This document shows positions 1-64,000 of a stretch of DNA of 64,000 nucleotides, one piece after another (the stretch's first letter is position 1; each line of letters begins with the position of its first letter). Under the pieces are notes generated by a model that did no database searches, had not been told where the DNA came from, and saw only the letters and a list, made by a program, of their open reading frames with translations. Position numbers and translations under genes: made by a program. Source of the DNA: Pantoea phytobeneficialis. Lineage in GTDB: Bacteria; Pseudomonadota; Gammaproteobacteria; Enterobacterales; Enterobacteriaceae. Location of the stretch: the NCBI RefSeq assembly GCF_009728735.1, contig NZ_CP024636.1:3705120-3769119 (forward strand). The letters are read 5' to 3'.

Positions 1-1
1 C

Positions 2-1096
2 ACCCAGATCGACGTTGAAACCTCCTTCATGACCGCCGAGCAGGTGCGTGAAGTGATGGAACGTCTGATCCGTGAACTGTGGTTGGATATCAAAGGTGTT
101 GATCTCGGTAGCTTCCCGCAGATGACCTTCGCGGAAGCGATGCGTCGTTACGGTTCCGATAAGCCTGACCTGCGCAACCCGATGGAACTGGTAGATGTTG
201 CTGATCTGCTGAAAAACGTTGAGTTCCAGGTGTTCTCTGGCCCGGCGAACGACGTGAAAGGCCGTGTGGCAGCGTTGCGTGTTCCGGGTGGTGCGACCCT
301 GAGCCGTAAACAGATTGATGAATACGGTAAGTTCGTTGAGATCTACGGCGCGAAAGGCCTGGCGTGGATGAAGGTCAACGAGCTGGCGAAAGGCTTCGAA
401 GGGGTTCAAAGCCCGGTTGCGAAGTTCCTGAGTCCTGAGATTGTGGCCGCGATCCTGGAGCGTACCGGTGCGCAGGATGGTGATGTGATCTTCTTTGGTG
501 CTGACCGCGCCAAAGTGGTGTCAGATGCGCTGGGTGCGCTGCGTCTGAAAGTGGGGCGCGACCTGCAAATCACCAATGACAAAGCCTGGGCACCGCTGTG
601 GGTGATCGACTTCCCGATGTTCGAAGCGGATGACGAAGGCGGTCTGGCGGCGATGCACCATCCGTTCACCTCGCCGAAAGAGATGACGGCATCAGAGCTG
701 GCGGCTAACCCGGAGCAGGCAATCGCCAACGCTTACGATATGGTGATCAACGGTTATGAAGTGGGCGGCGGTTCGGTACGTATCCACAATGGCAACATGC
801 AGCAGGCGGTGTTCAGCATTCTCGGCATTGCTGAAGAAGAACAGCGCGAGAAGTTCGGCTTCCTGCTGGATGCACTGAAATATGGTACGCCACCGCATGC
901 GGGTCTGGCTTTCGGTCTGGACCGCGTCACCATGCTGCTGACCGGCACTGACAACATTCGTGATGTTATCGCCTTCCCGAAAACAACTGCGGCGGCCTGT
1001 CTGATGACCGAAGCGCCAAGCGAAGCCAATCCGGCCGCGCTGGCGGATCTGGGGATTCAGTTGGCACCGAAGAAAGACAAGCTCGAGAATAAATAA
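2..1096 (+). CDS. aspS: Aspartate--tRNA ligase, C-terminal part (5' end outside window)
   Basis: This class II aminoacyl-tRNA synthetase charges tRNA-Asp with aspartate in the cytoplasm. The reading frame is already open at base 2, and about 364 residues are present of the roughly 590 usual for enterobacterial AspRS, so the anticodon-binding OB fold and first catalytic motif are missing. Visible landmarks are [15 protein letters not shown], the bacterial GAD insertion domain in the middle, MHHPFTSPK, and the class II motif 3 region [15 protein letters not shown] near the end. The downstream nudB start overlaps the stop by one base (TAATG), suggesting translational coupling. Identification rests on extended similarity to the E. 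coli protein as I remember it. Confidence 0.97.
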
Positions 1097-1527
1097 TGGG
1101 TTATAAGCATCCGGTTTCGGTTCTGGTGGTGATTTTTGCTCAGGACTCGGGCCGGGTGTTGATGCTGCAACGCCGTGATGACGACAGCTTCTGGCAATCG
1201 GTCACCGGCAGCCTCGAAGCCGGGGAAACCCCGCTTCAGGCCGCTCAGCGTGAAGTGCAGGAAGAACTGGCGATTGATGTGGTGAATGAACAGCTGGCGC
1301 TGGTGGATTGCCACAAACAGATCGAATTTGAGATCTTCCCGCATTATCGCCACCGCTACGCCCCGGGTACCACCCACAACCGCGAGCACTGGTTCAGGTT
1401 GGCACTGCCCGCCGAGCGCGAGGTGATCCTCAGCGAACACCTTGCCGCGCGGTGGCTGGCTCCCGCGGATGCAGCAGCCCTGACCAAGTCCTGGAGTAAC
1501 CGCCAGGCAATTGAAGAATTTATCTGA
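1096..1527 (+). CDS. nudB: Dihydroneopterin triphosphate diphosphatase (Nudix)
   Basis: NudB removes pyrophosphate from dihydroneopterin triphosphate, the committing step of the pterin branch of folate synthesis, and can hydrolyse dATP. The 143-residue protein carries the Nudix box GxxxxxExxxxAAxREVQEE at about residues 35-57, with the metal-binding REVQEE glutamates intact. The start is fixed by the one-base overlap with the aspS stop, the same aspS-nudB pairing seen in E. coli. A 160-bp gap to yebC contains a GCCGCC/GGCGGC inverted repeat just after the stop but no convincing T-run. Confidence 0.93.
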   Translation: MGYKHPVSVLVVIFAQDSGRVLMLQRRDDDSFWQSVTGSLEAGETPLQAAQREVQEELAIDVVNEQLALVDCHKQIEFEIFPHYRHRYAPGTTHNREHWFRLALPAEREVILSEHLAARWLAPADAAALTKSWSNRQAIEEFI

Positions 1528-1688
1528 ATGCCAGCCGCCGCGCGTTTTTCCGGCGGCAAATTCTTTAAGATTTTTATTTATTCGATGCGGTCTAACTGCA
1601 TTGCAGACTTAAACAGACGGGCGTTATCGGCGCAGCGAGGTTGTACACCGCCAGCAAGATAGCCCGTGCAATAGACGAGAGATGAGAA

Positions 1689-2432
1689 ATGGCCGGACAT
1701 AGTAAATGGGCAAACACCAAGCACCGTAAGGCTGCTCAGGATGCAAAGCGCGGTAAAATCTTCACCAAAATCATTCGTGAGCTGGTCACTGCCGCGAAAC
1801 TGGGTGGTGGCGATGCCGGTTCTAACCCGCGCCTGCGTGCTGCAATGGACAAAGCCCTGTCCAACAACATGACCCGTGACACCATGAACCGTGCAATCGC
1901 GCGTGGCGTGGGTGGTGAAGATGATTCCAACATGGAAACCATCATCTATGAAGGCTACGGGCCGGGTGGTTCAGCGGTCATGGTTGAGTGTCTGAGTGAC
2001 AACCGTAACCGTACCGTGGGCGAAGTGCGTCATGCCTTCACCAAAACGGGTGGCAACCTCGGCACAGACGGCTCCGTTTCCTACCTGTTCAGCAAAAAAG
2101 GCGTGATCTCGTTTGCTCCGGGCCAGGATGAAGATACCCTGATGGAAGCTGCGCTGGAAGCCGGTGCGGAAGATGTCGTGAGCTACGATGATGGTGCGAT
2201 TGATGTCTTCACCGCCTGGGAACAGTTGGGCGCAGTGCGCGATGCGCTGGAGGCCGCTGGCCTGAAAGCCGATGAAGCTGAAGTCACCATGATCCCATCG
2301 ACCAAAGCCGATCTGGATGCGGAAACCGCACCAAAACTGCTGCGTCTGATTGATATGCTGGAAGATTGTGACGACGTGCAGGAAGTTTACCATAACGGTG
2401 AAATTTCTGATGAGGTGGCGGAAACGCTGTAA
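1689..2432 (+). CDS. yebC: YebC/PmpR-family protein
   Basis: This is a 247-residue member of the widely conserved YebC family (TACO1 relatives). Family members have been described as transcriptional regulators and, more recently, as factors helping ribosomes at proline-rich stretches; which applies here cannot be read from sequence. The family signature [18 protein letters not shown] opens the protein and [12 protein letters not shown] lies near residue 95. A GAGAGATGAGAA ribosome-binding region precedes the ATG. The position between nudB and ruvC is the conserved enterobacterial order. Confidence 0.96.
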
Positions 2433-2469
2433 TGGCGTTTTCTCAACCGCAACCTGCCGGAGGCGCGCT

Positions 2470-2997
2470 ATGGCAATAATTCTCGGGATCGATCCCGGCT
2501 CGCGCGTCACCGGTTACGGTGTTATTCGTCAGACCGGCCGCCAGCTCAGTTACCTGGGCAGCGGCTGTATCCGCACCAACGTGACCGACCTGCCTTCCCG
2601 TCTCAAACTGATTTACGCTGGCGTCAGCGAAATCATCACCCAATTTTCCCCGGACTTTTTTGCCATCGAACAGGTGTTTATGGCGAAAAACGCGGATTCT
2701 GCGCTGAAGCTGGGACAGGCTCGTGGTGCGGCGATTGTTGCCGCGGTGAATCTCGATTTGCCGGTGTTTGAATACGCGGCGCGCCAGGTGAAGCAGACGG
2801 TTACCGGCATCGGTAGCGCGGAGAAAAGCCAGGTGCAGCACATGGTGCGAACCTTACTGAAGTTACCGGCGAATCCCCAGGCCGATGCGGCCGATGCGTT
2901 GGCGATTGCCATCACTCACTGCCACGTCAGCCAGAATGCCGCACGGATGAGTGACAGCAAACTGGTGCTGACGCGCGGCAGGCTACGATCGGGCTAA
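2470..2997 (+). CDS. ruvC: Crossover junction endodeoxyribonuclease RuvC
   Basis: RuvC resolves Holliday junctions by paired nicking together with the RuvAB branch-migration motor. The 175-residue protein begins [16 protein letters not shown], which contains the first catalytic aspartate; [11 protein letters not shown] supplies the glutamate, and [12 protein letters not shown] the C-terminal acidic cluster. The frame is open further upstream, but the ATG at 2470 follows a GGAGG ribosome-binding site and matches the family start, so the upstream extension overlapping yebC is rejected. yebB, found between ruvC and ruvA in E. coli, is absent. Confidence 0.97.
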
Positions 2998-3012
2998 CGA
3001 ACACCCCCATCA

Positions 3013-3038
3013 GGCTGGATATTCATCCAGCCTTTTTT
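3013..3038. promoter_or_regulatory. LexA-like palindrome / ruvC terminator in front of ruvA
   Basis: An 8-bp inverted repeat GGCTGGAT-ATTC-ATCCAGCC is followed by six T residues, the form of a rho-independent terminator for ruvC. Its core CTGG-N8-CCAG is also the form of the LexA site that, from memory, controls ruvAB in E. coli at the same place. The element may therefore both end ruvC transcription and hold SOS repression of ruvAB. The dual role is inference. Confidence 0.7.
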
Positions 3039-3088
3039 ATGTTATAAATAGCCGCCATACGGGTTCATACAAATAAGGAAGCGTTCAG

Positions 3089-3703
3089 GTGATTGGTCGT
3101 CTACGAGGCAATATTCTGGAAAAACAGCCGCCGCTGGTGTTGATTGAGGCGCACGGTGTCGGTTACGAAGTGCATATGCCAATGACCTGCTTCTATGAGC
3201 TGCCTGAACTCAATCAGGAAGCCATCATCTTCACCCAGTTCGTGGTGCGTGAAGATGCGCAACTGCTGTTCGGCTTTAACAGCAAGCAGGAGCGAGCGCT
3301 ATTCCGCGAGCTAATCAAGGTCAACGGCGTGGGGCCAAAACTGGCACTGGCGATCCTCTCCGGCATGTCGGCTCAGCAGTTCGTTACCGCCGTGGAAAAA
3401 GAAGAGATTGCGGTGCTGGTGAAACTCCCCGGCGTCGGGAAAAAAACCGCCGAGCGTCTGGTTGTCGAGATGAAAGACCGCTTCAAAGGGATGCATGGCG
3501 ACCTGTTTGGTGGTGATAACGCCTTTACCCTGACCACGCCATCTGCGGCACCAGAGAACAACGACGCCGAAGCAGAAGCGGTTGCGGCGCTGGTAGCGCT
3601 GGGGTATAAACCGCAGGAAGCCAGCCGTATGGTCAGCAAAATTGGCCGACCCGATGCGGATTGTGAAACCCTGATCCGTGAAGCCCTGCGCGCAGCCATT
3701 TGA
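3089..3703 (+). CDS. ruvA: Holliday junction branch-migration protein RuvA
   Basis: RuvA forms tetramers that hold the four-way junction and load the RuvB motor. The 204-residue protein has the N-terminal OB fold ([20 protein letters not shown]), two helix-hairpin-helix motifs ([19 protein letters not shown] and [16 protein letters not shown]), and the C-terminal RuvB-interacting domain ending [16 protein letters not shown]. The start is GTG, as in E. coli, behind AAGGAAG. ruvB begins eight bases after the stop, so the two form one operon, probably SOS-controlled through the upstream LexA-like palindrome. Confidence 0.97.
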
Positions 3704-3711
3704 GGTAATGC

Positions 3712-4716
3712 ATGATTGAAGCCGATCGCCTGGTCTCGGCCGGCAGTGTCAACGAAGAAGAGAGTCTTGACCGCGCCATCCGTCCTAAGCTGCTGGCAGA
3801 ATATGTCGGTCAGCCACAGGTGCGTGAACAGATGGAGATCTTCATCAAGGCTGCGCAGTTGCGCGGTGATGCGCTCGATCATCTGTTAATTTTTGGTCCC
3901 CCGGGCCTCGGCAAAACCACGCTGGCAAACATTGTCGCCAATGAAATGGGTGTCAATCTGCGCACCACTTCGGGGCCGGTGCTGGAGAAAGCAGGGGATC
4001 TGGCGGCGATGCTGACCAACCTTGAACCGCATGATGTGCTGTTCATCGATGAGATCCATCGGCTGTCACCGGTGGTGGAAGAGGTCCTTTATCCGGCGAT
4101 GGAAGATTACCAGCTGGATATTATGATTGGCGAAGGCCCGGCGGCGCGCTCGATCAAGCTGGATCTCCCTCCCTTTACCCTGATTGGTGCCACAACGCGT
4201 GCGGGTTCATTGACTTCGCCGCTGCGCGATCGCTTTGGCATTGTTCAGCGCCTTGAGTTCTACAACGTGGCTGACCTGCAACATATTGTGGGTCGTAGCG
4301 CCGCCTGTCTTGGCCTGACATTAAGTGAGGAAGGCGCGCTGGAAATCGCCCGTCGTTCACGCGGTACACCACGTATTGCGAACCGTCTGCTGCGCCGTGT
4401 GCGTGACTTTGCCGAAGTACGCGCCAATGGCAACATGAGTGGAGACGTTTCCGCCAGCGCGCTGGATATGCTGAATGTCGACAGCCAGGGTTTTGACTAT
4501 ATGGATCGTAAGCTGTTGCTGGCGATTATCGATAAGTTTATGGGCGGGCCGGTGGGGCTGGATAACCTGGCTGCTGCCATCGGTGAAGAGCGTGAAACCA
4601 TTGAGGATGTGATTGAACCCTTCCTGATCCAACAAGGGTTCATTCAACGCACGCCGCGTGGCCGTATGGCAACGCAGCATGCGTATCGTCACTTCGGCAT
4701 TTCGCGCGAAGAGTAA
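3712..4716 (+). CDS. ruvB: Holliday junction ATPase RuvB
   Basis: RuvB is the hexameric AAA+ motor that drives branch migration on RuvA-bound junctions. The 334-residue protein has Walker [10 protein letters not shown] near residue 63, Walker [10 protein letters not shown] near 110, sensor 1 LIGATTRAG, the arginine-finger region [15 protein letters not shown], and a C-terminal winged helix ([16 protein letters not shown]). Length and motifs are those of an intact family member. It closes the ruvAB operon and converges on znuB across a shared hairpin. Confidence 0.98.
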
Positions 4717-4717
4717 A

Positions 4718-4742
4718 CCGGCGTCAGGACGCCGGTTTTTTT
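4718..4742 (+). terminator. ruvAB terminator, overlapping the znuB 3' end
   Basis: A GC-rich stem CCGGCGT-CAGG-ACGCCGG is followed by seven T residues, a strong rho-independent terminator immediately after the ruvB stop. The last codons of convergent znuB lie inside the stem; whether it also terminates the minus strand is uncertain because there is no T-run on that side. Confidence 0.85.
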
Positions 4743-5509
4743 GCCATGCTGATGATAAACAGCATGGCTGCGCAGAGCACCACCGAAGGACCGGCAGGCG
4801 TGTCGTACAACGCTGAAAAGCTTAAACCGCCGGTCACCGCGAGAATACCGATGATTACCGCAGACCCCGCCATCTGCTCAGGCGAACGGGAAAAGCGGCG
4901 TGCGGTGGCCGCCGGGATGATCAGCAATGAGGTAATAATCAGCGCACCGACAAATTTCATCGCCACGCCAATGGTCAGCGCAGTGACCAGCATCAACATC
5001 AGACGTGTACGTTGAATATTGACACCGTCGACCTGCGCCAGCTCCGGGCTGATAGTCATTGACAGCAAAGAACGCCACTGCCATGCCATCACCGCCAGCA
5101 CAATCGCCACACCCCCACCCATCATCCACAAATCCTGCGGTGTGACTGCCAGCAGGTCACCGAACAGATACGCCATTAAATCAACTCGAACCCCGGACAT
5201 CAGGCTGACCACCACCAGGCCCAGCGATAACGCGCTGTGCGCCATAATGCCCAGCAGGGTATCAATGGCCAGATGAGGACGCCGCTCAAGCCACACCAGC
5301 CCCAACGCGAGGCAGACCGTGACCACGATCACCGCATAATAGGGGTTAACGTTAAACAGCAGGCCGAATGCCACACCAAGCAGTGACGCGTGCGCCAGGG
5401 TGTCACCAAAGTAGGACATACGACGCCAGACGACAAAAGCGCCGAGGGGACCGGCGGCCAGTGCCAGAAACACACCACCCAGCCAGCCGGGTAATAACAG
5501 TTCAATCAT
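4724..5509 (-). CDS. znuB: Zinc ABC transporter permease ZnuB
   Basis: ZnuB is the inner-membrane channel of the high-affinity zinc importer ZnuABC. The 261-residue protein is almost entirely hydrophobic with about seven to eight membrane segments and carries the family stretches [21 protein letters not shown] and [24 protein letters not shown], typical of metal-type ABC permeases. It overlaps znuC by four bases (ATGA), so ATPase and permease are translationally coupled. Both are read away from znuA across the Zur box. Confidence 0.96.
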
Positions 5510-6261
5510 GACGGGCCGTTTCCTTTGCGCAGAACGATGCGTCCCTGTAAATCGTGACGATGATTATGATGGTGGCGATAGATAGCCAGTTGCTGTGCAC
5601 CGCGCGGACCAAACATGGCGATGAATTCCGGGTGTTGCGATACCGCCTCCGGGGTGCCGGAACAGCAGATATGATGATTGAGGCACAGCACTTCGTCGGT
5701 TTTTGCCATAACCAGATGCAGATCGTGCGACACCATCAGCACACCGCAGTTAAGCTCGCGGCGCAGTTGGTCAATCAGGTCATACAGCGCGACCTGACCA
5801 TTCACATCCACCCCTTGTGTCGGTTCATCCAGTACCAGCAATTGCGGGTCACTGAGCAGCGCGCGGGCCAACAGGACTCGTTGGGTTTCACCACCGGATA
5901 ATTTCTGCAACGGTGCGTGCAACAGATGGCCCGCCTGCACGCGCTTCAACGCTGGCAGGATGGCATCGGCGCGACTGCCACGCGATAAACGCATAAAGCG
6001 TTCGACGCTAATCGGCAGGGTAGGGTCGATATGCAGCTTTTGCGGCACATAACCAATACGTAAATTGGCGTCGCGTTTCACTTCGCCGCTATCGGGCGTC
6101 AGCAGACCCAGCACGACGCGCACCAGGGTCGATTTCCCGGCACCGTTAGGGCCAAGTAACGTTAAAATTCTTCCCGGCTCCAGTTTGAGGCTGATACCCG
6201 CAAGTACCGGACGCTGAGCGAATTTCACAGAGATGTTTTCGAGCGTAACAAGTGAAGGCAT
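5506..6261 (-). CDS. znuC: Zinc ABC transporter ATP-binding protein ZnuC
   Basis: ZnuC powers zinc import through ZnuB. Starting at 6261 the protein has 251 residues, as in E. coli. Visible are Walker [14 protein letters not shown], signature [15 protein letters not shown], Walker [13 protein letters not shown] and the switch histidine in [11 protein letters not shown] histidine-rich tail ([15 protein letters not shown]) is characteristic of ZnuC and may bind zinc. An in-frame start six codons upstream (6279) would run into the Zur-controlled promoter and lacks family support. Confidence 0.96.
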
Positions 6262-6283
6262 GATATTTACAGGTTGCACAGAA

Positions 6284-6307
6284 TTTCGGATGTTATAATA
6301 TCACATT
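6284..6307. promoter_or_regulatory. Zur operator between znuC and znuA
   Basis: The sequence GATGTTATAATATCACATTC in the divergent znuCB/znuA spacer matches the Zur box remembered for E. coli at the same place (GTTATAATATCAC core). Zn-loaded Zur would repress both directions from this one site. Confidence 0.88.
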
Positions 6308-6338
6308 CCATCAACTGGTCACGATGGAATGACGCATT

Positions 6339-7307
6339 ATGTTACACATTAAAAAGCGCCTTGCTTTTACCCTTCCTGCGGCAGCAATGGCTGCTTCTTT
6401 TGCTCTGCCAGCATCGGCTGCGGTTGTTGCTTCGATTAAACCCATTGGATTCATTGCCGCTGCGATCGCCGATGGCGTCACGCCGGTTGAAGTGCTTTTG
6501 CCGGATGGTGCGTCTGAGCATGATTATGCACTACGCCCTTCAGATGTAAAACGTATAAAAAACGCGGACTTAGTGGTTTGGGTTGGCCCTGAAATGGAGG
6601 CGTTCCTGACTAAATCGGCGGCGCAACTTCCGGCAAATAAAAACCTCGAAATTGCTGATATTGCAGGAGTTAAACCACTTTTGATTCGTGGTATCGATGA
6701 TGACGAGCACGAACATGATGCAGAGTTGAGTAAGGAATCAGTAAAGTCTGGTCAACAAGACGTGTCTGATGAACATCACCATCACGGTGAGTTTAATATG
6801 CATTTGTGGATGTCCCCAGAGATAGCAAGGCAATCAGCGGTTGCAATCCATGGGAAATTATTGGAACTTATGCCGCAAAGCAAGGCCAAACTAGACGCAA
6901 ACCTGCATCAGTTCGAGGCAGAATTAGCGGATACCGACAAACACATTGGCGCGCAGCTCGCGCCGGTGCGGAATAAGGGTTACTTCGTTTTTCACGACGC
7001 TTATAGCTACTTTGAGAAACATTACGGTTTATCACCATTAGGGCATTTTACCGTCAATCCTGAGATCCAACCGGGCGCACAGCGTTTAAATCAGATACGA
7101 ACACAGTTGGTTGAGCAGAAAGCCACATGCGTTTTCGCTGAACCACAATTCAGGCCAGCAGTCATCGATGCAGTGTCACGGGGAACCAATGTGCGTAAAG
7201 GCACCCTGGATCCGTTGGGCATGGGGATCAGCTTAACCAAAGACAGCTACGTGAAATTCCTCTCACAGTTGTCGAGCCAGTATGCAAGCTGCCTGAATGG
7301 AGCATAG
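6339..7307 (+). CDS. znuA: Periplasmic zinc-binding protein ZnuA
   Basis: ZnuA captures Zn2+ in the periplasm and delivers it to ZnuB. The 322-residue protein has a signal peptide ([20 protein letters not shown]), metal-ligand histidines in [21 protein letters not shown] and [14 protein letters not shown], and the flexible charged loop with EHEHDAE and DEHHHHGEF around residues 128-155 that is typical of ZnuA. Transcription is probably repressed by Zur at the adjacent operator. mepM follows after 14 bases and may be cotranscribed. Confidence 0.97.
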
Positions 7308-7321
7308 AGGAATAGGTAAAA

Positions 7322-8656
7322 GTGCAGCAGATAGCCCGCTCTGTCGCCCTCGCATTTAATAATTTGCCGCGCCCCCACCGCGTTATGCTGGGGTCATTAA
7401 CTGTTATCACTCTGGCCGTCGCAGTATGGCGGCCCTATGTTTATCATCCCAGTGACGATACGCCGGTTGTTAAAAGCATCACACTGGACAAGTTCGAATC
7501 CCCGCATCTGTTGCCGGAAGCCAGTGAGCCGATCGATCAGACCGCGCCTGAGCCGGAACCGGAAGAAGATATTCCTGCGGATGATATCGATAAAGACGTA
7601 CCGGAAAATCCGAACGTCCATGATTACACCGTATCTTCCGGGGATACCCTGAGTAGCGCGTTGAATCAATACGGTATCGATCTGAGCGACATCAATGCCC
7701 TGGTCAGCAGCGACAAAGATCTACGCGGTCTGCGCGTGGGACAGCAGCTGAGCTGGACACTGAATGCCGACGGTCAGTTGCAGACCTTCAGCTGGGAAAT
7801 GGATCGCCGTGAAACCCGTCGTTATGAGCGCCAGCCGAATGGCAGCTATAAAATGCAGCAGGAGCTGCAAAAGGGTGAATGGCAGAACAGCGTGCTGAAA
7901 GGTGAAGTGCGTGGCAGTTTTGCCGCCAGCGCCCGCAGTGCCGGATTAACCAGTGCGGAAACCAGCAATGTGATCAAGGCGTTGCAGTGGCAGATGGATT
8001 TCCGCAAGCTGCGTGCTGGCGATCAGTTCAGCGTGCTGATGTCTCGTGAAATGCTGAACGGTAAAAGCGCACAAAGCCAATTGGTCGGTGTTCGTCTGCG
8101 AACTGGTGGCAAGGATTACTATGCGTTCCGCGCCGAAGACGGCAAATTCTATGATCGCAATGGTTCTGGTCTGGCGCGTGGTTTTATGCGTTTCCCAACG
8201 GTGAAGCAGTTCCGCGTCTCATCCAACTTTAACCCGCGTCGTCTGAATCCGGTCACCGGTCGCATTGCGCCGCACCGTGGTGTCGACTTTGCATTGCCGA
8301 TTGGCACGCCGGTCCTGGCGGTGGGCGACGGTGAAGTGGTGGTGGCAAAGAATGGCGGTGCCGCTGGTAATTACGTGGCGATTCGACATGGTCGTCAGTA
8401 TATGACGCGCTACATGCATCTGAGCAAAGTGTTGGTGAAACCGGGCCAGAAAGTGAAACGCGGCGATCGTATCGCCCTCTCCGGTAATACCGGGCGTTCA
8501 ACCGGCCCACACCTGCACTATGAAATTTGGATCAATAATCAGGCGGTGAATCCGCTGACAGCGAAGCTGCCACGTATGGAAGGTTTGACCGGTAAAGAAC
8601 GAACCAGCTATCTGGCGGATGTGAAATCGTACCTGCCACAGCTGGCGTTGAAATAA
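7322..8656 (+). CDS. mepM: Murein DD-endopeptidase MepM
   Basis: MepM cuts D-Ala-mDAP cross-links in peptidoglycan to let the sacculus expand. The 444-residue protein has an N-terminal membrane anchor (VMLGSLTVITLAVAVW), a proline/acid-rich linker, a LysM domain around residues 97-145 (YTVSSGDTLSSALNQYG), and a C-terminal M23 peptidase domain with the zinc ligands in PHRGVDFALP and GPHLHYEIW. The start is GTG at 7322, giving MQQIARSVALAFNN, the family start. It lies downstream of znuA as in E. coli yebA. Confidence 0.96.
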   Translation: MQQIARSVALAFNNLPRPHRVMLGSLTVITLAVAVWRPYVYHPSDDTPVVKSITLDKFESPHLLPEASEPIDQTAPEPEPEEDIPADDIDKDVPENPNVHDYTVSSGDTLSSALNQYGIDLSDINALVSSDKDLRGLRVGQQLSWTLNADGQLQTFSWEMDRRETRRYERQPNGSYKMQQELQKGEWQNSVLKGEVRGSFAASARSAGLTSAETSNVIKALQWQMDFRKLRAGDQFSVLMSREMLNGKSAQSQLVGVRLRTGGKDYYAFRAEDGKFYDRNGSGLARGFMRFPTVKQFRVSSNFNPRRLNPVTGRIAPHRGVDFALPIGTPVLAVGDGEVVVAKNGGAAGNYVAIRHGRQYMTRYMHLSKVLVKPGQKVKRGDRIALSGNTGRSTGPHLHYEIWINNQAVNPLTAKLPRMEGLTGKERTSYLADVKSYLPQLALK

Positions 8657-8680
8657 CGCTTTATCGCGAGTAGTGAGTAA

Positions 8681-8708
8681 AAACCGACGGATTCTTCGTC
8701 GGTTTTTT
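8681..8708 (+). terminator. mepM terminator
   Basis: The inverted repeat AAACCGACG-GATTCTT-CGTCGGTTT ends in a T-run, a clear rho-independent terminator 25 bases after mepM. Confidence 0.88.
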
Positions 8709-8782
8709 GCTATCTGACGCACGAAGATTGCAAAATTAGTCATCGTCACTATTATTGACCGGTCATTGTCAGAGGCGAGTGC

Positions 8783-9757
8783 ATGGAAACCCGTAAAAAA
8801 AATAACATTGAGTTTATACCCGTTTTTCAACGTTCTTTTTTAAAGCCGAAATACTGGGGCAATTGGCTGGCGATTGGGGCGCTTGCTGGCATGGCGATGT
8901 TGCCTGCTAAAGTTCGCGATCCGGTGCTGGGTGGTCTGGGCAAACTGGCTGGAAAGCTGGCGAAAAGCGCGCGTCGTCGTGCATTGATCAATCTTTATTA
9001 CTGTCTGCCTGAATTAAGCGAAGCGGAACGCGAAACCATTGTCGACCAGATGTTTGCCACTGCGCCGCAGGCGATGGTGATGATGGCCGAATTAGGCATC
9101 CGCGACCCGGCGCGCGTGCGTCAGCGTGTTGACTGGTATGGTCGTGAAATTATCGATCAGTTACAGACCAATAACGAAAACGTTATTTTCCTTGTGCCAC
9201 ACGGCTGGGGTGTTGATATTCCTGCCATGCTGCTGGCGTCTGAAGGTCAGATGATGGCGGCGATGTTCCATAATCAAAGCGATCCACTGATGGATTATGT
9301 GTGGAACACCGTGCGTCGCCGTTTCGGTGGCCGCATGCATGCGCGTAACGACGGTATCAAACCCTTTATCAGCTCGGTGCGCCAGGGCTATTGGGGCTAT
9401 TATCTGCCGGACCAGGATCACGGTGCCGAGCACAGCGAGTTTGTCGATTTCTTTGCCACCTATAAAGCGACATTACCTGCCGTTGGGCGTCTGATGAAGG
9501 TGTGTCGTGCGCGCGTGGTGCCGTTGTTTCCGGTGTATAACAGCGAAACGCATCGTCTTGAGGTCTATGTCCGTCCGCCGATGGATGATCTGCTGGATGC
9601 CGATGATAAAACCCTGGCGCGGCGTATGAATGAGGAGGTGGAGATTTTTGTCCGTCCTCATCCCGAGCAGTACACCTGGATTCTGAAATTACTGAAGACG
9701 CGCAAAGAGGGGGATATTGAACCCTACGTGCGTAAAGATCTTTACCCACGCAAATAA
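8783..9757 (+). CDS. lpxM: Lipid A myristoyltransferase LpxM (MsbB)
   Basis: LpxM adds the last secondary acyl chain (myristate) to Kdo2-lipid A at the inner membrane. The 324-residue protein has the HtrB/MsbB signature: an N-terminal hydrophobic segment ([15 protein letters not shown]), the catalytic HX4D motif as HGWGVD near residue 140, and the conserved stretch [19 protein letters not shown]. Length matches the family. It is a single gene between two terminators, in the conserved position next to mepM. Confidence 0.96.
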
Positions 9758-9763
9758 CGGAAA

Positions 9764-9793
9764 AACCTGTCGGGATGTGCTCCCGACAGGTTC
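9764..9793. terminator. Shared terminator between lpxM and the omptin gene
   Basis: A perfect 12-bp stem AACCTGTCGGGA / TCCCGACAGGTT with a 5-base loop lies between two convergent genes. It is flanked by A and T residues on both sides, so it may terminate both. Confidence 0.75.
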
Positions 9794-9799
9794 ATTGCA

Positions 9800-10738
9800 T
9801 CAGAAGCGATATTGCAGACCAACAGTAACGGTATAGTTCTTGTTGGAGATACCCGCAGCATCACCGCCATAAGAGGCTGATTCGCCGGTAGGGGTGTAGA
9901 TCACCTGAGTACCGCCTTTCCCTTCTTCATATTTGCTGTAAGTGAATTCAGCAAACACTTTCGCATTCGCAGTGAAGTAGTAACCCGCATCTACTGACGC
10001 GCCGTAGTAACGTGAGTTCGATGTTTTCTCACGGAAGGTCAAATCACGCAGATAGTGTTCGTCGTTATCGTGTGCGCGAACCCAATCACTGAATTTGAAC
10101 TGTGCGTTGAATTCAAAATCGTTGATACGGTACTGGCCCACTAACCCAATGTACGGCATAGAGAAGCGCTGGCTGTAGCCAATGCCTGCCTGACCGTTCG
10201 GGAAGTTGCCCTGGAATGCGCCGTTATCGTAATTGTAGGAACCACCGGTCGCGGTCCAGCTGAAACGCGTTTCCTGATAACCTGCGACAGCACCCACTTT
10301 GTAATCATCACCCTGCAAGAACCAACCTTTAACATTCAGGTCGTATTCGTTGGCGTAGTTCACGTCTGTGCTGGGGTGTGATGAGTGATCGGTCCAGCTT
10401 GACTGGTTAGCGTTCTGCCAGTCGTAGTCATCCATATGGCCAGAACCGGAAGCCAGTGAGGTCCAGCCACGCGCGTTCAGGGTCAGAAAGGAGAAGGCAT
10501 CCCAGGAGAAATCACCTTTCAGGATCGCCACGTTTTTAATTTTCCAGTCGAGCTGGCTAATTTTACGTGCGTTGCTGGTGTCATAAACCAGTTCTTTCGA
10601 TTTCCCGCCCAGCATCCCGATAGAGGTTGCAACACTTACGCTATCCGCTGAAAAGTTTGGCATAAATTGCGCAGATTCAGCGTAAGCGCTCCCTGAAAGT
10701 GCGGCCATCATCATTACCGCAACAGTAGTTTTTTTCAT
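9800..10738 (-). CDS. Omptin-family outer-membrane protease
   Basis: Omptins (OmpT, PgtE, Pla) are ten-stranded beta-barrel aspartyl-type proteases that cut after basic residues of surface peptides such as antimicrobial peptides. The 312-residue precursor has a signal peptide ending SAYA, the catalytic acidic pair in HMDDYDW (D104 and D106, aligning with OmpT D83/D85), the Asp-His pair in DNDEHY, and the C-terminal YRF that outer-membrane proteins use for insertion. All four catalytic residues are present, so it should be active. Omptins are patchily distributed and this is not an E. coli gene at this locus. The subfamily is not assigned. Confidence 0.93.
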
Positions 10739-11241
10739 TTTATATCCCGTGTTGAATTACGTTAATCCTTAAACAGCGGGCACAGCCTAATGCGCAGTAA
10801 AGTGTCAGGCAAGTGTAAGTTTTTGGATAAGAAAATGTCAGGTGAGACTTCAGTAAAATTAACTAATAAAATGTGTTTTTGGGACGATAATAACCGATCG
10901 CCTGATGAGTAAACGGGCGTAGTTAAATAATTATGTTTATAAGCAGAAGGTTAGATGGTTTTTCTTGCCCGAAGCAGGAAGGACCTTTTTTACCGGGCCT
11001 GGCGCGTTAATTTCCGCTGCGAATTAATTGGAGTCGGCCATTGTGCAGTAAATTTTATTTTTATGCACGTCCACGGGCTATTTGAGTTAATGATAAGGTT
11101 GGCGATAAAATACACAAAAATAAAGTTCACTGCACTATCATGAAATCTTTTCATCAATTATCTTAAGCGAAATTTTTCGCTGAAAATATGATCAATTTCA
11201 GGCGTTGAATAATGTTTGCCAGATACTCAACACCTGATTAA
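10739..11241. other. 503-bp AT-rich intergenic region with an imperfect inverted repeat
   Basis: This is the promoter side of the omptin gene and the 3' side of mdfA. I see no convincing gene; an open frame at 10955-11143 has no family resemblance. Arms at 11043-11062 and 11116-11135 form an imperfect inverted repeat (GTGCAGTAAATTTTATTTTT against its near complement, two mismatches) around 53 bases, which could be a small MITE-like relic or a long hairpin. Confidence 0.5.
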
Positions 11242-12474
11242 TCACACCTCAGCCAGCTGGCTACGGCGTTTACGTTCACGCAGGAACAGCGTGACCAGGC
11301 CAAACCACATCACTCCGCTGATAAAGTTAATCGCGCTGAACCACGGTGTACCCCCGCTGAAATAACCACTTTTTGCCAGCTCGATACCTATCGCCAGGGT
11401 AAGAATGCTGATCATCCCGAGCATCGCGGCGATACTGCCTTTCCCTTCGTTGCTGGCATACAGCGTCAGACGGTACAAACCGGCGTTAACCATCCCGGCA
11501 CCAAAAGCGTACAAACTCAATCCTGCCGTCAGCAGCAGGTAGCTGTGGCTATTGAGCAGGTTCGCCAGCAGCGCAATGCTCAGACCAAGCAAAATTGGCC
11601 ATGCGGCAAATTTTACCGGTTGCTCAATCGGCACCCGACCGGCCAGCTTACCGAGCGTCAGGTTTCCGGCAATCATCGCGAGGAATACCGGTAATTGCAG
11701 CAAGGCATAATGCAGGCGAGATAACCCTTCATCATGCATCAGGATCACCGGGGATAACGCTACCCAGGTCAGGATGGGGATAAAAACCAGACCGATGGCG
11801 AAAGAGCCATACATCACCTGGCGGTCACGCGCCAGACGACCATAGCCACGCGCCAGCGTCGGCAGGGCAATGGAATGGCTACGATCACCGGCCGTCTCCG
11901 GCATGATGCGCCACAACACCACAAACGCCACGATGCTACAGGCGGCGAATAACCAGAACATGCTGCGCCAGTCGCCAACGCTGAGCCAGGCGGCCCCCGC
12001 CAGCGGTCCTGCTAACGGGGCGAGCAGAGCCACATTGGCCATTAACGCCATCATGCGCACGGCAAGCGCTTCAGCGAAAGCCTCCTGTACCGCCGCATAG
12101 CTGACCGCGCCGATAAAGCACAGGCTGATCCCCTGAATAAAACGCAGTGCCACGAATTGTTCGATGTTCTGCACCAGCGTGGTCAGCATACAGGCGGCGG
12201 CAAAGAACAGGATGCCGAACAGCAATACGGGCCGTCGACCATATTTGTCGGAGAGCGGCCCAAGCAGCCATTGCAACACCACGCCGCCCATCAGGTAAGC
12301 CGTCAGTGAGGTCGATACCCATTCCGGGCCGACCTGAAACTCTTGCGTCACCAACAACATACCGGGTTGAATCATGTCGTGGGCGATATAGGTGGCAAAC
12401 TCGAACAACACCAACGCCAGCGGAAACAGCAGCACGCGCCCGGTGAGTTGAGTTATCGGTTGATAGCGGGCCAT
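11242..12474 (-). CDS. mdfA: MFS multidrug exporter, MdfA/Cmr type
   Basis: MdfA-type proteins are 12-helix proton antiporters that export chloramphenicol and cationic or neutral drugs. The 410-residue protein aligns along its length with remembered E. coli MdfA. It keeps the membrane-embedded acidic residue of helix 1 (LVLFEFATYIAHDMIQPGML), the MFS motif A LGPLSDKYGRRPV between helices 2 and 3, and motif C-like ANVALLAPLAGPLAGAAW in helix 5. mdfA is elsewhere in the E. coli chromosome, so its place next to pykA is lineage-specific. Substrates are inferred from the family. Confidence 0.9.
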   Translation of the reverse strand: MARYQPITQLTGRVLLFPLALVLFEFATYIAHDMIQPGMLLVTQEFQVGPEWVSTSLTAYLMGGVVLQWLLGPLSDKYGRRPVLLFGILFFAAACMLTTLVQNIEQFVALRFIQGISLCFIGAVSYAAVQEAFAEALAVRMMALMANVALLAPLAGPLAGAAWLSVGDWRSMFWLFAACSIVAFVVLWRIMPETAGDRSHSIALPTLARGYGRLARDRQVMYGSFAIGLVFIPILTWVALSPVILMHDEGLSRLHYALLQLPVFLAMIAGNLTLGKLAGRVPIEQPVKFAAWPILLGLSIALLANLLNSHSYLLLTAGLSLYAFGAGMVNAGLYRLTLYASNEGKGSIAAMLGMISILTLAIGIELAKSGYFSGGTPWFSAINFISGVMWFGLVTLFLRERKRRSQLAEV

Positions 12475-12490
12475 CTGGCCTCCTTGTCAG

Positions 12491-12525
12491 AGAAAATAAA
12501 ACGCGACTGCCGAAGCAGTCGCGTT
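12491..12525 (-). terminator. pykA terminator
   Basis: On the minus strand an 11-bp stem AACGCGACTGC-TTCG-GCAGTCGCGTT with a stable TTCG loop is followed by TTTATTTT. It lies between the end of pykA and the start of mdfA, separating their transcripts. Confidence 0.88.
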
Positions 12526-12560
12526 GTCCATAATGTTACAGCCGCTGTCAGAGGGCGTAA

Positions 12561-14003
12561 TTAATCTACGCGCAGTACACGGCTGGTATTGGTGGTGCCT
12601 GTGGTCGCCATGACATCACCCTGGGTGACAATCACCAGGTCGCCTGAAACGAGGAAACCTTTGTCACGCAGCAGGTTAATGGCATCGTGCGCAGCGGCAA
12701 CACCATCATTGTTGCTGTCAAAGTAAACCGGCGTTACACCGCGGTAAAGCGCAGTCAGGTTCAGAGTGCGTTCATGACGTGACATCGCGAAGATCGGCAG
12801 ACCGGAGGTGATACGGGAGGTCATCAGCGCGGTACGGCCAGATTCGGTCATGGTGATAATCGCGGTAACGCCTTGCAAATGGTTTGCGGCGTACATGGCA
12901 GACATGGCGATGGCTTCTTCAATGTTGTCGAACTGCACTTCAAGACGGTGCTTGGACACATTGACACTTGGGATTTTCTCCGCACCCAGACACACTTTTG
13001 CCATCGCAGACACGGTTTCCGCCGGGTACTGACCGGCAGCCGTTTCTGCTGACAGCATTACCGCGTCGGTGCCATCCAACACGGCGTTTGCCACGTCCAT
13101 AACTTCTGCACGGGTTGGCATCGGGTTGGTAATCATCGACTCCATCATCTGTGTCGCGGTAATGATGGTACGATTCAGCTGACGCGCACGACGAATCAGT
13201 GCCTTCTGGATACCGACCAGTTCCGGATCGCCAATTTCCACGCCAAGATCACCGCGCGCCACCATCACAACGTCAGAGGCGAGGATAATGTCATCCATCG
13301 CTTCCTGCGTGGCAACCGCTTCAGCACGTTCCACTTTTGCGACCAGTTTGGCATCGCAACCGGCATCACGCGCCAGACGGCGCGCATAGTTCATATCTTC
13401 GCCGCAACGCGGGAAAGAGACGGCCAGATAATCTACGCCAATTTTTGCTGCGGTGAGGATATCGGCCTTATCTTTCTCGGTCAGCGCTTCGGCTGACAGG
13501 CCACCACCCAGTTTGTTGATGCCTTTATTGTTGGAAAGCGGGCCGCCGACGGTCACCTCGGTGAACACTTTCATGCCCTGAACTTCCAGCACCTTCAACT
13601 GCACGCGACCATCGTCCAGCAGCAGAATGTCACCTGGCACCACATCCGCCGGCAGACCTTTATAGTCGATGCCGACTTTCTCTTTGTCGCCTTCACCTTT
13701 ACCCAGGCTGGCATCCAGCAGGAAACGGTCGCCGACATTGAGGAACACTTTACCTTCTTTGAAGGTCGAAACACGAATTTTAGGACCCTGTAAATCGCCG
13801 AGAATGGCGACATGGCGACCCAGTTTGGCCGCAATCTCACGCACTTTATTTGCGCGTAGCTGGTGATCTTCCGGGGTTCCGTGGGAGAAGTTTAGTCGAA
13901 CAACGTTCGCACCTGCCGCAATGATTTTTTCGAGGTTGTTATCGCGATCGGTTGCCGGGCCGAGGGTTGTTACGATCTTGGTTCTTCTGAGACGTCTGGA
14001 CAT
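12561..14003 (-). CDS. pykA: Pyruvate kinase II
   Basis: PykA makes pyruvate and ATP from phosphoenolpyruvate and ADP, the last step of glycolysis; the PykA isozyme is typically AMP-activated. The 480-residue protein matches E. coli PykA in length and nearly throughout. It begins [19 protein letters not shown], has the active-site loop AKVERAEAV (catalytic Lys), the metal/substrate region [12 protein letters not shown] and [18 protein letters not shown], and a complete C-terminal regulatory domain. It is divergent from nothing and follows hexR on the same strand, as in other enterobacteria. Confidence 0.98.
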
Positions 14004-14109
14004 GAAGGACTCCGTTGACTAAGTATCGTGTCCCTGTCATCTGGACACGTTGTGGTCACTATTCTATATGATCGATGGGCTGTGATTCGACTCACATGTG
14101 AATGCGATG

Positions 14110-14982
14110 TTAATTATTTTGCTGTGCATTGATTTCCTGCTGCACATGCTTCTCCAGGCGCGAATCTCTCAGCGCCTCTTTCACTCGTTTCAGATTTTCG
14201 CGAAAAGAGGCGCCACGCTCAAGGGTAAAACCCGTTGCAAGGACATCGACCAGGGTCAATTGTGCCAGGCGGGAAACCATCGGCAGATAGATATCAGTAT
14301 CTTCCGGGACATCGAGCGTCAGCGCCAGCGTGGCTTCTGCTGCAAGCGGTGAACCGGGAGAGGTGATAGCCAAAACGGTGGAAGCGTTTACACGCGCCAG
14401 GCGAGCCAGTTCTATCATATTTTTGGTTCGACCAGTATGTGATATGAGAACAAAAACGTCATTTGGTCCACTATTTATGCAACTCATGCGCTGGATCACA
14501 ATATCCTCTGACCAGATGACCGGCAGATTAAAACGCAGAAACTTATTGGTGGCATCATGGGCCACGACGGCGGAGGCTCCCAGACCAAAAAATGCAATCT
14601 TATTCGCCCGTGTCAGCGCCTTTACCGCCTGATGAATCACCGCCATATCCAGTTGCTGGCTTACGCGACTTAACCCGGCCAACGCCGAATCAAAAATTTT
14701 CTGACTGTAGCGCTCGACGCTGTCATTTTCTTCCACACCCCGGCTGACCCAGTTCGGGCCTTTCGCTAAACCTTGTGCCAGTTGCAGTTTAAAATCCGGA
14801 AACCCGCGCGTACCCATACGGTGGCAAAAGCGATTCACCGTTGGCTCGCTAACCTGTGCGGCACGCGCAAGCGTAGCGATACTGGAATGCATCGCCTCCT
14901 GAGGTGCAGCAAGGATTTGCTCTGCGACTTTTCGTTCCGATTTGCTCAGCGTCGGTAATTGCGCCTTAATCTGTTCCAGCAT
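14110..14982 (-). CDS. hexR: HexR, RpiR-family repressor of central carbon genes
   Basis: HexR represses zwf and Entner-Doudoroff genes and is released by 2-keto-3-deoxy-6-phosphogluconate. From the ATG at 14982 the protein has 290 residues: an N-terminal HTH_6 domain (LSKSERKVAEQILA, VSEPTVNRFCHRMGTRGFPDFK) and a C-terminal SIS sugar-phosphate domain (KIAFFGLGASAVVAHDATNKF, VLISHTGRTKNMIELA). The frame stays open for 71 codons upstream, but that extension has no family resemblance and covers promoter sequence. It is divergent from zwf, and a HexR palindrome lies in the spacer. Confidence 0.95.
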   Translation of the reverse strand: MLEQIKAQLPTLSKSERKVAEQILAAPQEAMHSSIATLARAAQVSEPTVNRFCHRMGTRGFPDFKLQLAQGLAKGPNWVSRGVEENDSVERYSQKIFDSALAGLSRVSQQLDMAVIHQAVKALTRANKIAFFGLGASAVVAHDATNKFLRFNLPVIWSEDIVIQRMSCINSGPNDVFVLISHTGRTKNMIELARLARVNASTVLAITSPGSPLAAEATLALTLDVPEDTDIYLPMVSRLAQLTLVDVLATGFTLERGASFRENLKRVKEALRDSRLEKHVQQEINAQQNN

Positions 14983-15279
14983 ATTGATAACCCGATGACC
15001 ACTCACCACTTTTGCCAATTTCATTCCTGGATGAAAGGGCGCTCTGTTCAGAACAATATACCGTGTAAACTGCGGTCGCACGCAGTAGCGGATAAATGTA
15101 AACGTGATTTTTTTGTCATACTTTGACGCGCACCAGGTTTTCCCCGACAAATCGCGAAACAGAAAAAAGCGCCGAAAGCGCACGCGACAACACACGTTAG
15201 TCGCAAATGGCGTGCAGAGTTATCTGATGCAACACCCCCGTTCGGGTTGTCCTGGAACCGGGAAAAAAGTACATTGTGC

Positions 15280-15294
15280 TGTAAGAAAATTACA
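15280..15294. promoter_or_regulatory. HexR operator upstream of zwf
   Basis: The perfect palindrome TGTAA-GAAAA-TTACA matches the HexR binding motif (TGTAAT-AAATTACA type). It sits 60 bases before the zwf start, where it could block the zwf promoter. Confidence 0.82.
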
Positions 15295-15353
15295 ATAAGG
15301 ACCCGGTAAATGAGGACGCTCGACCGGGTATATCCTGCAACGAGGAGAGGAAA

Positions 15354-16829
15354 ATGGCGGTAACACAAACAGCCCAGGCATGCGATCTGGTGATTTTCGG
15401 TGCCAAAGGCGATCTTGCGCGCCGGAAACTGTTGCCTTCACTGTATCAGCTGGAAAAAGCCGGTCAGATTCACGAAACCACACGGATCATTGGTGTGGGG
15501 CGCGCGGAGTGGGACAAAGACGCGTATACCAAAGTGGTACGTGAAGCGCTGGAAACCTTCATGAAAGAGAAGATCGACGAAGCGCTGTGGGACAAACTCA
15601 GCAGCCGTCTCGACTTCTGTAACATCGACGTCAACGACACCTCGCATTTCTCTCGTCTGGGCAAAATGCTCGACCAGAAAAATCGCGTCACCATTAACTA
15701 CTTCGCGATGCCGCCGAGCACCTTTGGTGCGATTTGTGAAGGTCTGGGTTCAGCCAAACTGAACGCCAAACCGGCACGCGTGGTGATGGAAAAGCCGTTG
15801 GGCACCTCACTGGAAACCTCTCAGGAGATTAACGACAGCGTCGGTAAATACTTCGAAGAGAGCCAGGTTTTCCGTATCGACCATTACCTTGGTAAAGAAA
15901 CGGTATTGAACCTGCTGGCCTTGCGTTTTGCCAACTCGATCTTTGTGAATAACTGGGACAATCGCACTATCGACCACGTACAGATTACCGTGGCTGAAGA
16001 GGTTGGTATCGAAGGCCGTTGGGGGTATTTCGACAAAGCAGGCCAGATGCGTGACATGATCCAGAACCATCTGCTGCAAATCCTGACCATGATCGCCATG
16101 TCACCGCCGTCTGATCTGAGCGCCGATGCGATTCGTGATGAGAAGGTCAAAGTGCTGCGTTCGCTGCGTCGTATCGACCAGAGCAACGTGCGCGACAAAA
16201 CCGTGCGTGGCCAGTACACCGCCGGTTTCGTCCAGGGTAAAAAAGTCCCTGGCTACCTGGAGGAAGAGGGCGCGAATAAGCAGAGCGCGACCGAAACCTT
16301 CGTGGCGATCCGTGTCGATATCGACAACTGGCGCTGGGCAGGCGTGCCGTTCTACCTGCGCACCGGTAAGCGTCTGCCGACCAAGTGTTCTGAAGTGGTG
16401 GTCTACTTCAAGAACCCGGAAATGAACCTGTTCAAAGATTCCTACGCTGAATTGCCGCAGAACAAGCTGACGATTCGTCTGCAACCGGATGAAGGTGTGG
16501 ATATCGAGATCCTGAACAAGGTGCCGGGTCTGGATCATAAACACAAATTGCAGACCACCAAACTGGACCTCAGCTACTCTGAAACCTTCAATCAGTCCCA
16601 TCTGGCGGATGCTTATGAGCGCCTGCTGCTGGAAACCATGCGTGGCATTCAGGCGCTGTTTGTGCGTCGTGATGAAGTGGAAGCGGCATGGACCTGGGTT
16701 GACTCCATCATGGACGCATGGAGCGCCGATGCGGATGCACCGAAACCTTATCAGGCAGGTACCTGGGGACCGGTTGCCTCTGTGGCGATGATCACCCGCG
16801 ACGGTCGTTCCTGGAACGAGTTCGAGTAA
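15354..16829 (+). CDS. zwf: Glucose-6-phosphate 1-dehydrogenase
   Basis: Zwf oxidises glucose-6-phosphate to 6-phosphogluconolactone, making NADPH and feeding the pentose-phosphate and Entner-Doudoroff routes. The 491-residue protein has the Rossmann start [21 protein letters not shown], the substrate-binding signature RIDHYLGKE with the catalytic His region, and VMEKPLGTS. Length equals the E. coli enzyme. A GAGGAGAGG ribosome-binding region precedes the ATG. HexR control is predicted from the upstream operator. The downstream neighbour is not edd but the dha regulon. Confidence 0.98.
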
Positions 16830-16836
16830 CAGAATG

Positions 16837-16901
16837 GTAGCGGCGCGATTTTTCGCGCAATTTCGTGCGTGAAAAACGCGCACGATAAATCGTGCCGCTA
16901 C
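16837..16901. repeat. Intergenic palindromic repeat GTAGCGGC...GCCGCTAC
   Basis: A 65-bp element starts GTAGCGGC and ends GCCGCTAC, with inner inverted segments (GCGCGATTTTTCGCGC; GTGCGTGAAAAACGCGCAC; CACGATAAATCGTG). This form resembles a dispersed intergenic palindrome I associate with Pantoea/Erwinia genomes. It separates convergent zwf and dhaR and may act as a bidirectional transcription barrier. Confidence 0.7.
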
Positions 16902-16916
16902 GCAATATGCCTTAAC

Positions 16917-18902
16917 TCAACGTGATTTATAATCCTCCAGATGAATATTGAAAGCTTTCAGCTTGCGCCATAATGAGGTGCGGCTGATCTTCAGCGTCTG
17001 AGTAATCTTTATGGCTTTGCCCTGACACTGGACGGCGGCTTTAATTAACGCATCACGTTCCATATCGATGAGGCTATGCAAACCATTCGACGGCGGGAGC
17101 GTGGCCAGATCGCGAATACGTTCAATCAGCGCCAGGGGAATATCTTTGACGCGGATTACCGCGCCATCGCTGTAACTAAAAGCCCGCTCGAGCACATTGC
17201 GTAACTCGCGGTTATTTCCCGGCCAACTGTAACGCGTCAACAGTTGCAGCGCATCCTCTGACAACGACAGATTGCTGTCGACTTCACGGCTCATGATCTT
17301 CAGATAACGTTTAATCAGCGCCGGAATATCTTCACTGCGTTCGCGCAAAGGGGGGATATGGATATCGAACGACTGCAATTCATACAGCAAATGGCGGCGA
17401 AAACGGTTTTCATCCACGTACTGATTAATATCGACGCTGGTGGTGGTGATTAGCCGTACATCCAACGGTACCAGCAGTTGGTTGGCCTTACTCAGCAAGC
17501 CGGTTTTCAGCAGTTGCAGCAGGGCGGTCTGGACTTCGGTGGTCAGGTACTCCACATTCTCCAACAAAAGCGTGCCGCCTTTGGCCAGTTCAAACTTTGA
17601 GATCACATGTTTGTCGCCATTGACGATGCCGCCGAGAAACTCACTGGTCATGGTTTCGCGCGGGATTGCCTGGCAGTTGATGGTGATAAAGGGCTTATCC
17701 TGACGCTCGCTGGCATTATGAATGGCCTGAGCCAGATAGGACTTACCCAACCCTTCCTCACCATGCAGCAGCACCGAACCTCGACCTTTCGCCGCCTGTT
17801 GCGCCAGGCGCACCACGCGGCGAATGGTATTTGAGGTGCCGACATAATCAAGGTCATCAAAGGTGAGCCGAGCACCAATACCGCTATGGCGATGGACCAA
17901 CTCGCGGATGCGATCAATCGGGTGCATCAGAGCGATATAACGATCCGAGGTATTGTTCGGTCCCTTGACGATTTTCAGTGAAATCGCCAGAGAGATGAAG
18001 GAACCCGCAAATTCGATGGCGGTTTCAAATAGATCAACCTCACGATTGTGAGCGATCGCATTGAGAATGCTTTGCGGTAGCTTGATGATATCGTGAATAT
18101 TTTTGCCGAGAATTTTTTCACTTTTGACCCCGAACAAGTCGCTACCGTGGATATTGAGATAGAGGATAGTGCCTTTATTATCCCATGCCAGTACCCCTTC
18201 CTCCACGCCATCCAGCAGGGCGTGGACTTCGCTGAGATGTTGATTGGACTCAGCCAGAATCAAATCGGTATTCAGTTTGGCGGTGATCTGTTGCTCAATG
18301 GAATGCACCAGCGCCAACCCCAGCGCCGGGGCGCTCTCCTGAGCGCTAAGTAAAATAATCCCCACCGCCCCCATCAGCGTACTGTCGCTGCCGAACACCG
18401 GTGCGGCGCAGATCTCAAACGGGTGCAGATGTCGGTTGAAATGTTCATAGCCCTTGATGCTGAGGGTTTCATGCAACAACAATGCGCTGGAGATGGCGTT
18501 ATTGCCCATCATGCCTTCGCGCCAATAAATGCTTTCGCGAATCCCGAGCGGTGCCAGCCTGATCGCCATCGACGGCGTAGCATAAAACTTCAACGTGCAA
18601 CCGGTTTCGTCGGTCACGAAGATGGCGCAATCCGGCGCATCAAGATATTCGAAAATATCTTCGATGATGGGGGATGAGATATTCAGCATTTCGGATTGGT
18701 TGCGGCACAGCGACTCAAAGGTTATGCCTCGGGCATAAAGTTGTTGTGGCCAGTGATCGTGACGCAACAGGCGTCGGCAACGCAGCCAGGATTGTTTCAG
18801 CCAGGGTTTGATGTCCGGGCGGTCCAGACTGGTGAGGTTGTTATATAACTCCGGATCCTTGGCGATGAATGCCCGCCATATTGCTTTCATATTGAGACGC
18901 AT
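16917..18902 (-). CDS. dhaR: DhaR-type activator of the DHA kinase operon
   Basis: DhaR activates the dhaKLM operon in response to the phosphorylation state of DhaK/DhaL. The 661-residue protein has an N-terminal GAF-like sensor region, a PAS domain (LLDGVEEGVLAWDNKGTILYLN, about residues 220-320), a degenerate AAA+ domain (Walker A-like GEEGLGKSYLA, then AKGGTLLLENVEYL) and a C-terminal Fis-type HTH (AIKITQTLKISRTSLWRKLKAF). The sigma-54 contact loop GAFTGA is missing (SEFLGGIVNGD stands there), so it should act with sigma-70, as known for E. coli DhaR. It is divergent from the channel and dhaKLM genes. Confidence 0.93.
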   Translation of the reverse strand: MRLNMKAIWRAFIAKDPELYNNLTSLDRPDIKPWLKQSWLRCRRLLRHDHWPQQLYARGITFESLCRNQSEMLNISSPIIEDIFEYLDAPDCAIFVTDETGCTLKFYATPSMAIRLAPLGIRESIYWREGMMGNNAISSALLLHETLSIKGYEHFNRHLHPFEICAAPVFGSDSTLMGAVGIILLSAQESAPALGLALVHSIEQQITAKLNTDLILAESNQHLSEVHALLDGVEEGVLAWDNKGTILYLNIHGSDLFGVKSEKILGKNIHDIIKLPQSILNAIAHNREVDLFETAIEFAGSFISLAISLKIVKGPNNTSDRYIALMHPIDRIRELVHRHSGIGARLTFDDLDYVGTSNTIRRVVRLAQQAAKGRGSVLLHGEEGLGKSYLAQAIHNASERQDKPFITINCQAIPRETMTSEFLGGIVNGDKHVISKFELAKGGTLLLENVEYLTTEVQTALLQLLKTGLLSKANQLLVPLDVRLITTTSVDINQYVDENRFRRHLLYELQSFDIHIPPLRERSEDIPALIKRYLKIMSREVDSNLSLSEDALQLLTRYSWPGNNRELRNVLERAFSYSDGAVIRVKDIPLALIERIRDLATLPPSNGLHSLIDMERDALIKAAVQCQGKAIKITQTLKISRTSLWRKLKAFNIHLEDYKSR

Positions 18903-19349
18903 GCATTGCCTTCCTGCTGAAAATGGCCCAGCTATTAATTGAGTCTGTCAGGGTAAGAGCCGATCACTGGCGCGGAGCATAACGCTATATGTAGTGTATT
19001 TTGACGCTTCCCGGTAAAGCAGCGTGCCAAATTGTGACAGCGATCTGGAAATAGTTTCCCGCATCAATGTTCACTATTATTTTAAACTAACCAATTGTAT
19101 TTAATTTGTTTTTTATTTATTTAAACAACTGATGTGAAATGTCTCACATCTTTGAATACAGTATGACCGGGTTCAAATAACCCTGTTTTCATCCGTCATT
19201 ATGTTTCTTTTTGCAACCTTCCCGGAAAAAATAACGTTTCTGAATTAAACAAAAAAATATTTTTTACAGCCTTTTTCTCCCTTTCTATTCTCAGCATGTT
19301 CTTGCATAAGACGACCAGTTATATCAACTGTTAATAAAAGGAAAGGAAG
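18903..19349. promoter_or_regulatory. dhaR / dha operon control region with a CRP site
   Basis: This 447-bp AT-rich spacer separates divergent dhaR and the aquaglyceroporin gene. It holds one perfect CRP palindrome, GATGTGAAATGTCTCACATC at 19131-19150, with TGTGA-N6-TCACA halves. DhaR sites are expected but I could not define one. The region therefore suggests cAMP-CRP activation, i.e. expression when preferred sugars are absent. Confidence 0.8.
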
Positions 19350-20078
19350 ATGAACATCTTTTTATCAGAAATGGTCGGCACCATGCTGTTGATTCTGCTT
19401 GGCGACGGTGTGGTGGCCAACGTGGTCTTAAAACAAACCAAGGGAGGAAGTAGCGGCTGGATTGTGATTACCGCAGGGTGGGGTTTTGCGGTGACGGTCG
19501 CTGTTTACGCCGTCGGCTGGATCAGCGGCGCGCATCTCAATCCGGCAGTGACATTGGCTGTCTGGCTTCAGGGGGGCATTCCATCGGGAATGGTGCTGGT
19601 TTACATGCTCGGCCAACTGGTGGGGGCGTTTCTTGGCGCTATCCTCGTCTGGCTGACGTATAAGCGCCATTATGATGTTTCCGATGATCCCGGCTTAATT
19701 CTTGCCACTTTCTGTACCGGTCCTGCTATCCGCGACTATAAATGGAACCTGGTCACTGAAATTATCGGTACTGCGATGCTGGTATTCGGCGTGTTGGCGA
19801 TTTTCAACTCGCACAACGGTATTGCCGGTGGTTTTGGGCCTTATGCGGTCGGCGTGTTGGTGTGGAGTATCGGTTTGTCATTAGGCGGACCTACCGGCTA
19901 TGCGATCAACCCGGCGCGTGACCTTGGCCCGCGTATCGCGCATGCGTTATTGCCGATTAAAAACAAAGGCGGTTCCGATTGGAGCTATGCCTGGGTGCCG
20001 ATTGTCGGTCCATTAATTGGCGGTGCGGTCGGCTCTCTATTATACAAATTCTTATTACCTCTCTTAACTACCCCATAA
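19350..20078 (+). CDS. Aquaglyceroporin (GlpF-like MIP channel)
   Basis: MIP channels pass glycerol and other small polyols, probably also dihydroxyacetone, across the inner membrane. The 242-residue protein has six membrane helices and both NPA boxes, HLNPAVTLAVW and YAINPARDLGPR; the second is followed by D, a mark of glycerol-conducting rather than water-only members. It is first in the operon, 46 bases before dhaK, and its likely task is uptake of the DHA kinase substrate. It is shorter than E. coli GlpF (281) and not its direct counterpart, so no symbol is given. Confidence 0.93.
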   Translation: MNIFLSEMVGTMLLILLGDGVVANVVLKQTKGGSSGWIVITAGWGFAVTVAVYAVGWISGAHLNPAVTLAVWLQGGIPSGMVLVYMLGQLVGAFLGAILVWLTYKRHYDVSDDPGLILATFCTGPAIRDYKWNLVTEIIGTAMLVFGVLAIFNSHNGIAGGFGPYAVGVLVWSIGLSLGGPTGYAINPARDLGPRIAHALLPIKNKGGSDWSYAWVPIVGPLIGGAVGSLLYKFLLPLLTTP

Positions 20079-20127
20079 CAGTCCCCCCCAGGCCGCACCG
20101 GCCTGGGGACATGACGAGGAAAGATTG

Positions 20128-21192
20128 ATGAAAAAGTTAATCAACAAGGTTGATGATGTTGTCAGGGAACAACTTGAAGGCTTTGCCCTGGCGCATCCGG
20201 AATTAACGGTCAATATCGAACCTTTCTATGTCTGTCGCCGCACCGATAAACCGAAGGTTGCACTGATTTCCGGTGGTGGGTCAGGGCATGAACCGATGCA
20301 CGGTGGATTTGTCGGTTTTGGCATGTTGGACGGTGCCTGCCCTGGACATATTTTTACCTCGCCAACCCCCGATCAGATGTACGAATGCGCGCAAAAGGTC
20401 AACAGCGATAACGGCATCCTGTTGCTGATTAAAAATTACACCGGCGACATTCTTAACTTTGAAACCGCCGCTGAATTGCTGCATGGCGAGGGCATTCCGG
20501 TACAGGTGGCGGTGATTGACGATGACGTGGCGGTGAAAGATAGCCTGTACACCGCAGGTCGTCGTGGTGTTGCCACGACGGTGCTGGCAGAGAAAATTCT
20601 GGGCGCAGCGGCGGAAGAGGGTTACAGCCTGGATGAATGCGTGCAACTGGCGACGCGTATTAGTAACCGTGGGCGTTCAATCGGCGTGGCACTGTCGGCC
20701 TGTACGGTGCCCGCTGCGGGCCGGGCAAGTTTTGATTTAGCTGATGATGAAATTGAATTTGGTATTGGTATCCACGGTGAACCGGGTATCCGCCGCGAGA
20801 AGTACAGTGACTGCGATACCCTGGTCACAGAGATGCTCAACGAAATTCTCGACAATACGCCCTATAGTCGCGTGTTGCGGCAGTGGGACGGTGATAAAGG
20901 CGAGTGGGTGGAAAACAGCCAGACTACCGAGCCGTTGAATGAACAGGACAGCGTGATTGTGCTGGTCAATGGGCTGGGTGGCACGCCGTTATCAGAGCTG
21001 TATGCGGTGTACCGCAAAACGGCAGAAATCCTGACCGCGCGCAACATCCATATCGCCCGCAACCTGGTGGGGACGTTCTGTAGCTCCATCGACATGCAGG
21101 GGGTATCGATCACGCTGTTGAAAGTCGACGAAGAGATGCTGACGTTGTGGGATTTTCCGGTCAGCACCCCAGCGCTACGCTGGAAAATGTAA
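20128..21192 (+). CDS. dhaK: PTS-dependent dihydroxyacetone kinase, DhaK subunit
   Basis: DhaK binds dihydroxyacetone covalently as a hemiaminal on a histidine and receives phosphate from DhaL-ADP to give DHA phosphate. The 354-residue protein has the nucleophile-loop signature VALISGGGSGHEPMHGGFVG, the region IGIHGEPGIRRE with the substrate-binding His, and NGLGGTPLSELY. The ATG at 20128 follows GACGAGGAAAG; a TTG one codon before is less likely. Gene order channel-dhaK-dhaL-dhaM shows that phosphate comes from the PTS rather than ATP. Confidence 0.97.
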   Translation: MKKLINKVDDVVREQLEGFALAHPELTVNIEPFYVCRRTDKPKVALISGGGSGHEPMHGGFVGFGMLDGACPGHIFTSPTPDQMYECAQKVNSDNGILLLIKNYTGDILNFETAAELLHGEGIPVQVAVIDDDVAVKDSLYTAGRRGVATTVLAEKILGAAAEEGYSLDECVQLATRISNRGRSIGVALSACTVPAAGRASFDLADDEIEFGIGIHGEPGIRREKYSDCDTLVTEMLNEILDNTPYSRVLRQWDGDKGEWVENSQTTEPLNEQDSVIVLVNGLGGTPLSELYAVYRKTAEILTARNIHIARNLVGTFCSSIDMQGVSITLLKVDEEMLTLWDFPVSTPALRWKM

Positions 21193-21265
21193 CCTGGTGT
21201 CGCGGTCTGGTCAGTAAAGCCAGGCCGCTGTGACGCGGGAAGAGAGCATTCTGTGGGGGATAACA

Positions 21266-21889
21266 ATGGTCGTAAGCAAAAAACAGGTGATTGATTGGCT
21301 GGATGCCTCAGCAACGGTTTTTGAGCAGCAGCAAGAGTTTCTGACCAATCTGGACCGCGAAATCGGCGATGCCGATCACGGGTTGAACATGAATCGTGGC
21401 TTCAAAAAGGTCAAAGAGAAACTGCCGACGCTGGAAGATAAGGATATTGGCACCATTTTGAAAAATACCGGGATGGTGTTGTTGTCGAGCATTGGCGGTG
21501 CCAGCGGGCCACTCTATGGCACTTTTTTCCTGAAAGCCGCCGAATGTGTCATGGCGAAAGAAGAATTAACGGTGACGGATTTATACAACCTGTACCGCGA
21601 AGGCACGGAGCGTATCATCGCACGCGGGATGGCACACCCGGGTGATAAAACCATGGTGGATACATTGTCGGCCATTGTTTCATCGTTGCAAACCCAGCAG
21701 GAAGCTCCGCTAACCAGTGCATTGAATAGCACATTAGTGGCGGCCGAGGCCGCGATGAAAAGCACCATTCCGATGCGGGCCGCAAAAGGGCGTGCCAGTT
21801 ATCTTGGTGAACGTTCTATCGGACACCAGGACCCCGGTGCGACCTCCAGTTATCTGTTATTTAAAACACTTTGTGAGGTTGTTGGCTAA
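21266..21889 (+). CDS. dhaL: PTS-dependent dihydroxyacetone kinase, ADP-binding DhaL subunit
   Basis: DhaL carries a permanently bound ADP that is rephosphorylated by DhaM and hands the phosphate to DHA on DhaK. The 207-residue protein shows the nucleotide/Mg site LDREIGDADHGLNMNRGF, the loop SSIGGASGPLYGTFF, and the C-terminal GRASYLGERSIGHQDPGATS. The start at 21266 (MVVSKKQVIDW) follows a GGGGGA site; the upstream in-frame extension is rejected. Unphosphorylated DhaL also activates DhaR in E. coli. Confidence 0.97.
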   Translation: MVVSKKQVIDWLDASATVFEQQQEFLTNLDREIGDADHGLNMNRGFKKVKEKLPTLEDKDIGTILKNTGMVLLSSIGGASGPLYGTFFLKAAECVMAKEELTVTDLYNLYREGTERIIARGMAHPGDKTMVDTLSAIVSSLQTQQEAPLTSALNSTLVAAEAAMKSTIPMRAAKGRASYLGERSIGHQDPGATSSYLLFKTLCEVVG

Positions 21890-21920
21890 CAAACGTGGTC
21901 CTCAATAAGGTGATCCAACT

Positions 21921-23345
21921 ATGGTCAATATTGTGGTGGTTTCGCATAGCAGGAAGCTGGCTGAAGGCGTGATTGAGCTGGCGTCACAAATGACGCAGGG
22001 AAAAGTAAAGTTCGCCCTGGCGGCTGGCATTGATGATCCTGAAAACCCGATTGGTACTGATCCGGTCGCGGTGATGATGGCCATTGAGGAGGTGCTGGAT
22101 GACGATGTGCTGGTGATGGTCGATATGGGAAGCGCGATCCTCAGTACCGACATGGCGAAAGAGCTGCTTGGCGAGGAAAAGATGGCACGGGTGCAGATTT
22201 GCGCAGCGCCGCTGGTGGAAGGCACGGTGGCGGCAGCGGTCGCGGCGGCATCCGGGCAATCGGTTGAACAGGTGATGGCAGAGGCACATCAGGCGCTGAC
22301 AGCAAAGTACGCCCAGTTGGGGCAGAGCGCGGCGTTGCCAACGATGCCGCTCCCGGTGGGGCCAACTGACACGCACAACGACAGCAAAAGCTTTTCCTGG
22401 ACAATAACCAATCCGACCGGCATTCACGCCCGTCCGGCATCGGCGATTGCCCGTTGTCTGAATCAATTTGATGCGGAGGTACAAATCGTCAATGGCGACC
22501 GTGTGTTGAATGCCAAGAGCATGAACAATGTGGCGCTGTTGGGCATCAAATGTGGTGATGTCATTACGTTGCACGCTCATGGACCTGAGGCGCAGCAGGC
22601 AATCGATGCATTTGCCGCGCTGGCAGCAACGCAATTTGGCGATGACAACGCGGGGCCGGAGGCGGTGGTGAAAAAAAAGTCCGGCGTGCTGGCGGTGACG
22701 ATCTGCCGCATCGAACGTGACCTGCCACAATTGACGCAACGTGCAGTGGCCGCAAAAGACGTCGAAATTGCCCGACTGAGTCAGGCGATTGCGGCGGCGA
22801 AGCAGGAACTGGAGATATTGATTGCCACCACATCTGAGCAACTGACGGACAATGAGGCGGCAATGTTCTCCGCTCACCAGATGATGTTGGAAGATGGCGA
22901 GTTGTTCGACACCACCCTTGAACGGCTGGAGCAACAACCAGCACCTGTCGAGCAGTTGTGGCTTGGCGTGATTAGCCAGATGGCCGATGAATACCGGGCG
23001 ATTGAGGATACGTATCTGCGTGAACGGTATATCGATGTTTATGACGTTGGTATGCGGGTGCTGGGGCTGTTGCTCGGCCATCCTCTGTTTACTCTGCCGC
23101 CAGCGCATTCGCCCACATTAATTATCGCTAATTATCTCTTGCCCTCGGAAATTATGGCCTTAGACAGCATGCTGACCGAGGGCGTCTGTTTTACCACCAT
23201 CGGTGCCCAATCTCATGCGGCGATTTTGGCCGCCGCACGCGGGATAGCGGTGTTTGTCGACCGCAACGGCAAGCGTACCAGACAATGGCAGGATGGCACG
23301 CGAGTGCAGCTGGCAACGGATTCCGGCGAGATCATGGCGGTATAA
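21921..23345 (+). CDS. dhaM: PTS-dependent dihydroxyacetone kinase, phosphotransferase DhaM
   Basis: DhaM relays phosphate from PEP/EI/HPr to DhaL-ADP. The 474-residue protein is the three-domain enterobacterial form: an EIIA-Man-like domain (VVVSHSRKLAEGV, active His near residue 9), an HPr-like domain (NPTGIHARPASAIARCLNQF, active His near 170), and a truncated EI-like domain (FTTIGAQSHAAILAAARGIAVFVD, active His near 432). All three phosphorylatable histidines are present. It ends the dha operon; no strong terminator is visible before eda. Confidence 0.97.
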   Translation: MVNIVVVSHSRKLAEGVIELASQMTQGKVKFALAAGIDDPENPIGTDPVAVMMAIEEVLDDDVLVMVDMGSAILSTDMAKELLGEEKMARVQICAAPLVEGTVAAAVAAASGQSVEQVMAEAHQALTAKYAQLGQSAALPTMPLPVGPTDTHNDSKSFSWTITNPTGIHARPASAIARCLNQFDAEVQIVNGDRVLNAKSMNNVALLGIKCGDVITLHAHGPEAQQAIDAFAALAATQFGDDNAGPEAVVKKKSGVLAVTICRIERDLPQLTQRAVAAKDVEIARLSQAIAAAKQELEILIATTSEQLTDNEAAMFSAHQMMLEDGELFDTTLERLEQQPAPVEQLWLGVISQMADEYRAIEDTYLRERYIDVYDVGMRVLGLLLGHPLFTLPPAHSPTLIIANYLLPSEIMALDSMLTEGVCFTTIGAQSHAAILAAARGIAVFVDRNGKRTRQWQDGTRVQLATDSGEIMAV

Positions 23346-23486
23346 CCTTTTCATCATCCTGAATTGAACCGTGGTTTCAAAAACCTGGCGTCACCGATAG
23401 ACGTAAGTCACGCCGATCTTGTATGGTAATGCTCAGGAACATCCTGCGGGCCAGCTACGGCCTGACTGAAACCCTTAGGAAACGTG

Positions 23487-24125
23487 ATGAAAAACTGGAA
23501 AACAAGTGCAGAACAGATCCTGACCACCGGACCGGTTGTTCCGGTCATTGTGGTAAACAAACTCGAACACGCCGTACCCATGGCTAAAGCGCTGGTGGCG
23601 GGCGGTGTTCGCGTGCTGGAAGTGACCCTGCGCACGCCAGTGGCGATGGATGCGCTGCGTGCCATGATTAAAGAAGTTCCGGAAGCGATTGTCGGGGCGG
23701 GAACCGTTATCAACCCCCAGCAGTTGAAAGAAGTGACCGACGCGGGCGCGCAGTTTGTCATCAGCCCCGGTATCACCGAACCGTTGCTGAAAGCGGCTGT
23801 AGAAGGCCCGGTGCCGTTGATTCCGGGTATCAGCACCGTATCCGAGCTGATGACGGGTATGGACTATGGTCTGCGCGAGTTTAAATTCTTCCCGGCGGAG
23901 GCCAACGGTGGCGTGAAAGCGTTACAGGCGATTGGCGGACCCTTCCCACAAGTACGTTTCTGCCCAACTGGCGGTATCTCACCGGCTAACTATCGTGACT
24001 ATCTGGCGCTGAAGAGCGTGCTGTGTATTGGCGGCTCATGGCTGGTGCCGAACGATGCGCTGGAGGCGGGTGACTGGGATCGTATTACCCATCTGGCTCG
24101 CGAAGCGGTAGCGGGCGCGAAATAA
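23487..24125 (+). CDS. eda: KDPG/KHG aldolase
   Basis: Eda cleaves 2-keto-3-deoxy-6-phosphogluconate to pyruvate and glyceraldehyde-3-phosphate and also acts on 4-hydroxy-2-oxoglutarate. The 212-residue protein is close to the E. coli enzyme over its whole length, with the catalytic Glu in LEVTLRTP, the Schiff-base Lys in [13 protein letters not shown], and [17 protein letters not shown]. The ATG at 23487 is used; the GTG directly before it is possible. edd (6-phosphogluconate dehydratase), its usual partner, is absent from the neighbourhood, so Eda may here serve mainly hexuronate or ketogluconate breakdown. Confidence 0.97.
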
Positions 24126-24163
24126 GTGATGAGCGGTGAGCCGGGTGCTCACCGCATCAGGTG

Positions 24164-25342
24164 TTAACCTTCGACTTTCACCGCGGCTGCGGCTTTGATA
24201 GCGCGAGCAACGGCGTCATCGGTATTCTCACCGGTGGCGAGCGCCACGCCCAGACGGCGTTGACCGGCGATTTCCGGCTTACCGAACAAACGTAACTGCA
24301 AGCCCGCACCCAGTGCCGCTTCAACATTTACGAAGCGTACATTGGTGCTTTCCAGTTGCGGCAAAATCACCGCGCTGGCCGCTGGGCCATACTGACGAAT
24401 ACCGCCAACCGGTAAACCGAGGAAGGCACGGACATGCAGGGCGAACTCAGACAGATCCTGAGAAATCAGCGTTACCATGCCGGTATCGTGTGGACGCGGT
24501 GACACTTCGCTAAAGATCACCTCATCGCCACACACGAACAATTCCACGCCAAACAGGCCATAACCACCCAGTGCCTTAACCACTTTTTCCGCGATAGCTT
24601 GCGCGCGTTGCAGGGCGAGGTCGCTCATTTGCTGGGGTTGCCAGGATTCACGGTAATCGCCATCTTCCTGACGATGGCCGATCGGGGCACAGAAATGTAT
24701 GCCATCGACAGCGCTGATGGTCAGCAGCGTGATTTCGAAATCGAACTTCACCACGCCTTCAACAATCACACGACCGGCACCGGCGCGCCCACCTTGTTGC
24801 GCATAATCCCAGGCCTTGTCGAGCTGGCTGGCTTCGCGAATAAAACTCTGCCCTTTACCGGAAGAACTCATCACCGGCTTGACGATGCATGGAAAACCAA
24901 TGGCATTGGCGGCGGCAACAAAGTTTTCTTTGCTGTCGGCAAATTGGTAGGTGGAAGTCGGCAATGCCAGTTCCTCGGCAGCCAGACGACGAATCCCTTC
25001 ACGATTCATAGTCAGACGCGCGGCGCGCGCGGTGGGCACCACTTTTTGCCCTTGCTGCTCCAGCTCAAGCAGTTTTTCGGTGGCGATGGCTTCGATTTCC
25101 GGCACCACGAAATCCGGTTTCTCCTGGGCAATCAGCGCGGCCAATGCGTCGCCATCCAGCATGTTAATGACATGGCTGCGATGGGCAACATGCATAGCAG
25201 GCGCATCGGCGTAGCGATCGACAGCAATCACTTCCACACCCAGACGCTGGCACTCCAGTGCCACTTCTTTACCCAGCTCGCCTGAACCTAACAGCATGAC
25301 ACGCGTTGCGGCAGGACGCAGCGCGGTTCCGAGAGTCGTCAT
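24164..25342 (-). CDS. purT: Formate-dependent phosphoribosylglycinamide formyltransferase 2
   Basis: PurT formylates GAR using formate and ATP, the folate-independent third step of purine synthesis. The 392-residue ATP-grasp protein has an N-terminal Rossmann-like domain ([23 protein letters not shown] region), the ATP-grasp loop [14 protein letters not shown], and the metal-site region [25 protein letters not shown]. Length equals the E. coli enzyme. It converges on eda and is preceded by a perfect PurR box. Confidence 0.97.
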
Positions 25343-25380
25343 AATTTCACCTTAGCAGTCAAAATGCGCGCGCAGTATAT

Positions 25381-25396
25381 ACGAAAACGTTTGCGT
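25381..25396. promoter_or_regulatory. PurR operator upstream of purT
   Basis: ACGAAAACGTTTGCGT is a full match to the PurR box (complement ACGCAAACGTTTTCGT), 39 bases before the purT start. A weaker copy, ACGGCAACGTTTGCCT, lies at 25412-25427 and might be a second site. Purine repression of purT is expected. Confidence 0.9.
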
Positions 25397-25505
25397 TCTC
25401 ATCTTTTCAGCACGGCAACGTTTGCCTTACTTTGCGTCGTTCTGACGTTTCCTGACATCCACTGCGGCAGCATGTGAAACCCGGTTCTTAAACAGGAGTT
25501 AAACG

Positions 25506-26159
25506 ATGAATAACTGGTTGCAGCAAATTCAATCGGTACTGAAAAAGCAGGGAAGCAGCGGTAAGGGTAGCGGGTTAAGCGACATGCTGGCACCGGGGGC
25601 GTTAGGTGGGCTGGCGGGTTTGCTGATTGCCAGCAAATCCTCCCGTAAGTTGCTGACCAAGTACGGTGGGCAGGCGTTGATTATTGGCGGTGGAGCCGCA
25701 GCGGGTGCCGTGCTGTGGAATAAATATAAGCAACGGGTACGTGAAACCCATCAGGATCAACCGGGTTTCGGCCAGGTGCAAACGCCGCTGGATCAGCGTG
25801 CTGAAAGGTTGGTCACCGCCCTGGTGTTTGCGGCCAAGAGTGATGGGCATATCGACGATCGTGAACGTGCGGCGATTGAGCAGAATATTCATCAGGCGGG
25901 TTACGGCGCGCAAGCGGAAGCCCTGATTCAGCAGGCGATGAACCGCCCGCTCGATCCGCACTGGCTGGCGGCTGATGTGAAAAATGAAGAAGAGGCACTG
26001 GAACTCTATTTTCTCAGTTGCGCAGCTATTGATGTCGACCACTTTATGGAGCGCAGTTACCTGACCGCATTGGGCGATGCCTTAAAGATCCCGCAGGATG
26101 TACGCGACGAAATGCAAAAAGATCTCGCCGCTGAAAAAGCCAGCTTACCCGCCAGTTAA
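25506..26159 (+). CDS. yebE: DUF533 inner-membrane protein YebE
   Basis: YebE is a conserved enterobacterial protein of unknown function. The 217-residue protein has an N-terminal stretch, a glycine-rich membrane segment ([19 protein letters not shown] and [16 protein letters not shown], about residues 30-75), and a C-terminal tellurite-resistance (TerB)-like helical domain ([24 protein letters not shown]). A GGAG site precedes the ATG. The SOS gene yebG, which sits between purT and yebE in E. coli, is absent. Confidence 0.92.
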
Positions 26160-26167
26160 CCCCCGCA

Positions 26168-26192
26168 CAGGCCACCTGGGTGGCCTTGTTTT
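26168..26192 (+). terminator. yebE terminator
   Basis: A short stem AGGCCAC-CTGG-GTGGCCT followed by TGTTTT lies directly after the yebE stop, consistent with a rho-independent terminator. Confidence 0.7.
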
Positions 26193-26279
26193 ACATTTTC
26201 CTTGTACTCAATGGCTTGGCTTCCTGCGCGATCGGTGCCACGCTTGCACAATGTTGTCTCTTCAGGGAAATGAACCATT

Positions 26280-28343
26280 ATGAATCAGCCTCAGGCAAAA
26301 AAAGTCCCTCACCAAATGACCCTGCATGGGGAAACTCGCACCGACAATTATTTCTGGCTACGTGATGATGATCGGGAAAATCCCGAGGTGATCGACTATT
26401 TGCATGCTGAAAATGACTATGGCAAAGCGATGATGGCTACGCAGGCGCCACTACAGGATCGGGTGCTGAAAGAGATTATCGACCGCATTCCTCAGCAGGA
26501 TCATTCGGTGCCCTACGTGAAAAACGGCTACCGTTACCAGAGTCGTTATGAAACCGGCAATGAATATCCGGCCTATTATCGCCAGCCGAAAGAAGCTGAT
26601 CTCGATGCCGAATGGCAATTGCTGCTTGATGGTAATCAGCGCGCGTCGCACAGCGATTTTTACACTATGGGGGCGCTGGCGATTAGCCCGGATAATCAGG
26701 TGATGGCATTGGCGGAGGATTTTCTTTCTCGCCGCCAGTATGGCATTCGCTTTCGCAACCTGGTCAGCGGCAGCTGGTATCCCGAGGTGCTGAGTGATGC
26801 CTCTTCCAGCCTCGCCTGGGCCAATGATTCGCGTACCGTCTATTACGTGCGTAAACATCCCAAGACTTTGCTGGCTTATCAGGTCTGGCGTCACGAATTA
26901 GGGCATCCGCAATCTGATGATCAACTGGTCTACGAGGAGAAGGATGATACGTTCCATCTCAGCGTGCACAAAACCACCTCTGAACACTTCATCCTGATTG
27001 CGCTGTTTAGCACCACCACCAGCGAGATTCAGCTGATCGATGCGGAATATCCTGACGCTCAACCCCAGGTCTTTTGCCCACGCCGTCGCGACCATGAATA
27101 CACCATCGATCACTACAATCATCAGTTTTATATTCGTTCGAATCGTGAAGGGAAGAATTTCGGTTTATACCGCAGCGCCTGGTTGGCGGAAAATCGCTGG
27201 CAGACGCTGATTCCGGCTCGCGATCAGGTGGTTCTGGAAGATTTTCAACTGTTCAAGCATTGGCTGGTGGTAGAAGAGCGCTCGCGTGGGATGACCAGTC
27301 TGCGTCAGATTCATTGGGAAAGCGGTGAGAGCACCGGCATTGCTTTTGACGATCCCACCTATGTCACCTGGTTGGCCTACAATCCAACGCCGGAGAGCGA
27401 TACGCTGCGCTACGGCTACTCGTCAATGACCACCCCAACGACGTTATTTGAACTCAACATGGAAAGCGGCGAGCGGCGTGTGCTGAAGCAGACGCCTGTC
27501 CCGGGTTTCAATCCGGATGATTATAAAAGTGAACATCACTGGATAACCGTACGCGATGGCACGGAAGTTCCGGTTTCGCTGGTCTACCATCGTAAGCACT
27601 TCCAGACGGGCAATAACCCGATGCTGGTTTATGGCTACGGTGCTTATGGCAGCAGCATGGACGCCAGCTTCGGCACCAGCCGTATCAGTTTGCTGGAACG
27701 TGGCTTTGTCTATGCGATTATCCATGTGCGGGGCGGTGGCGAGCTGGGTCAGCAATGGTATGACGATGGCCGACTGCACAACAAGATGAACACCTTCACT
27801 GACTTTATCGACGTCACGGAAGCGCTGGTTGCGAAGGGAATTGGTCACCCGCAACGGTTATACGCGATGGGGGGCAGTGCCGGGGGGTTATTGATGGGCG
27901 CGGTGATCAATATGGCTCCGCAGCTTTACCACGGCGTGGTGGCGCAGGTGCCATTTGTGGATGTGGTGACCACCATGCTGGATCCTTCCATTCCGCTGAC
28001 TACCGGGGAATATGATGAATGGGGCAATCCAGAGGAGGAGGCGTATTATCACAGCATCCGACAATACAGCCCGTATGATAACGTGGCCGCACAAGACTAT
28101 CCGCATTTGCTGGTGACCACCGGTCTGCACGATTCACAGGTACAGTACTGGGAACCGGCAAAATGGGTGGCGAAATTGCGCGAGCTAAAAACCAACGATA
28201 CGTTGCTGTTGTTGTGCACCGATATGGATTCTGGTCACGGTGGCAAATCAGGCCGTTTTAAATCCTATGAAGGGGTCGCGCAGGAGTTTACCTTCCTGAT
28301 TGGTCTGGCGCAGGGTGTTCTGCCAGACCGTCATGACTACTGA
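26280..28343 (+). CDS. ptrB: Oligopeptidase B
   Basis: PtrB is a cytoplasmic prolyl-oligopeptidase-family serine peptidase that cuts short peptides after Lys or Arg. The 687-residue protein has an N-terminal beta-propeller ([20 protein letters not shown] region) and a C-terminal alpha/beta-hydrolase domain with the nucleophile in [12 protein letters not shown], the acid near TTGLHDSQV, and the His in [12 protein letters not shown]. The acidic residues thought to give basic-residue specificity lie in DMDSGHG and upstream. It overlaps exoX tail to tail by seven bases. Confidence 0.96.
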
Positions 28344-29005
28344 ACATTTTTGACGTACTTGCGCAGCGCCTGCCGCAGTGGTGGGCGCAAATCACGCACA
28401 TTTTCCAGCACCCAGCGCAGATAACCGGGATCTTTGCGCGCCACGCTGCCGATACTTTGCCCGCGATATTTTCCAAACGGGAACACATCATCGGCCACCG
28501 GTGCGGGCTGGCAACGGCTGACCATCTGCTCAGCATCCCAACCAGACTTCTCCATGATGCGAATCAGCAACGCCGCGGTGACGTAACAATCGTACAGCGC
28601 GCGGTGCGCGTGCAAATTGGCGGGCGGGGTGACGTCCAGTTTCAGGCTATGACGCAGGGCCTGGTTACCGTATTTCTGACCGGGCCAAAGTTGACGCGCC
28701 AGCGTCATGGTGCAAATCCACTGCCCCGGCATTTCCGGCAGCATTCGCCTGTCAAAACTGGCGTTGTGCGCGACGTAATGGGGGCTGCCGTGGTAGCGAC
28801 CGATTGCCTGCTCAATGGTGGGTTTCCCCACGACCATCGCTTCAGTGATGCGATGCACGGCCATCGCCTGGCGGCTGATGGGGCGATCCGGGCAGATCAG
28901 ATCACTCATCGGATTGAGGATCTGCCCGTCAATCACATCCACGGATGCCACTTCAACCACACCACCCTGTAAACCGCAGGTTTCGGTATCGATTACGCGT
29001 AGCAT
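28337..29005 (-). CDS. exoX: Exodeoxyribonuclease X
   Basis: ExoX is a DnaQ-family (DEDDh) 3'-5' exonuclease that works in mismatch repair and UV repair. The 222-residue protein has Exo[15 protein letters not shown], Exo[12 protein letters not shown], and the DEDDh region [18 protein letters not shown], followed by the C-terminal [26 protein letters not shown] domain typical of ExoX. holE lies four bases upstream, so the two are probably cotranscribed. Confidence 0.94.
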
Positions 29006-29008
29006 GGC

Positions 29009-29239
29009 TTATTTCTGCTTCGGTTCGTAGGGCAGGCGAGAAAGGCTGAGTGACGCCTGACGATATTGCATCAGACGCTGGCGAAACCAGTCACGCAGCG
29101 CTTCCGGTTGCTCCCTTTCGACCAAATCCGCCACCACCGGCATGTTGTAGCGCTCTTTAAACGCCACGCCAGCGGCTGCCAGATCGACATTCACTTTGTC
29201 TTTCTCTTCCTGCGACAGCAGGGCAAGGTTTTGACTCAT
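29009..29239 (-). CDS. holE: DNA polymerase III theta subunit
   Basis: Theta binds and stabilises the epsilon proofreading subunit in the Pol III core. The 76-residue protein contains [20 protein letters not shown] and ends [11 protein letters not shown], both typical of HolE, and has the same length as in E. coli. The start at 29239 follows AGGAGAAAA; the frame's 18-codon upstream extension has no family support. Confidence 0.93.
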
Positions 29240-29392
29240 GTTTTTCTCCTGATAAACAGGGGCAAAAGTAATGTTTTCCCCGTTCAGGATCAAGGGAAAA
29301 GGGATCGCATTGCAGGTATCGACACCTGCGGAACAGCAGCGTATCCTGCTGCCACGCTTGCGGCAGATTGCCGTAAAAAAGAGGATAGCCTG

Positions 29393-29770
29393 ATGAAGAA
29401 GACGAGATTAAGCCGCCTGGCGGCGCTGTTGCTGGCGTCATCCGCGCTGGCCTTCAGTCAGTTTGCGCTGGCGCATGCCCACCTTAAAACGCCGGTTCCG
29501 GCTGACAAATCTACCGTTGATGCTTCACCCAAGTCGTTAACTCTGACGTTTACCGAAGATGTCGAACCGGCATTTAGCGGCGTTGAAATCCGCAATGCAC
29601 AGAATCAAACCGTACCGGTTGGGAAAGCTCAGATTAACGCAAAGCAACATGATCAACTGATTGTACCGCTGAGCCAGCCACTGCCAGCGGGAAGTTATCA
29701 GGTGAACTGGCATGTGCTCTCGGTTGATGGTCATAAAACCAAAGGTAGTTATCAGTTTAGCGTGAAGTAA
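29393..29770 (+). CDS. yobA: CopC-family periplasmic copper protein YobA
   Basis: CopC-domain proteins bind copper in the periplasm. The 125-residue protein has a signal peptide ([20 protein letters not shown]) ending at ALAHAHL, so the mature N-terminus begins with the histidine that is the usual Cu(II) ligand, and it ends with [18 protein letters not shown], the second conserved His/Asp region. The stop overlaps the yebZ start by one base, so the pair acts together in copper handling. GAGGA precedes the ATG. Confidence 0.93.
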
Positions 29771-30651
29771 TGGGGCTAAGCACGCTGTGGGTAAGCCTGC
29801 GGGCGATCCACTTTTTGTCGGTATTATTGCTGACTGGCAGTGCGTTTTACACCGCACTGCTGGCGCCGGCGCGTTTTCGTCCGGTACTGGCGTTTAGTCT
29901 GCGTGGCATCCTGGCGTTAAGCGCACTGGTGAGTTTGCTGGCGGCAGTGTTAATGCTGGCGACGCAAACAGGCCTGATGAGCGGTGACTGGCGCAATGTG
30001 TCCGATGCAGAAACCTGGCTGGCAGTACTGAGCACCCGTTTTGGCGGGGTATGGCGCTGGGAGATTCTCTTCGCGTTAGCGAGCGTGTTGGCGTTATTGC
30101 TTCGAGGCAGGTTGTGTCAGCAATTGTTGTTACTGACCGGATTACTCCAGCTTATCGCATTAGCGGGTGTGGGCCACGCGGCGATGCGTGATGGCTGGCT
30201 GGGAAGCTTGCAGCAGGCAAACCACGCCTTGCATCTGATTTCTGCCGCGTTCTGGAGTGGTGGTTTGCTACCACTGCTACTACTGATGCGCGACGCACGC
30301 AACATAGCCCATCGGGCTGATGCCATCCGCAGCATGATGCGTTTCTCTCGCTATGGGCATCTGGCGGTTGCGCTGGCGTTGCTGACCGGGATGTTCAACA
30401 GCCTGTTGATTGCCGGTGATCCATTGCAATGGCAGCCCACATGGTGGAGCACGCTGCTGATTGTCAAAGTGTTGCTGGTCATGTTGATGGTGACCATTGC
30501 TGTGATTAACCGCTACTGGTTGGTTCCTCGTTTTCGTCTGGCCGGAAGCGATGCAGCAACACTTTTTATTCGTCTGACGCAGCTTGAGCTGCTGCTGGCG
30601 ATCGCTGTAATTGGGTTGGTCAGCGTGTTGGCCACGTTGGCACCAGCCTGA
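29770..30651 (+). CDS. yebZ: CopD-family copper membrane protein YebZ
   Basis: CopD proteins are inner-membrane partners of CopC and are thought to move copper into the cytoplasm. The 293-residue protein is strongly hydrophobic with about eight helices. Conserved histidines occur in SLRAIHFLSVLLL, GVGHAAMRDG, QANHALHLISAAFWSGGL and RYGHLAVALALLTGMFN, as expected for CopD. It is translationally coupled to yobA and followed by yebY. Confidence 0.92.
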   Translation: MGLSTLWVSLRAIHFLSVLLLTGSAFYTALLAPARFRPVLAFSLRGILALSALVSLLAAVLMLATQTGLMSGDWRNVSDAETWLAVLSTRFGGVWRWEILFALASVLALLLRGRLCQQLLLLTGLLQLIALAGVGHAAMRDGWLGSLQQANHALHLISAAFWSGGLLPLLLLMRDARNIAHRADAIRSMMRFSRYGHLAVALALLTGMFNSLLIAGDPLQWQPTWWSTLLIVKVLLVMLMVTIAVINRYWLVPRFRLAGSDAATLFIRLTQLELLLAIAVIGLVSVLATLAPA

Positions 30652-30687
30652 ATCATTGATACCGATTGAATGTATGAGGTCGACATT

Positions 30688-31032
30688 TTGCTGAAGAAAC
30701 TGATTCCAGCTTGTGTACTGATGGCACTTTGCAGCCAGGCGATGGCTGCTGAAATTATCACCATCAGCCGTTTTGAGATTGGCAAAGACAAGTGGCCGTT
30801 CACGCGGGAAGAAGTCATGTTGAGCTGTGAGAAGGGGGGAGCGCTGTTCGCCATCAACCCCAGCACCTTGTTGCGTTACCCGTTGAATGATAAAGCGGAA
30901 GCGAACCAAAAGTCCGGACGCGGCACCACTGAATCGATCAGCTCAATTCAGGCTGATGATAAAGCCCATCCCGGACAGAAAATGAGCCTGGAACCGATTA
31001 TCGCCCGTGCTCAGGCACTCTGCGACAAGTAA
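30688..31032 (+). CDS. yebY: YebY family protein (DUF2511)
   Basis: YebY is a small exported protein of the yobA-yebZ-yebY copper-linked cluster; its role is not firmly known. I chose the TTG at 30688: it follows a GAGG site by nine bases and yields a clean signal peptide (MLKKLIPACVLMALCSQAMA). The ATG at 30670 would put charged residues ahead of the signal. Mature features are ISRFEIGKDKWPFTREEVML, NPSTLLRYPLND and two cysteines that could form a disulfide. It is the last chromosomal CDS before the prophage. Confidence 0.88.
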   Translation: MLKKLIPACVLMALCSQAMAAEIITISRFEIGKDKWPFTREEVMLSCEKGGALFAINPSTLLRYPLNDKAEANQKSGRGTTESISSIQADDKAHPGQKMSLEPIIARAQALCDK

Positions 31033-31171
31033 ATCCCGCTGCATGGCGCGGCAGAGCCTGCTGCGCCTCATCCCTCAAGTATTCTGCCGTCGCGATCACA
31101 GAGTCGACAGCTTTCCGCCCCCCCGGTGACACTTGGCTGGAAAATAATCACCCGTGGTCTACCTTTAAAAT

Positions 31172-31271
31172 GCAAGGCGACCTCGCCTGCATTAATGCCA
31201 ACTTTTAGCGCACGGCTCTCTAAGAGCCATTTCCCTGGACCGGATACAGGAATCGTATTCGGTCTTTTTTT
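31172..31271 (+). ncRNA. sdsR: Small RNA SdsR (RyeB)
   Basis: This is nearly identical to the enterobacterial stationary-phase sRNA SdsR/RyeB as I remember it: GCAAGGCGACxTxGCCTGCA at the 5' end, then TTAATGCCAACTTTTAGCGC, the ACGGCTCT/AGAGCC hairpin, and the terminator stem GACCGGATAC/GTATTCGGTC followed by seven T. SdsR is made under sigma-S control and represses porin and other mRNAs through Hfq. A sigma-S-like -10 (CTACCTT, 31159-31165) sits seven bases before the start. The T-tract is where the prophage begins. Confidence 0.92.
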
Positions 31272-31279
31272 GTCTGTTG
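31267..31279. other. Probable attL core
   Basis: TTTTTGTCTGTTG begins in the SdsR terminator T-tract and recurs exactly at 63590-63602, immediately outside the last prophage gene. The 3' end of int lies about 60 bases away, as expected. A 13-bp repeat can be accidental, so the core is a prediction. Confidence 0.6.
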
Positions 31280-31340
31280 TTTGGCATCAGTGACTTATCG
31301 TAAAATCAATGAGTTAATGCTTATCCTGTTACCTTCTGTA

Positions 31341-32405
31341 TCACCCTGCCGGAACCTCTGCCGCCATTTTGCCGCCACTCTTCTGAGCCATAAGTGACAG
31401 GGGATTACAGTGGATAGCATCTTCCAGGTGATCAGGGGCGAAGTGTGCATAGCGCATCGTAACGCGTATATCGGAATGGCCTAAGATGCGTTGCAGTACC
31501 AGGATGTTACCCCCGGCCATCATAAAGTGACTGGCGAAGGTGTGGCGCAAAACGTGGCTCATCTGTCCTTCTGGTAACTCAATACCCGCCAGGTGTATCA
31601 CGCGATAAAACTGGCGATAGCATTCTTCGAAGTATTTACCTTCCTTGCCTTTTAATTCCTTATGCAACTCGTCGCTAATTGGCACTGAGCGATTCTTCTT
31701 CCCTTTGGTATTAATGAAGGTCAGCTTATTGGGTGAAAGCTGTGAAGCCTTTAAGTTTGCGGCTTCACTCCAGCGACAGCCCGTCGATAGACAGATTTTT
31801 ATAATTAGCGTCAGGTCAGGATTGCCGTGTACAGCGCAGGCAGCAAACAGCTTTTGGATCTGTGACTCGGTAAGCCACGACATCTCTTTTTCAGGCAGGT
31901 CAAACTCGCGGACGTTCTTCAGCGGGTTAGGGTAGGAGATCTCGCCAAGTCGCTCCAGTTCGTTAAACAGCGCACGCAAAAAGGCGTGTTCACAGTTAAC
32001 TGTGCCGGGTGAAACCTTTAACGACTTAGCGCTGGTTTTATATCCATTCTCGATTTTCCCTTCGAGTCGGCTATTACGATAATGCGCCCAATCTTTTGCT
32101 GTGATATTGGCTGCGATAGGATTTTCCATGCCATTGCAGATGATGTTGAGTTTTCCCAGGCGTCCTTTGCGATCACTGAGTGAGCGACCATGCAGGTTGT
32201 ACCACAGCTCAATCAACTCGCTCAGGCGGCGGTTATCTTCCTTTTCGCTTAACCAGGGTTTGGCTTTGCTTTCGTCCAGTGTGTACTGCTCAAAGGCGAT
32301 CGCTTCTGCACGGGTTTTAAATTGACGTCTTACACGTTTGCCGTCTCTGCCATTGAGGTAGCACTCGCATAACCATTTGCCCGTATTCAGTTTTCTAATC
32401 GCCAT
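31341..32405 (-). CDS. int: Phage tyrosine integrase
   Basis: The 354-residue tyrosine recombinase would integrate and excise the prophage at the SdsR terminator. It has an N-terminal arm-binding region (MAIRKLNTGKWLCECYLNGRDGKR), a core-binding domain, and a catalytic domain with the first Arg in STGCRWSEAANL, SHVLRHTFASHF (His-x-x-Arg), LGHSDIRVTMRYAHF (His and the nucleophile Tyr). It reads toward attL. Unusually it lies beside ogr, not beside CI, and its promoter region carries a LexA box and a hairpin over the ribosome-binding site. Confidence 0.95.
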   Translation of the reverse strand: MAIRKLNTGKWLCECYLNGRDGKRVRRQFKTRAEAIAFEQYTLDESKAKPWLSEKEDNRRLSELIELWYNLHGRSLSDRKGRLGKLNIICNGMENPIAANITAKDWAHYRNSRLEGKIENGYKTSAKSLKVSPGTVNCEHAFLRALFNELERLGEISYPNPLKNVREFDLPEKEMSWLTESQIQKLFAACAVHGNPDLTLIIKICLSTGCRWSEAANLKASQLSPNKLTFINTKGKKNRSVPISDELHKELKGKEGKYFEECYRQFYRVIHLAGIELPEGQMSHVLRHTFASHFMMAGGNILVLQRILGHSDIRVTMRYAHFAPDHLEDAIHCNPLSLMAQKSGGKMAAEVPAG

Positions 32406-32408
32406 GTC

Positions 32409-32436
32409 TTAACCCCATTTCAAAAAACGGGGTTAA
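32409..32436. promoter_or_regulatory. Inverted repeat covering the int ribosome-binding site
   Basis: TTAACCCC and GGGGTTAA form perfect 8-bp arms around 12 bases. In the int mRNA the GGGG that would serve as ribosome-binding site lies in the 3' arm, three bases before the start codon, so the hairpin should reduce int translation. It could instead be a protein operator. Confidence 0.65.
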
Positions 32437-32438
32437 AA

Positions 32439-32458
32439 TACTGTATACAAATACAGTA
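32439..32458. promoter_or_regulatory. LexA box upstream of int
   Basis: TACTGTATACAAATACAGTA has perfect CTGT-N8-ACAG halves and differs from the 20-base E. coli LexA consensus at two central positions. On the minus strand it is followed by TATTTT, a possible -10 for int, so LexA binding would block int transcription until SOS induction. Confidence 0.85.
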
Positions 32459-32490
32459 TTCAATGTTTGATTTTCAGAAAGTAAACATGA

Positions 32491-32511
32491 AAAAGCCCGC
32501 GTCAGCGGGCT
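32491..32511 (-). terminator. Terminator of the ogr / late tail operon
   Basis: On the minus strand AGCCCGC-TGAC-GCGGGCT is followed by TTTTTC, directly after the ogr stop. It would insulate int from late transcription, supporting independent control of int. Confidence 0.85.
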
Positions 32512-32514
32512 AAA

Positions 32515-32733
32515 TTAGTGGAGTAGGGACGGTTGGTGCTGTTGGTTGGAGTAGAGGGGAACTTTGTTTACCTGGCCGGGCGAAACAATGATCCCCGCAA
32601 CTGACTCAAGGGTTTTAAATGTGCAACTGCAATTGATGTTCTGACACTGGTGATAACGTTCTTTAGTCTCTTTAGAGACATAGCGGCTGCTTTTGGCATG
32701 AGCAGCAGTCTGGCACAGCGGGCAATGCATCAT
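32515..32733 (-). CDS. ogr: Ogr/Delta-type late gene activator
   Basis: Ogr-family proteins are small zinc-binding activators that recruit the host RNA polymerase alpha subunit to P2 late promoters. The 72-residue protein has the zinc ligands CPLC (C4, C7) and C30/C35 in HQCQNINCSCTFKT, with the family spacing. It lies at the end of the tail operon after gene D, as in P2. The tail after residue 55 (KVPLYSNQQHQPSLLH) is variable in the family. Confidence 0.93.
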   Translation of the reverse strand: MMHCPLCQTAAHAKSSRYVSKETKERYHQCQNINCSCTFKTLESVAGIIVSPGQVNKVPLYSNQQHQPSLLH

Positions 32734-32813
32734 GTTGTTTTCCTTACAGACAGAGCAGGGCGGTGAAGGCTAATTTTGAATAAGCAAATTGTGGTTTGCA
32801 AATTACAGCTGAA

Positions 32814-33989
32814 TTAGCCGCTTTCCGTTTCACCCTCTGTTTCTGTCTGATATTCCACGTCGGACAGCAAGACCTCAAAATCAAGCTGTGTGGTGTAACC
32901 GCTGCCACTCAGGCTATGCGTCACCTTACTGATGAGCCACGGCTGTGCATCGATCACCGATTTAAATCCGCTCACGGCAACCGGCGTTTCCGGGTAAAGA
33001 TCGGCCCGGCCCATTGCCAGCGTAATCGAGAATTCCGCGACGCCGCGTTGCAGCTTCTCCCACTTCGCCTTAGCAGCACGCATGGCCGTGGCTTTGCTGG
33101 AATAGACCGTCGTCAGCGTAAACACGTTATCCTCGCTGCCCGCCAGATAATCCCCCTCATTCGCTTCCGGTGTTTTCGTGGTTCTGGTCGTGGTCTTTTT
33201 TGCCGCCGGATGTTCAAGCGCACGCAGGTGCTTCTCTTTTGGTTTGCGTTGTAGCTTCACCTTCTTCGGCTTCGGGTCTTTGGTGTGCAGCCAGCTTGCT
33301 GATACACCGGTGTAGGCTCCCCGGTCGGCAATGCTGAAGCTGTGCCGGTCGCCATCCTTGCGGGTGATGGTCATCTGCGGGATGGGTTTGCCGCTGATGG
33401 TGACGCCGTTCCCCGGCCGGATAAACAGCAACCGCCCGGCCTTCACTGCGGCTACCGCGCCGTAAAGCGTGGCGAGTCGCGTCAGAAACTTTGCGTCAGT
33501 CTCCTGCGTCTGGTCGATGTGCGCCACGGCGATCGCGGCAAAGCCATCGGCCAGCATGGGTTTCAGGCTGTTGCGTCCGGCCACCTGCGTGACGATATCG
33601 CCCAAGGTGGTGTCGTGATAGGACACCTCGCGACGGGAATTGAGCGAGCCACGGAAATCGGCGCTGCGGGCGCGAATGGTCATCGTATCCGGCGCGCCGT
33701 GGTGCTCCACCTCATCAACGGTAAAGTTGCCCTTGCCGATAAGTGCCTGGCCTTTCCACCCGAGGAACAGCGTGACCACGGCACCACGTACCGGCATCGC
33801 CAGCTGTCCGTCGGCATCGTCCAGTTCGATGTCGAGCTGGTCGGCCTCGAATCCGCGGTTATCGGTCAGCGTGAGCGAAATCAGCCGGTCACGGATGTTT
33901 GCGGTCACGTCTTGTGAATTCACCGTCAGCATAAAATCAGGCGTCAGGCGCGCCCCGGCCTGCACCGGCAGGCTGCTTATTCCTGTCAT
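32814..33989 (-). CDS. D: P2 gpD-like late control / tail protein
   Basis: gpD is the baseplate hub protein at the tail end that connects the tube to spike gpV. The 391-residue protein has the family start region FMLTVNSQDVTANIRDRLISLTLTDNRGFEADQLDIELDD and, later, DLYPETPVAVSGFKSVIDAQPWLI. A lysine/threonine-rich low-complexity insert (AAKKTTTRTTKT) lies near residue 265. It overlaps the upstream T-U gene by four bases. Confidence 0.94.
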   Translation of the reverse strand: MTGISSLPVQAGARLTPDFMLTVNSQDVTANIRDRLISLTLTDNRGFEADQLDIELDDADGQLAMPVRGAVVTLFLGWKGQALIGKGNFTVDEVEHHGAPDTMTIRARSADFRGSLNSRREVSYHDTTLGDIVTQVAGRNSLKPMLADGFAAIAVAHIDQTQETDAKFLTRLATLYGAVAAVKAGRLLFIRPGNGVTISGKPIPQMTITRKDGDRHSFSIADRGAYTGVSASWLHTKDPKPKKVKLQRKPKEKHLRALEHPAAKKTTTRTTKTPEANEGDYLAGSEDNVFTLTTVYSSKATAMRAAKAKWEKLQRGVAEFSITLAMGRADLYPETPVAVSGFKSVIDAQPWLISKVTHSLSGSGYTTQLDFEVLLSDVEYQTETEGETESG

Positions 33990-36835
33990 CCGGGTAATCC
34001 CCCGACAGATGAAACAGTACTGCTGATGGCCGATGTCACCTGGCCGGGCAGATTGCTGATGCCGCTGATTAAGCCGTCGGCCTGTTGTTTCAGGTCGCCA
34101 AACATCGACGTCAGGGACTCATCCACACGTTTCAGGCTCAGGGTAAACATGATTTTACTGGCGGTGCCGTTGCTGAAAAACTCGCTGTGCGTGTTGGAAA
34201 TGTTCTCGATCACGTACATGCCGTAAATCATGCCGTTACCGCCAATCAGCGGCCACGCCATCCCCTGATCGGCCAGCAGGCGAATCGTCATCAGGGAAAT
34301 GGCCCCGCCCGTAATCTCCGGGCGCAGCTCCCCCGACAGCGTAATTTTTTCATCGCCCGGCCCGATAAACTGCGCCGCCGGGCGCTGACCAACGCGGCTG
34401 TTGGTCGGCCAGCGGTAATCGATATTCTGCTGCATCTCGCCATAAGGCAGCGCCAGCGCATCGTCTTTGCTCATGCCTTCGTGCATATTGATTTCATACT
34501 GATACGTGTTCTGGCTGCGGTCGGTATAGCCGCCAGCGGCTGACGGTGACGACACCGGCCGGTACGGCGCTCCACCGGTGGCGAGGCTGTACTGAAGCCC
34601 GCTGGTATCCACGCCTGCGCCGCCGGTCGCCACCGGGTCAGGTGAAGGCACTTTATCTTTCAGCCCGTCCGATTTGGTGTCGATGATGCCGAGCTTTTCC
34701 AGCACCCAGTCGATACCGCTGCGCAGCTGGTCAAGGGCATGACCGGGGATTTTCAGCGCCTCGGCCAGCATGTTGCCGAACTTCTTACCCATATCACCGG
34801 CTGATGCGAGTTCCGCCTGAGTCGATTTCACCGGCTCCAGCAGCTTGCCGAACCAGTCCCACAGCTCTTTGATTTTGCCGCCGAGCCATTCAAACACCGG
34901 TTTAAGTGGGCCAAATGCATTGCTTATCGGCCCCATTGCGGTGGTAAAGCCCTCTGCCACACCGGCGATAAAGGCACTGATGGGTTCCCAGTATTTGCGG
35001 ATGAGCAGCGCACCGGCAACAACGGCCGCCACCACGGCGACAACCGGCAGGGAAATCGCACCGATGGCGGTCACTATTGCGCCGCCTGCAATGCTGAATA
35101 CCGTTCCCAGCAACCCGGCCCCGGCAATCAGCAGGTTAACCCCTGCGATAACCGGCCAGGCAACCAGCCCGATAGCCCCTATCGCGCCAACCAGAATCAG
35201 GCCCGCCGTCGCGGCCTTGGCTATACCAGATGAAAGCGCGGGGTTTTTCTGTATCCAGTTATCCACCTTTAACAAAAATTTTGTGGTGTCCTGCGTCAGT
35301 GTGCGCAGGCTGGTATCCAGCTGGTCATAGATATCGGTGCCGATAGCCTCATACGCCGACTGCAATTCTTTAAAATCGCCGCCGAGGTTGTCCTGCTGCA
35401 CCTTGACCAGTTTTTCGGTGCTGCCATCCGACTGCTGAAAGTTTGTCGTTAACTTATCCAGCTCGCCACTGGCGGCGGCTTTCATCAGCGTCACCGCCGA
35501 TGATGCTGCCTCTTCGCCAAAGATGGTTTTCAGATACTCAGCCTGTTGCGCATCACCAAGCCTGTTTTTCTCAAAGGATTTCTGCATCTCTTTGAGGATG
35601 GTAAAGAACGGGCGCATGTTGCCCTTGCTGTCGGCCGTTTTGACGCCCAGCTCCTTGATGGCCTTGAATGCCTCGCCGGTCGGTGCCTGCACGCGCAGTA
35701 ACATGGCGCGAATACCCGTACCGGCCATGCTGCCGGTGGTGCCGTTATTCGCCAGCGCACCGATCATCGCTGCCGTCTGCTCTGCGCTCACTTTTGCATT
35801 TTTGGCGACTGACGCCACATAAGGCATCGCGTCGCTGAGGTCTTCGAATTTCGTCGCAGTTCTGTTGAGCGTCGCGGAGATGACATCGCCCAGGTGCGCG
35901 ACTTCGCTGTTGGCAAGACCAAAGGCGTTTTTGGTACTCATCAGCAACTCTGCGCTTTCTTCCATCGTGCGGTTGTTCGCAAGCGACATGTTCAGCGTCA
36001 CCGGCGTGGCGGCTTTGATGTCGTCCGCGCTGCCGCCCGCTTTGGCGATAATGATCTGCGCCTGTGCGGCATCGTTGGCCGAGGCGGCGGTGTTGTCGCC
36101 GATACTGCGCGCCTGCGTTCTCAGCGACTGAAACTCAGGTGAGTTCTTATCAAGGCCGAGCGTTGCCTGTAGCGTGGAGTTTGCCAGGGCAAAGTCATAG
36201 CCCGGACGCAGCACCGAGGAAGCCGCCACCGCGCCGACCGTGGCGGCACCGATACCGGCCGCACCGGCGTTGCGTACTTTCGCCGACAGCTCCTGGCCTT
36301 TGCGGTAACGCTCACTGGTCTGGTTCAGCCGCTCCTGTTGCGCGTTCAGGCGCTGAAGTTCCTGCTTCTGGCGGCTCAGGCTGACGGTTGCCTGCGCCGA
36401 GGCAGTTTTGAGACGTTGCTGTTCGGTGCTGAGGTTACGGGTTGAAATGCCTGCGGCCGTCAGCGCCTCGCGCTGCTGTTGCACCGACAGGCGCAGCGAG
36501 TTGGATTTGGTCTGTAGCTCCGATGCCGCCTGGCGGGCTTTCTCCAGCGCGCGGGCCTGTTGCGTGGTCGGGCGCTCGGTGCTTTTAAACGTCACGGCCA
36601 GCGCCGCCGCTTCGGCTTTCGCATCTTTGAGTTTCTGCTGCGTGACGGCCAGCTGTGCGCTGGTCTTGCGGAAACCGTCGATTTTCCCCGCCTGCGCATC
36701 CAGCTCTTTAATGCTGGTCTGCGTCTGGCGGATTTCGGCGGTTAGTCCTTTGGTGGCGTTCAGTACGGTTTTGAACGGGCGGGTGGCTTTATCGACCGCA
36801 TTCAGCAGCACCTGTATTTTGAGGTTATTGCTCAT
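33986..36835 (-). CDS. Fused tape-measure (gpT) and tail protein (gpU)
   Basis: In P2, T (tape measure, about 815 residues) and U (about 159 residues) are separate genes. Here one 949-residue frame starts as gpT (MSNNLKIQVLLNAVDKATRPF, long coiled coil to about 190, hydrophobic membrane-like helices near 530-640) and changes at about residue 797 (base 34447), after KDDALAL, into gpU from PYGEMQQ onward (IDYRWPTNSRVGQRPAAQFIGPGDE). The usual gpT C-terminus and about the first 15 residues of gpU are missing. The fusion is probably a deletion between GCGCTG-type short repeats and is likely to harm tail assembly. An assembly collapse is possible. Confidence 0.88.
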   Translation of the reverse strand: MSNNLKIQVLLNAVDKATRPFKTVLNATKGLTAEIRQTQTSIKELDAQAGKIDGFRKTSAQLAVTQQKLKDAKAEAAALAVTFKSTERPTTQQARALEKARQAASELQTKSNSLRLSVQQQREALTAAGISTRNLSTEQQRLKTASAQATVSLSRQKQELQRLNAQQERLNQTSERYRKGQELSAKVRNAGAAGIGAATVGAVAASSVLRPGYDFALANSTLQATLGLDKNSPEFQSLRTQARSIGDNTAASANDAAQAQIIIAKAGGSADDIKAATPVTLNMSLANNRTMEESAELLMSTKNAFGLANSEVAHLGDVISATLNRTATKFEDLSDAMPYVASVAKNAKVSAEQTAAMIGALANNGTTGSMAGTGIRAMLLRVQAPTGEAFKAIKELGVKTADSKGNMRPFFTILKEMQKSFEKNRLGDAQQAEYLKTIFGEEAASSAVTLMKAAASGELDKLTTNFQQSDGSTEKLVKVQQDNLGGDFKELQSAYEAIGTDIYDQLDTSLRTLTQDTTKFLLKVDNWIQKNPALSSGIAKAATAGLILVGAIGAIGLVAWPVIAGVNLLIAGAGLLGTVFSIAGGAIVTAIGAISLPVVAVVAAVVAGALLIRKYWEPISAFIAGVAEGFTTAMGPISNAFGPLKPVFEWLGGKIKELWDWFGKLLEPVKSTQAELASAGDMGKKFGNMLAEALKIPGHALDQLRSGIDWVLEKLGIIDTKSDGLKDKVPSPDPVATGGAGVDTSGLQYSLATGGAPYRPVSSPSAAGGYTDRSQNTYQYEINMHEGMSKDDALALPYGEMQQNIDYRWPTNSRVGQRPAAQFIGPGDEKITLSGELRPEITGGAISLMTIRLLADQGMAWPLIGGNGMIYGMYVIENISNTHSEFFSNGTASKIMFTLSLKRVDESLTSMFGDLKQQADGLISGISNLPGQVTSAISSTVSSVGGLPG

Positions 36836-37261
36836 CCGGGTTTGCTCCGCTGCGGATAAAGGCTTTCAGCCGCCAGTCCATCAGCTCGGCCAGCGGCATG
36901 TCGTACAGCTCGGAAGGGGGCCAGTGAAATATCGTGGCAACGTCGGCCATCATGTCGTTAACCGTCAGGCCGCGCGGCCAGTCTACTCGGCCGACTTCGA
37001 GGACAAAAAACCGATCACCTTGCCAGCCAGCGTAATCAGGTCGGCCGGGTCAAGGTTGTTGCAGTCTGCTTTGGTCAGCGCCGGAACGGTAATACGGGGC
37101 AGGACGGTGATGAGCGAATCCACATCCGAGCCTGCAAGGTCAGACAGGCGCACGCCGCGCAGCGCGCCCGCGTTGGGTTTAATCAGCTCCACCTGGCTGA
37201 TTTCACTCTCGCCACGTTTAATCGGGGCTTCCAGTACGACGATTAATTCATTCTTTTCCAT
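36825..37261 (-). CDS. gpE+E' frameshift product
   Basis: P2 makes an extended gpE+E' tail chaperone by a -1 ribosomal frameshift near the end of E. The same signal is visible: slippery TTTTTTG at 37010-37004 (minus strand), a few codons before the E stop. After the shift the -1 frame runs VLEVGRVDWPRGLTVNDMMAD... to NPDEQ and stops at 36825, overlapping the T start. As in other long-tailed phages, E and E+E' probably coat the tape measure during tail assembly. Confidence 0.85.
36983..37261 (-). CDS. E: Tail assembly chaperone gpE
   Basis: gpE is the unshifted form of the tail assembly chaperone. From the ATG at 37261 it has 92 residues (MEKNELIVVLEAPIKRGE ... IGFLSSKSAE). The frame extends upstream to 37315, but that part overlaps the end of the FII spacer and has no family support. 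It follows FII by about 60 bases. Confidence 0.88.
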   Translation of the reverse strand: MEKNELIVVLEAPIKRGESEISQVELIKPNAGALRGVRLSDLAGSDVDSLITVLPRITVPALTKADCNNLDPADLITLAGKVIGFLSSKSAE

Positions 37262-37320
37262 GTTCGAAATCTCTGTTGACTGTAGTAAGGGAAAGCCAGC
37301 GCCGGGCGCTGGCATCAGGG

Positions 37321-37830
37321 TTATACCAGGCCGATATTTTTGCGACGCTGTTCGAGGCGGTCTGTGCCGTTGACCTTCTCCACCATGTTGACGGTGTCGA
37401 TCTCAATCAGTTCTTTGCCGTTAAACGTCAGTTTGTAATACGTGTTTTTGCTGGTGATTTTGGTTTCGGTGTCCTCAGCCGGTTTGGCCTCACCAAAATC
37501 AAACGTCTGGTGCTTACCGCGCACCTCGATTTCAACTGCGATTTCCTCGCCGGTGTCATCGCGCTGGTAAGAGCCGGTGAAGCGCAGCGGCACATCGGAT
37601 GCGCCCCACTGTGACAGCACCAGCTCATCAATGCCGCCGATGGTCCATTCAATATCGAGTGCGTCATCCTCCAGACCGTTGTCGATGTGCGCCGCCCCGT
37701 TCATGCCGCCTGCGCGGTACGGGTCCAGCTTGCGCGCCAGCTTCGGCAGGGTGACGGCGGTCACCACGCCCTGATAGCTGTTCGAGTCGTTGAAAAGGTT
37801 CATCGCCTTAAGTTTGCGTGGCAGTGCCAT
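37321..37830 (-). CDS. FII: Major tail tube protein gpFII
   Basis: gpFII polymerises to form the inner tube of the contractile tail. The 169-residue protein starts MALPRKLKAMNLFNDSNSYQG and contains the core GGMNGAAHIDNGLEDDALDIEWTIGGIDEL, typical of P2 tubes. It follows FI by 12 bases in the FI-FII-E-T order. Confidence 0.95.
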   Translation of the reverse strand: MALPRKLKAMNLFNDSNSYQGVVTAVTLPKLARKLDPYRAGGMNGAAHIDNGLEDDALDIEWTIGGIDELVLSQWGASDVPLRFTGSYQRDDTGEEIAVEIEVRGKHQTFDFGEAKPAEDTETKITSKNTYYKLTFNGKELIEIDTVNMVEKVNGTDRLEQRRKNIGLV

Positions 37831-37842
37831 TTACCCGGCTCC

Positions 37843-39021
37843 TTAGCTGTTCACGGATGCGGCGAAGGTCGCCAGATAGGTGTCGGTGATACGCTGGCGG
37901 AAAGTCAGGTCTTCCAGCGGCGGAACCGGCGTATAGTCGTAATCGATAAAGAGTTTGCCCGCCTTCAGGCTGTCTTTGTCGTTGGCGCTTTCGTCATACC
38001 AGGCAGACGCGCCCAGCAGATAACCGGCACTGGTCATTTCGCGGAATTTGGCGTTGATACCGGCAATGATTTCGCGCACTAGTACCGGCGTCAGCGGCTT
38101 ATCCACCGCCCACATGTGCGCCTCAGCGATGGTGTCGGCCAGCACCTGCGCGGTGCGGGTATAGTTCTCAAACTGGAACAGTGGGTCATCGCTGCATGTA
38201 CGGTTGCCCCAGAAGCGGAAACCGTCCTTACGGATCAGCGTGGTGACGTCGGCCTCGTTGAGCAGGTCGGCATCGGTGCCCGTCTGTTGCAGATCCCAGA
38301 ATACCGAGGCTGAAATCCCGGTCACGCCGTTGACGCCGACGTTCGACAGGGTTTTATGCCAGCCGGTGTCGTTGTCGATTTTGGCGCGCAGGCCCAGCGC
38401 GCGGGCGGTGGCGTAAGCCGTATCTGACGCGCTGGTTGTGGTGTTCCAGGCGAGGAAATCCGGCCAGATAACCATGATTTCACGCTGGCTGAAGTTCTGA
38501 CGATAGAGGCGGGCCTCGGAAATGGTTTTGCAGTCCCACGCCGACACGTAAGCGAAGGCGCGCAGCTGCTGCGCGATGCTGGCAAGCGCGGTGGAGACTT
38601 CCAGCGTGTCGAGGCCCGGCACGCCGAGAATGCGCGGCTTGACGTCGAGTTCGGTCTGCGCAGCCAGCAGCGCTTTCATGCCGGTGTACTGGCCGTTTGC
38701 GTCGGTGCCGCCGATGATGTTGGACGTGGTTTCGGCTTCGTCGTCGCCTTCAGCCACGCGCACCACGACGGTGACGGGTTTCGACTGGTCGGCAATCGCC
38801 TGTAACGCCGCCGCCAGCGTGCCTTTGACGCCCGCCTTGCCGACTGCGCCCTGCACGTTGGTAATGAGTACCGGCTTATTCAGCGGGAAGGTAGCCGCAT
38901 CCGCATCGTCGGCTGTACAGACCATGCCGACGATTGCGGTGGATACGGTGGAGATGGTGCGCGTGCCGTCGTTCACTTCGACGACGCGGACACCGTGATG
39001 ATAATCTGCCATCTGTTGCAC
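37843..39021 (-). CDS. FI: Tail sheath protein gpFI
   Basis: gpFI forms the contractile sheath. The 392-residue protein starts with the family-typical [20 protein letters not shown] and contains [20 protein letters not shown] and [20 protein letters not shown]. Length is that of P2 FI (396). CAGGAG lies before the ATG. The late promoter P-F probably lies in the 39022-39170 gap it shares with the divergent toxin gene. Confidence 0.96.
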
Positions 39022-39169
39022 TCCTGGTTAAAGGTGTGCTCAGGGTGGCAGCTCAGGCAGAGTGGTGCATGTGATAGAAGTTTGCTGATCGCTCAGCGGG
39101 CAGTTACTCTTGAGCTGTAACTCTGATAACCCGTGGCACTACAGGCAACCCGTTGAAAATGAGGGAACG

Positions 39170-39838
39170 ATGATGATTGCAGGAACCGCAACGAAAGAGC
39201 CGGGCAGATATTACACCTTCCAGTCGCCGCTACCGGCTGATGTCTTTTTTGAACTCCGCCCCCGGACGTTGCCACACAATGCGCAACCCGTGCTGGATGA
39301 AACCAGCGGCATGTGTATCGGCTACTCAGTCGCCCAGGCACCGGGGCTGTGGCAGATTTACGATACACAGGGCCATTTTCTGCGCCTGGAAGAGGCACCG
39401 CTTGAAACACCACTGATAGATCCAACCGATATTGCGCTTATCGCTTTTGGTGTCTTCCGTATTTTTCGTGCGGGTCGCGCATTGTTTGAAGCCGGTACGC
39501 GCACGGCTGTCAGCGCGAAACTCAGCCAGGCGACAATTATGTTTCTGCGCGCCCGGTTAAAAACCGGGTTATCTGCCCGTAATCTCAAAATGACTGAAAC
39601 AGCCGCCCGGCATATGTACGAACCGGGGCGCTATGTTCCCTTACATATTCAGGAAAAAGCCATCCGTTACGGCAGGCGTATGGCTGATCCCCGTAACGGG
39701 GAAGGGATGTTCCGCTATGAAACTGAGATGTATAAACTGAATCGCAAGAGAAACGTCACCGAGTATAAGAAGTACACTCTTGAGGTTGTGGTGCGGGAGT
39801 CAGACTGGACGATTACCCATTTTAAATACTTTGATTAA
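39170..39838 (+). CDS. Polymorphic-toxin-like protein (phage cargo)
   Basis: The 222-residue protein is read against the tail operon in the slot where P2 carries Z/fun. Residues 1-85 are not recognised. A pre-toxin-like hydrophobic/helical stretch follows (PTDIALIAFGVFRIFRAGRALFEAG), then a C-terminal domain from about residue 150 (AARHMYEPGRYVPLHIQ ... RNGEGMFRYETEMYK ... YTLEVVVRESDWTITHFKYF). This pattern of one early His, a GxxxxxDP turn and alternating strands resembles BECR-fold RNase toxins of CDI and Rhs systems; the family was not verified. The small gene directly downstream fits an immunity protein. The start at 39170 or 39173 follows GAGGG. There is no signal peptide. Confidence 0.65.
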   Translation: MMIAGTATKEPGRYYTFQSPLPADVFFELRPRTLPHNAQPVLDETSGMCIGYSVAQAPGLWQIYDTQGHFLRLEEAPLETPLIDPTDIALIAFGVFRIFRAGRALFEAGTRTAVSAKLSQATIMFLRARLKTGLSARNLKMTETAARHMYEPGRYVPLHIQEKAIRYGRRMADPRNGEGMFRYETEMYKLNRKRNVTEYKKYTLEVVVRESDWTITHFKYFD

Positions 39839-39855
39839 CCGGCAGGAAAGTACGC

Positions 39856-40296
39856 ATGTTTGATATCAGAAATGAAGAATTCGTTTTCGCGGTCTCTCCC
39901 TTTGAGCGAGTCGTGGATGACGAAGCCGATCCGGTTAATCACCTCTGGGACTGGATTAAGTCCTTCGTGGAGTTTTCCGTCAGCGGAGTGAAGGTCCAGT
40001 TTCAAACCGAATTTACTGTTGGTGAGCTTAAAGTTCTGCGTGAACACTTTGCTGCATATTATGAAGCGGTAAAGGTTCAGCGGGAGATTGAACCTTTCAA
40101 TTTTCGTAGCGACCTCAACCAGTTGAATATGTTGCTAAGGAAAGTGAAGGGTGATGACATTGTGATGATTGAATATGTACTACGCCCGGAAGCTCATGCC
40201 GATAGTGTTCAGGTAAAAGGTGAACTCGGCATTAATGAAAGCTATTTCCCGGAAATCCTTAAGCGGCTGGATGAAATGATTGCCTGGCCGGAATAA
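39856..40296 (+). CDS. Probable immunity protein of the adjacent toxin-like gene
   Basis: The 146-residue acidic protein is encoded 17 bases after the toxin-like gene and ends before a strong terminator, so the two form a small operon. Its mix of charged strands and helices (FVEFSVSGVKVQFQTEFTVGELKVLREHFAAYYEAV ... RLDEMIAWPE, no cysteine or catalytic motif) is like WapI-type immunity proteins of polymorphic toxins. GGCAGGAAAG precedes the ATG. Function is inferred mainly from the pairing. Confidence 0.6.
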   Translation: MFDIRNEEFVFAVSPFERVVDDEADPVNHLWDWIKSFVEFSVSGVKVQFQTEFTVGELKVLREHFAAYYEAVKVQREIEPFNFRSDLNQLNMLLRKVKGDDIVMIEYVLRPEAHADSVQVKGELGINESYFPEILKRLDEMIAWPE

Positions 40297-40325
40297 CATT
40301 CTGATTTCCTGGCTATGCGCATAAG

Positions 40326-40354
40326 CGCCCCCGCGATAACGGGGGCGTTTTTTT
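40326..40354 (+). terminator. Terminator of the toxin/immunity operon
   Basis: An 8-bp stem CGCCCCCG / CGGGGGCG is followed by seven T on the plus strand. It ends the cargo operon and touches the stop codon of convergent tail-fibre assembly gene G. Confidence 0.88.
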
Positions 40355-40943
40355 ATTCAGGTTTGTCCGGCCAGACAATATCCGGAGCGGCGGAAGTATC
40401 GACCGCCTGCACATCCTGAATATATTTCATCCAGTGGGTCAGCTTTTCTTTGTCGGTACCGGTAATGATGCCGAGCATCAGCTGCGTCTGCCATGCCTGA
40501 GTGGTGGTATTGGCGATGCTGATTAGCGTGCTCTTTTGCTTATCGGCGTCTGCCTCATCGGCCAGTTTCTGCGCGTCAGCATCCGTTACCCACTTTTCAC
40601 CGTCCCATTTATCAAAGCCAGTCGCGGGTTTTAACGTCGTGGTATCCGCCGGATAATCACCGGTTTCTGTTATCAGTCGGGGAGCGCCGTCAGCCGTTGA
40701 ATACACCGTTTCCCCACGGTGATCGCTGACTGTCTGCCAGACTTCATCACGCCAGATAGCAATACTGCCTGCCGTCACATCAGGTGGTGCGGTGGTGGTG
40801 GCATTTGCGGGCAGGCCCAGCCCCTGCAAAAGGTACTCGTCAGAGGCTCCGGTAAATCCCCCGCTGATGGCGTCATAGCTGTACACGGTCAGGGTGCCGG
40901 ACGCCTTCGCCAGTCCGTTTTTATCTAAGGTCACTTTTGCCAT
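40353..40943 (-). CDS. G: Tail fibre assembly protein gpG
   Basis: gpG-type chaperones help the tail fibre to fold and attach. The 196-residue protein has the caudovirus tail-assembly features: a YSYDAISGGFTGASDEYLLQG start, GDYPADTTTLKPATGFDKWDGEKWVTD, and a C-terminal helix ending KYIQDVQAVDTSAAPDIVWPDKP. It follows H with a one-base contact, the usual fibre-chaperone pair. Such proteins vary with the fibre and host. Confidence 0.9.
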   Translation of the reverse strand: MAKVTLDKNGLAKASGTLTVYSYDAISGGFTGASDEYLLQGLGLPANATTTAPPDVTAGSIAIWRDEVWQTVSDHRGETVYSTADGAPRLITETGDYPADTTTLKPATGFDKWDGEKWVTDADAQKLADEADADKQKSTLISIANTTTQAWQTQLMLGIITGTDKEKLTHWMKYIQDVQAVDTSAAPDIVWPDKPE

Positions 40944-42025
40944 TATGCAGCCCTCACGATGTAGTTAAATGCGACATTTCGCGGGCGGGTTTCTGAGGCA
41001 AAATTACCTACGGTGCCGTTGCTCTGTGTGCTCCATATTCCTGACGAGGTGCCATTACCGATGGCAGCATCCCCGTTAGTCTGCGAGTTATTCGTGTCAT
41101 CAATCGGCGCCCATATCGTCCCCGCTAGTGCGCCCTGTGTGTACATGTAGTGGTTGTGCATCTGCATGGTATGGTCTTGGAGGCTCAGTAACGCGCGCCC
41201 GCTGTCCACACCACGCCCGTCATCCCAGCCGCGCAGAAATTCCCCGCGCAGGTCAGGCAGTTTCAGTGCGGGATAGGCTTTTGCCAGTTCGGGATAAGTG
41301 GCTGAGCTGAAGGACGCCCCGTTGCACTTAATCCACCCCGTGGGGGCGGTCGCGGTCGGCCACGGCACCGGGATGCCAACCGGCAGGGCAGAACCTGCAC
41401 CGAGGATAGTCAGTCCGAGATTGTCCAGTGCATCAGCGGCTTTACCCGCATCCTTTATTTCCTTCAGTGCATTCGCCGCCTGGAGGTACTGACTGTGCGG
41501 GTTCGCTGCCGCAACGTGTTTCGCCATCAGGTCATCGGTATAGGCTTTCACCTCGATCACGGCGTTATCGACATACTGCCGCGTCGCCAGCACCACGGCC
41601 GGATCAATCTTCAGCGTCACCGCGCCGGTGCTGTTCACAATGATGATCATGCGCACGGTCTGCGTGCGCCCGCTGCCCTCGGCCAACTGTGGCTTGTAGG
41701 TTTCAGCACAGTTCGCTACCGCAATCATCACACCGTCTGCATCAAACAGGCCGATTTCGCGTATCCAGAAACCGCCCTCGCTTTCCGGGATGATCTGCTC
41801 GGCGATAATCTGGCTGCTGTTGGCGGTGTCGATGCTCAGTGAGTTCAGCGCCGCGCGGCGCTTCTCGCCGATGAGGGCTGTCTGCGAGGCGTCAGGCGTG
41901 GGCAGCGTGTCGCCACCGTCACCGACCGCCATTTGTGTGATTTGCAGCTTTGTCCCGAGCGCGGCAGCGTTTGCCAGCCTGGCCGCGCCCTGTGTGGTCA
42001 GCAGGGCAAAATATTTTGTTGTCAT
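40943..42025 (-). CDS. H: Tail fibre protein gpH
   Basis: gpH binds the host cell surface. The 360-residue protein has the conserved baseplate-attaching N-terminus (MTTKYFALLTTQGAARLANAAALGTKL; FWIREIGLFDADGVMIAVANC), a coiled central part (TRQYVDNAVIEVKAYTDDL; HVAAANPHSQYL), and a C-terminal tail-collar domain (PVPWPTATAPTGWIKCNGASF; PDLRGEFLRGWDDGRGVD) ending in NYIVRA. It is much shorter than P2 gpH (about 670), which points to a different receptor. Confidence 0.93.
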   Translation of the reverse strand: MTTKYFALLTTQGAARLANAAALGTKLQITQMAVGDGGDTLPTPDASQTALIGEKRRAALNSLSIDTANSSQIIAEQIIPESEGGFWIREIGLFDADGVMIAVANCAETYKPQLAEGSGRTQTVRMIIIVNSTGAVTLKIDPAVVLATRQYVDNAVIEVKAYTDDLMAKHVAAANPHSQYLQAANALKEIKDAGKAADALDNLGLTILGAGSALPVGIPVPWPTATAPTGWIKCNGASFSSATYPELAKAYPALKLPDLRGEFLRGWDDGRGVDSGRALLSLQDHTMQMHNHYMYTQGALAGTIWAPIDDTNNSQTNGDAAIGNGTSSGIWSTQSNGTVGNFASETRPRNVAFNYIVRAA

Positions 42026-42630
42026 GCGCTCACTTCCGTCAGGTCAATAAGATGCACCGCCACGCCGGAATAGCCCGTGCCGCCGGTGCTGATGATTTCA
42101 GGGGTATAGGGATAAACGGTCAGCAGGTCGCCGCAGTAGCTGGCAGCGGCAACCGGGATTTCCCCGTTTGCATCAAGGTTGATGGACAGGCCAATCAGAT
42201 GACGGCTGAGGGGCTTGGCATCGGCTATCAGCCGCTCCAGCTCGTTATACATTTCCTCCGTGATGCCGGTATCCAGCACACCCACGTCAAGCCGGAACGT
42301 GCCCGGCTCATCGTTGGTTTTCCACCATTCGATAACGCGGATCAGATAGCCAAGTGGCTCCACCACGCGACGCACCGCGCCGATGGTGCCTTTGTGCCGG
42401 TGCACGTACTGCGATGCCGCCACTACGGCGCGTTTGGTGGACTCACTCCAGCTGCTGTCCCAGCGGTCGACCGACCACGCCCACGCCAGATACGGCAGCA
42501 GTGTCACCGGGCAGGTGTAAGGGTTCCACAGCTGGCGCAACGGAACATTCAGATCGGTCAGCGAGGCCAGCGCCTGCGCGGCGGCAACCTCAAGCGTTGA
42601 TGAGCCGGTGGGAACCAGGCGATCACTCAT
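42022..42630 (-). CDS. I: Baseplate protein gpI
   Basis: gpI links baseplate wedges to the tail fibres. The 202-residue protein contains VPLRQLWNPYTCPVTLLPYLAWAWSVDRWD, the hallmark of P2 gpI, and HKGTIGAVRRVVEPLGYLIRVIEWW. It overlaps J by eight bases and H by four, the compact packing of the P2 V-W-J-I-H-G operon. Confidence 0.94.
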   Translation of the reverse strand: MSDRLVPTGSSTLEVAAAQALASLTDLNVPLRQLWNPYTCPVTLLPYLAWAWSVDRWDSSWSESTKRAVVAASQYVHRHKGTIGAVRRVVEPLGYLIRVIEWWKTNDEPGTFRLDVGVLDTGITEEMYNELERLIADAKPLSRHLIGLSINLDANGEIPVAAASYCGDLLTVYPYTPEIISTGGTGYSGVAVHLIDLTEVSA

Positions 42631-43531
42631 CCGATCCCCCCACAGTCAGCACATAACCGGTGCAGTACGCTGCCTGCGTTTTATCGAGCACCACGTCGGC
42701 AACCGGCTGGATCAGGTTAACGCGCTGCACGCCCTCAACGTGCATGGCGGCATACAGGGCTGAGAGGCGGATATCCCGCCCGAGGCGCTTCTGTGCGGTG
42801 ATATAGGCCGCGAGCTTTGCCTCAGAGGCGGCGCGGATGGGTTCGGCCTCCGGCCCCGGATAGAGATACAGCTCGGCCTCAATCGTATAATTCACGATCT
42901 CAGCCGACTGCACGCTGACGCGGTCAGCCACCGGCCGCACGTCTTCATCGTTCAGCGCGGCATCCACTACGGCCAGCAGGTCATCATCCGCCACGCCGTT
43001 ACCCTCGCGTGCAAGGATGGTGACGGTGACAACCGCAGGCGACGGACTGATGGCAGACGCATCCGCCACCCGGCCATCGGCGCTTTTCGCGTGATACTCA
43101 TAGGCACCGGTTGGCCCGGCCACGCTCAGCCCCTCAAACGCGGCGGCGATACGGGCGCGGAAATCGTCGTTGCCCTCCATTTCTGCCGCCGTAGGCGGAA
43201 TGGTGGTGTCGTCGGCCGGGGTGATGGTCAGGCGGGTGACGCCGTTGTTTGCGCCGAGCTGGTCAAGATCGCCATCCAGCGCGTAAGCCACCATGACCGC
43301 CTGCGCTGCCTCATTGATACGCTGACGCAGGATCAGCTCACGGTAGGCGTTTTCCTCCAGAATCTTCACGATGGGATCAGACTCCAGCGCCAGCGTGGTG
43401 GCGATAGCGGCCTGCTGTTCTTCCGGGTAAAGCGAAATCAGCGTGGCTTTGCGTTCAGCCAGCAGGGATTCATAGTCCAGCGTTTCCACCACGTCGGGCG
43501 CGGGCAGCTGGCTCAGGTCGATAGTTGCCAT
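42623..43531 (-). CDS. J: Baseplate wedge protein gpJ
   Basis: gpJ is a baseplate wedge component (gp47/Mu family). The 302-residue protein begins MATIDLSQLPAPDVVETLDYESLLAERKA with the family start and includes DFRARIAAAFEGLSVAGPTGAYEYHA, typical of gpJ. Length equals that of P2. It lies five bases after W. Confidence 0.94.
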   Translation of the reverse strand: MATIDLSQLPAPDVVETLDYESLLAERKATLISLYPEEQQAAIATTLALESDPIVKILEENAYRELILRQRINEAAQAVMVAYALDGDLDQLGANNGVTRLTITPADDTTIPPTAAEMEGNDDFRARIAAAFEGLSVAGPTGAYEYHAKSADGRVADASAISPSPAVVTVTILAREGNGVADDDLLAVVDAALNDEDVRPVADRVSVQSAEIVNYTIEAELYLYPGPEAEPIRAASEAKLAAYITAQKRLGRDIRLSALYAAMHVEGVQRVNLIQPVADVVLDKTQAAYCTGYVLTVGGSDE

Positions 43532-43535
43532 GTTC

Positions 43536-43886
43536 TCAGCTCACAGGGACGGTTAAGGAGAAGGTCTGTGCGGTGTCGATTCGGTTGCCGGTCAGCTCGA
43601 CCACCATGCCGCCGTTAAAATCGGACTCGTAGCTGATGCCGGTCAGCTTTACGCGCGGCTCCCACTGGATGATCGCTACATAACAGGCCGACATAATCTG
43701 GAGGCGCAACGCCGCATTCTGAGGCTGGTCAATCAGCGCTGACAGGAGTGAACCGTACTTGCGGCGCATCACCCTGGAGCCAATCGGCGTCACCAGAATG
43801 TCGCGTATGGACTGCTGGATATGTTCGAGGCCGGTCAGCGCTTTGCCCGTGTTGCGGTTCATGCCGATGTATTTTTCGGTTGTCAC
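43536..43886 (-). CDS. W: Baseplate protein gpW (gp25-like)
   Basis: gpW is related to T4 gp25, a wedge protein of contractile tails. The 116-residue protein has GMNRNTGKALTGLEHIQQSIRDILVTPIGSRVMRRKYGS, including the R-x-G region characteristic of this family. It overlaps V by four bases. Confidence 0.94.
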   Translation of the reverse strand: MTTEKYIGMNRNTGKALTGLEHIQQSIRDILVTPIGSRVMRRKYGSLLSALIDQPQNAALRLQIMSACYVAIIQWEPRVKLTGISYESDFNGGMVVELTGNRIDTAQTFSLTVPVS

Positions 43887-44473
43887 TCGGTGCCCTCCGT
43901 CATCGAGCCGCCGCTCTGGACCTTGCCGTGTTTATGGTCGTGCACGACAACACCGTTAGAGCTGAAGCTGCCGCCGCTGTGTTTGATATCGCCCTCCATC
44001 GTGCCGCCCTGCGTCACTTTTAACGTGGCGGTTTTGAGCAGTGTGGTGCATTCCACCTCTGGCACATCCAGCAGGATTTTGACGGCGGCTTTAATGGTGG
44101 CGGTCTTGATGCCGGTTGCCATCAGTGCGCCGGTTTCCGGCTCATACTCAATCACCGCGCCGTCGGGAAAGGACCAGTGCAGCGCATCGGCAGAGGCAGA
44201 CGGGGCCGGGTTGTCATCGGAGAAAATGCCGGGCAGCACAAAGCCGGTATCGAGTTCGCCACCGAGGCAGAGGACCAGCACCTGCTCGCCTACTGACGGC
44301 GCATTCCACGAACGGGTTTTACCCGCGCGGGTAGTCAGCCAGTGCAGCCAGTCAGTCGTGTTTTTTCCTGTATCGACGCGGCATAACCCGCCGTCCAGAT
44401 TTACGGCGGACACGGTGCCAATGCGGATCACGTTGCGCAGCAGGCGCAGGATTTCAGAGAGTTGTTCGTTCAT
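43883..44473 (-). CDS. V: Baseplate spike protein gpV
   Basis: gpV is the trimeric, membrane-piercing tip of the tail. The 196-residue protein has an OB-fold N-terminal region (NVIRIGTVSAVNLDGGLCRVDTG; PSVGEQVLVLCLGGELDTGFVLPG), a beta-helix of short repeats, and near the C-terminus HDHKH, the HxH type motif that holds iron at the P2 spike apex. The late promoter P-V would be expected just upstream, where the FRG gene now begins on the other strand. Confidence 0.94.
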   Translation of the reverse strand: MNEQLSEILRLLRNVIRIGTVSAVNLDGGLCRVDTGKNTTDWLHWLTTRAGKTRSWNAPSVGEQVLVLCLGGELDTGFVLPGIFSDDNPAPSASADALHWSFPDGAVIEYEPETGALMATGIKTATIKAAVKILLDVPEVECTTLLKTATLKVTQGGTMEGDIKHSGGSFSSNGVVVHDHKHGKVQSGGSMTEGTE

Positions 44474-44544
44474 GCTTCAATTTTCGTTGTTTGATGCCTG
44501 AAAACAATCACAGTCGGTATGGTGGTAAACTAACAAACATCATC

Positions 44545-45477
44545 ATGTTAAATTTCAAAAGGCAGCCAGAATTGAACATAGAAGAAAAAAAGTTCACATA
44601 TCCAGAGCAATTGCTAGACTTCCTTTCCAGCTGGAATAACAAGCTTGATGGATATATATTCAGAGGGCATTCAAAAGAAAGTTATGAGTTACTTCCGTCT
44701 GTTCTAAGGGAGGAAAATAGATTTTTCGCCGATCACTCATGGCCCAAAAGTTTAGGGGCAGATTATGAGATTACTCAAATTCAATCTGAATTTATCTTGT
44801 TAAGAGAATTTTATCAAAAAGCTGACAGGTATGGATTGAAAGTGCCTTCATCAGATTTCTTGAGAAAAAATCTGGCATCGGAATATGATTTAACATTCGC
44901 GACTCAGCCTGAAGGGGAAACATATTGGATTCCTTCTTACATGCAGGAAATTGCAGCTTTAGCACAGCATTACGGTTTACCGACCAGGTTATTAGACTGG
45001 ACTCATGATCCATTTGTTGCAGCATTTTTTGCGCTAAAGGGGGCTTTGAACAATGAAGAAAATATCGTTATTTGGTGCTTAAACAAAGAGCATTTATCAA
45101 CACATGCGATGCTATCAAAACATAGCTCCTTGAAATTTGTTACCCCGCCATATTACGAAAATCCACATTTGAACGCTCAGAAGGGAATATTTACACATAT
45201 CGAAACGGCCATGCAATTTCGGTCAGTTGACGGCGGCTCTATGCTTGTTGATCGCCGACCATTAGATGTTAGGTTGGCTGACATTTTCAATAAGGGTGCT
45301 TTGAATAATGTAAATATCCTTACAAAGCTGATATTTCCAGCTAATTTAGCACTTGAAACTTTTAGTTTGCTGGAGCGACATGGTTATGGTGAAGCCAGAA
45401 TTTTTCCTGGCTATGGCGGCGTGGCAAACGAAGTTCTCCATTCGCGCAAAATGAAAGCTCAATCAACGGATAAATAA
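44545..45477 (+). CDS. FRG-domain protein (phage cargo)
   Basis: The roughly 310-residue protein has an FRG domain: YIFRGHSKESYELLPSVLR near residue 35 gives the domain its name, and AALAQHYGLPTRLLDWTHDP with VAAFFAL about 110 residues later is its second conserved block. FRG proteins are frequent in phages, prophages and defence islands, but no reaction is established that I can cite. It is read against the late genes and fills the gap between V and S, which are adjacent in P2. Base composition is clearly more AT-rich than the flanks. The start is uncertain: 44494 (ATG) is also in frame, and neither has a good ribosome-binding site. It overlaps S tail to tail by 19 bases. Confidence 0.8.
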   Translation: MLNFKRQPELNIEEKKFTYPEQLLDFLSSWNNKLDGYIFRGHSKESYELLPSVLREENRFFADHSWPKSLGADYEITQIQSEFILLREFYQKADRYGLKVPSSDFLRKNLASEYDLTFATQPEGETYWIPSYMQEIAALAQHYGLPTRLLDWTHDPFVAAFFALKGALNNEENIVIWCLNKEHLSTHAMLSKHSSLKFVTPPYYENPHLNAQKGIFTHIETAMQFRSVDGGSMLVDRRPLDVRLADIFNKGALNNVNILTKLIFPANLALETFSLLERHGYGEARIFPGYGGVANEVLHSRKMKAQSTDK

Positions 45478-45911
45478 TCAATCATGATTTGTTCGATAAA
45501 ATCAATTTGCGTGTTATTAAGTCCCAGCAACGGGCGGGCCTCATACTGCACATCTTTGCCTTTCCGTGATGGCCGGTCGCGCAGCCCGTAATGATGCACA
45601 CGGGCCATGCTCTGCACGCGGCCGGTAAAGCTGACCACGGCTTCATCAGAATCGGCCTGGGCTTTCATGTATTTTGCGGTGCGCAGCTTCGCGAACATTT
45701 CACGCTTAACCCGGCCTTTCTTACGGCGAACCCGCTGCGTTTTGCGGGGTTTAAACGGGGTGCCGTCCGGTGCCTGCTGGCGTTTGATGTTTTGCTGCTG
45801 GCTGGCCCGCAGCTTTTTAGCGATGTTTCGCGCCATCTCTTTGCGTGCCGGGGCTGACAGGTTATTAATCAGCGCGTTCAGCCTGTCCTCGACCACTTTC
45901 AGCTCGCTCAT
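45459..45911 (-). CDS. S: Tail completion protein gpS
   Basis: gpS (T4 gp15/phage virion morphogenesis family) caps and completes the tail. The 150-residue protein has the basic stretch NIKRQQAPDGTPFKPRKTQRVRRKKGRVKREMFAKLRTAK and ARVHHYGLRDRPSRKGKDVQYEARPLLGL, both typical. The start at 45911 overlaps R by four bases. Despite the neighbouring FRG insertion, the C-terminus appears complete. Confidence 0.93.
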   Translation of the reverse strand: MSELKVVEDRLNALINNLSAPARKEMARNIAKKLRASQQQNIKRQQAPDGTPFKPRKTQRVRRKKGRVKREMFAKLRTAKYMKAQADSDEAVVSFTGRVQSMARVHHYGLRDRPSRKGKDVQYEARPLLGLNNTQIDFIEQIMIDYLSVD

Positions 45912-46375
45912 GACTGCCACTCGCTGATTAACTCACCCCGCAGGTACAGCTGTATCGGGCGCGCATCATTCTCCGGCAGCGGATTCTCACCAGCGTGGTT
46001 TACGTGCAGCTCATCACCTTCCTGCTTCACGATCACCCGCTCAGTCAGCTGAATATCAATACTGATGTCACTGGCCGTGTCGCTGATGACATCCGCTTTA
46101 AAGGTAAAACCGGTCTGCTGTTTCTCTTTCGTTGCCATCACATCAGGCTGGTTTACCCGTAGCCAGGCCAGCAGCGGTACAATCAGCAGATCAATGTCGC
46201 CGGTGTAGTCGGTGATCACCATGTTCAGCTGGTACTGATACTCAAACGACAGGGACGTGGCGAGTGTTGAGACAATACGCCCGTTGTCGATAAACACATT
46301 CAGGCAGTCAGGATTTCGTTGCAGCATCGGGACGCTGGCGGTCAGCGCCTCGCGCAGTTGTTTCGGTTTCAGCAT
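45908..46375 (-). CDS. R: Tail completion protein gpR
   Basis: gpR acts with gpS in finishing the tail. The 155-residue protein begins MLKPKQLREALTASVPMLQRNPDCLNVFIDNG and contains FEYQYQLNMVITDYTGDIDLLIVPLLAWL, as in P2 gpR. It overlaps the end of lysC by 68 bases. Confidence 0.94.
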   Translation of the reverse strand: MLKPKQLREALTASVPMLQRNPDCLNVFIDNGRIVSTLATSLSFEYQYQLNMVITDYTGDIDLLIVPLLAWLRVNQPDVMATKEKQQTGFTFKADVISDTASDISIDIQLTERVIVKQEGDELHVNHAGENPLPENDARPIQLYLRGELISEWQS

Positions 46376-46628
46376 CGTGTTCCTCCTGGCAGTCTTTAAT
46401 GGTTTCCACCTGCAACCCGCATGAGACGAGCGCCGCCTCTAACTGTCGGTTATCCGCCGCCAGATCGCCCGCCGTTTTCAGGCTGTTGCCCGGTATCAGG
46501 CAGCTTGTCACGCGTGGACAGCCAGTCCAGATAATTTCTGGCGCTGGTGAAGGTGGGGCGGGTGTGCAGCCGGATAACAGCGTCAGGCAAAGGAGCAGCA
46601 GACCAGTCGCGTAATGTCGGGTTCGCAT
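46308..46628 (-). CDS. lysC: Outer-membrane spanin subunit LysC
   Basis: LysC is the o-spanin lipoprotein that acts with LysB to breach the outer membrane at the end of lysis. The 106-residue protein has a lipoprotein signal with lipobox LLSGC, then a proline-rich mature part (TPAPPSPAPEIIW). It starts inside lysB in another frame and ends inside R, the nested arrangement known for P2 lysB/lysC. Confidence 0.88.
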   Translation of the reverse strand: MRTRHYATGLLLLCLTLLSGCTPAPPSPAPEIIWTGCPRVTSCLIPGNSLKTAGDLAADNRQLEAALVSCGLQVETIKDCQEEHDAETETTARGADRQRPDAATKS

Positions 46629-46899
46629 CGGTTTCTCTCTGTATTTGCATTTCACGATGGAGCGCGCCGGAACTGGCCCGCCCCTGCATCAGTCGCAGCG
46701 TGGCCTCGCGTTTCTGGCCTTCACGGTTTTCCGTACTCAGCCGGGTGATCGCCCTGTCGCGGCTTTCAATCCCGGCCGACAGGGTGCCGATAATCTTCTG
46801 CGCACCGGCCAGCTCGTCACTGGCAACCGACCAGCGCCAGCCGGTAAAGGACAGTGCCAGCAGTGCAACGGCTAACAGCGTGGCGATGATGCGGGTCAT
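46450..46899 (-). CDS. lysB: Inner-membrane spanin subunit LysB
   Basis: LysB is the i-spanin. From the ATG at 46899, which overlaps the K stop (ATGA), the 149-residue protein has an N-terminal membrane helix (IIATLLAVALLALSFTGWRW) and a long periplasmic coiled coil (SDELAGAQKIIGTLSAGIESRDRAI ... NREGQKREATLRLMQ) ending in a proline/glycine-rich tail. lysC is nested in its 3' half. Confidence 0.9.
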   Translation of the reverse strand: MTRIIATLLAVALLALSFTGWRWSVASDELAGAQKIIGTLSAGIESRDRAITRLSTENREGQKREATLRLMQGRASSGALHREMQIQRETDANPTLRDWSAAPLPDAVIRLHTRPTFTSARNYLDWLSTRDKLPDTGQQPENGGRSGGG

Positions 46900-47408
46900 G
46901 TTGCCCCCTTCAGACACCAGGCCATTTCCCGCCCACGGCGGTTATCCAGCCCCGTGTTAAACACGCCTTTCACATACACCCAGCGTTTCAGCTGATAGCA
47001 GGCATCAGACCAGCGGCCCTTATTCAGCAACTGCACCAGCGTTGAACCGCAGGCGTTGCCGGTGCCGACGTTGAAGGCAAACGACACCACGGCGTCGTAA
47101 ACCTTTTGCGGCAGCTGCGTGAAGATGCAGCGGGAGAGTGCCGCCTCGGTGCGCAACACGTTGGTGATGAAATTGCCCGCCGCCTGCCGTTCGGTAATGC
47201 TCCGGCCCGGAACGACACCGGACGTGTTGCCGATGCCGTCGGTCCAGACTCCGGCGCTGCACTGGTACGGCTTCAGGCGACAGCCCTCGTAATCTGCAAT
47301 CAGCTTTAATCCCTCAACGGAGGTATGCAGTTGCGGGAAGCCCGGCAGCGTGGCGGCAATTGCCAGCACCGCACCGACCATGCAGCGCTTAACGGTTTGC
47401 AGATTCAT
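46896..47408 (-). CDS. K: Endolysin gpK (GH24 lysozyme, signal-anchor type)
   Basis: gpK cuts peptidoglycan during lysis. From the ATG at 47408 it has 170 residues. An N-terminal weakly hydrophobic helix (CMVGAVLAIAATLPGF) suggests a SAR (signal-anchor-release) endolysin that reaches the periplasm without the holin. The catalytic pattern Glu-8aa-Cys-5aa-Thr is seen in DYEGCRLKPYQCSAGVWTDG. It overlaps the holin gene by 20 bases. If it is a SAR enzyme, a defective holin may delay but not abolish lysis. Confidence 0.93.
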   Translation of the reverse strand: MNLQTVKRCMVGAVLAIAATLPGFPQLHTSVEGLKLIADYEGCRLKPYQCSAGVWTDGIGNTSGVVPGRSITERQAAGNFITNVLRTEAALSRCIFTQLPQKVYDAVVSFAFNVGTGNACGSTLVQLLNKGRWSDACYQLKRWVYVKGVFNTGLDNRRGREMAWCLKGAT

Positions 47409-47667
47409 AATCCCTCCGGCTGATGCGGCCACTTGCGAGAAGCTGATAGGTCTTGCGGCGGTAGTACCAGCTCACCAGGAACATGCCGACGCCCAGCACC
47501 ATGCCGAGCAGGGTCGCCATGTCCTGCAAATTCCACTTACCGAGCCAGCCCAGCACCATGCCGAGCAGGGTCGCCATGTCCTGCAAATTCCACTTACCGA
47601 GCCAGCCCAGCACCGCCGCCACGCAGTAGGTGATAAAGGTGCTGATGCGCTCCAGCGATATATTCAT
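47389..47667 (-). CDS. Y: Holin gpY with an internal 19-residue duplication
   Basis: The holin controls lysis timing. The 92-residue protein contains WLGKWNLQDMATLLGMVLG twice in direct succession, encoded by an exact 57-bp tandem repeat (47491-47547, 47548-47604). Without the extra copy the protein would be 73 residues with two membrane segments (ITYCVAAVLGWLG and MATLLGMVLGVGMFLVSWYY) and a charged tail (RRKTYQLLASGR). The duplication inserts a third hydrophobic stretch and so alters topology. It keeps the frame; function is doubtful. Confidence 0.88.
   Translation of the reverse strand: MNISLERISTFITYCVAAVLGWLGKWNLQDMATLLGMVLGWLGKWNLQDMATLLGMVLGVGMFLVSWYYRRKTYQLLASGRISRRDYESANR
47491..47604. 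repeat. Exact 57-bp tandem duplication within the holin gene
   Basis: Two identical 57-base units, each starting GCCCAGCACCATGCCGAGCA, lie head to tail; the first ten bases recur once more after the second unit (47605). Exact identity means a recent slippage or duplication event, or a sequencing/assembly artefact. Confidence 0.95.
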
Positions 47668-47669
47668 AT

Positions 47670-47876
47670 TCAGTCCCAGAGGTTGACGGTTTCCCCGGTC
47701 GATGATTCCGGCAGGTCGGGCAGTTCGACGGCATAGCCGTGCGGCAGTACCGGCCCGGCATCCGCCAGACCGTTATTGGCCGCATAAACCAGCTCCGTCA
47801 CCTGCTCAGTGCGCCCGTAATAGCGGTTACAGATTTCATCAACCGTGTCGCCCTGAAGTGCGTACACCTTCATCAC
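47670..47876 (-). CDS. X: Tail protein gpX
   Basis: gpX is a small essential P2 tail protein with a LysM-like fold. The 68-residue protein MMKVYALQGDTVDEICNRYYGR ... YAVELPDLPESS has the expected length and start. It overlaps L by four bases (ATGATGA context). Confidence 0.93.
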   Translation of the reverse strand: MMKVYALQGDTVDEICNRYYGRTEQVTELVYAANNGLADAGPVLPHGYAVELPDLPESSTGETVNLWD

Positions 47877-48340
47877 AGCAGGTCCACAATGCAGCCCGGA
47901 CGCGAGGCGATGCGGCTGATACTGAATCGTGCATCCCGCCAGTATTCGTCGGCTGCTGCCTCAATCTCACCGGCCTTTTTCGTGCCGGTGGCGTCATAGC
48001 CGCGATAGCGTTCGGCAATGGTGGCGGCGGTCAGTGAACTGACGGCAGCAACGTAATGCGTCACCTTTTCGCTGATACCGTCCAGGGTTTCGGCCGGAAC
48101 GTCGACAAGCGTCTTAAAGCCCGCTGCCATCTGGTCGGCGCGCCAGTCGTACAGCTCGGCGTTTACTTCTGAAATTGCCGTTTTCACCGCCAGACGCAGA
48201 CGTTCCGCCGTGACCGTGCCCTCGTAGCGCAGCGCGTCGCGCAGCTGCTTCAGGTCAATGTCAGGCCAGAAAAACGTATTCTTTACCGGCGGCTCGGCAC
48301 TCTCTGCCGGTCGCGGTGCAGGGATCACTAAGGTGGTCAT
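47873..48340 (-). CDS. L: Head completion/stabilisation protein gpL
   Basis: gpL completes filled heads so that tails can join. The 155-residue protein has FFWPDIDLKQLRDALRYEGTVTAERLRLAVKTAISEVNAEL and ends RFSISRIASRPGCIVDLL, close to P2 gpL. It lies in the conserved M-L-X order. Confidence 0.94.
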   Translation of the reverse strand: MTTLVIPAPRPAESAEPPVKNTFFWPDIDLKQLRDALRYEGTVTAERLRLAVKTAISEVNAELYDWRADQMAAGFKTLVDVPAETLDGISEKVTHYVAAVSSLTAATIAERYRGYDATGTKKAGEIEAAADEYWRDARFSISRIASRPGCIVDLL

Positions 48341-48431
48341 AAATGGCCTCTGAATAAGTGGGCGGTGGAGGACAGCGCAGGAGCCTGAAAGGCCCGTTGC
48401 TGTCCTGCCGCCCGGCGCGGGGCGCGTCCGG

Positions 48432-49100
48432 TCAGCGGCTGGCCTGTGCCTGCTTTTTCATGGCAGTCGCCAGCCGCTCAATGTCTTTTTTCACGCCGCA
48501 ACCCTCATGCAGTTGCAGCGCACGTTTAAGGTGGATCATCGCCTCATGAGTCCCGCCCGCGTCGCGATACACATACCCGGCGATTTTGTGCAGCTTGGCG
48601 CGCACCTGATCGGGCATGTCTTCGGCCTCGGTCAGCCGGATGGTTTCCAGCAGCGGTGCCATATCCACCGTCTCTTTTGCCGTCCAGGCGCGTGTCGCGG
48701 CGCTGGCCACTTCTTCGGCCAGCAGATAGGGCAGGCTGTCGCGTTTGAATCCGTCGGGCGATACCAGACCGTGTTGCAGGGCATAACGGGCAATCTCCAG
48801 CGCGCCGGTTATGTCGCCTGTGTCCAGTCGCCAGATCATGACGGTCATCACGACGGCATCCTGCGCACCGCGTCCGCTGTTCATCACGCCTGCAATCCAC
48901 GGCAGGTAGTCAGGCAGTAACCGGCGTTTCAGTTCTGCCTTGCGCTCTGTTGAGTGGATTTTTTTCAGGCGACGCTTGTCCTCGTTGAGTTTCACGAGCA
49001 TCTGCTCATAGCCGGTGGCGTGGCGCAGCGGGTTTGCCTCCCGCTGCTGTACGGTTTCGGCCTGGACGCGCATCCGGTGACGGCGGGCGGGACTCAGCAT
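48432..49100 (-). CDS. M: Terminase small subunit (endonuclease) gpM
   Basis: gpM provides the cos-cutting endonuclease subunit and works with ATPase gpP. The 222-residue protein begins MLSPARRHRMRVQAETVQQREANPLRHATGYEQMLVKLNED and has LLPDYLPWIAGVMNSGRGAQDAVVMTVMIWRLDTGD, both highly typical. It follows N by three bases. Confidence 0.95.
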   Translation of the reverse strand: MLSPARRHRMRVQAETVQQREANPLRHATGYEQMLVKLNEDKRRLKKIHSTERKAELKRRLLPDYLPWIAGVMNSGRGAQDAVVMTVMIWRLDTGDITGALEIARYALQHGLVSPDGFKRDSLPYLLAEEVASAATRAWTAKETVDMAPLLETIRLTEAEDMPDQVRAKLHKIAGYVYRDAGGTHEAMIHLKRALQLHEGCGVKKDIERLATAMKKQAQASR

Positions 49101-49103
49101 CCG

Positions 49104-50153
49104 TTACTCTCCTGCTGCGCTGAAGTCGCCCAGCTCGATGTTTTCCACCAGGCAACCGGCCGCATAATCCTCGATCACGTAGTCCTCGTTGATGGACTCG
49201 TAATTCTCGATGCGGTCGCGTTTCGCCACTTCATCAATCAGGCGGCGGTGCGTGCCTTCCTGCCAGTAGATGGAGAGGTTATCCAGACGGGTGATCAGCA
49301 GGGCGCTGGCCGGGAAGTACGGCACACGCACGGCGGGCAGGTTGCCGATGCGTTTCTGACTGATGATCATGTCAGCCGCCAGCTGTTCGGTGTTGGCCTG
49401 GCTCTGGTTAACCAGCGGGAAATACTTGTCAGCCAGCAACTGACGGCCGCAGATAACAACCAACTCCGGGTCTTCCTGATACCAGGGTTCGATCAGGTCG
49501 TTGGTCGCATCCATCACCAGTGCGTCGAGGTTGGCGTAATCACCCCCTTTACCCACGCGGATTTTTGCGGTTGTGGTGCCATCGCCAGCGGTGATTTTGT
49601 CCATCACACGGTCAGGGGCGTTTTCGCGGTACTTCTGCAACCAGCCTTTCGCCACGTCCTGCAACATCGGGTTGGCCGCACGATTGGAGGTTTTGGCGCG
49701 GCTGGTGCCGTTAAAGCCGATCATGATGCGGTCAAGCGCCTGGCGTTTCACAATGGCATCGCGCAGACGGGCCTGAAAATCTTCATAGCGCGCCCACAGG
49801 TCGAGCTGGTTATAGCGGATATGAAAGTCAAAATTGACCTGCACACACTCATAACCTTCAGCATCAAGCGCGGAGAAATCAGCGGTTTCACGCTCATCGC
49901 CGCCCGCCGTGTCGGCGGTGCTGGCAATTGAGCCGGATACGCCGATGCCGATTTTTTCGCCCTTCATCTCTGCCACCGGCACGATGTTGATGTGGGTCAG
50001 AAACTCGGATGACTCCTGCACGCGGTTCATCAGGGTCTGCGACACCGACGGCTCTACGGTAAATTTCTTGTTCATGTCGCCGGTTTCGACGCCGTTCAGC
50101 TCGGCCAGACGGGACATGTAAGCGTTAAATTTAAAGCGGGTATTCTGGCGCAT
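49104..50153 (-). CDS. N: Major capsid protein gpN
   Basis: gpN forms the T=7 capsid (HK97 fold) and is trimmed by gpO. The 349-residue protein begins MRQNTRFKFNAYMSRLAELNGV, the gpN start, and contains FNGTSRAKTSNRAANPMLQDVAKGWLQ and DEVAKRDRIENYESINEDYVIEDY near the end. Length is close to P2 gpN (357). It overlaps nothing and follows O by 47 bases. Confidence 0.95.
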   Translation of the reverse strand: MRQNTRFKFNAYMSRLAELNGVETGDMNKKFTVEPSVSQTLMNRVQESSEFLTHINIVPVAEMKGEKIGIGVSGSIASTADTAGGDERETADFSALDAEGYECVQVNFDFHIRYNQLDLWARYEDFQARLRDAIVKRQALDRIMIGFNGTSRAKTSNRAANPMLQDVAKGWLQKYRENAPDRVMDKITAGDGTTTAKIRVGKGGDYANLDALVMDATNDLIEPWYQEDPELVVICGRQLLADKYFPLVNQSQANTEQLAADMIISQKRIGNLPAVRVPYFPASALLITRLDNLSIYWQEGTHRRLIDEVAKRDRIENYESINEDYVIEDYAAGCLVENIELGDFSAAGE

Positions 50154-50200
50154 TGGCGCTCCTGTTCATCAGTGTTCGGGGTGTTCTCAGGCCGGGCTTA

Positions 50201-51046
50201 TCAGCAGTCGGTCTGCGCGCTGCTCTTACCATCGCCACCGGTGGAAGGCGGGCGGCGGCTAAAGCTGCCGTCGGTTTTCGCGAGCGTGCTCTGTAATGCG
50301 CTCATGGCTTCGCGGTCTTCACCGGTCTGCTTCTCCAGCGCCTCAAGGCGGTCAGAAAAGGTTTTTTCCAGCGCTGACAGCTGTTTCGCGTGCGCATCGC
50401 TGTTCAACTGGACCTGTTCGGCCACGGCGGTGATCGCGCCATCCACTGCGCTGGTGCGTTCGTCATCGGTTTTCTTTTTCGAGGAAAACAGCTCTTTCAC
50501 ACGGTCCAGAATGGACGGACCGGGGTCGGCTTCTTCGTAGAATTCGATCAGGGTTTCCTCGGTGGCGCTGAAGAGGTTGTCTTTGTCCTGCTTGCGGGAC
50601 GCCAGTGGGTTAGCTTTGGCGCTGGCGCTGAAACTCAGGATTTCGGTGCCGAGGCTGGCCGGGTCATCGGTGACGGCAACACCAATCAGATAGGCTTCAT
50701 TCGTGTCCGCGAATTTGGTGTTGATTTCCACGGAGGTATAAATCTTCTGGCGGGCTTTGGTCAGCTCGACGAGGTCCGGCGTCGGGTCAATCTCACCGTA
50801 CAGCGCCAGCTTGCCTTTCAGCGGACCATCGGTGATTTCCTCAGCGGTAAGGGCGGTGACGTCGCCGTAACGGCGGAACGGGCTGTCAGGGGTGTAACCC
50901 TTGATGTGTTCCATATTGACGCGTGCGCCGTACATCGCCGGGTTGTAGTTCTTCGCCATCTGCGAAATCCACTCGCGGGAAATCACGCGGCCGTCGGTGG
51001 TTGCGCCTTCCGTTGCGATGCGAAAACGCTTTGCTTTAGTTGCCAT
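50201..51046 (-). CDS. O: Capsid scaffold and serine protease gpO
   Basis: gpO is the internal scaffold and a serine protease that matures the capsid. The 281-residue protein has candidates for the catalytic triad at D18 (ATTDGRVI), H47 (NMEHIKGY) and S105 (KIYTSVEIN), close to the P2 positions. A long charged helical C-terminal scaffolding segment (about 185-260) and a basic end follow. It is divergent from P, so paired late promoters are expected in 51047-51191. Confidence 0.94.
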   Translation of the reverse strand: MATKAKRFRIATEGATTDGRVISREWISQMAKNYNPAMYGARVNMEHIKGYTPDSPFRRYGDVTALTAEEITDGPLKGKLALYGEIDPTPDLVELTKARQKIYTSVEINTKFADTNEAYLIGVAVTDDPASLGTEILSFSASAKANPLASRKQDKDNLFSATEETLIEFYEEADPGPSILDRVKELFSSKKKTDDERTSAVDGAITAVAEQVQLNSDAHAKQLSALEKTFSDRLEALEKQTGEDREAMSALQSTLAKTDGSFSRRPPSTGGDGKSSAQTDC

Positions 51047-51191
51047 TTATCAGGCTCCGGTCGGTTGATAAGTTCGGTTCGGGGCCAGTTTCCCCGTCAG
51101 CACCGCATCCCTCAACGAATGCCCGCCCGCTCACCGACCAGCAGACAGTGAGGGCAGGCGCGCCCATTTTGCCGCCGGTAGCCTTAGCGGC

Positions 51192-52955
51192 ATGAACATG
51201 ACACCCGGCACCACCATCAGCGATCCGCGCCGTCAGGCCGCACTGCTTTACTGGCAGGGGTATTCCGTGCGCCAGATAGCGGAGACGCTCGGACAGAAAA
51301 CACCAACCGTGCAGAGCTGGAAACTCCGCGACGCCTGGGAAGATGTTGCGCCCATCAGCCGCGTGGAATTCAGTCTTGAGGCGCGGCTGACTCAGCTCAT
51401 CCTCAAAGACGTGAAGGAAGGAAGGGATTACAAAGAGATAGACCTGCTCGGGCGACAGATTGAACGGCTGGCCCGCGTTGAACGTTACCGGGGCAGCGGT
51501 AACGAGGCGGATCTTAATCCGAACGTGCGCAACCGCAACCGGGGCGAACGTCAGCCGGTTATCAAGAATATTTTCAGCGACGAGCAGACCGACAAACTGA
51601 CCGGCCTGTTTATAGATGGCTGCTTTGAGTACCAGCTCAACTGGCATAAAGCCGGGCTGGCGCACCGTATCCGCAACATCCTCAAATCCCGCCAGATTGG
51701 TGCAACGTTCTACTTTGCCCGCGAGGCATTGCTTGATGCGCTGACTACCGGTCGCAACCAGATTTTCCTGTCAGCCAGCAAGGCGCAGGCGCACGTCTTC
51801 AAAAACTACATCATCGATTTTGCCCGCTCGGTGGATGTGGACCTGAAAGGCGATCCGATTGTGCTGCCGAACAGTGCCCGCCTGATTTTTCTCGGCACCA
51901 ACGTGCGCACCGCACAGAGCTACACCGGCAATCTGTACCTGGATGAATATTTCTGGATACCGAAATTCCAGGAACTGCGCAAAGTTGCCAGCGGCATGTC
52001 GCTGCACAAGAAATGGCGCACGACGTATTTCTCCACTCCGTCGAGCCTGTCGCACAGCGCGTACCCGTTCTGGTCCGGGGAGCTGTTCAATAAGGGACGC
52101 CGCAACAAAGATGACCGCATTGAAATTGACCTGTCACATTCGCACCTGGCGAAAGGCGCGCTGTGCGGTGACGGCCAGTGGCGGCAGATTGTCACGGTTG
52201 AGGATGCACTGACGGGCGGCTGCAACCTGTTCGACATCGACCAGCTGCAACTCGAATACAGCCCGGCTGAGTATCAGAACCTGCTGATGTGTGAATTTGT
52301 CGACGACGAGGCCAGCGTGTTTCCGTTCGCCGAGTTGCAGGGCTGCATGGTGGACAGCCTGGAGGAGTGGACCGACTTTAACCCGTATGCGCTGCGCCCG
52401 TTCGACTACCGCCCGGTGTGGATTGGGTACGATCCCTCGCACACCGGCGACAGCGCAGGCTGTGCCGTTATCGCGCCACCGCTGGTTGCCGGTGGCAAAT
52501 TCCGCGTGCTGGAGCGCCACCAGTGGCGCGGCATGGACTTTGCCGCGCAGGCGCAGTCGATTAAGGAGCTGACGGAAAAATACACCGTTGAATACATCGG
52601 CATTGATGCGACCGGCATCGGCCAGGGTGTGTTTCAGCTGGTCCGCCAGTTCTACCCGGCCGCAAGGGAAATCCGTTACACCCCCGAGGTGAAAACCGCA
52701 ATGGTGCTGAAGGCGAAAGACACCATCAGCAACGGGCGACTGGAATACGACGCGGGACAGACCGACATCACCCAATCCTTTATGGCTATCCGCAAAACCA
52801 TGACCGCCAGCGGCAACCGTTCTACCTACGAGGCCAGCCGCAGCGAAGACGCCAGCCACGCCGACGTCGCCTGGGCCATCATGCACGCACTGCTAAACGA
52901 ACCGCTTACCGCAGCCAGCGGCGGCGTAAATCCTTCTTTCATGGAATTTTACTGA
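51192..52955 (+). CDS. P: Terminase large subunit (ATPase) gpP
   Basis: gpP is the packaging motor ATPase. The 587-residue protein has an N-terminal HTH (ALLYWQGYSVRQIAETLGQ), a Walker A-like region LKSRQIGATFYFAREALLD, Walker B NLYLDEYFWI, and a C-terminal nuclease-type fold starting VWIGYDPSHTGDSAGCAVI. The start could be 51192 or 51198. Its stop overlaps the Q start (TGATG), so P and Q are coupled, both read away from O as in P2. Confidence 0.95.
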   Translation: MNMTPGTTISDPRRQAALLYWQGYSVRQIAETLGQKTPTVQSWKLRDAWEDVAPISRVEFSLEARLTQLILKDVKEGRDYKEIDLLGRQIERLARVERYRGSGNEADLNPNVRNRNRGERQPVIKNIFSDEQTDKLTGLFIDGCFEYQLNWHKAGLAHRIRNILKSRQIGATFYFAREALLDALTTGRNQIFLSASKAQAHVFKNYIIDFARSVDVDLKGDPIVLPNSARLIFLGTNVRTAQSYTGNLYLDEYFWIPKFQELRKVASGMSLHKKWRTTYFSTPSSLSHSAYPFWSGELFNKGRRNKDDRIEIDLSHSHLAKGALCGDGQWRQIVTVEDALTGGCNLFDIDQLQLEYSPAEYQNLLMCEFVDDEASVFPFAELQGCMVDSLEEWTDFNPYALRPFDYRPVWIGYDPSHTGDSAGCAVIAPPLVAGGKFRVLERHQWRGMDFAAQAQSIKELTEKYTVEYIGIDATGIGQGVFQLVRQFYPAAREIRYTPEVKTAMVLKAKDTISNGRLEYDAGQTDITQSFMAIRKTMTASGNRSTYEASRSEDASHADVAWAIMHALLNEPLTAASGGVNPSFMEFY

Positions 52956-53977
52956 TGAGCAAACGCAAAGGCCGCAAGGCATTTACCGCACCCGCCCACG
53001 CCGCACCGGTTGCATCGCAGCCGGTTGAGGCGTTCACCTTTGGCGATCCCACGCCGGTGATGGATAAGCGCGACATTCTGGATTATGCCGAATGCATCCA
53101 TAACGGCCGCTGGTATGAGCCGCCGGTCAGCTTTCACGGGCTGGCGAAAAGCCTGCGCTCGGCGGTGCATCACAGCTCACCGCTGTATGTGAAGCGCAAC
53201 ATTCTTGCCTCAACTTTTATCCCGCATCCGCTGTTGAGTCAGCAGGAATTCAGCAAGTTTGCGCTTGATTATCTGGTGTTTGGTAATGCCTTTGCCGAAC
53301 TGCGCCGCAACGCGCTCGGCCAGCCACTGCGACTGGAAACCTCTCCGGCCAAATATACGCGACGCGGGGTTGAAGATGGAGTCTACTGGTTTATTAACGA
53401 ATGGAAGGACGCACACCAGTTTGAAGCCGGGCAGGTGTTTCACCTTATCGAGCCGGATATCAATCAGGAGCTGTACGGCCTGCCGGAATATCTCAGCGCG
53501 CTTAACTCCGCCTGGCTGAATGAGTCGGCCACGCTCTTCCGCCGCAAGTATTACCAGAACGGCGCGCACGCCGGTTACATCCTGTACATGACCGACGCGG
53601 CGCAGAGCAGCAGCGATATCGACCGTATGCGTCAGGCGATGCGTGATACAAAAGGCTTAGGCAATTTTCGGAATCTGTTTATGTATGCGCCTAACGGCAA
53701 GCCGGATGGAATCAAAATTTTGCCGCTGAGTGAGGTGGCAACACGGGATGATTTTTTCAATATCAAGAAAGCGAGTCGAGATGATTTGTTGAGTGCGCAT
53801 CGTGTGCCGCCGCAGATGATGGGTATCATCCCGGATAATTCGGGTGGGTTTGGTGATGCGGTTAAGGCGGCGCAGGTGTTTGTTAGGAATGAGCTTACTC
53901 CTTTGCAAGAAAGGTTTAAGGAAATTAATTACAAGCTGAACTTGGAAGCTATAAAGTTCAAAGAGTATACATTCTGA
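52955..53977 (+). CDS. Q: Portal protein gpQ
   Basis: gpQ forms the dodecameric portal at the DNA entry vertex. The 340-residue protein has VEAFTFGDPTPVMDKRDILDYAEC, NGRWYEPPVSFHGLAKSLRSAVHHSSPLYVKRN and RVPPQMMGIIPDNSGGFGDAVKAAQVF, all typical of P2 portals. The last 100 codons are visibly less GC-rich than the rest, grading into the AT-rich cargo beyond the stop. Confidence 0.95.
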   Translation: MSKRKGRKAFTAPAHAAPVASQPVEAFTFGDPTPVMDKRDILDYAECIHNGRWYEPPVSFHGLAKSLRSAVHHSSPLYVKRNILASTFIPHPLLSQQEFSKFALDYLVFGNAFAELRRNALGQPLRLETSPAKYTRRGVEDGVYWFINEWKDAHQFEAGQVFHLIEPDINQELYGLPEYLSALNSAWLNESATLFRRKYYQNGAHAGYILYMTDAAQSSSDIDRMRQAMRDTKGLGNFRNLFMYAPNGKPDGIKILPLSEVATRDDFFNIKKASRDDLLSAHRVPPQMMGIIPDNSGGFGDAVKAAQVFVRNELTPLQERFKEINYKLNLEAIKFKEYTF

Positions 53978-53978
53978 C

Positions 53979-54013
53979 AGATAACCTAAAGCATTTATTG
54001 CTTTAGGTTATCT
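53979..54013. terminator. Perfect 15-bp hairpin between portal gene and kinase operon
   Basis: AGATAACCTAAAGCA-TTTAT-TGCTTTAGGTTATCT is an uninterrupted 15-bp stem with a 5-base loop just after the Q stop and before the convergent kinase stop. No T-run follows on either strand, so it is a transcription barrier or mRNA-stabilising hairpin rather than a classic terminator. Confidence 0.7.
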
Positions 54014-54022
54014 GAATACTCA

Positions 54023-55132
54023 TTAGCTTTTTAATATCAGGATGGTTGCGCATCTTCCGCGAGGATGTCCTGGGAAAGTATTGAAACAAACTTCCTCACC
54101 AATATCGAATGATGACTTTCCATATACCTCCGAAGAATGATAGAACCATTCTTCATTTGTTTTTACATCTCTTATGAAACCAGTGGATTCAAATGGCACG
54201 CCATATGATAATATGACGCCATTGCTTCTGGTGTCATTGGAATAGCATATTTCATTGAAGCTGGTTAAAATATTGTCTGCGGTTGGCCGTGCTTTGGGAT
54301 CAGCTCTCAAACACTCTTTTATTAAATTCCATATTTCATCCTCAAGAGCTTCAACTGATTTATGTTTTCCAAAGGTTGCCGGTTTAGTTAATGTAAATGC
54401 ACCATCCTGATATCTCGCTACATCTCTGATAGCTCGACGGCCAGTACCAAACGGTGGGGTTCCACTCACCAAGTGATATGCAATGCAGCCTAGGGCCCAG
54501 ATGTCCATAGGTTTGCCAGCATTTTTCCAATCATCCCAACATTCTGGAGCCATATATGGGACAGCGCCAAGCAATGTTTGAGATGTTGTCAGGGTGTTAT
54601 TATCTTTTTCAAAAAGCTCTATCTCTTTTGCGATCTCATTTTCTGCAAGTTTAGAGATCCCAAAATCAGTAAGTTTGACTTTGGATAGATTAAAGTCATT
54701 TGATACCATTATGTTACTGGGTTTTAAGTCTCGGTGACATATACCATTGCTATGCGCTTCAACGAGCGATTTAGTAAGGTTCTTAATTACATGCGAAGCA
54801 AGGTGTGGGTCAAGGTAATAAAAGTGTTGTTCTAATTTTTTTCCTAAATCCATTCCGTCTATGAACTCTTCAATCATAAATGTCAAATGATCATCTTCAT
54901 AGTAATCCAGTGTTGAGGCAACATTAGAATGATGAATCTTAGCTCCCATTTCTGCTCCGCGTCTGAATCGACGGTCGCTTATACCTTGTTTTGGTGTTTT
55001 TAAAACAACGAATCTATCTAGAACTTTATCATGACAGTAATAAACCTCCTGCATCCCACCAGCGGCGATGTATTCGATTATGACATATCTGTCAATTAAA
55101 ACTGCACCATTATTAAATTTTGTGCTTATCAT
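54023..55132 (-). CDS. Ser/Thr protein kinase with C-terminal cold-shock-like domain
   Basis: The 369-residue protein has a complete eukaryotic-type kinase domain (about 15-295): glycine loop IAAGGMQEVYY, lysine K45 in VVLKTPK, catalytic loop HRDLKPSN (D135), DFGISK (D156), and MAPECWDDW. The last 65 residues (GVILSYG ... TGFIRD ... EEWFYHSSEV ... DIGEEVCFNTFPGHPRGRCATI) follow the cold-shock/OB-fold pattern, with GFI, FYHSS and G-V-F in the right order, so the protein may bind RNA or ssDNA. The start at 55132 overlaps the stop of the upstream kinase (ATGA). It is cytoplasmic with no membrane segment. Likely phage cargo; substrate unknown. Confidence 0.88.
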   Translation of the reverse strand: MISTKFNNGAVLIDRYVIIEYIAAGGMQEVYYCHDKVLDRFVVLKTPKQGISDRRFRRGAEMGAKIHHSNVASTLDYYEDDHLTFMIEEFIDGMDLGKKLEQHFYYLDPHLASHVIKNLTKSLVEAHSNGICHRDLKPSNIMVSNDFNLSKVKLTDFGISKLAENEIAKEIELFEKDNNTLTTSQTLLGAVPYMAPECWDDWKNAGKPMDIWALGCIAYHLVSGTPPFGTGRRAIRDVARYQDGAFTLTKPATFGKHKSVEALEDEIWNLIKECLRADPKARPTADNILTSFNEICYSNDTRSNGVILSYGVPFESTGFIRDVKTNEEWFYHSSEVYGKSSFDIGEEVCFNTFPGHPRGRCATILILKS

Positions 55133-56196
55133 ATAACTAGTTCCGGATGTGATGATAAGAAAGTGACGAACCTGCGGCCAGAACCAAATTCCGGGCGTCC
55201 AAAAGTAATCAGGCAAGCATTAGGGAGGCAGTCCCCAATCTGGGCAGGTGTGTTATTTATATAAACTTCTCCAGAAACGGCGCTAATTATAAAGTCAAAA
55301 CCATCATAATTAACTATTATTTCACCATGACTGAGTTTTATACGAACACCGGTTTTTGAATGAGATAGCTCATAAATACTGCTGTTCTTTTCCACAAACA
55401 AACCTTTGTGTTTATTATATAACAAATGTTTGTAGAATGTTTCTGTTAATCTTTTTGAGCTGGGTCTTAAACTAGGGTTTGAATTTAAACAAGAATCAAT
55501 CGTGTTTATTATTTCATCATTTACTTTGCCCGTGAGTAATCTACCAATTGTAGTGTATGGTTTAGATCTCATAGGTGGTTTTTCAAGTAATGCCGGGCTG
55601 AAGTTACGAGTGGTAGTAACTAAATTCCAAGCACAAATCCCAAAGGCGTAGATGTCCATCTCAGTTGTGATTTTGGCATTGCTAACATATAACTCTGGAG
55701 CAGCGTATATGATTGTCCCTCTATTCGATTTTGTATAATAATCTTCGTTTGTAGATGATAATCCAAAATCATAGAGTTTTAAAACGCCCGTTTCAGAAGA
55801 CTTTATGTTTTCAAGCTTTAGGTCGCGATGCACTATTCCGGAATTATGTAGGTCATACAAAGCATGGCTAATTTGATATAAAATTATCAGGAAGGAATAA
55901 GAGTCGAAAGGTGTTTCATTGTGGTAATTTAAATAATCTCGACCTTTTAGGAACTCTATAATTATACCTTCAAGCAATCCTGATTGTGGGTTTCTAATTA
56001 AGTCGTATATTTCAATCACATGTCGCGATCTGGCTTTAGATAACGCTTGTATTTCATTTATTAATTGATCATTATCCTGAGGATTGCTCATTCTTTTAAA
56101 AAGGACTTCTCTATCCAAGTAGGTATCTTTGACTAACTGAAGATTACCAAAACCACCAGAAAAAGTCTGTCCTTTGATAAGCTCATACCTGTTCAA
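55129..56196 (-). CDS. Ser/Thr protein kinase with beta-rich (FHA-like?) C-terminus
   Basis: The 355-residue protein has all kinase essentials: glycine loop FSGGFGNLQLV, K34 (VLFKRM), E48, catalytic HRDLKLENI (D125), DFGLSS (D143), and YAAPELY. The kinase lobe ends near 260. The remaining 90 residues are predicted strands (IKLSHGEIIVNYDGFDFII; EVYINNTPAQIGDC) and could be a divergent FHA phosphopeptide-binding domain, but the canonical GR and SxxH residues are not clear, so this is tentative. It lies 28 bases after the PP2C gene and is translationally coupled to the second kinase, giving one operon. Confidence 0.88.
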   Translation of the reverse strand: MNRYELIKGQTFSGGFGNLQLVKDTYLDREVLFKRMSNPQDNDQLINEIQALSKARSRHVIEIYDLIRNPQSGLLEGIIIEFLKGRDYLNYHNETPFDSYSFLIILYQISHALYDLHNSGIVHRDLKLENIKSSETGVLKLYDFGLSSTNEDYYTKSNRGTIIYAAPELYVSNAKITTEMDIYAFGICAWNLVTTTRNFSPALLEKPPMRSKPYTTIGRLLTGKVNDEIINTIDSCLNSNPSLRPSSKRLTETFYKHLLYNKHKGLFVEKNSSIYELSHSKTGVRIKLSHGEIIVNYDGFDFIISAVSGEVYINNTPAQIGDCLPNACLITFGRPEFGSGRRFVTFLSSHPELVI

Positions 56197-56224
56197 TTTT
56201 CAATCCTTCTTGGGTGTGATATGT

Positions 56225-57343
56225 TTAGTGGTCATTTTTATGTTTATTATCAAGATTGAATTCCTCAATTATTATCTCTTCTTGTATGTTCAAGTTTTTT
56301 TCATTGATATTTTTCTTCGTGGTAGGTGTTGTAATCTTTTTGTTCGATTTTTTATAATTGGCTTTTTTTGCTTCATTGGAGGGAACTGTTACTGGTGATA
56401 TGAATTTGGCTTTGAAATCGCCACACCATAAAGAAAGAGTATTGGAATAAACACTCAATCTGCTGGATTCAATTTCTTGTTGTAACGTAATTAGTGATGG
56501 AATGGTTATTATTGATGTGTTGTCACCACCGCCAAGCCAAGTTGATGACACAACAACTCTCCTGGCAACTTCATGATTTGGGGAGTTGATTATTATTTTT
56601 TTAAAGGCACTTTCCGATTCTTTCCATGCGCCATCACTAGCTAGAATAACGCCCTCTGGAAAGTTCTCTTTATGGTAAAAATTGAAGTTTAGATCATATT
56701 CAGATCTGTTTTTTTCGCCCAAGGCTTGACTCAATGTCCCACCTAATTTCATTTCTCTTAAGGCCGATGCATCTTTTAATTTGAGATGAGCTAATTCATT
56801 TTCTAATGTGTCATCTATACTTACTTGTTTGAGTTGTTTTGTTATAGGTTGCCATGAAAAAACTCTACTATCCCCAATGTTTATGGAAATAATATCCCCG
56901 GTAGAGGAAGCAAGAAATAAGCTTAACGTTGTGCTTCCTCTGCCTGATAAAATTTTTCTGATAAGGTTATCTGTTTCCTGAATAATTGTAGTCAGCTGTT
57001 CTTTGAGAGGCGTTTTGCTATGGTTTTTGCTAAGTTTAGTAAGAATAGAACTTATTGCTATCGATGCCGCAATATCCCCAAACTCAGTTCCCCCGACACC
57101 GTCACACAAAATGGCGCAAAAATAATATTCTTTATTCGTGAAATTAACAATGCATAAGGCTAATCTATCTTCATTACGCTTCCTAACTAGGCCGGGATGT
57201 GTAGAAAAACCAAATTTGTATTTATCATCTTTAACAGTAAAACCCTGATTGAATGGTGCGTTTATTATTTCATTAAATATTTCCGCATGAAAAGGATCGT
57301 TTATGATTTCTAAAATATTTTTGTTGTCTATCAACATATTCAT
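56225..57343 (-). CDS. PP2C-family Ser/Thr phosphatase
   Basis: The protein (372 residues from 57343) has every PP2C metal-site motif: HPGLVRKRNEDRLAL, ILCDGVGGTEFGD, GRGSTTLSLFL, SINIGDSRVFSW, LASDGAWKES, and GGGDNTSII. Residues 300-372 form a Lys/Asn/Glu-rich low-complexity tail. The frame is open upstream to 57592, but that part crosses the cos site and changes to GC-rich sequence, so a start at 57343 (or 57337) is preferred. It heads a phosphatase-kinase-kinase operon, and should reverse what the kinases do. AT-rich like its partners. Confidence 0.88.
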   Translation of the reverse strand: MNMLIDNKNILEIINDPFHAEIFNEIINAPFNQGFTVKDDKYKFGFSTHPGLVRKRNEDRLALCIVNFTNKEYYFCAILCDGVGGTEFGDIAASIAISSILTKLSKNHSKTPLKEQLTTIIQETDNLIRKILSGRGSTTLSLFLASSTGDIISINIGDSRVFSWQPITKQLKQVSIDDTLENELAHLKLKDASALREMKLGGTLSQALGEKNRSEYDLNFNFYHKENFPEGVILASDGAWKESESAFKKIIINSPNHEVARRVVVSSTWLGGGDNTSIITIPSLITLQQEIESSRLSVYSNTLSLWCGDFKAKFISPVTVPSNEAKKANYKKSNKKITTPTTKKNINEKNLNIQEEIIIEEFNLDNKHKNDH

Positions 57344-57475
57344 GCCCGTAAGTTTCTTAATTTCGCGAAATGGTTTAGTTGGAATTACATTTTGTACAAC
57401 CAATTTTAATAATTTAAACCTGCAACTCAGCAAAATCAAGAATATATTATTGAAATGAATTGTCATTGGCGCGCA

Positions 57476-57494
57476 ATGCTTTCCCCGCCACGCC
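57476..57494. other. Phage cos site
   Basis: On the minus strand GGCGTGGCGGGGAAAGCAT, followed by TGCGCGCC, matches the 19-base P2 cohesive end GGCGAGGCGGGGAAAGCAC (followed by TGCGCGC) at all but two positions, as I remember P2. It lies between gene A and the packaging genes, as expected. It places the kinase operon at the Q-side end of the packaged genome. A cluster of CATGC motifs lies at 57515-57614. Confidence 0.85.
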
Positions 57495-57629
57495 TGCCCG
57501 CTTTGTGCACCGCTTTTCATGCATATGCATGTTCCACCCAAAACCGCGCCAGCCATGAGGGCAGGGACGATTAGCGATCCTGTTCGGATCATGCAATCTC
57601 ATGCACGCACATGCGTTCTACTGCACCAT

Positions 57630-57654
57630 CAAAAAAGCCGCCAAAACGGCGGCT
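57630..57654 (-). terminator. Terminator of the early (A) operon
   Basis: On the minus strand AGCCGCC-GTTTT-GGCGGCT is followed by six T. It lies after the 58-codon gene, ending the leftward early transcript before cos. Confidence 0.88.
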
Positions 57655-57681
57655 CAGGCTTGGGGAGTTATACGGCAGGCA

Positions 57682-57858
57682 TCAATCTGCCTGGAAGAAG
57701 ATAGCGTCCTGGAAAGACGATGTATCAATGGTTCCGGCCATATCGCTAATCATCGACAGTGCCATTTTTAATTCATCTTCCTTGCAGTGTGCAATCAGTG
57801 AGACGTCGGCAATAAACTGGATTCTTGCCACTGTCTCGCTCAGATTATCGATGTCCAT
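57682..57858 (-). CDS. Small SOS-linked phage protein, 58 residues
   Basis: A 58-codon frame (MDIDNLSETVARIQFIADVS ... FQDAIFFQAD) sits between gene A and the early terminator, preceded by AAGGAG 11 bases upstream of the ATG and by a LexA box. The protein is acidic, probably helical, and not recognised. In phage 186 the LexA-controlled antirepressor gene tum occupies this region, so an induction role is conceivable, but there is no visible similarity to Tum or DinI. Confidence 0.6.
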   Translation of the reverse strand: MDIDNLSETVARIQFIADVSLIAHCKEDELKMALSMISDMAGTIDTSSFQDAIFFQAD

Positions 57859-57887
57859 CAGCGCGTTAACTCCTTACCTTTAAAATA

Positions 57888-57907
57888 TACTGTATGTATA
57901 AACAGTA
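57888..57907. promoter_or_regulatory. LexA box upstream of the 58-codon gene
   Basis: TACTGTATGTATAAACAGTA keeps CTGT-N8-ACAG and matches 18 of 20 bases of the LexA consensus. A TATATT/TATTTT -10-like element overlaps its left flank on the minus strand, so LexA should repress the small gene. Confidence 0.85.
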
Positions 57908-57964
57908 TCATGCCGTTAAGGAACCGTAAAGAATCGTATCACTCAGAAATGTCCGAACGGTTGT

Positions 57965-60196
57965 TTATTGAACATCACTACCATTTTGATGGCACGCGGC
58001 CAATGCCTGGAATCGTTGCAGGGCAGTTGAGGCTTTTCTCCTGTCGCGGAACAGATGACCACTGGTTCCACTCCAGAAAACCTGATCACCAACCTTGAGT
58101 CTGTGTCCCATCATCATGCGTGTGGCTTCCCCCTCGGACAGAGTCAGCCGTGAGACATCATAAAAAGTCTCTTTTAACTTCTCGCGTTGTTCCCGATAGC
58201 GACCGTTTACCGGAGCAGGTCGAGGCTTTGGCGGTTTTACTGGTGCACTTTCGTACAATCTTTTCAGAATCCGCTTTCTCTCAGCCCTGGTTGGCGGTCG
58301 TGAGAAATCAACAGGGAACTCATCAAGTGAAGGCTCCGTACAGTTATTGACAGAACTCCGAGAGGGCGCAGACGCGCCCTGAAGGTCAACGGCCAAATCA
58401 ACGGCACGTTTGGGGACGATCTTCCATTGCGCCAGACGGGTTAAGATTGGCGTGTCTGCACCAACTTCAGTTGCAAAAACGCCTTTGATACGCACGGTTT
58501 CCTCGCCGTATTCGTTTACGTCATCGCTCGGCTGATACCAGGTGCGCACTGCTAAATCATCACGACGGACGAACGGCCCGCCCTGAGCGTTGACATAGCC
58601 AGCCCAATCACCAGCATCGGCTGCATCGTGCGCAGCAGCAAATTCAACACTCAGACCGTTAGCGGTTTCGCTGTCAGCCATGCGGCGCAGCTCGCGATAA
58701 ACCGTTACCGGCGCGCCACCCACAAACTGAAACTGGCGGATGTGCCAGCGTGCCGCCCAGGCGGAAACGGCTGACGCTGTCTCTTTAAGCTCTTTGCCGC
58801 TTTCATCGTCCAGCTCGCCATCGAGTGCATAGCCGTCGATATTTTTAGAGATGTATTTCGCCACGTATCCGGTGGCGCTGCCTTTCTCCGGGTCGATAGC
58901 TTCGGCGTGAAAACGCGCTCTGCGAGCCTTTTCGCTTTTCAGCTCTTTGTTATCTTCCTGCCAGGCGTAATCGCTCATAACTTCACGCACGCGATCGACA
59001 TTTTCAGGAAGCATAAACATCAGCATATGCCAGTGAGGGGTCGCATCATGATGAGGTTCAGCAACACGTATGCCAAAGATACGGATTTCTTCACGATGCA
59101 GCTTTGCGCGGATTTTCTGCCAGAGGTTGCAGAGGTAGCGTTGCGTATCCGTCGGGCTGGCTCCGTTCCATTTACGATTACGATGGCCGGTCTTAATAGT
59201 GGCGTGGTAACGGGCTGGTGCGGTGAGGGTATAGAACTCGCCGATAAAGCCCATCTCGTTGCAGATATTTTCAAAGCCCCGGATACGCGTCATCAACTCG
59301 CAGCGGCGAATAGCGGGATTAGCCACACTGCCGTCGTATTTCTCAATCAGGCTAATTCGGTTGCCTTCATCGTCTTCTAACTCCATTCCTTTGAGAAATT
59401 CGCGCGTGCGGCGTTTCTGCTCACGCCATTCCGCAACCGTCATATTGCTGGCATATGGGGTGTGCTTTTTGCTGACGTTAGCGAGTGCGATCTGCAAGTG
59501 CTCGCGCCAGGCAGACGCAACACGACGCAGTCGGCCTTTCCACCATTTTTCAGTCTTCATGCGCATGATGGCCGGGGTAACTTCTTCCGGGTCAAATAAA
59601 CGTGATGTGACTTTATCCCACAGCGGCGGTGTCTGATTCAGTTCGCGGGTGATGGTCGCGGCGGTCATATAAACGCGATGCGTGTATTTGTAATCTGTCT
59701 CGTCGCTACCCTGGCTATGAGTCTGTACCAGTTCGGCCATAATAAAATTAGCCACGTCACCAGCCAGCAGATCAACATCAGCACGCGCCATATCAGGCAG
59801 ACGGTTAAAGCGCTTCATCAATTCCCACAGCCCACCGCCAGCGCGTGCTGCACCCGCTCTTTCTCCGGCATTTTCGGCCAGCAGGTTAAAGGTGGCTGTC
59901 TTCATTTCGTCGAGTTGGTACTTTGCGTTTACGCATTCAACACGCGGCAATGTGCGCTCAACAAAAGTTTTTGTTAAGTACGCATTGGCGCGGGCTGTTC
60001 CCTGTGCTTTCTCCAGCTCGCTGGCACGACGTTTAACATCGAGTTGGATCAGCTTCGGCTGCTGTTCGAGCAGCTCCTGCGCATGTGCTAAAGCCGCAAT
60101 CAACTGACTGCGGCTGTGTATTTGCTCATACGTAGGATAAGGGCTGGCAATGGCTTCCCGTGGAGCATTCCACGGGTAAGCGAATTCCTGATGCAT
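57965..60196 (-). CDS. A: Replication initiation endonuclease gpA
   Basis: gpA nicks the phage origin, located inside its own gene in P2, and starts rolling-circle replication. The 743-residue protein has the HUH metal motif in HHDATPHWHMLMF near residue 390 and paired catalytic tyrosines in GYVAKYISKN near 455, as in P2 gpA. The N-terminal 300 residues match the phage GPA family (REWREQKRRTREFLKGMELED). It is the last large gene of the early operon. Confidence 0.96.
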   Translation of the reverse strand: MHQEFAYPWNAPREAIASPYPTYEQIHSRSQLIAALAHAQELLEQQPKLIQLDVKRRASELEKAQGTARANAYLTKTFVERTLPRVECVNAKYQLDEMKTATFNLLAENAGERAGAARAGGGLWELMKRFNRLPDMARADVDLLAGDVANFIMAELVQTHSQGSDETDYKYTHRVYMTAATITRELNQTPPLWDKVTSRLFDPEEVTPAIMRMKTEKWWKGRLRRVASAWREHLQIALANVSKKHTPYASNMTVAEWREQKRRTREFLKGMELEDDEGNRISLIEKYDGSVANPAIRRCELMTRIRGFENICNEMGFIGEFYTLTAPARYHATIKTGHRNRKWNGASPTDTQRYLCNLWQKIRAKLHREEIRIFGIRVAEPHHDATPHWHMLMFMLPENVDRVREVMSDYAWQEDNKELKSEKARRARFHAEAIDPEKGSATGYVAKYISKNIDGYALDGELDDESGKELKETASAVSAWAARWHIRQFQFVGGAPVTVYRELRRMADSETANGLSVEFAAAHDAADAGDWAGYVNAQGGPFVRRDDLAVRTWYQPSDDVNEYGEETVRIKGVFATEVGADTPILTRLAQWKIVPKRAVDLAVDLQGASAPSRSSVNNCTEPSLDEFPVDFSRPPTRAERKRILKRLYESAPVKPPKPRPAPVNGRYREQREKLKETFYDVSRLTLSEGEATRMMMGHRLKVGDQVFWSGTSGHLFRDRRKASTALQRFQALAACHQNGSDVQ

Positions 60197-60420
60197 CAGG
60201 AATTACCCATCAGGTGTTTGTTACGCTGTTCCTCAATCTCCTGGCAGGAAATACAACGAGTGACGCCCAGATAAGCGCGGCGGCGCTTTTCAGGAATTGG
60301 GGCTTCACAGTCTTCACAAAATGAGGCGCTTACAGCGGGACCGCGATTTACGATAATCGCGATGTTGCGAGCCAGCATTTCGTCGGTGCGCTGCTGCACG
60401 ATGTCCATTGAGTCAGCCAT
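60196..60420 (-). CDS. TraR/DksA-type zinc-finger phage protein
   Basis: The 74-residue protein has the C4 zinc finger FCEDC ... TRCISCQEIEEQ of the DksA/TraR family. Small TraR-like proteins bind the RNA polymerase secondary channel; P2-like phages commonly encode one here. It overlaps gene A and the upstream gene by one base each (coupled translation). Confidence 0.9.
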   Translation of the reverse strand: MADSMDIVQQRTDEMLARNIAIIVNRGPAVSASFCEDCEAPIPEKRRRAYLGVTRCISCQEIEEQRNKHLMGNS

Positions 60421-60650
60421 TAATGCGCCTCCTCAATTTGTGCCTGTAGCTTTTCTGCTTCCTGATAAAGAAGCTCTGCGGCCTCGACGTGGGTAAGTTC
60501 ATCCCGGCGAATTTTTGAGGCCAAGATGTTAAGGCGGGAGACCATAAGGTCAGCACGACCGCGGCGTTCTTCGCGGCGTGCGTCATTCAGCATCATATCA
60601 AGTTCAATATATGAAGCTGGTTTACTGGACTTAGTAAATTTATTCAGCAT
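60420..60650 (-). CDS. DUF2732-type phage early protein
   Basis: The 76-residue protein (LMVSRLNILASKIRRDELTHVEAAELLYQEAEKL) resembles DUF2732 proteins of P2-like early operons. It is mostly helical and charged; no function is known to me. It touches the DksA-like gene start (TAATG type overlap). Confidence 0.82.
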   Translation of the reverse strand: MLNKFTKSSKPASYIELDMMLNDARREERRGRADLMVSRLNILASKIRRDELTHVEAAELLYQEAEKLQAQIEEAH

Positions 60651-60717
60651 GTAATTTTCCTTTCTTCAGGCAAAGCGAATACCGGCGGGTTTACGCCAAT
60701 TAAGTGCTTTGGGTTAT

Positions 60718-61059
60718 TTAATTAGAAAGCGTCATTCGTTTAGGGAATAAACTCACAACGGCTTTCAGGTGGTTCATTGCGCGAATGAGCGCGTTTCTTT
60801 CATCGGTAGTGAGATCAGTGAAATCGGCTGAGTGCCTGTCTTTGCCGATATTCGCCAGGAAAAAGATGGCGCTTAACGCACGTTTGTTATCCTGATAATT
60901 GCTGTCAGTCACATCTCGCATTTCAGCAATAAAACGCGCCACATCGTTTTCGCAATTACCGCCCATCAGTTGTGCGCGAAGCAGAGCAACATGATTAAGC
61001 GCGGCAACGCGTTGACCGGCTGTCAGTTCGACCAGCATGGAATCGCCTTCGATAGCCAT
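60718..61059 (-). CDS. Phage early-region protein of unknown function
   Basis: The 113-residue protein (LTAGQRVAALNHVALLRAQLMGGNCENDVARFIAEMRD) is probably helical and looks like hypothetical proteins common in 186-like early operons. A GAGAGG site six bases before the ATG at 61059 supports the start. It overlaps the preceding gene by 37 bases. No domain is recognised with confidence. Confidence 0.8.
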   Translation of the reverse strand: MAIEGDSMLVELTAGQRVAALNHVALLRAQLMGGNCENDVARFIAEMRDVTDSNYQDNKRALSAIFFLANIGKDRHSADFTDLTTDERNALIRAMNHLKAVVSLFPKRMTLSN

Positions 61060-61211
61060 GATTTGCCTCTCTTTGGTAATGCCTGAGACTTTGCTCCAGA
61101 TGATGACGGCGCTGCTGGATTCCAGCGTTTACCATCTTCTCCCATGATCCAGCCGTGCCCGTAAGACATGGATGGGCTTTGGCGTTTAAGCCTTGCTGCC
61201 ATCGAGATCAT
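61023..61211 (-). CDS. Fil-like small phage protein (DUF2724 type)
   Basis: The 62-residue protein contains LKRQSPSMSYGHGWIMGEDGKRWNP, the conserved core of proteins annotated as phage filamentation protein Fil in 186-like phages, which block host division when expressed. GAGG precedes the ATG. The core ends near residue 33, and the Ser/Lys-rich tail is variable. The name is by pattern memory. Confidence 0.72.
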   Translation of the reverse strand: MISMAARLKRQSPSMSYGHGWIMGEDGKRWNPAAPSSSGAKSQALPKRGKSWLSKAIPCWSN

Positions 61212-61220
61212 GAATACACC

Positions 61221-61730
61221 TCAACTCATGCCGAGTGATGCACCGATACCGCTGATAGCATCGACAGTAGAGGACAACGCTGGGTTAGCCTGAATTCGTG
61301 CCTGCACCGCGATTGCTGCCAGTGTTAAGCAGCGGATACCGCTATTAACGTTTTGCAGCAAACCGCGTTTACTGCTGGCGGTCATAGGCTCTGTAGAAAT
61401 TGCGCCAGCGGCTAACTGGCCCACTTCTGCGGTTGCTTTCATGACATACAGGGGTAACTTTTCATTTGCGACTTCGTTGATTGGAACGCATGGCAGGCAC
61501 TGAATTTGTGCCAGCAGCCCATCGACAAGCGTTGCATCCTCAGTTACGTCGGTAAGAGTAAGAACCTCTGTTACTGTGAGCTGATGCGGCTGATCCGGGT
61601 TGAGCTTGTTACGCAGCGTTTGAGCGCGCATCCCGGCTTTATTTGCAATGTCTTCCATGTTGTGCGCTAAGGCGAATTTACGACAGGCATCGTCATAGTG
61701 CGCATGGGTAGAAACCTTGAAATCAAACAT
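61221..61730 (-). CDS. cII: CII-like regulator (phage 186 type)
   Basis: 186 CII activates the promoter that establishes lysogeny. The 169-residue protein starts MFDFKVSTHAHYDDACRKFALAHNMEDIANKAGMRAQTLRNKLNPDQPHQL, where the HTH (EDIANKAGMRAQTLRNKL) is evident, and has the helical C-terminal half ending SGIGASLGMS. The start at 61730 follows GAGAGGG; a 38-codon upstream extension into the Cox-like gene is rejected. Confidence 0.88.
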   Translation of the reverse strand: MFDFKVSTHAHYDDACRKFALAHNMEDIANKAGMRAQTLRNKLNPDQPHQLTVTEVLTLTDVTEDATLVDGLLAQIQCLPCVPINEVANEKLPLYVMKATAEVGQLAAGAISTEPMTASSKRGLLQNVNSGIRCLTLAAIAVQARIQANPALSSTVDAISGIGASLGMS

Positions 61731-61761
61731 GTTCAAATCCCTCTCAACTTGCAAAATCAAA

Positions 61762-62163
61762 TTAGGGTTTGATGTAGCGACATTTGATTGCTTGTTGGCG
61801 ATTCTTTTCGCGCCAGGCAGCAACATTGATAAGCGGATTTCCATGTTTGGTCATGGTGGTTTCTACTACTTTACCGGTCTTACGGTTGGTGCGGTTTTGC
61901 GTATAGGTGAAGGATGGGGTGGGTGCCAGCAGGACAACACCGTTTGCGATCCATTTCTCTAGCACAGACAGGCTGATACGGTTTGCGGTGGCGAAGTCAT
62001 GCTTGGACATTGTCGGGGATGTTGCCAGCGTGACAGCTTTGTTTACAGCGTCGTTAACCGCTTCGCTGATTGCTGGCATTAAAATGGCGGCAACATTGGC
62101 AATAAAATCTTGAGATTGCACTAAGTCAAATGCGTTCTGACTGTTTGCATTTTCAGTATGCAT
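61762..62163 (-). CDS. Cox/Apl-like regulator
   Basis: This is the first gene of the rightward-early (minus strand) operon, divergent from CI, the place of cox (P2) or apl (186), which control the lytic switch and help excision. The 133-residue protein has a helical N-terminal extension and an HTH-like segment (MSKHDFATANRISLSVLEKWIANGVVLL) followed by VETTMTKHGNPLINVAAWREK, similar to Cox-type winged HTH proteins. AAGGAG precedes the ATG. With int far away on the phage map, excisionase function is inferred only from position. Confidence 0.75.
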   Translation of the reverse strand: MHTENANSQNAFDLVQSQDFIANVAAILMPAISEAVNDAVNKAVTLATSPTMSKHDFATANRISLSVLEKWIANGVVLLAPTPSFTYTQNRTNRKTGKVVETTMTKHGNPLINVAAWREKNRQQAIKCRYIKP

Positions 62164-62277
62164 AACGCAGTATCTCCTTGTGGTCGTTTTGTTCTACGGT
62201 GTTTCATGTGGTGTGAATGCACTTTAGATCGTAAAGACGATTTGGTAAATGATTATTTATCACTTATTGGTGTTTTT
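62164..62277. promoter_or_regulatory. CI / Cox divergent switch region
   Basis: This 114-bp spacer must hold the lysogenic and lytic promoters. Small inverted repeats are visible (TCGT-AAAG-ACGA at about 62228-62239 and GTAAAT...ATTTATCAC at 62241-62260), which may be CI or Cox operators. CI has a weak ribosome-binding site here. Exact operators cannot be fixed from one sequence. Confidence 0.6.
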
Positions 62278-63117
62278 ATGATTGAAGAGAAGGGCGGTAG
62301 TGCTCAGATTCTCGAAAGACTCATGTCTTCTTATGGGGTTAATACTCAAAAAGATCTTGCATCCGCGCTTGAAATCCCGCCAAACAATATCAGCGGTTGG
62401 ACACAAAGAGACAGCGTTCCAGGCAATGCCATTATCAAATGTGCGTTGGATACCGGCGTCGATCTTCGATGGTTGGTGACTGGTGAGCTTGCAAATGCAA
62501 ACTATGCTGGCGTTGGTCAGTTAGTAGGAGGTGATCTTTACAAACAGATTATCTCTAACGGCGGTAAGCCAGTGTTACGTCGTATCATGGATGCTTATGG
62601 CTTTACGATGCAAAAGCAGCTTTGTGAGCTGTTAGGTATTTCATCAGGTACTGTAAGCACTTGGGTGCGCAGAAATCATTTTCCCGGTGAGGTCGTTGTA
62701 ACTTGCGCACTTGATACCGGGGTTTCCCTGCAATGGTTAGCAACAGGGAAGGGGTTACAACAAAAAGAGAACGCTCAACTAAGCGTTAGCTCTTCAATTC
62801 CGCGTAAAAACTTAGTCGCTGGAATCTTGCAAGATGCCGGATACTGGGAAATCAATTTAAGTTTTATCGCCCACACAATCAGTGAACCTATTTTTATTTC
62901 GAGTAACACAGGTGCCTGGATTGTCGATATGAGCGTGGCTGGTATAAGCAACGGCCGATGGTTACTTGGTGTTGATGATAAATATGACATCTATAATATA
63001 ACACTTCTTCCTGGTAGAAGGATTAGCGTGACAAATAAAGGAAATACTTTTTCTTGTGGTGTTGATGAGGTGACTGCGGTAGGTAAGGTTGTAATAGCAA
63101 TGGACTTTGTTTTTTGA
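62278..63117 (+). CDS. cI: CI repressor (186 type) with duplicated DNA-binding domain
   Basis: CI keeps the prophage silent. From the ATG at 62278 it has 279 residues. Two consecutive CI-type HTH domains are visible: ILERLMSSYGVNTQKDLASALEI ... CALDTGVDLRWLVTGE (about 8-70), and RRIMDAYGFTMQKQLCELLGI ... CALDTGVSLQWLATGKG (about 98-160). The C-terminal domain (SFIAHTISEPIFISSNTGAW ... LPGRRISVTNKGNTFSCGVDEV) resembles the oligomerisation domain of 186 CI, which has only one HTH. No LexA-type self-cleavage site is seen, so induction probably needs an antirepressor. The 40-codon upstream extension is rejected. Confidence 0.88.
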   Translation: MIEEKGGSAQILERLMSSYGVNTQKDLASALEIPPNNISGWTQRDSVPGNAIIKCALDTGVDLRWLVTGELANANYAGVGQLVGGDLYKQIISNGGKPVLRRIMDAYGFTMQKQLCELLGISSGTVSTWVRRNHFPGEVVVTCALDTGVSLQWLATGKGLQQKENAQLSVSSSIPRKNLVAGILQDAGYWEINLSFIAHTISEPIFISSNTGAWIVDMSVAGISNGRWLLGVDDKYDIYNITLLPGRRISVTNKGNTFSCGVDEVTAVGKVVIAMDFVF

Positions 63118-63276
63118 GCGGGTGTTGATTAGGTTTTATGCTTTGGATGATATCATTGAGATGATTTTTCTTGGCATTAATAATGACGTAAAAAATATAA
63201 AAGTGAAGTTTTATTTTAAATTTTTTATATTAGTGAGGTTCCGGGCTAACCGTTACCCCACTAATAAAAAATTGTG

Positions 63277-63573
63277 CTATCCGTACTGAACATCACCCTG
63301 TTTGATGCTTTTGACAGCAGAGATATCACTCTTAAAACCAATGCTATAGTCACCATAAAGTCCATGAGATGCAAGGTGAAGGCTTGACCAGGATGCCTTG
63401 CCTCCGGTGACTGTTTTAATTATATTTCCATTAATATCAGCAATAAGCCAGTCCCATTGAACATCAGTCTCAAACTCTACATCAACTTCAACAACTTTGG
63501 GGAAGATTTTTTTTCCTGCTATCCAAAGTTCTTTAGTGAATTTACCATAACCAAAATGATGTGATTGAGACAT
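63277..63573 (-). CDS. Hypothetical protein at the right prophage end
   Basis: The 98-residue protein (MSQSHHFGYGKFTKELWIAGKKI ... GLYGDYSIGFKSDISAV) is rich in aromatic and glycine residues and probably all-beta; I do not recognise it. GAGGTGC lies 5' of the ATG. It sits between CI and attR in AT-rich sequence, a common place for lysogenic conversion genes. In the excised circle it would lie directly downstream of int across attP on the same strand. A 160-bp gap before it (63118-63276) shows no gene. Confidence 0.6.
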   Translation of the reverse strand: MSQSHHFGYGKFTKELWIAGKKIFPKVVEVDVEFETDVQWDWLIADINGNIIKTVTGGKASWSSLHLASHGLYGDYSIGFKSDISAVKSIKQGDVQYG

Positions 63574-63589
63574 ATTTGCACCTCATTAG

Positions 63590-63602
63590 TTTTTGTCTGT
63601 TG
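63590..63602. other. Probable attR core
   Basis: TTTTTGTCTGTTG repeats the attL candidate at 31267-31279 exactly and lies 16 bases beyond the start of the last prophage gene. Beyond it, 101 bases of sequence without a gene lead to the IS end. Confidence 0.6.
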
Positions 63603-63703
63603 GTTTATAAGTCAATTATTGAAAATTTAAATTTAGAAGTGGGTATGTGTTCCTATGTGTCTCCCATCACTGAACCTTGAACACTCACATATGGCAGTTA
63701 CGA

Positions 63704-64000
63704 TAGATTAGCCCCTTAGATCACCAGACACTTCGCCTCTCTTAAAATAAGAGGTAGTCTTGGAACTATGTTTAACACCAGTCAGAATAATAAGATGGTT
63801 GAAGTGTTATCAGGACCTGAGCGACGTCGGCGTCGTACTCCGCAGGAAAAAATTGCCATTATTCAGCAGACTATGGAACCGGGCATGACCGTGTCTCACG
63901 TCGCACGACTGCACGGTATCAATGCTAATCAGATCTTCAAGTGGCGCAGGCAATATGAAGACGGCTCACTGACCGCCGTGACCTCAGGCGGAGAAGTCGT
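63704..64000 (+). mobile_element. IS2-like insertion sequence, left end (continues past window)
   Basis: TAGATTAGCCCCTTAGATCACCAGACA at 63704-63730 resembles the left terminal repeat of IS2 (TAGACTGGCCCCCTGAATCTCCAGACA) and is followed by an IS2-type orfA. The right end lies outside the window, so completeness cannot be judged. Confidence 0.8.
63795..64000 (+). CDS. IS2-type OrfA (HTH transposase subunit), 5' part
   Basis: OrfA of IS3-family elements binds the IS ends and is fused to OrfB by -1 frameshifting. The visible 68 codons ([20 protein letters not shown] ... [32 protein letters not shown]) match IS2 OrfA closely, including the HTH. An in-frame ATG at 63768 would add nine residues; the 63795 start matches the IS2 protein. 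The frame runs off the window. Confidence 0.85.

Follow-up and report, generated by a model that had tools for sequence, protein, structure and literature searches.

The gene set and its place in the prophage

All positions given here refer to the window, the whole stretch of 64,000 nucleotides of Pantoea phytobeneficialis DNA (contig NZ_CP024636.1) that was analysed. It carries a P2-like prophage in which a PP2C phosphatase gene is followed by two Ser/Thr kinase genes, all on the minus strand, from 57343 down to 54023, with portal, terminase and gpA genes as neighbours (PHROGs). The features of the locus, whose gene names are those of the KKP module discussed below, are the following:

52955-53977, plus strand: portal gene (gpQ), bounding the hotspot on one side (phrog_68 portal, 8.9e-167)
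53978-54016, no strand assigned: hairpin, probably a two-way terminator, between the converging portal and pfkA genes
54023-55132, minus strand: pfkA-like Ser/Thr kinase (kinase 2) with a C-terminal cold-shock domain, 369 aa
54026-54253, minus strand: cold-shock-type C-terminal domain of PfkA with the GFI motif (profile A8 against PDB)
55129-56196, minus strand: pfkB-like Ser/Thr kinase (kinase 1), 355 aa, TTG start
55132-55410, minus strand: mostly beta C-terminal domain of PfkB, at the position of the KKP FHA domain (AF2 strands within residues 265-348)
56225-57343, minus strand: pfpC-like PP2C phosphatase, proposed antitoxin, 372 aa, start at 57343 or 57337
56258-56284, minus strand: PfpC tail motif, proposed docking peptide; window version EEIIIEE, residues 354-362
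57466-57553, no strand assigned: cos region of the prophage, matching Erwinia phage ENT90 at 84% over 88 bases
57965-60196, minus strand: replication endonuclease gene (gpA), bounding the hotspot on the other side (phrog_91, nicking at origin of replication, 1e-266)

The three frames are free of internal stops and measure 1119 bp (PP2C), 1068 bp (kinase 1, PfkB-like) and 1110 bp (kinase 2, PfkA-like). A 28-base gap separates the PP2C stop from the start of kinase 1, and the two kinase genes overlap by ATGA. Their G+C contents are, in the same order, 34.3%, 35.7% and 38.9%, whereas the remainder of the prophage stretch (32814-62163) has 56.1%. The phosphatase matches Pfam PP2C_2 (3.1e-7) and NCBIfam Stp1_PP2C_phos (1.8e-25, under the cut-off of that family), and both kinases match Pfam Pkinase (7.7e-36 for PfkB and 6.9e-44 for PfkA); residues 12-353 of PfkB moreover match the serine-threonine kinase family phrog_2361 (3e-54). 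The HRD and DFG residues of PfkA (52 aligned rows) and PfkB (51 rows) and the PP2C aspartates (32 rows) do not vary in the alignments, each made of the window protein and a hand-made selection from 120 listed matches. The sequence-only reading had described an AT-rich minus-strand operon with this overlap and this spacing, encoding a PP2C phosphatase with its metal motifs and two complete kinases, and the frames, the Pfam matches, the invariant residues and the base composition all bear it out. Since the three products match database proteins (1331, 507 and 195 at E <= 0.001, general kinases included) and the same gene order is found elsewhere, the three genes are not a chance set of open reading frames.

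The start of the PP2C gene is ambiguous between 57343 and 57337, and seven out of seven relatives, the window's own entry set aside, start at or after the alignment place of 57337. No stop interrupts the frame upstream, across the cos region, as far as an ATG at 57592; from there the gene would measure 1368 bp, and the database entry of the window phosphatase itself (P0241, 443 aa) begins inside this extension, 57343-57592. The nearest promoter-like site upstream of PP2C (57466-57439) shows 9 of 12 consensus bases. At the other end of the set, the hairpin has a folding energy of -24.8 kcal/mol (z -11.1) if read on the plus strand and of -22.9 kcal/mol (z -9.4) on the minus strand; it is absent from the list given by the consensus terminator scan.

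The 88 bases at 57466-57553, which we take to be cos, match ENT90 at the same place in that phage, in the interval between portal and gpA. The match to ENT90 in the portal region stops at window position 53928 and resumes at 57466, with 3537 bases between these points here and 253 in ENT90, so that the module is missing from ENT90 at the corresponding site. Three Yersinia P2-like phages hold other small genes in their gpA-portal interval.

This interval is known as a P2 hotspot, gpA-gpQ, that carries many anti-phage genes (Rousset et al. 2022, PMC9122126); E. coli genomes supplied 18,150 loci, among which 1,650 gene arrangements were described. The module thus occupies, beside cos, the slot that holds old, tin and others in P2-like phages (PMC9122126), in agreement with the earlier placing of the set between cos and the portal gene, in the defence-cargo slot of P2-like phages. 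The passages of PMC9122126 consulted on the hotspot name other systems and contain no kinase-kinase-phosphatase set.

Probable assignment to the KKP module

The sequence-only reading was meant to fall if the set proved to be an already named system, and a literature search leads to precisely such a system, the KKP module. KKP was defined as a PP2C gene followed by two kinase genes, each of 900-1300 bp, in the order PfpC-PfkB-PfkA (Guo et al. 2024, PMC11341870), with a cold-shock domain (CSD) bearing a GFI/A motif on PfkA and an FHA domain on PfkB; the authors suggest that the CSD-kinase may be a defining feature, and more than 90% of their cases lie in a prophage or mobile element. With the KKP of Pf6 and of other prophages, as published, the window module shares gene order, orientation and gene sizes (all three genes fall inside the 900-1300 bp filter), the CSD with GFI on the last kinase and the prophage location; the two kinases also have HRD and DFG, and the phosphatase has the PP2C motifs. 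It differs in that FHA is not detected by sequence in PfkB, and in that PfkB has GGF where the KKP paper gives GGM for both kinases. The host and the phage are also different, and the likeness is judged from the published description on one side and from the genes alone on the other. We conclude that the window module is very probably KKP, a prophage-borne tripartite toxin-antitoxin and anti-phage system. It is as such a member of an already named system at a known site, and its defence role is not new; what it adds is a further host with a KKP copy, placed in the P2 defence hotspot.

The domain evidence is clearest for PfkA, in which GGM, HRD, DFG and GFI are all present. Its cold-shock domain carries the exact GFI motif, as TGFIRD. 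Against Pfam CSD the window protein reaches an E-value of 0.053 and 13.8 of 27 bits, under the Pfam cut-off, and the CSD is matched in 26 of the 52 members of the PfkA alignment (E <= 0.1). Furthermore, profile A8, built from seven PfkA C-termini, retrieves cold-shock chains from PDB (best 1.4e-8; CspB 4e-5), and GFI stands within the last 75 residues of 57 of the 120 listed PfkA relatives.

PfkB contains HRD and DFG, and its GGF has counterparts in nearly all relatives listed, 116 out of 120 showing GG[FY]G. The AF2 model of the protein (mean pLDDT 90.8 over the whole model) gives it a confident, mostly beta C-terminal domain, in which sequence comparison did not detect FHA. FHA is absent among the 25 Pfam families listed, out of 26 matched by 51 members (E <= 1), and no FHA chain appears among the five PDB matches of profile A7 (E <= 10).

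The set was looked for elsewhere in 15 of 87 loci, namely two annotated regions, the 12 best of 80 genome loci (the 68 others, left out, are 26-35% identical) and one viral locus; the 15 include the sole viral-contig locus and a Klebsiella phage. All three genes stand in the same order in 14 of the 15, and the fifteenth is cut at a contig end; the co-occurrence that the sequence-only reading had proposed to look for is therefore found. Homologues of the window portal, terminase and gpA do not occur in the flanks of these 15 loci (tblastn, 1e-6), and neither these loci nor the four P2-like relatives examined show KKP at the same site. On plasmids, ten records match PfkA (E <= 1e-30), nine of them with PfkB adjoining, and the closest full set seen lies on a Pantoea anthophila plasmid (PfkA 83% and PfkB 78% identical), where a gene annotated as PP2C precedes the kinases. 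Among 50,697 phage records a single match covers at least 80% of PfkA, at 37% identity. PfkA is found in one of 60 relatives, the source genome itself (E <= 1e-40), and in two of 394 genomes of the order, the source genome and one other at 38% identity (E <= 1e-60); matching DNA occurs in 5 of 5426 E. coli genomes, over 20% of the query at 71.6% identity. The module is sporadic. A separate observation concerns an E. coli chromosome (L005, 9864-18802), where caspase-family, TIR-domain and relaxase genes are annotated next to a KKP set, in what looks like a mobile defence-like island.

Function and competing explanations

KKP is described as a tripartite toxin-antitoxin that blocks lytic phages in other bacteria (PMC11341870). 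According to the same paper, the kinases are toxic only together, each needing the other, PfpC neutralises them via its catalytic motifs, and four KKP modules from non-filamentous prophages gave phage defence in E. coli K-12. In E. coli the published T4 trigger is directed at the phosphatase, as Gp59 binds to PfpC and inhibits it (PMC11341870); degradation of PfpC has been attributed to the Pf4 protein RepG4 (cited in PMC13048266). By analogy, PfkB and PfkA of the window would jointly form the toxin, which would phosphorylate many proteins of the host and arrest its growth, and PfpC would be the antitoxin that counters their phosphorylation. Infection would lower PfpC activity and release the kinases, division would stop and the incoming phage would not be produced. 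What the window itself offers is the gene set, its order, most of the motifs and the site, whereas toxicity, neutralisation, trigger and phage range would carry over from experiments on homologues. The sequence-only reading had imagined a phosphorylation relay that senses infection and is held off by the PP2C; sensing and hold-off are upheld by the homologous KKP (PMC11341870), and the relay gives way to two kinases acting as a joint toxin. Its defence role and its PP2C hold-off thus appear right by homology.

Could the module serve mainly another purpose? Control of the lysogeny of Pf6 by KKP through MvaU has been shown in P. aeruginosa (PMC11341870, PMC13048266), and the main job of the set might accordingly be to control, via phosphorylated host silencers, the lysogeny of the prophage that carries it or of another one, with defence secondary. 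We consider this rather unlikely, as the four non-filamentous modules that defended E. coli (PMC11341870) speak against it, and as the genome holds a single match to the window portal (E <= 0.001), so that no P2-like partner was found. A co-resident P2-like prophage was therefore rejected as partner by this portal search. Other prophages are possible in the genome, since it has nine phage-integrase-family matches, one of them the window prophage's own.

A general, prophage-borne stress or survival signalling set of the host, rather than a defence system, is suggested by the prpZ cluster of Salmonella Typhi (prpZ-prkY-prkX), which has the same three-gene make-up, a PP2C and two tandem kinases (PMC11984733). 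This cluster was described through macrophage survival work, and its likeness to the window module is taken from its published description. A Salmonella enterica PfkB-like protein (P0131), presumably linked to prpZ, is 52% identical to the window PfkB. Such a role seems improbable for the window module, which occupies a phage defence hotspot (PMC9122126); moreover, a module tested in the KKP paper (PMC11341870) is, as we infer, prpZ itself. That the set is decayed or unexpressed cargo whose genes no longer work together, as the TTG start of PfkB, the 9/12 promoter-like site and the divergent PfpC tail motif of the window might suggest, is highly improbable in view of three intact frames with invariant HRD, DFG and PP2C residues and the ATGA overlap kept, and of the intact set on the Pantoea plasmid, with kinases 83% and 78% identical.

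Other named systems were considered besides KKP. In the TerY-P triad, a vWA (TerY) partner gene adjoins the kinase and the PP2C. Between portal and gpA there is no ORF of at least 100 aa besides the three genes, and the neighbours scanned with PHROGs are otherwise named or unknown, so that the triad was rejected; the sequence-only reading had noted the missing vWA partner, and its comparison with TerY is no longer needed. PADLOC (2023) labels the kinases as MAD6, PD-T4-6 and similar (best 25 of 33 and 25 of 34 matches) and leaves the PP2C unlabelled. PD-T4-6 and MADS, the best PADLOC matches of the kinases, were rejected as kinase-domain similarity. Indeed, PD-T4-6, the MADS MAD6 kinase and Stk2 have a Ser/Thr kinase domain in common with the window kinases, but MAD6 scores 111.4 of 460 bits against a window kinase, far under the NCBIfam cut-off, and Stk2 is, according to the KKP paper (PMC11341870), a single host-encoded kinase, unlike the window set. 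Automated defence annotation may thus misname a KKP module.

The C-terminal tail of PfpC

The PfpC relatives share a C-terminal peptide, approximately [RK]PK[IV]E[IV][ST][IT]D, whose end lies a median of 7 residues from the C-terminus. A first motif search had picked up the strand that closes the PP2C domain (W..D.K), and this part was removed before the second search. The tail set comprises 103 non-redundant relatives (117 usable of the 120 listed), the window entry included. The motif scores above 5 bits in 97 of the 103 tails and above 8 bits in 88, by a weight matrix trained on the same tails that it scores, and its log-likelihood ratio is 779, against 126-154 in 10 shuffles. By regular expression it is present in the last 30 residues of 41 of 53 representatives with less than 60% domain identity, where shuffled tails give a mean of 0.5 and a maximum of 4 in 1000 shuffles; at stricter domain identity it is kept in 21 of 29 (< 50%), 11 of 16 (< 45%) and 4 of 5 (< 40%). 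Earlier, looser expressions had matched 58 of 118 tails (shuffled mean 10.0) and 27 of 118 (shuffled mean 0.6). By eye, a version of the motif is seen in 11 of the 14 PfpC frames of the examined loci. Shared ancestry explains part of this signal, because the shuffles control for composition and not for descent.

The linker ahead of the motif is variable and basic on average (+0.10 per residue). Identity is 41% at the motif, 9-13% in the four preceding linker windows and 15% in the following one (82 of 120 tails, 73 non-redundant), but these windows were picked by the motif, which biases the 41% upward, and the shuffle tests are fairer. A second short element resembling QLxL was noticed by eye ahead of the motif in many of the relatives (P0241-P0360).

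The tail of the window PfpC, EEIIIEE, is a divergent version of the motif; it reaches 9.3 bits by the weight matrix and is among the 12 of 53 representatives that the regular expression misses. The AF2 model places a strand at residues 356-361, after a stretch (320-353) under pLDDT 50, and the block 351-360 averages 60, so that this predicted strand is only a hint. We tentatively propose, as a possibility that we hold to be less likely than not, that the peptide is a candidate docking element on a linker of about 50 residues, which would bind by strand addition to the two kinases or, in cis, to the phosphatase domain, and that phage triggers may free or destroy this tether. If this is true, KKP would have a second, non-catalytic layer of control, and the tail would give a direct handle on how the antitoxin holds to the toxin and on its phage-triggered release. 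The motif was not found in the portion of the KKP text consulted (PMC11341870), and a narrow literature search on related terms returned nothing on the PfpC tail.

Three observations concern genes elsewhere in the window. An FRG-domain gene (44491-45477; Pfam FRG, 3.5e-20) sits among the tail and baseplate genes of the prophage, is encoded on the strand opposite to theirs, and would be further cargo. Two genes of the tail region (39110-40296), the second with a WapI-like immunity domain (2.6e-6), are possibly an orphan toxin-immunity pair. Finally, the CI helix-turn-helix family matches two stretches in the CI-type repressor (62158-63117), whose DNA-binding domain is perhaps doubled.
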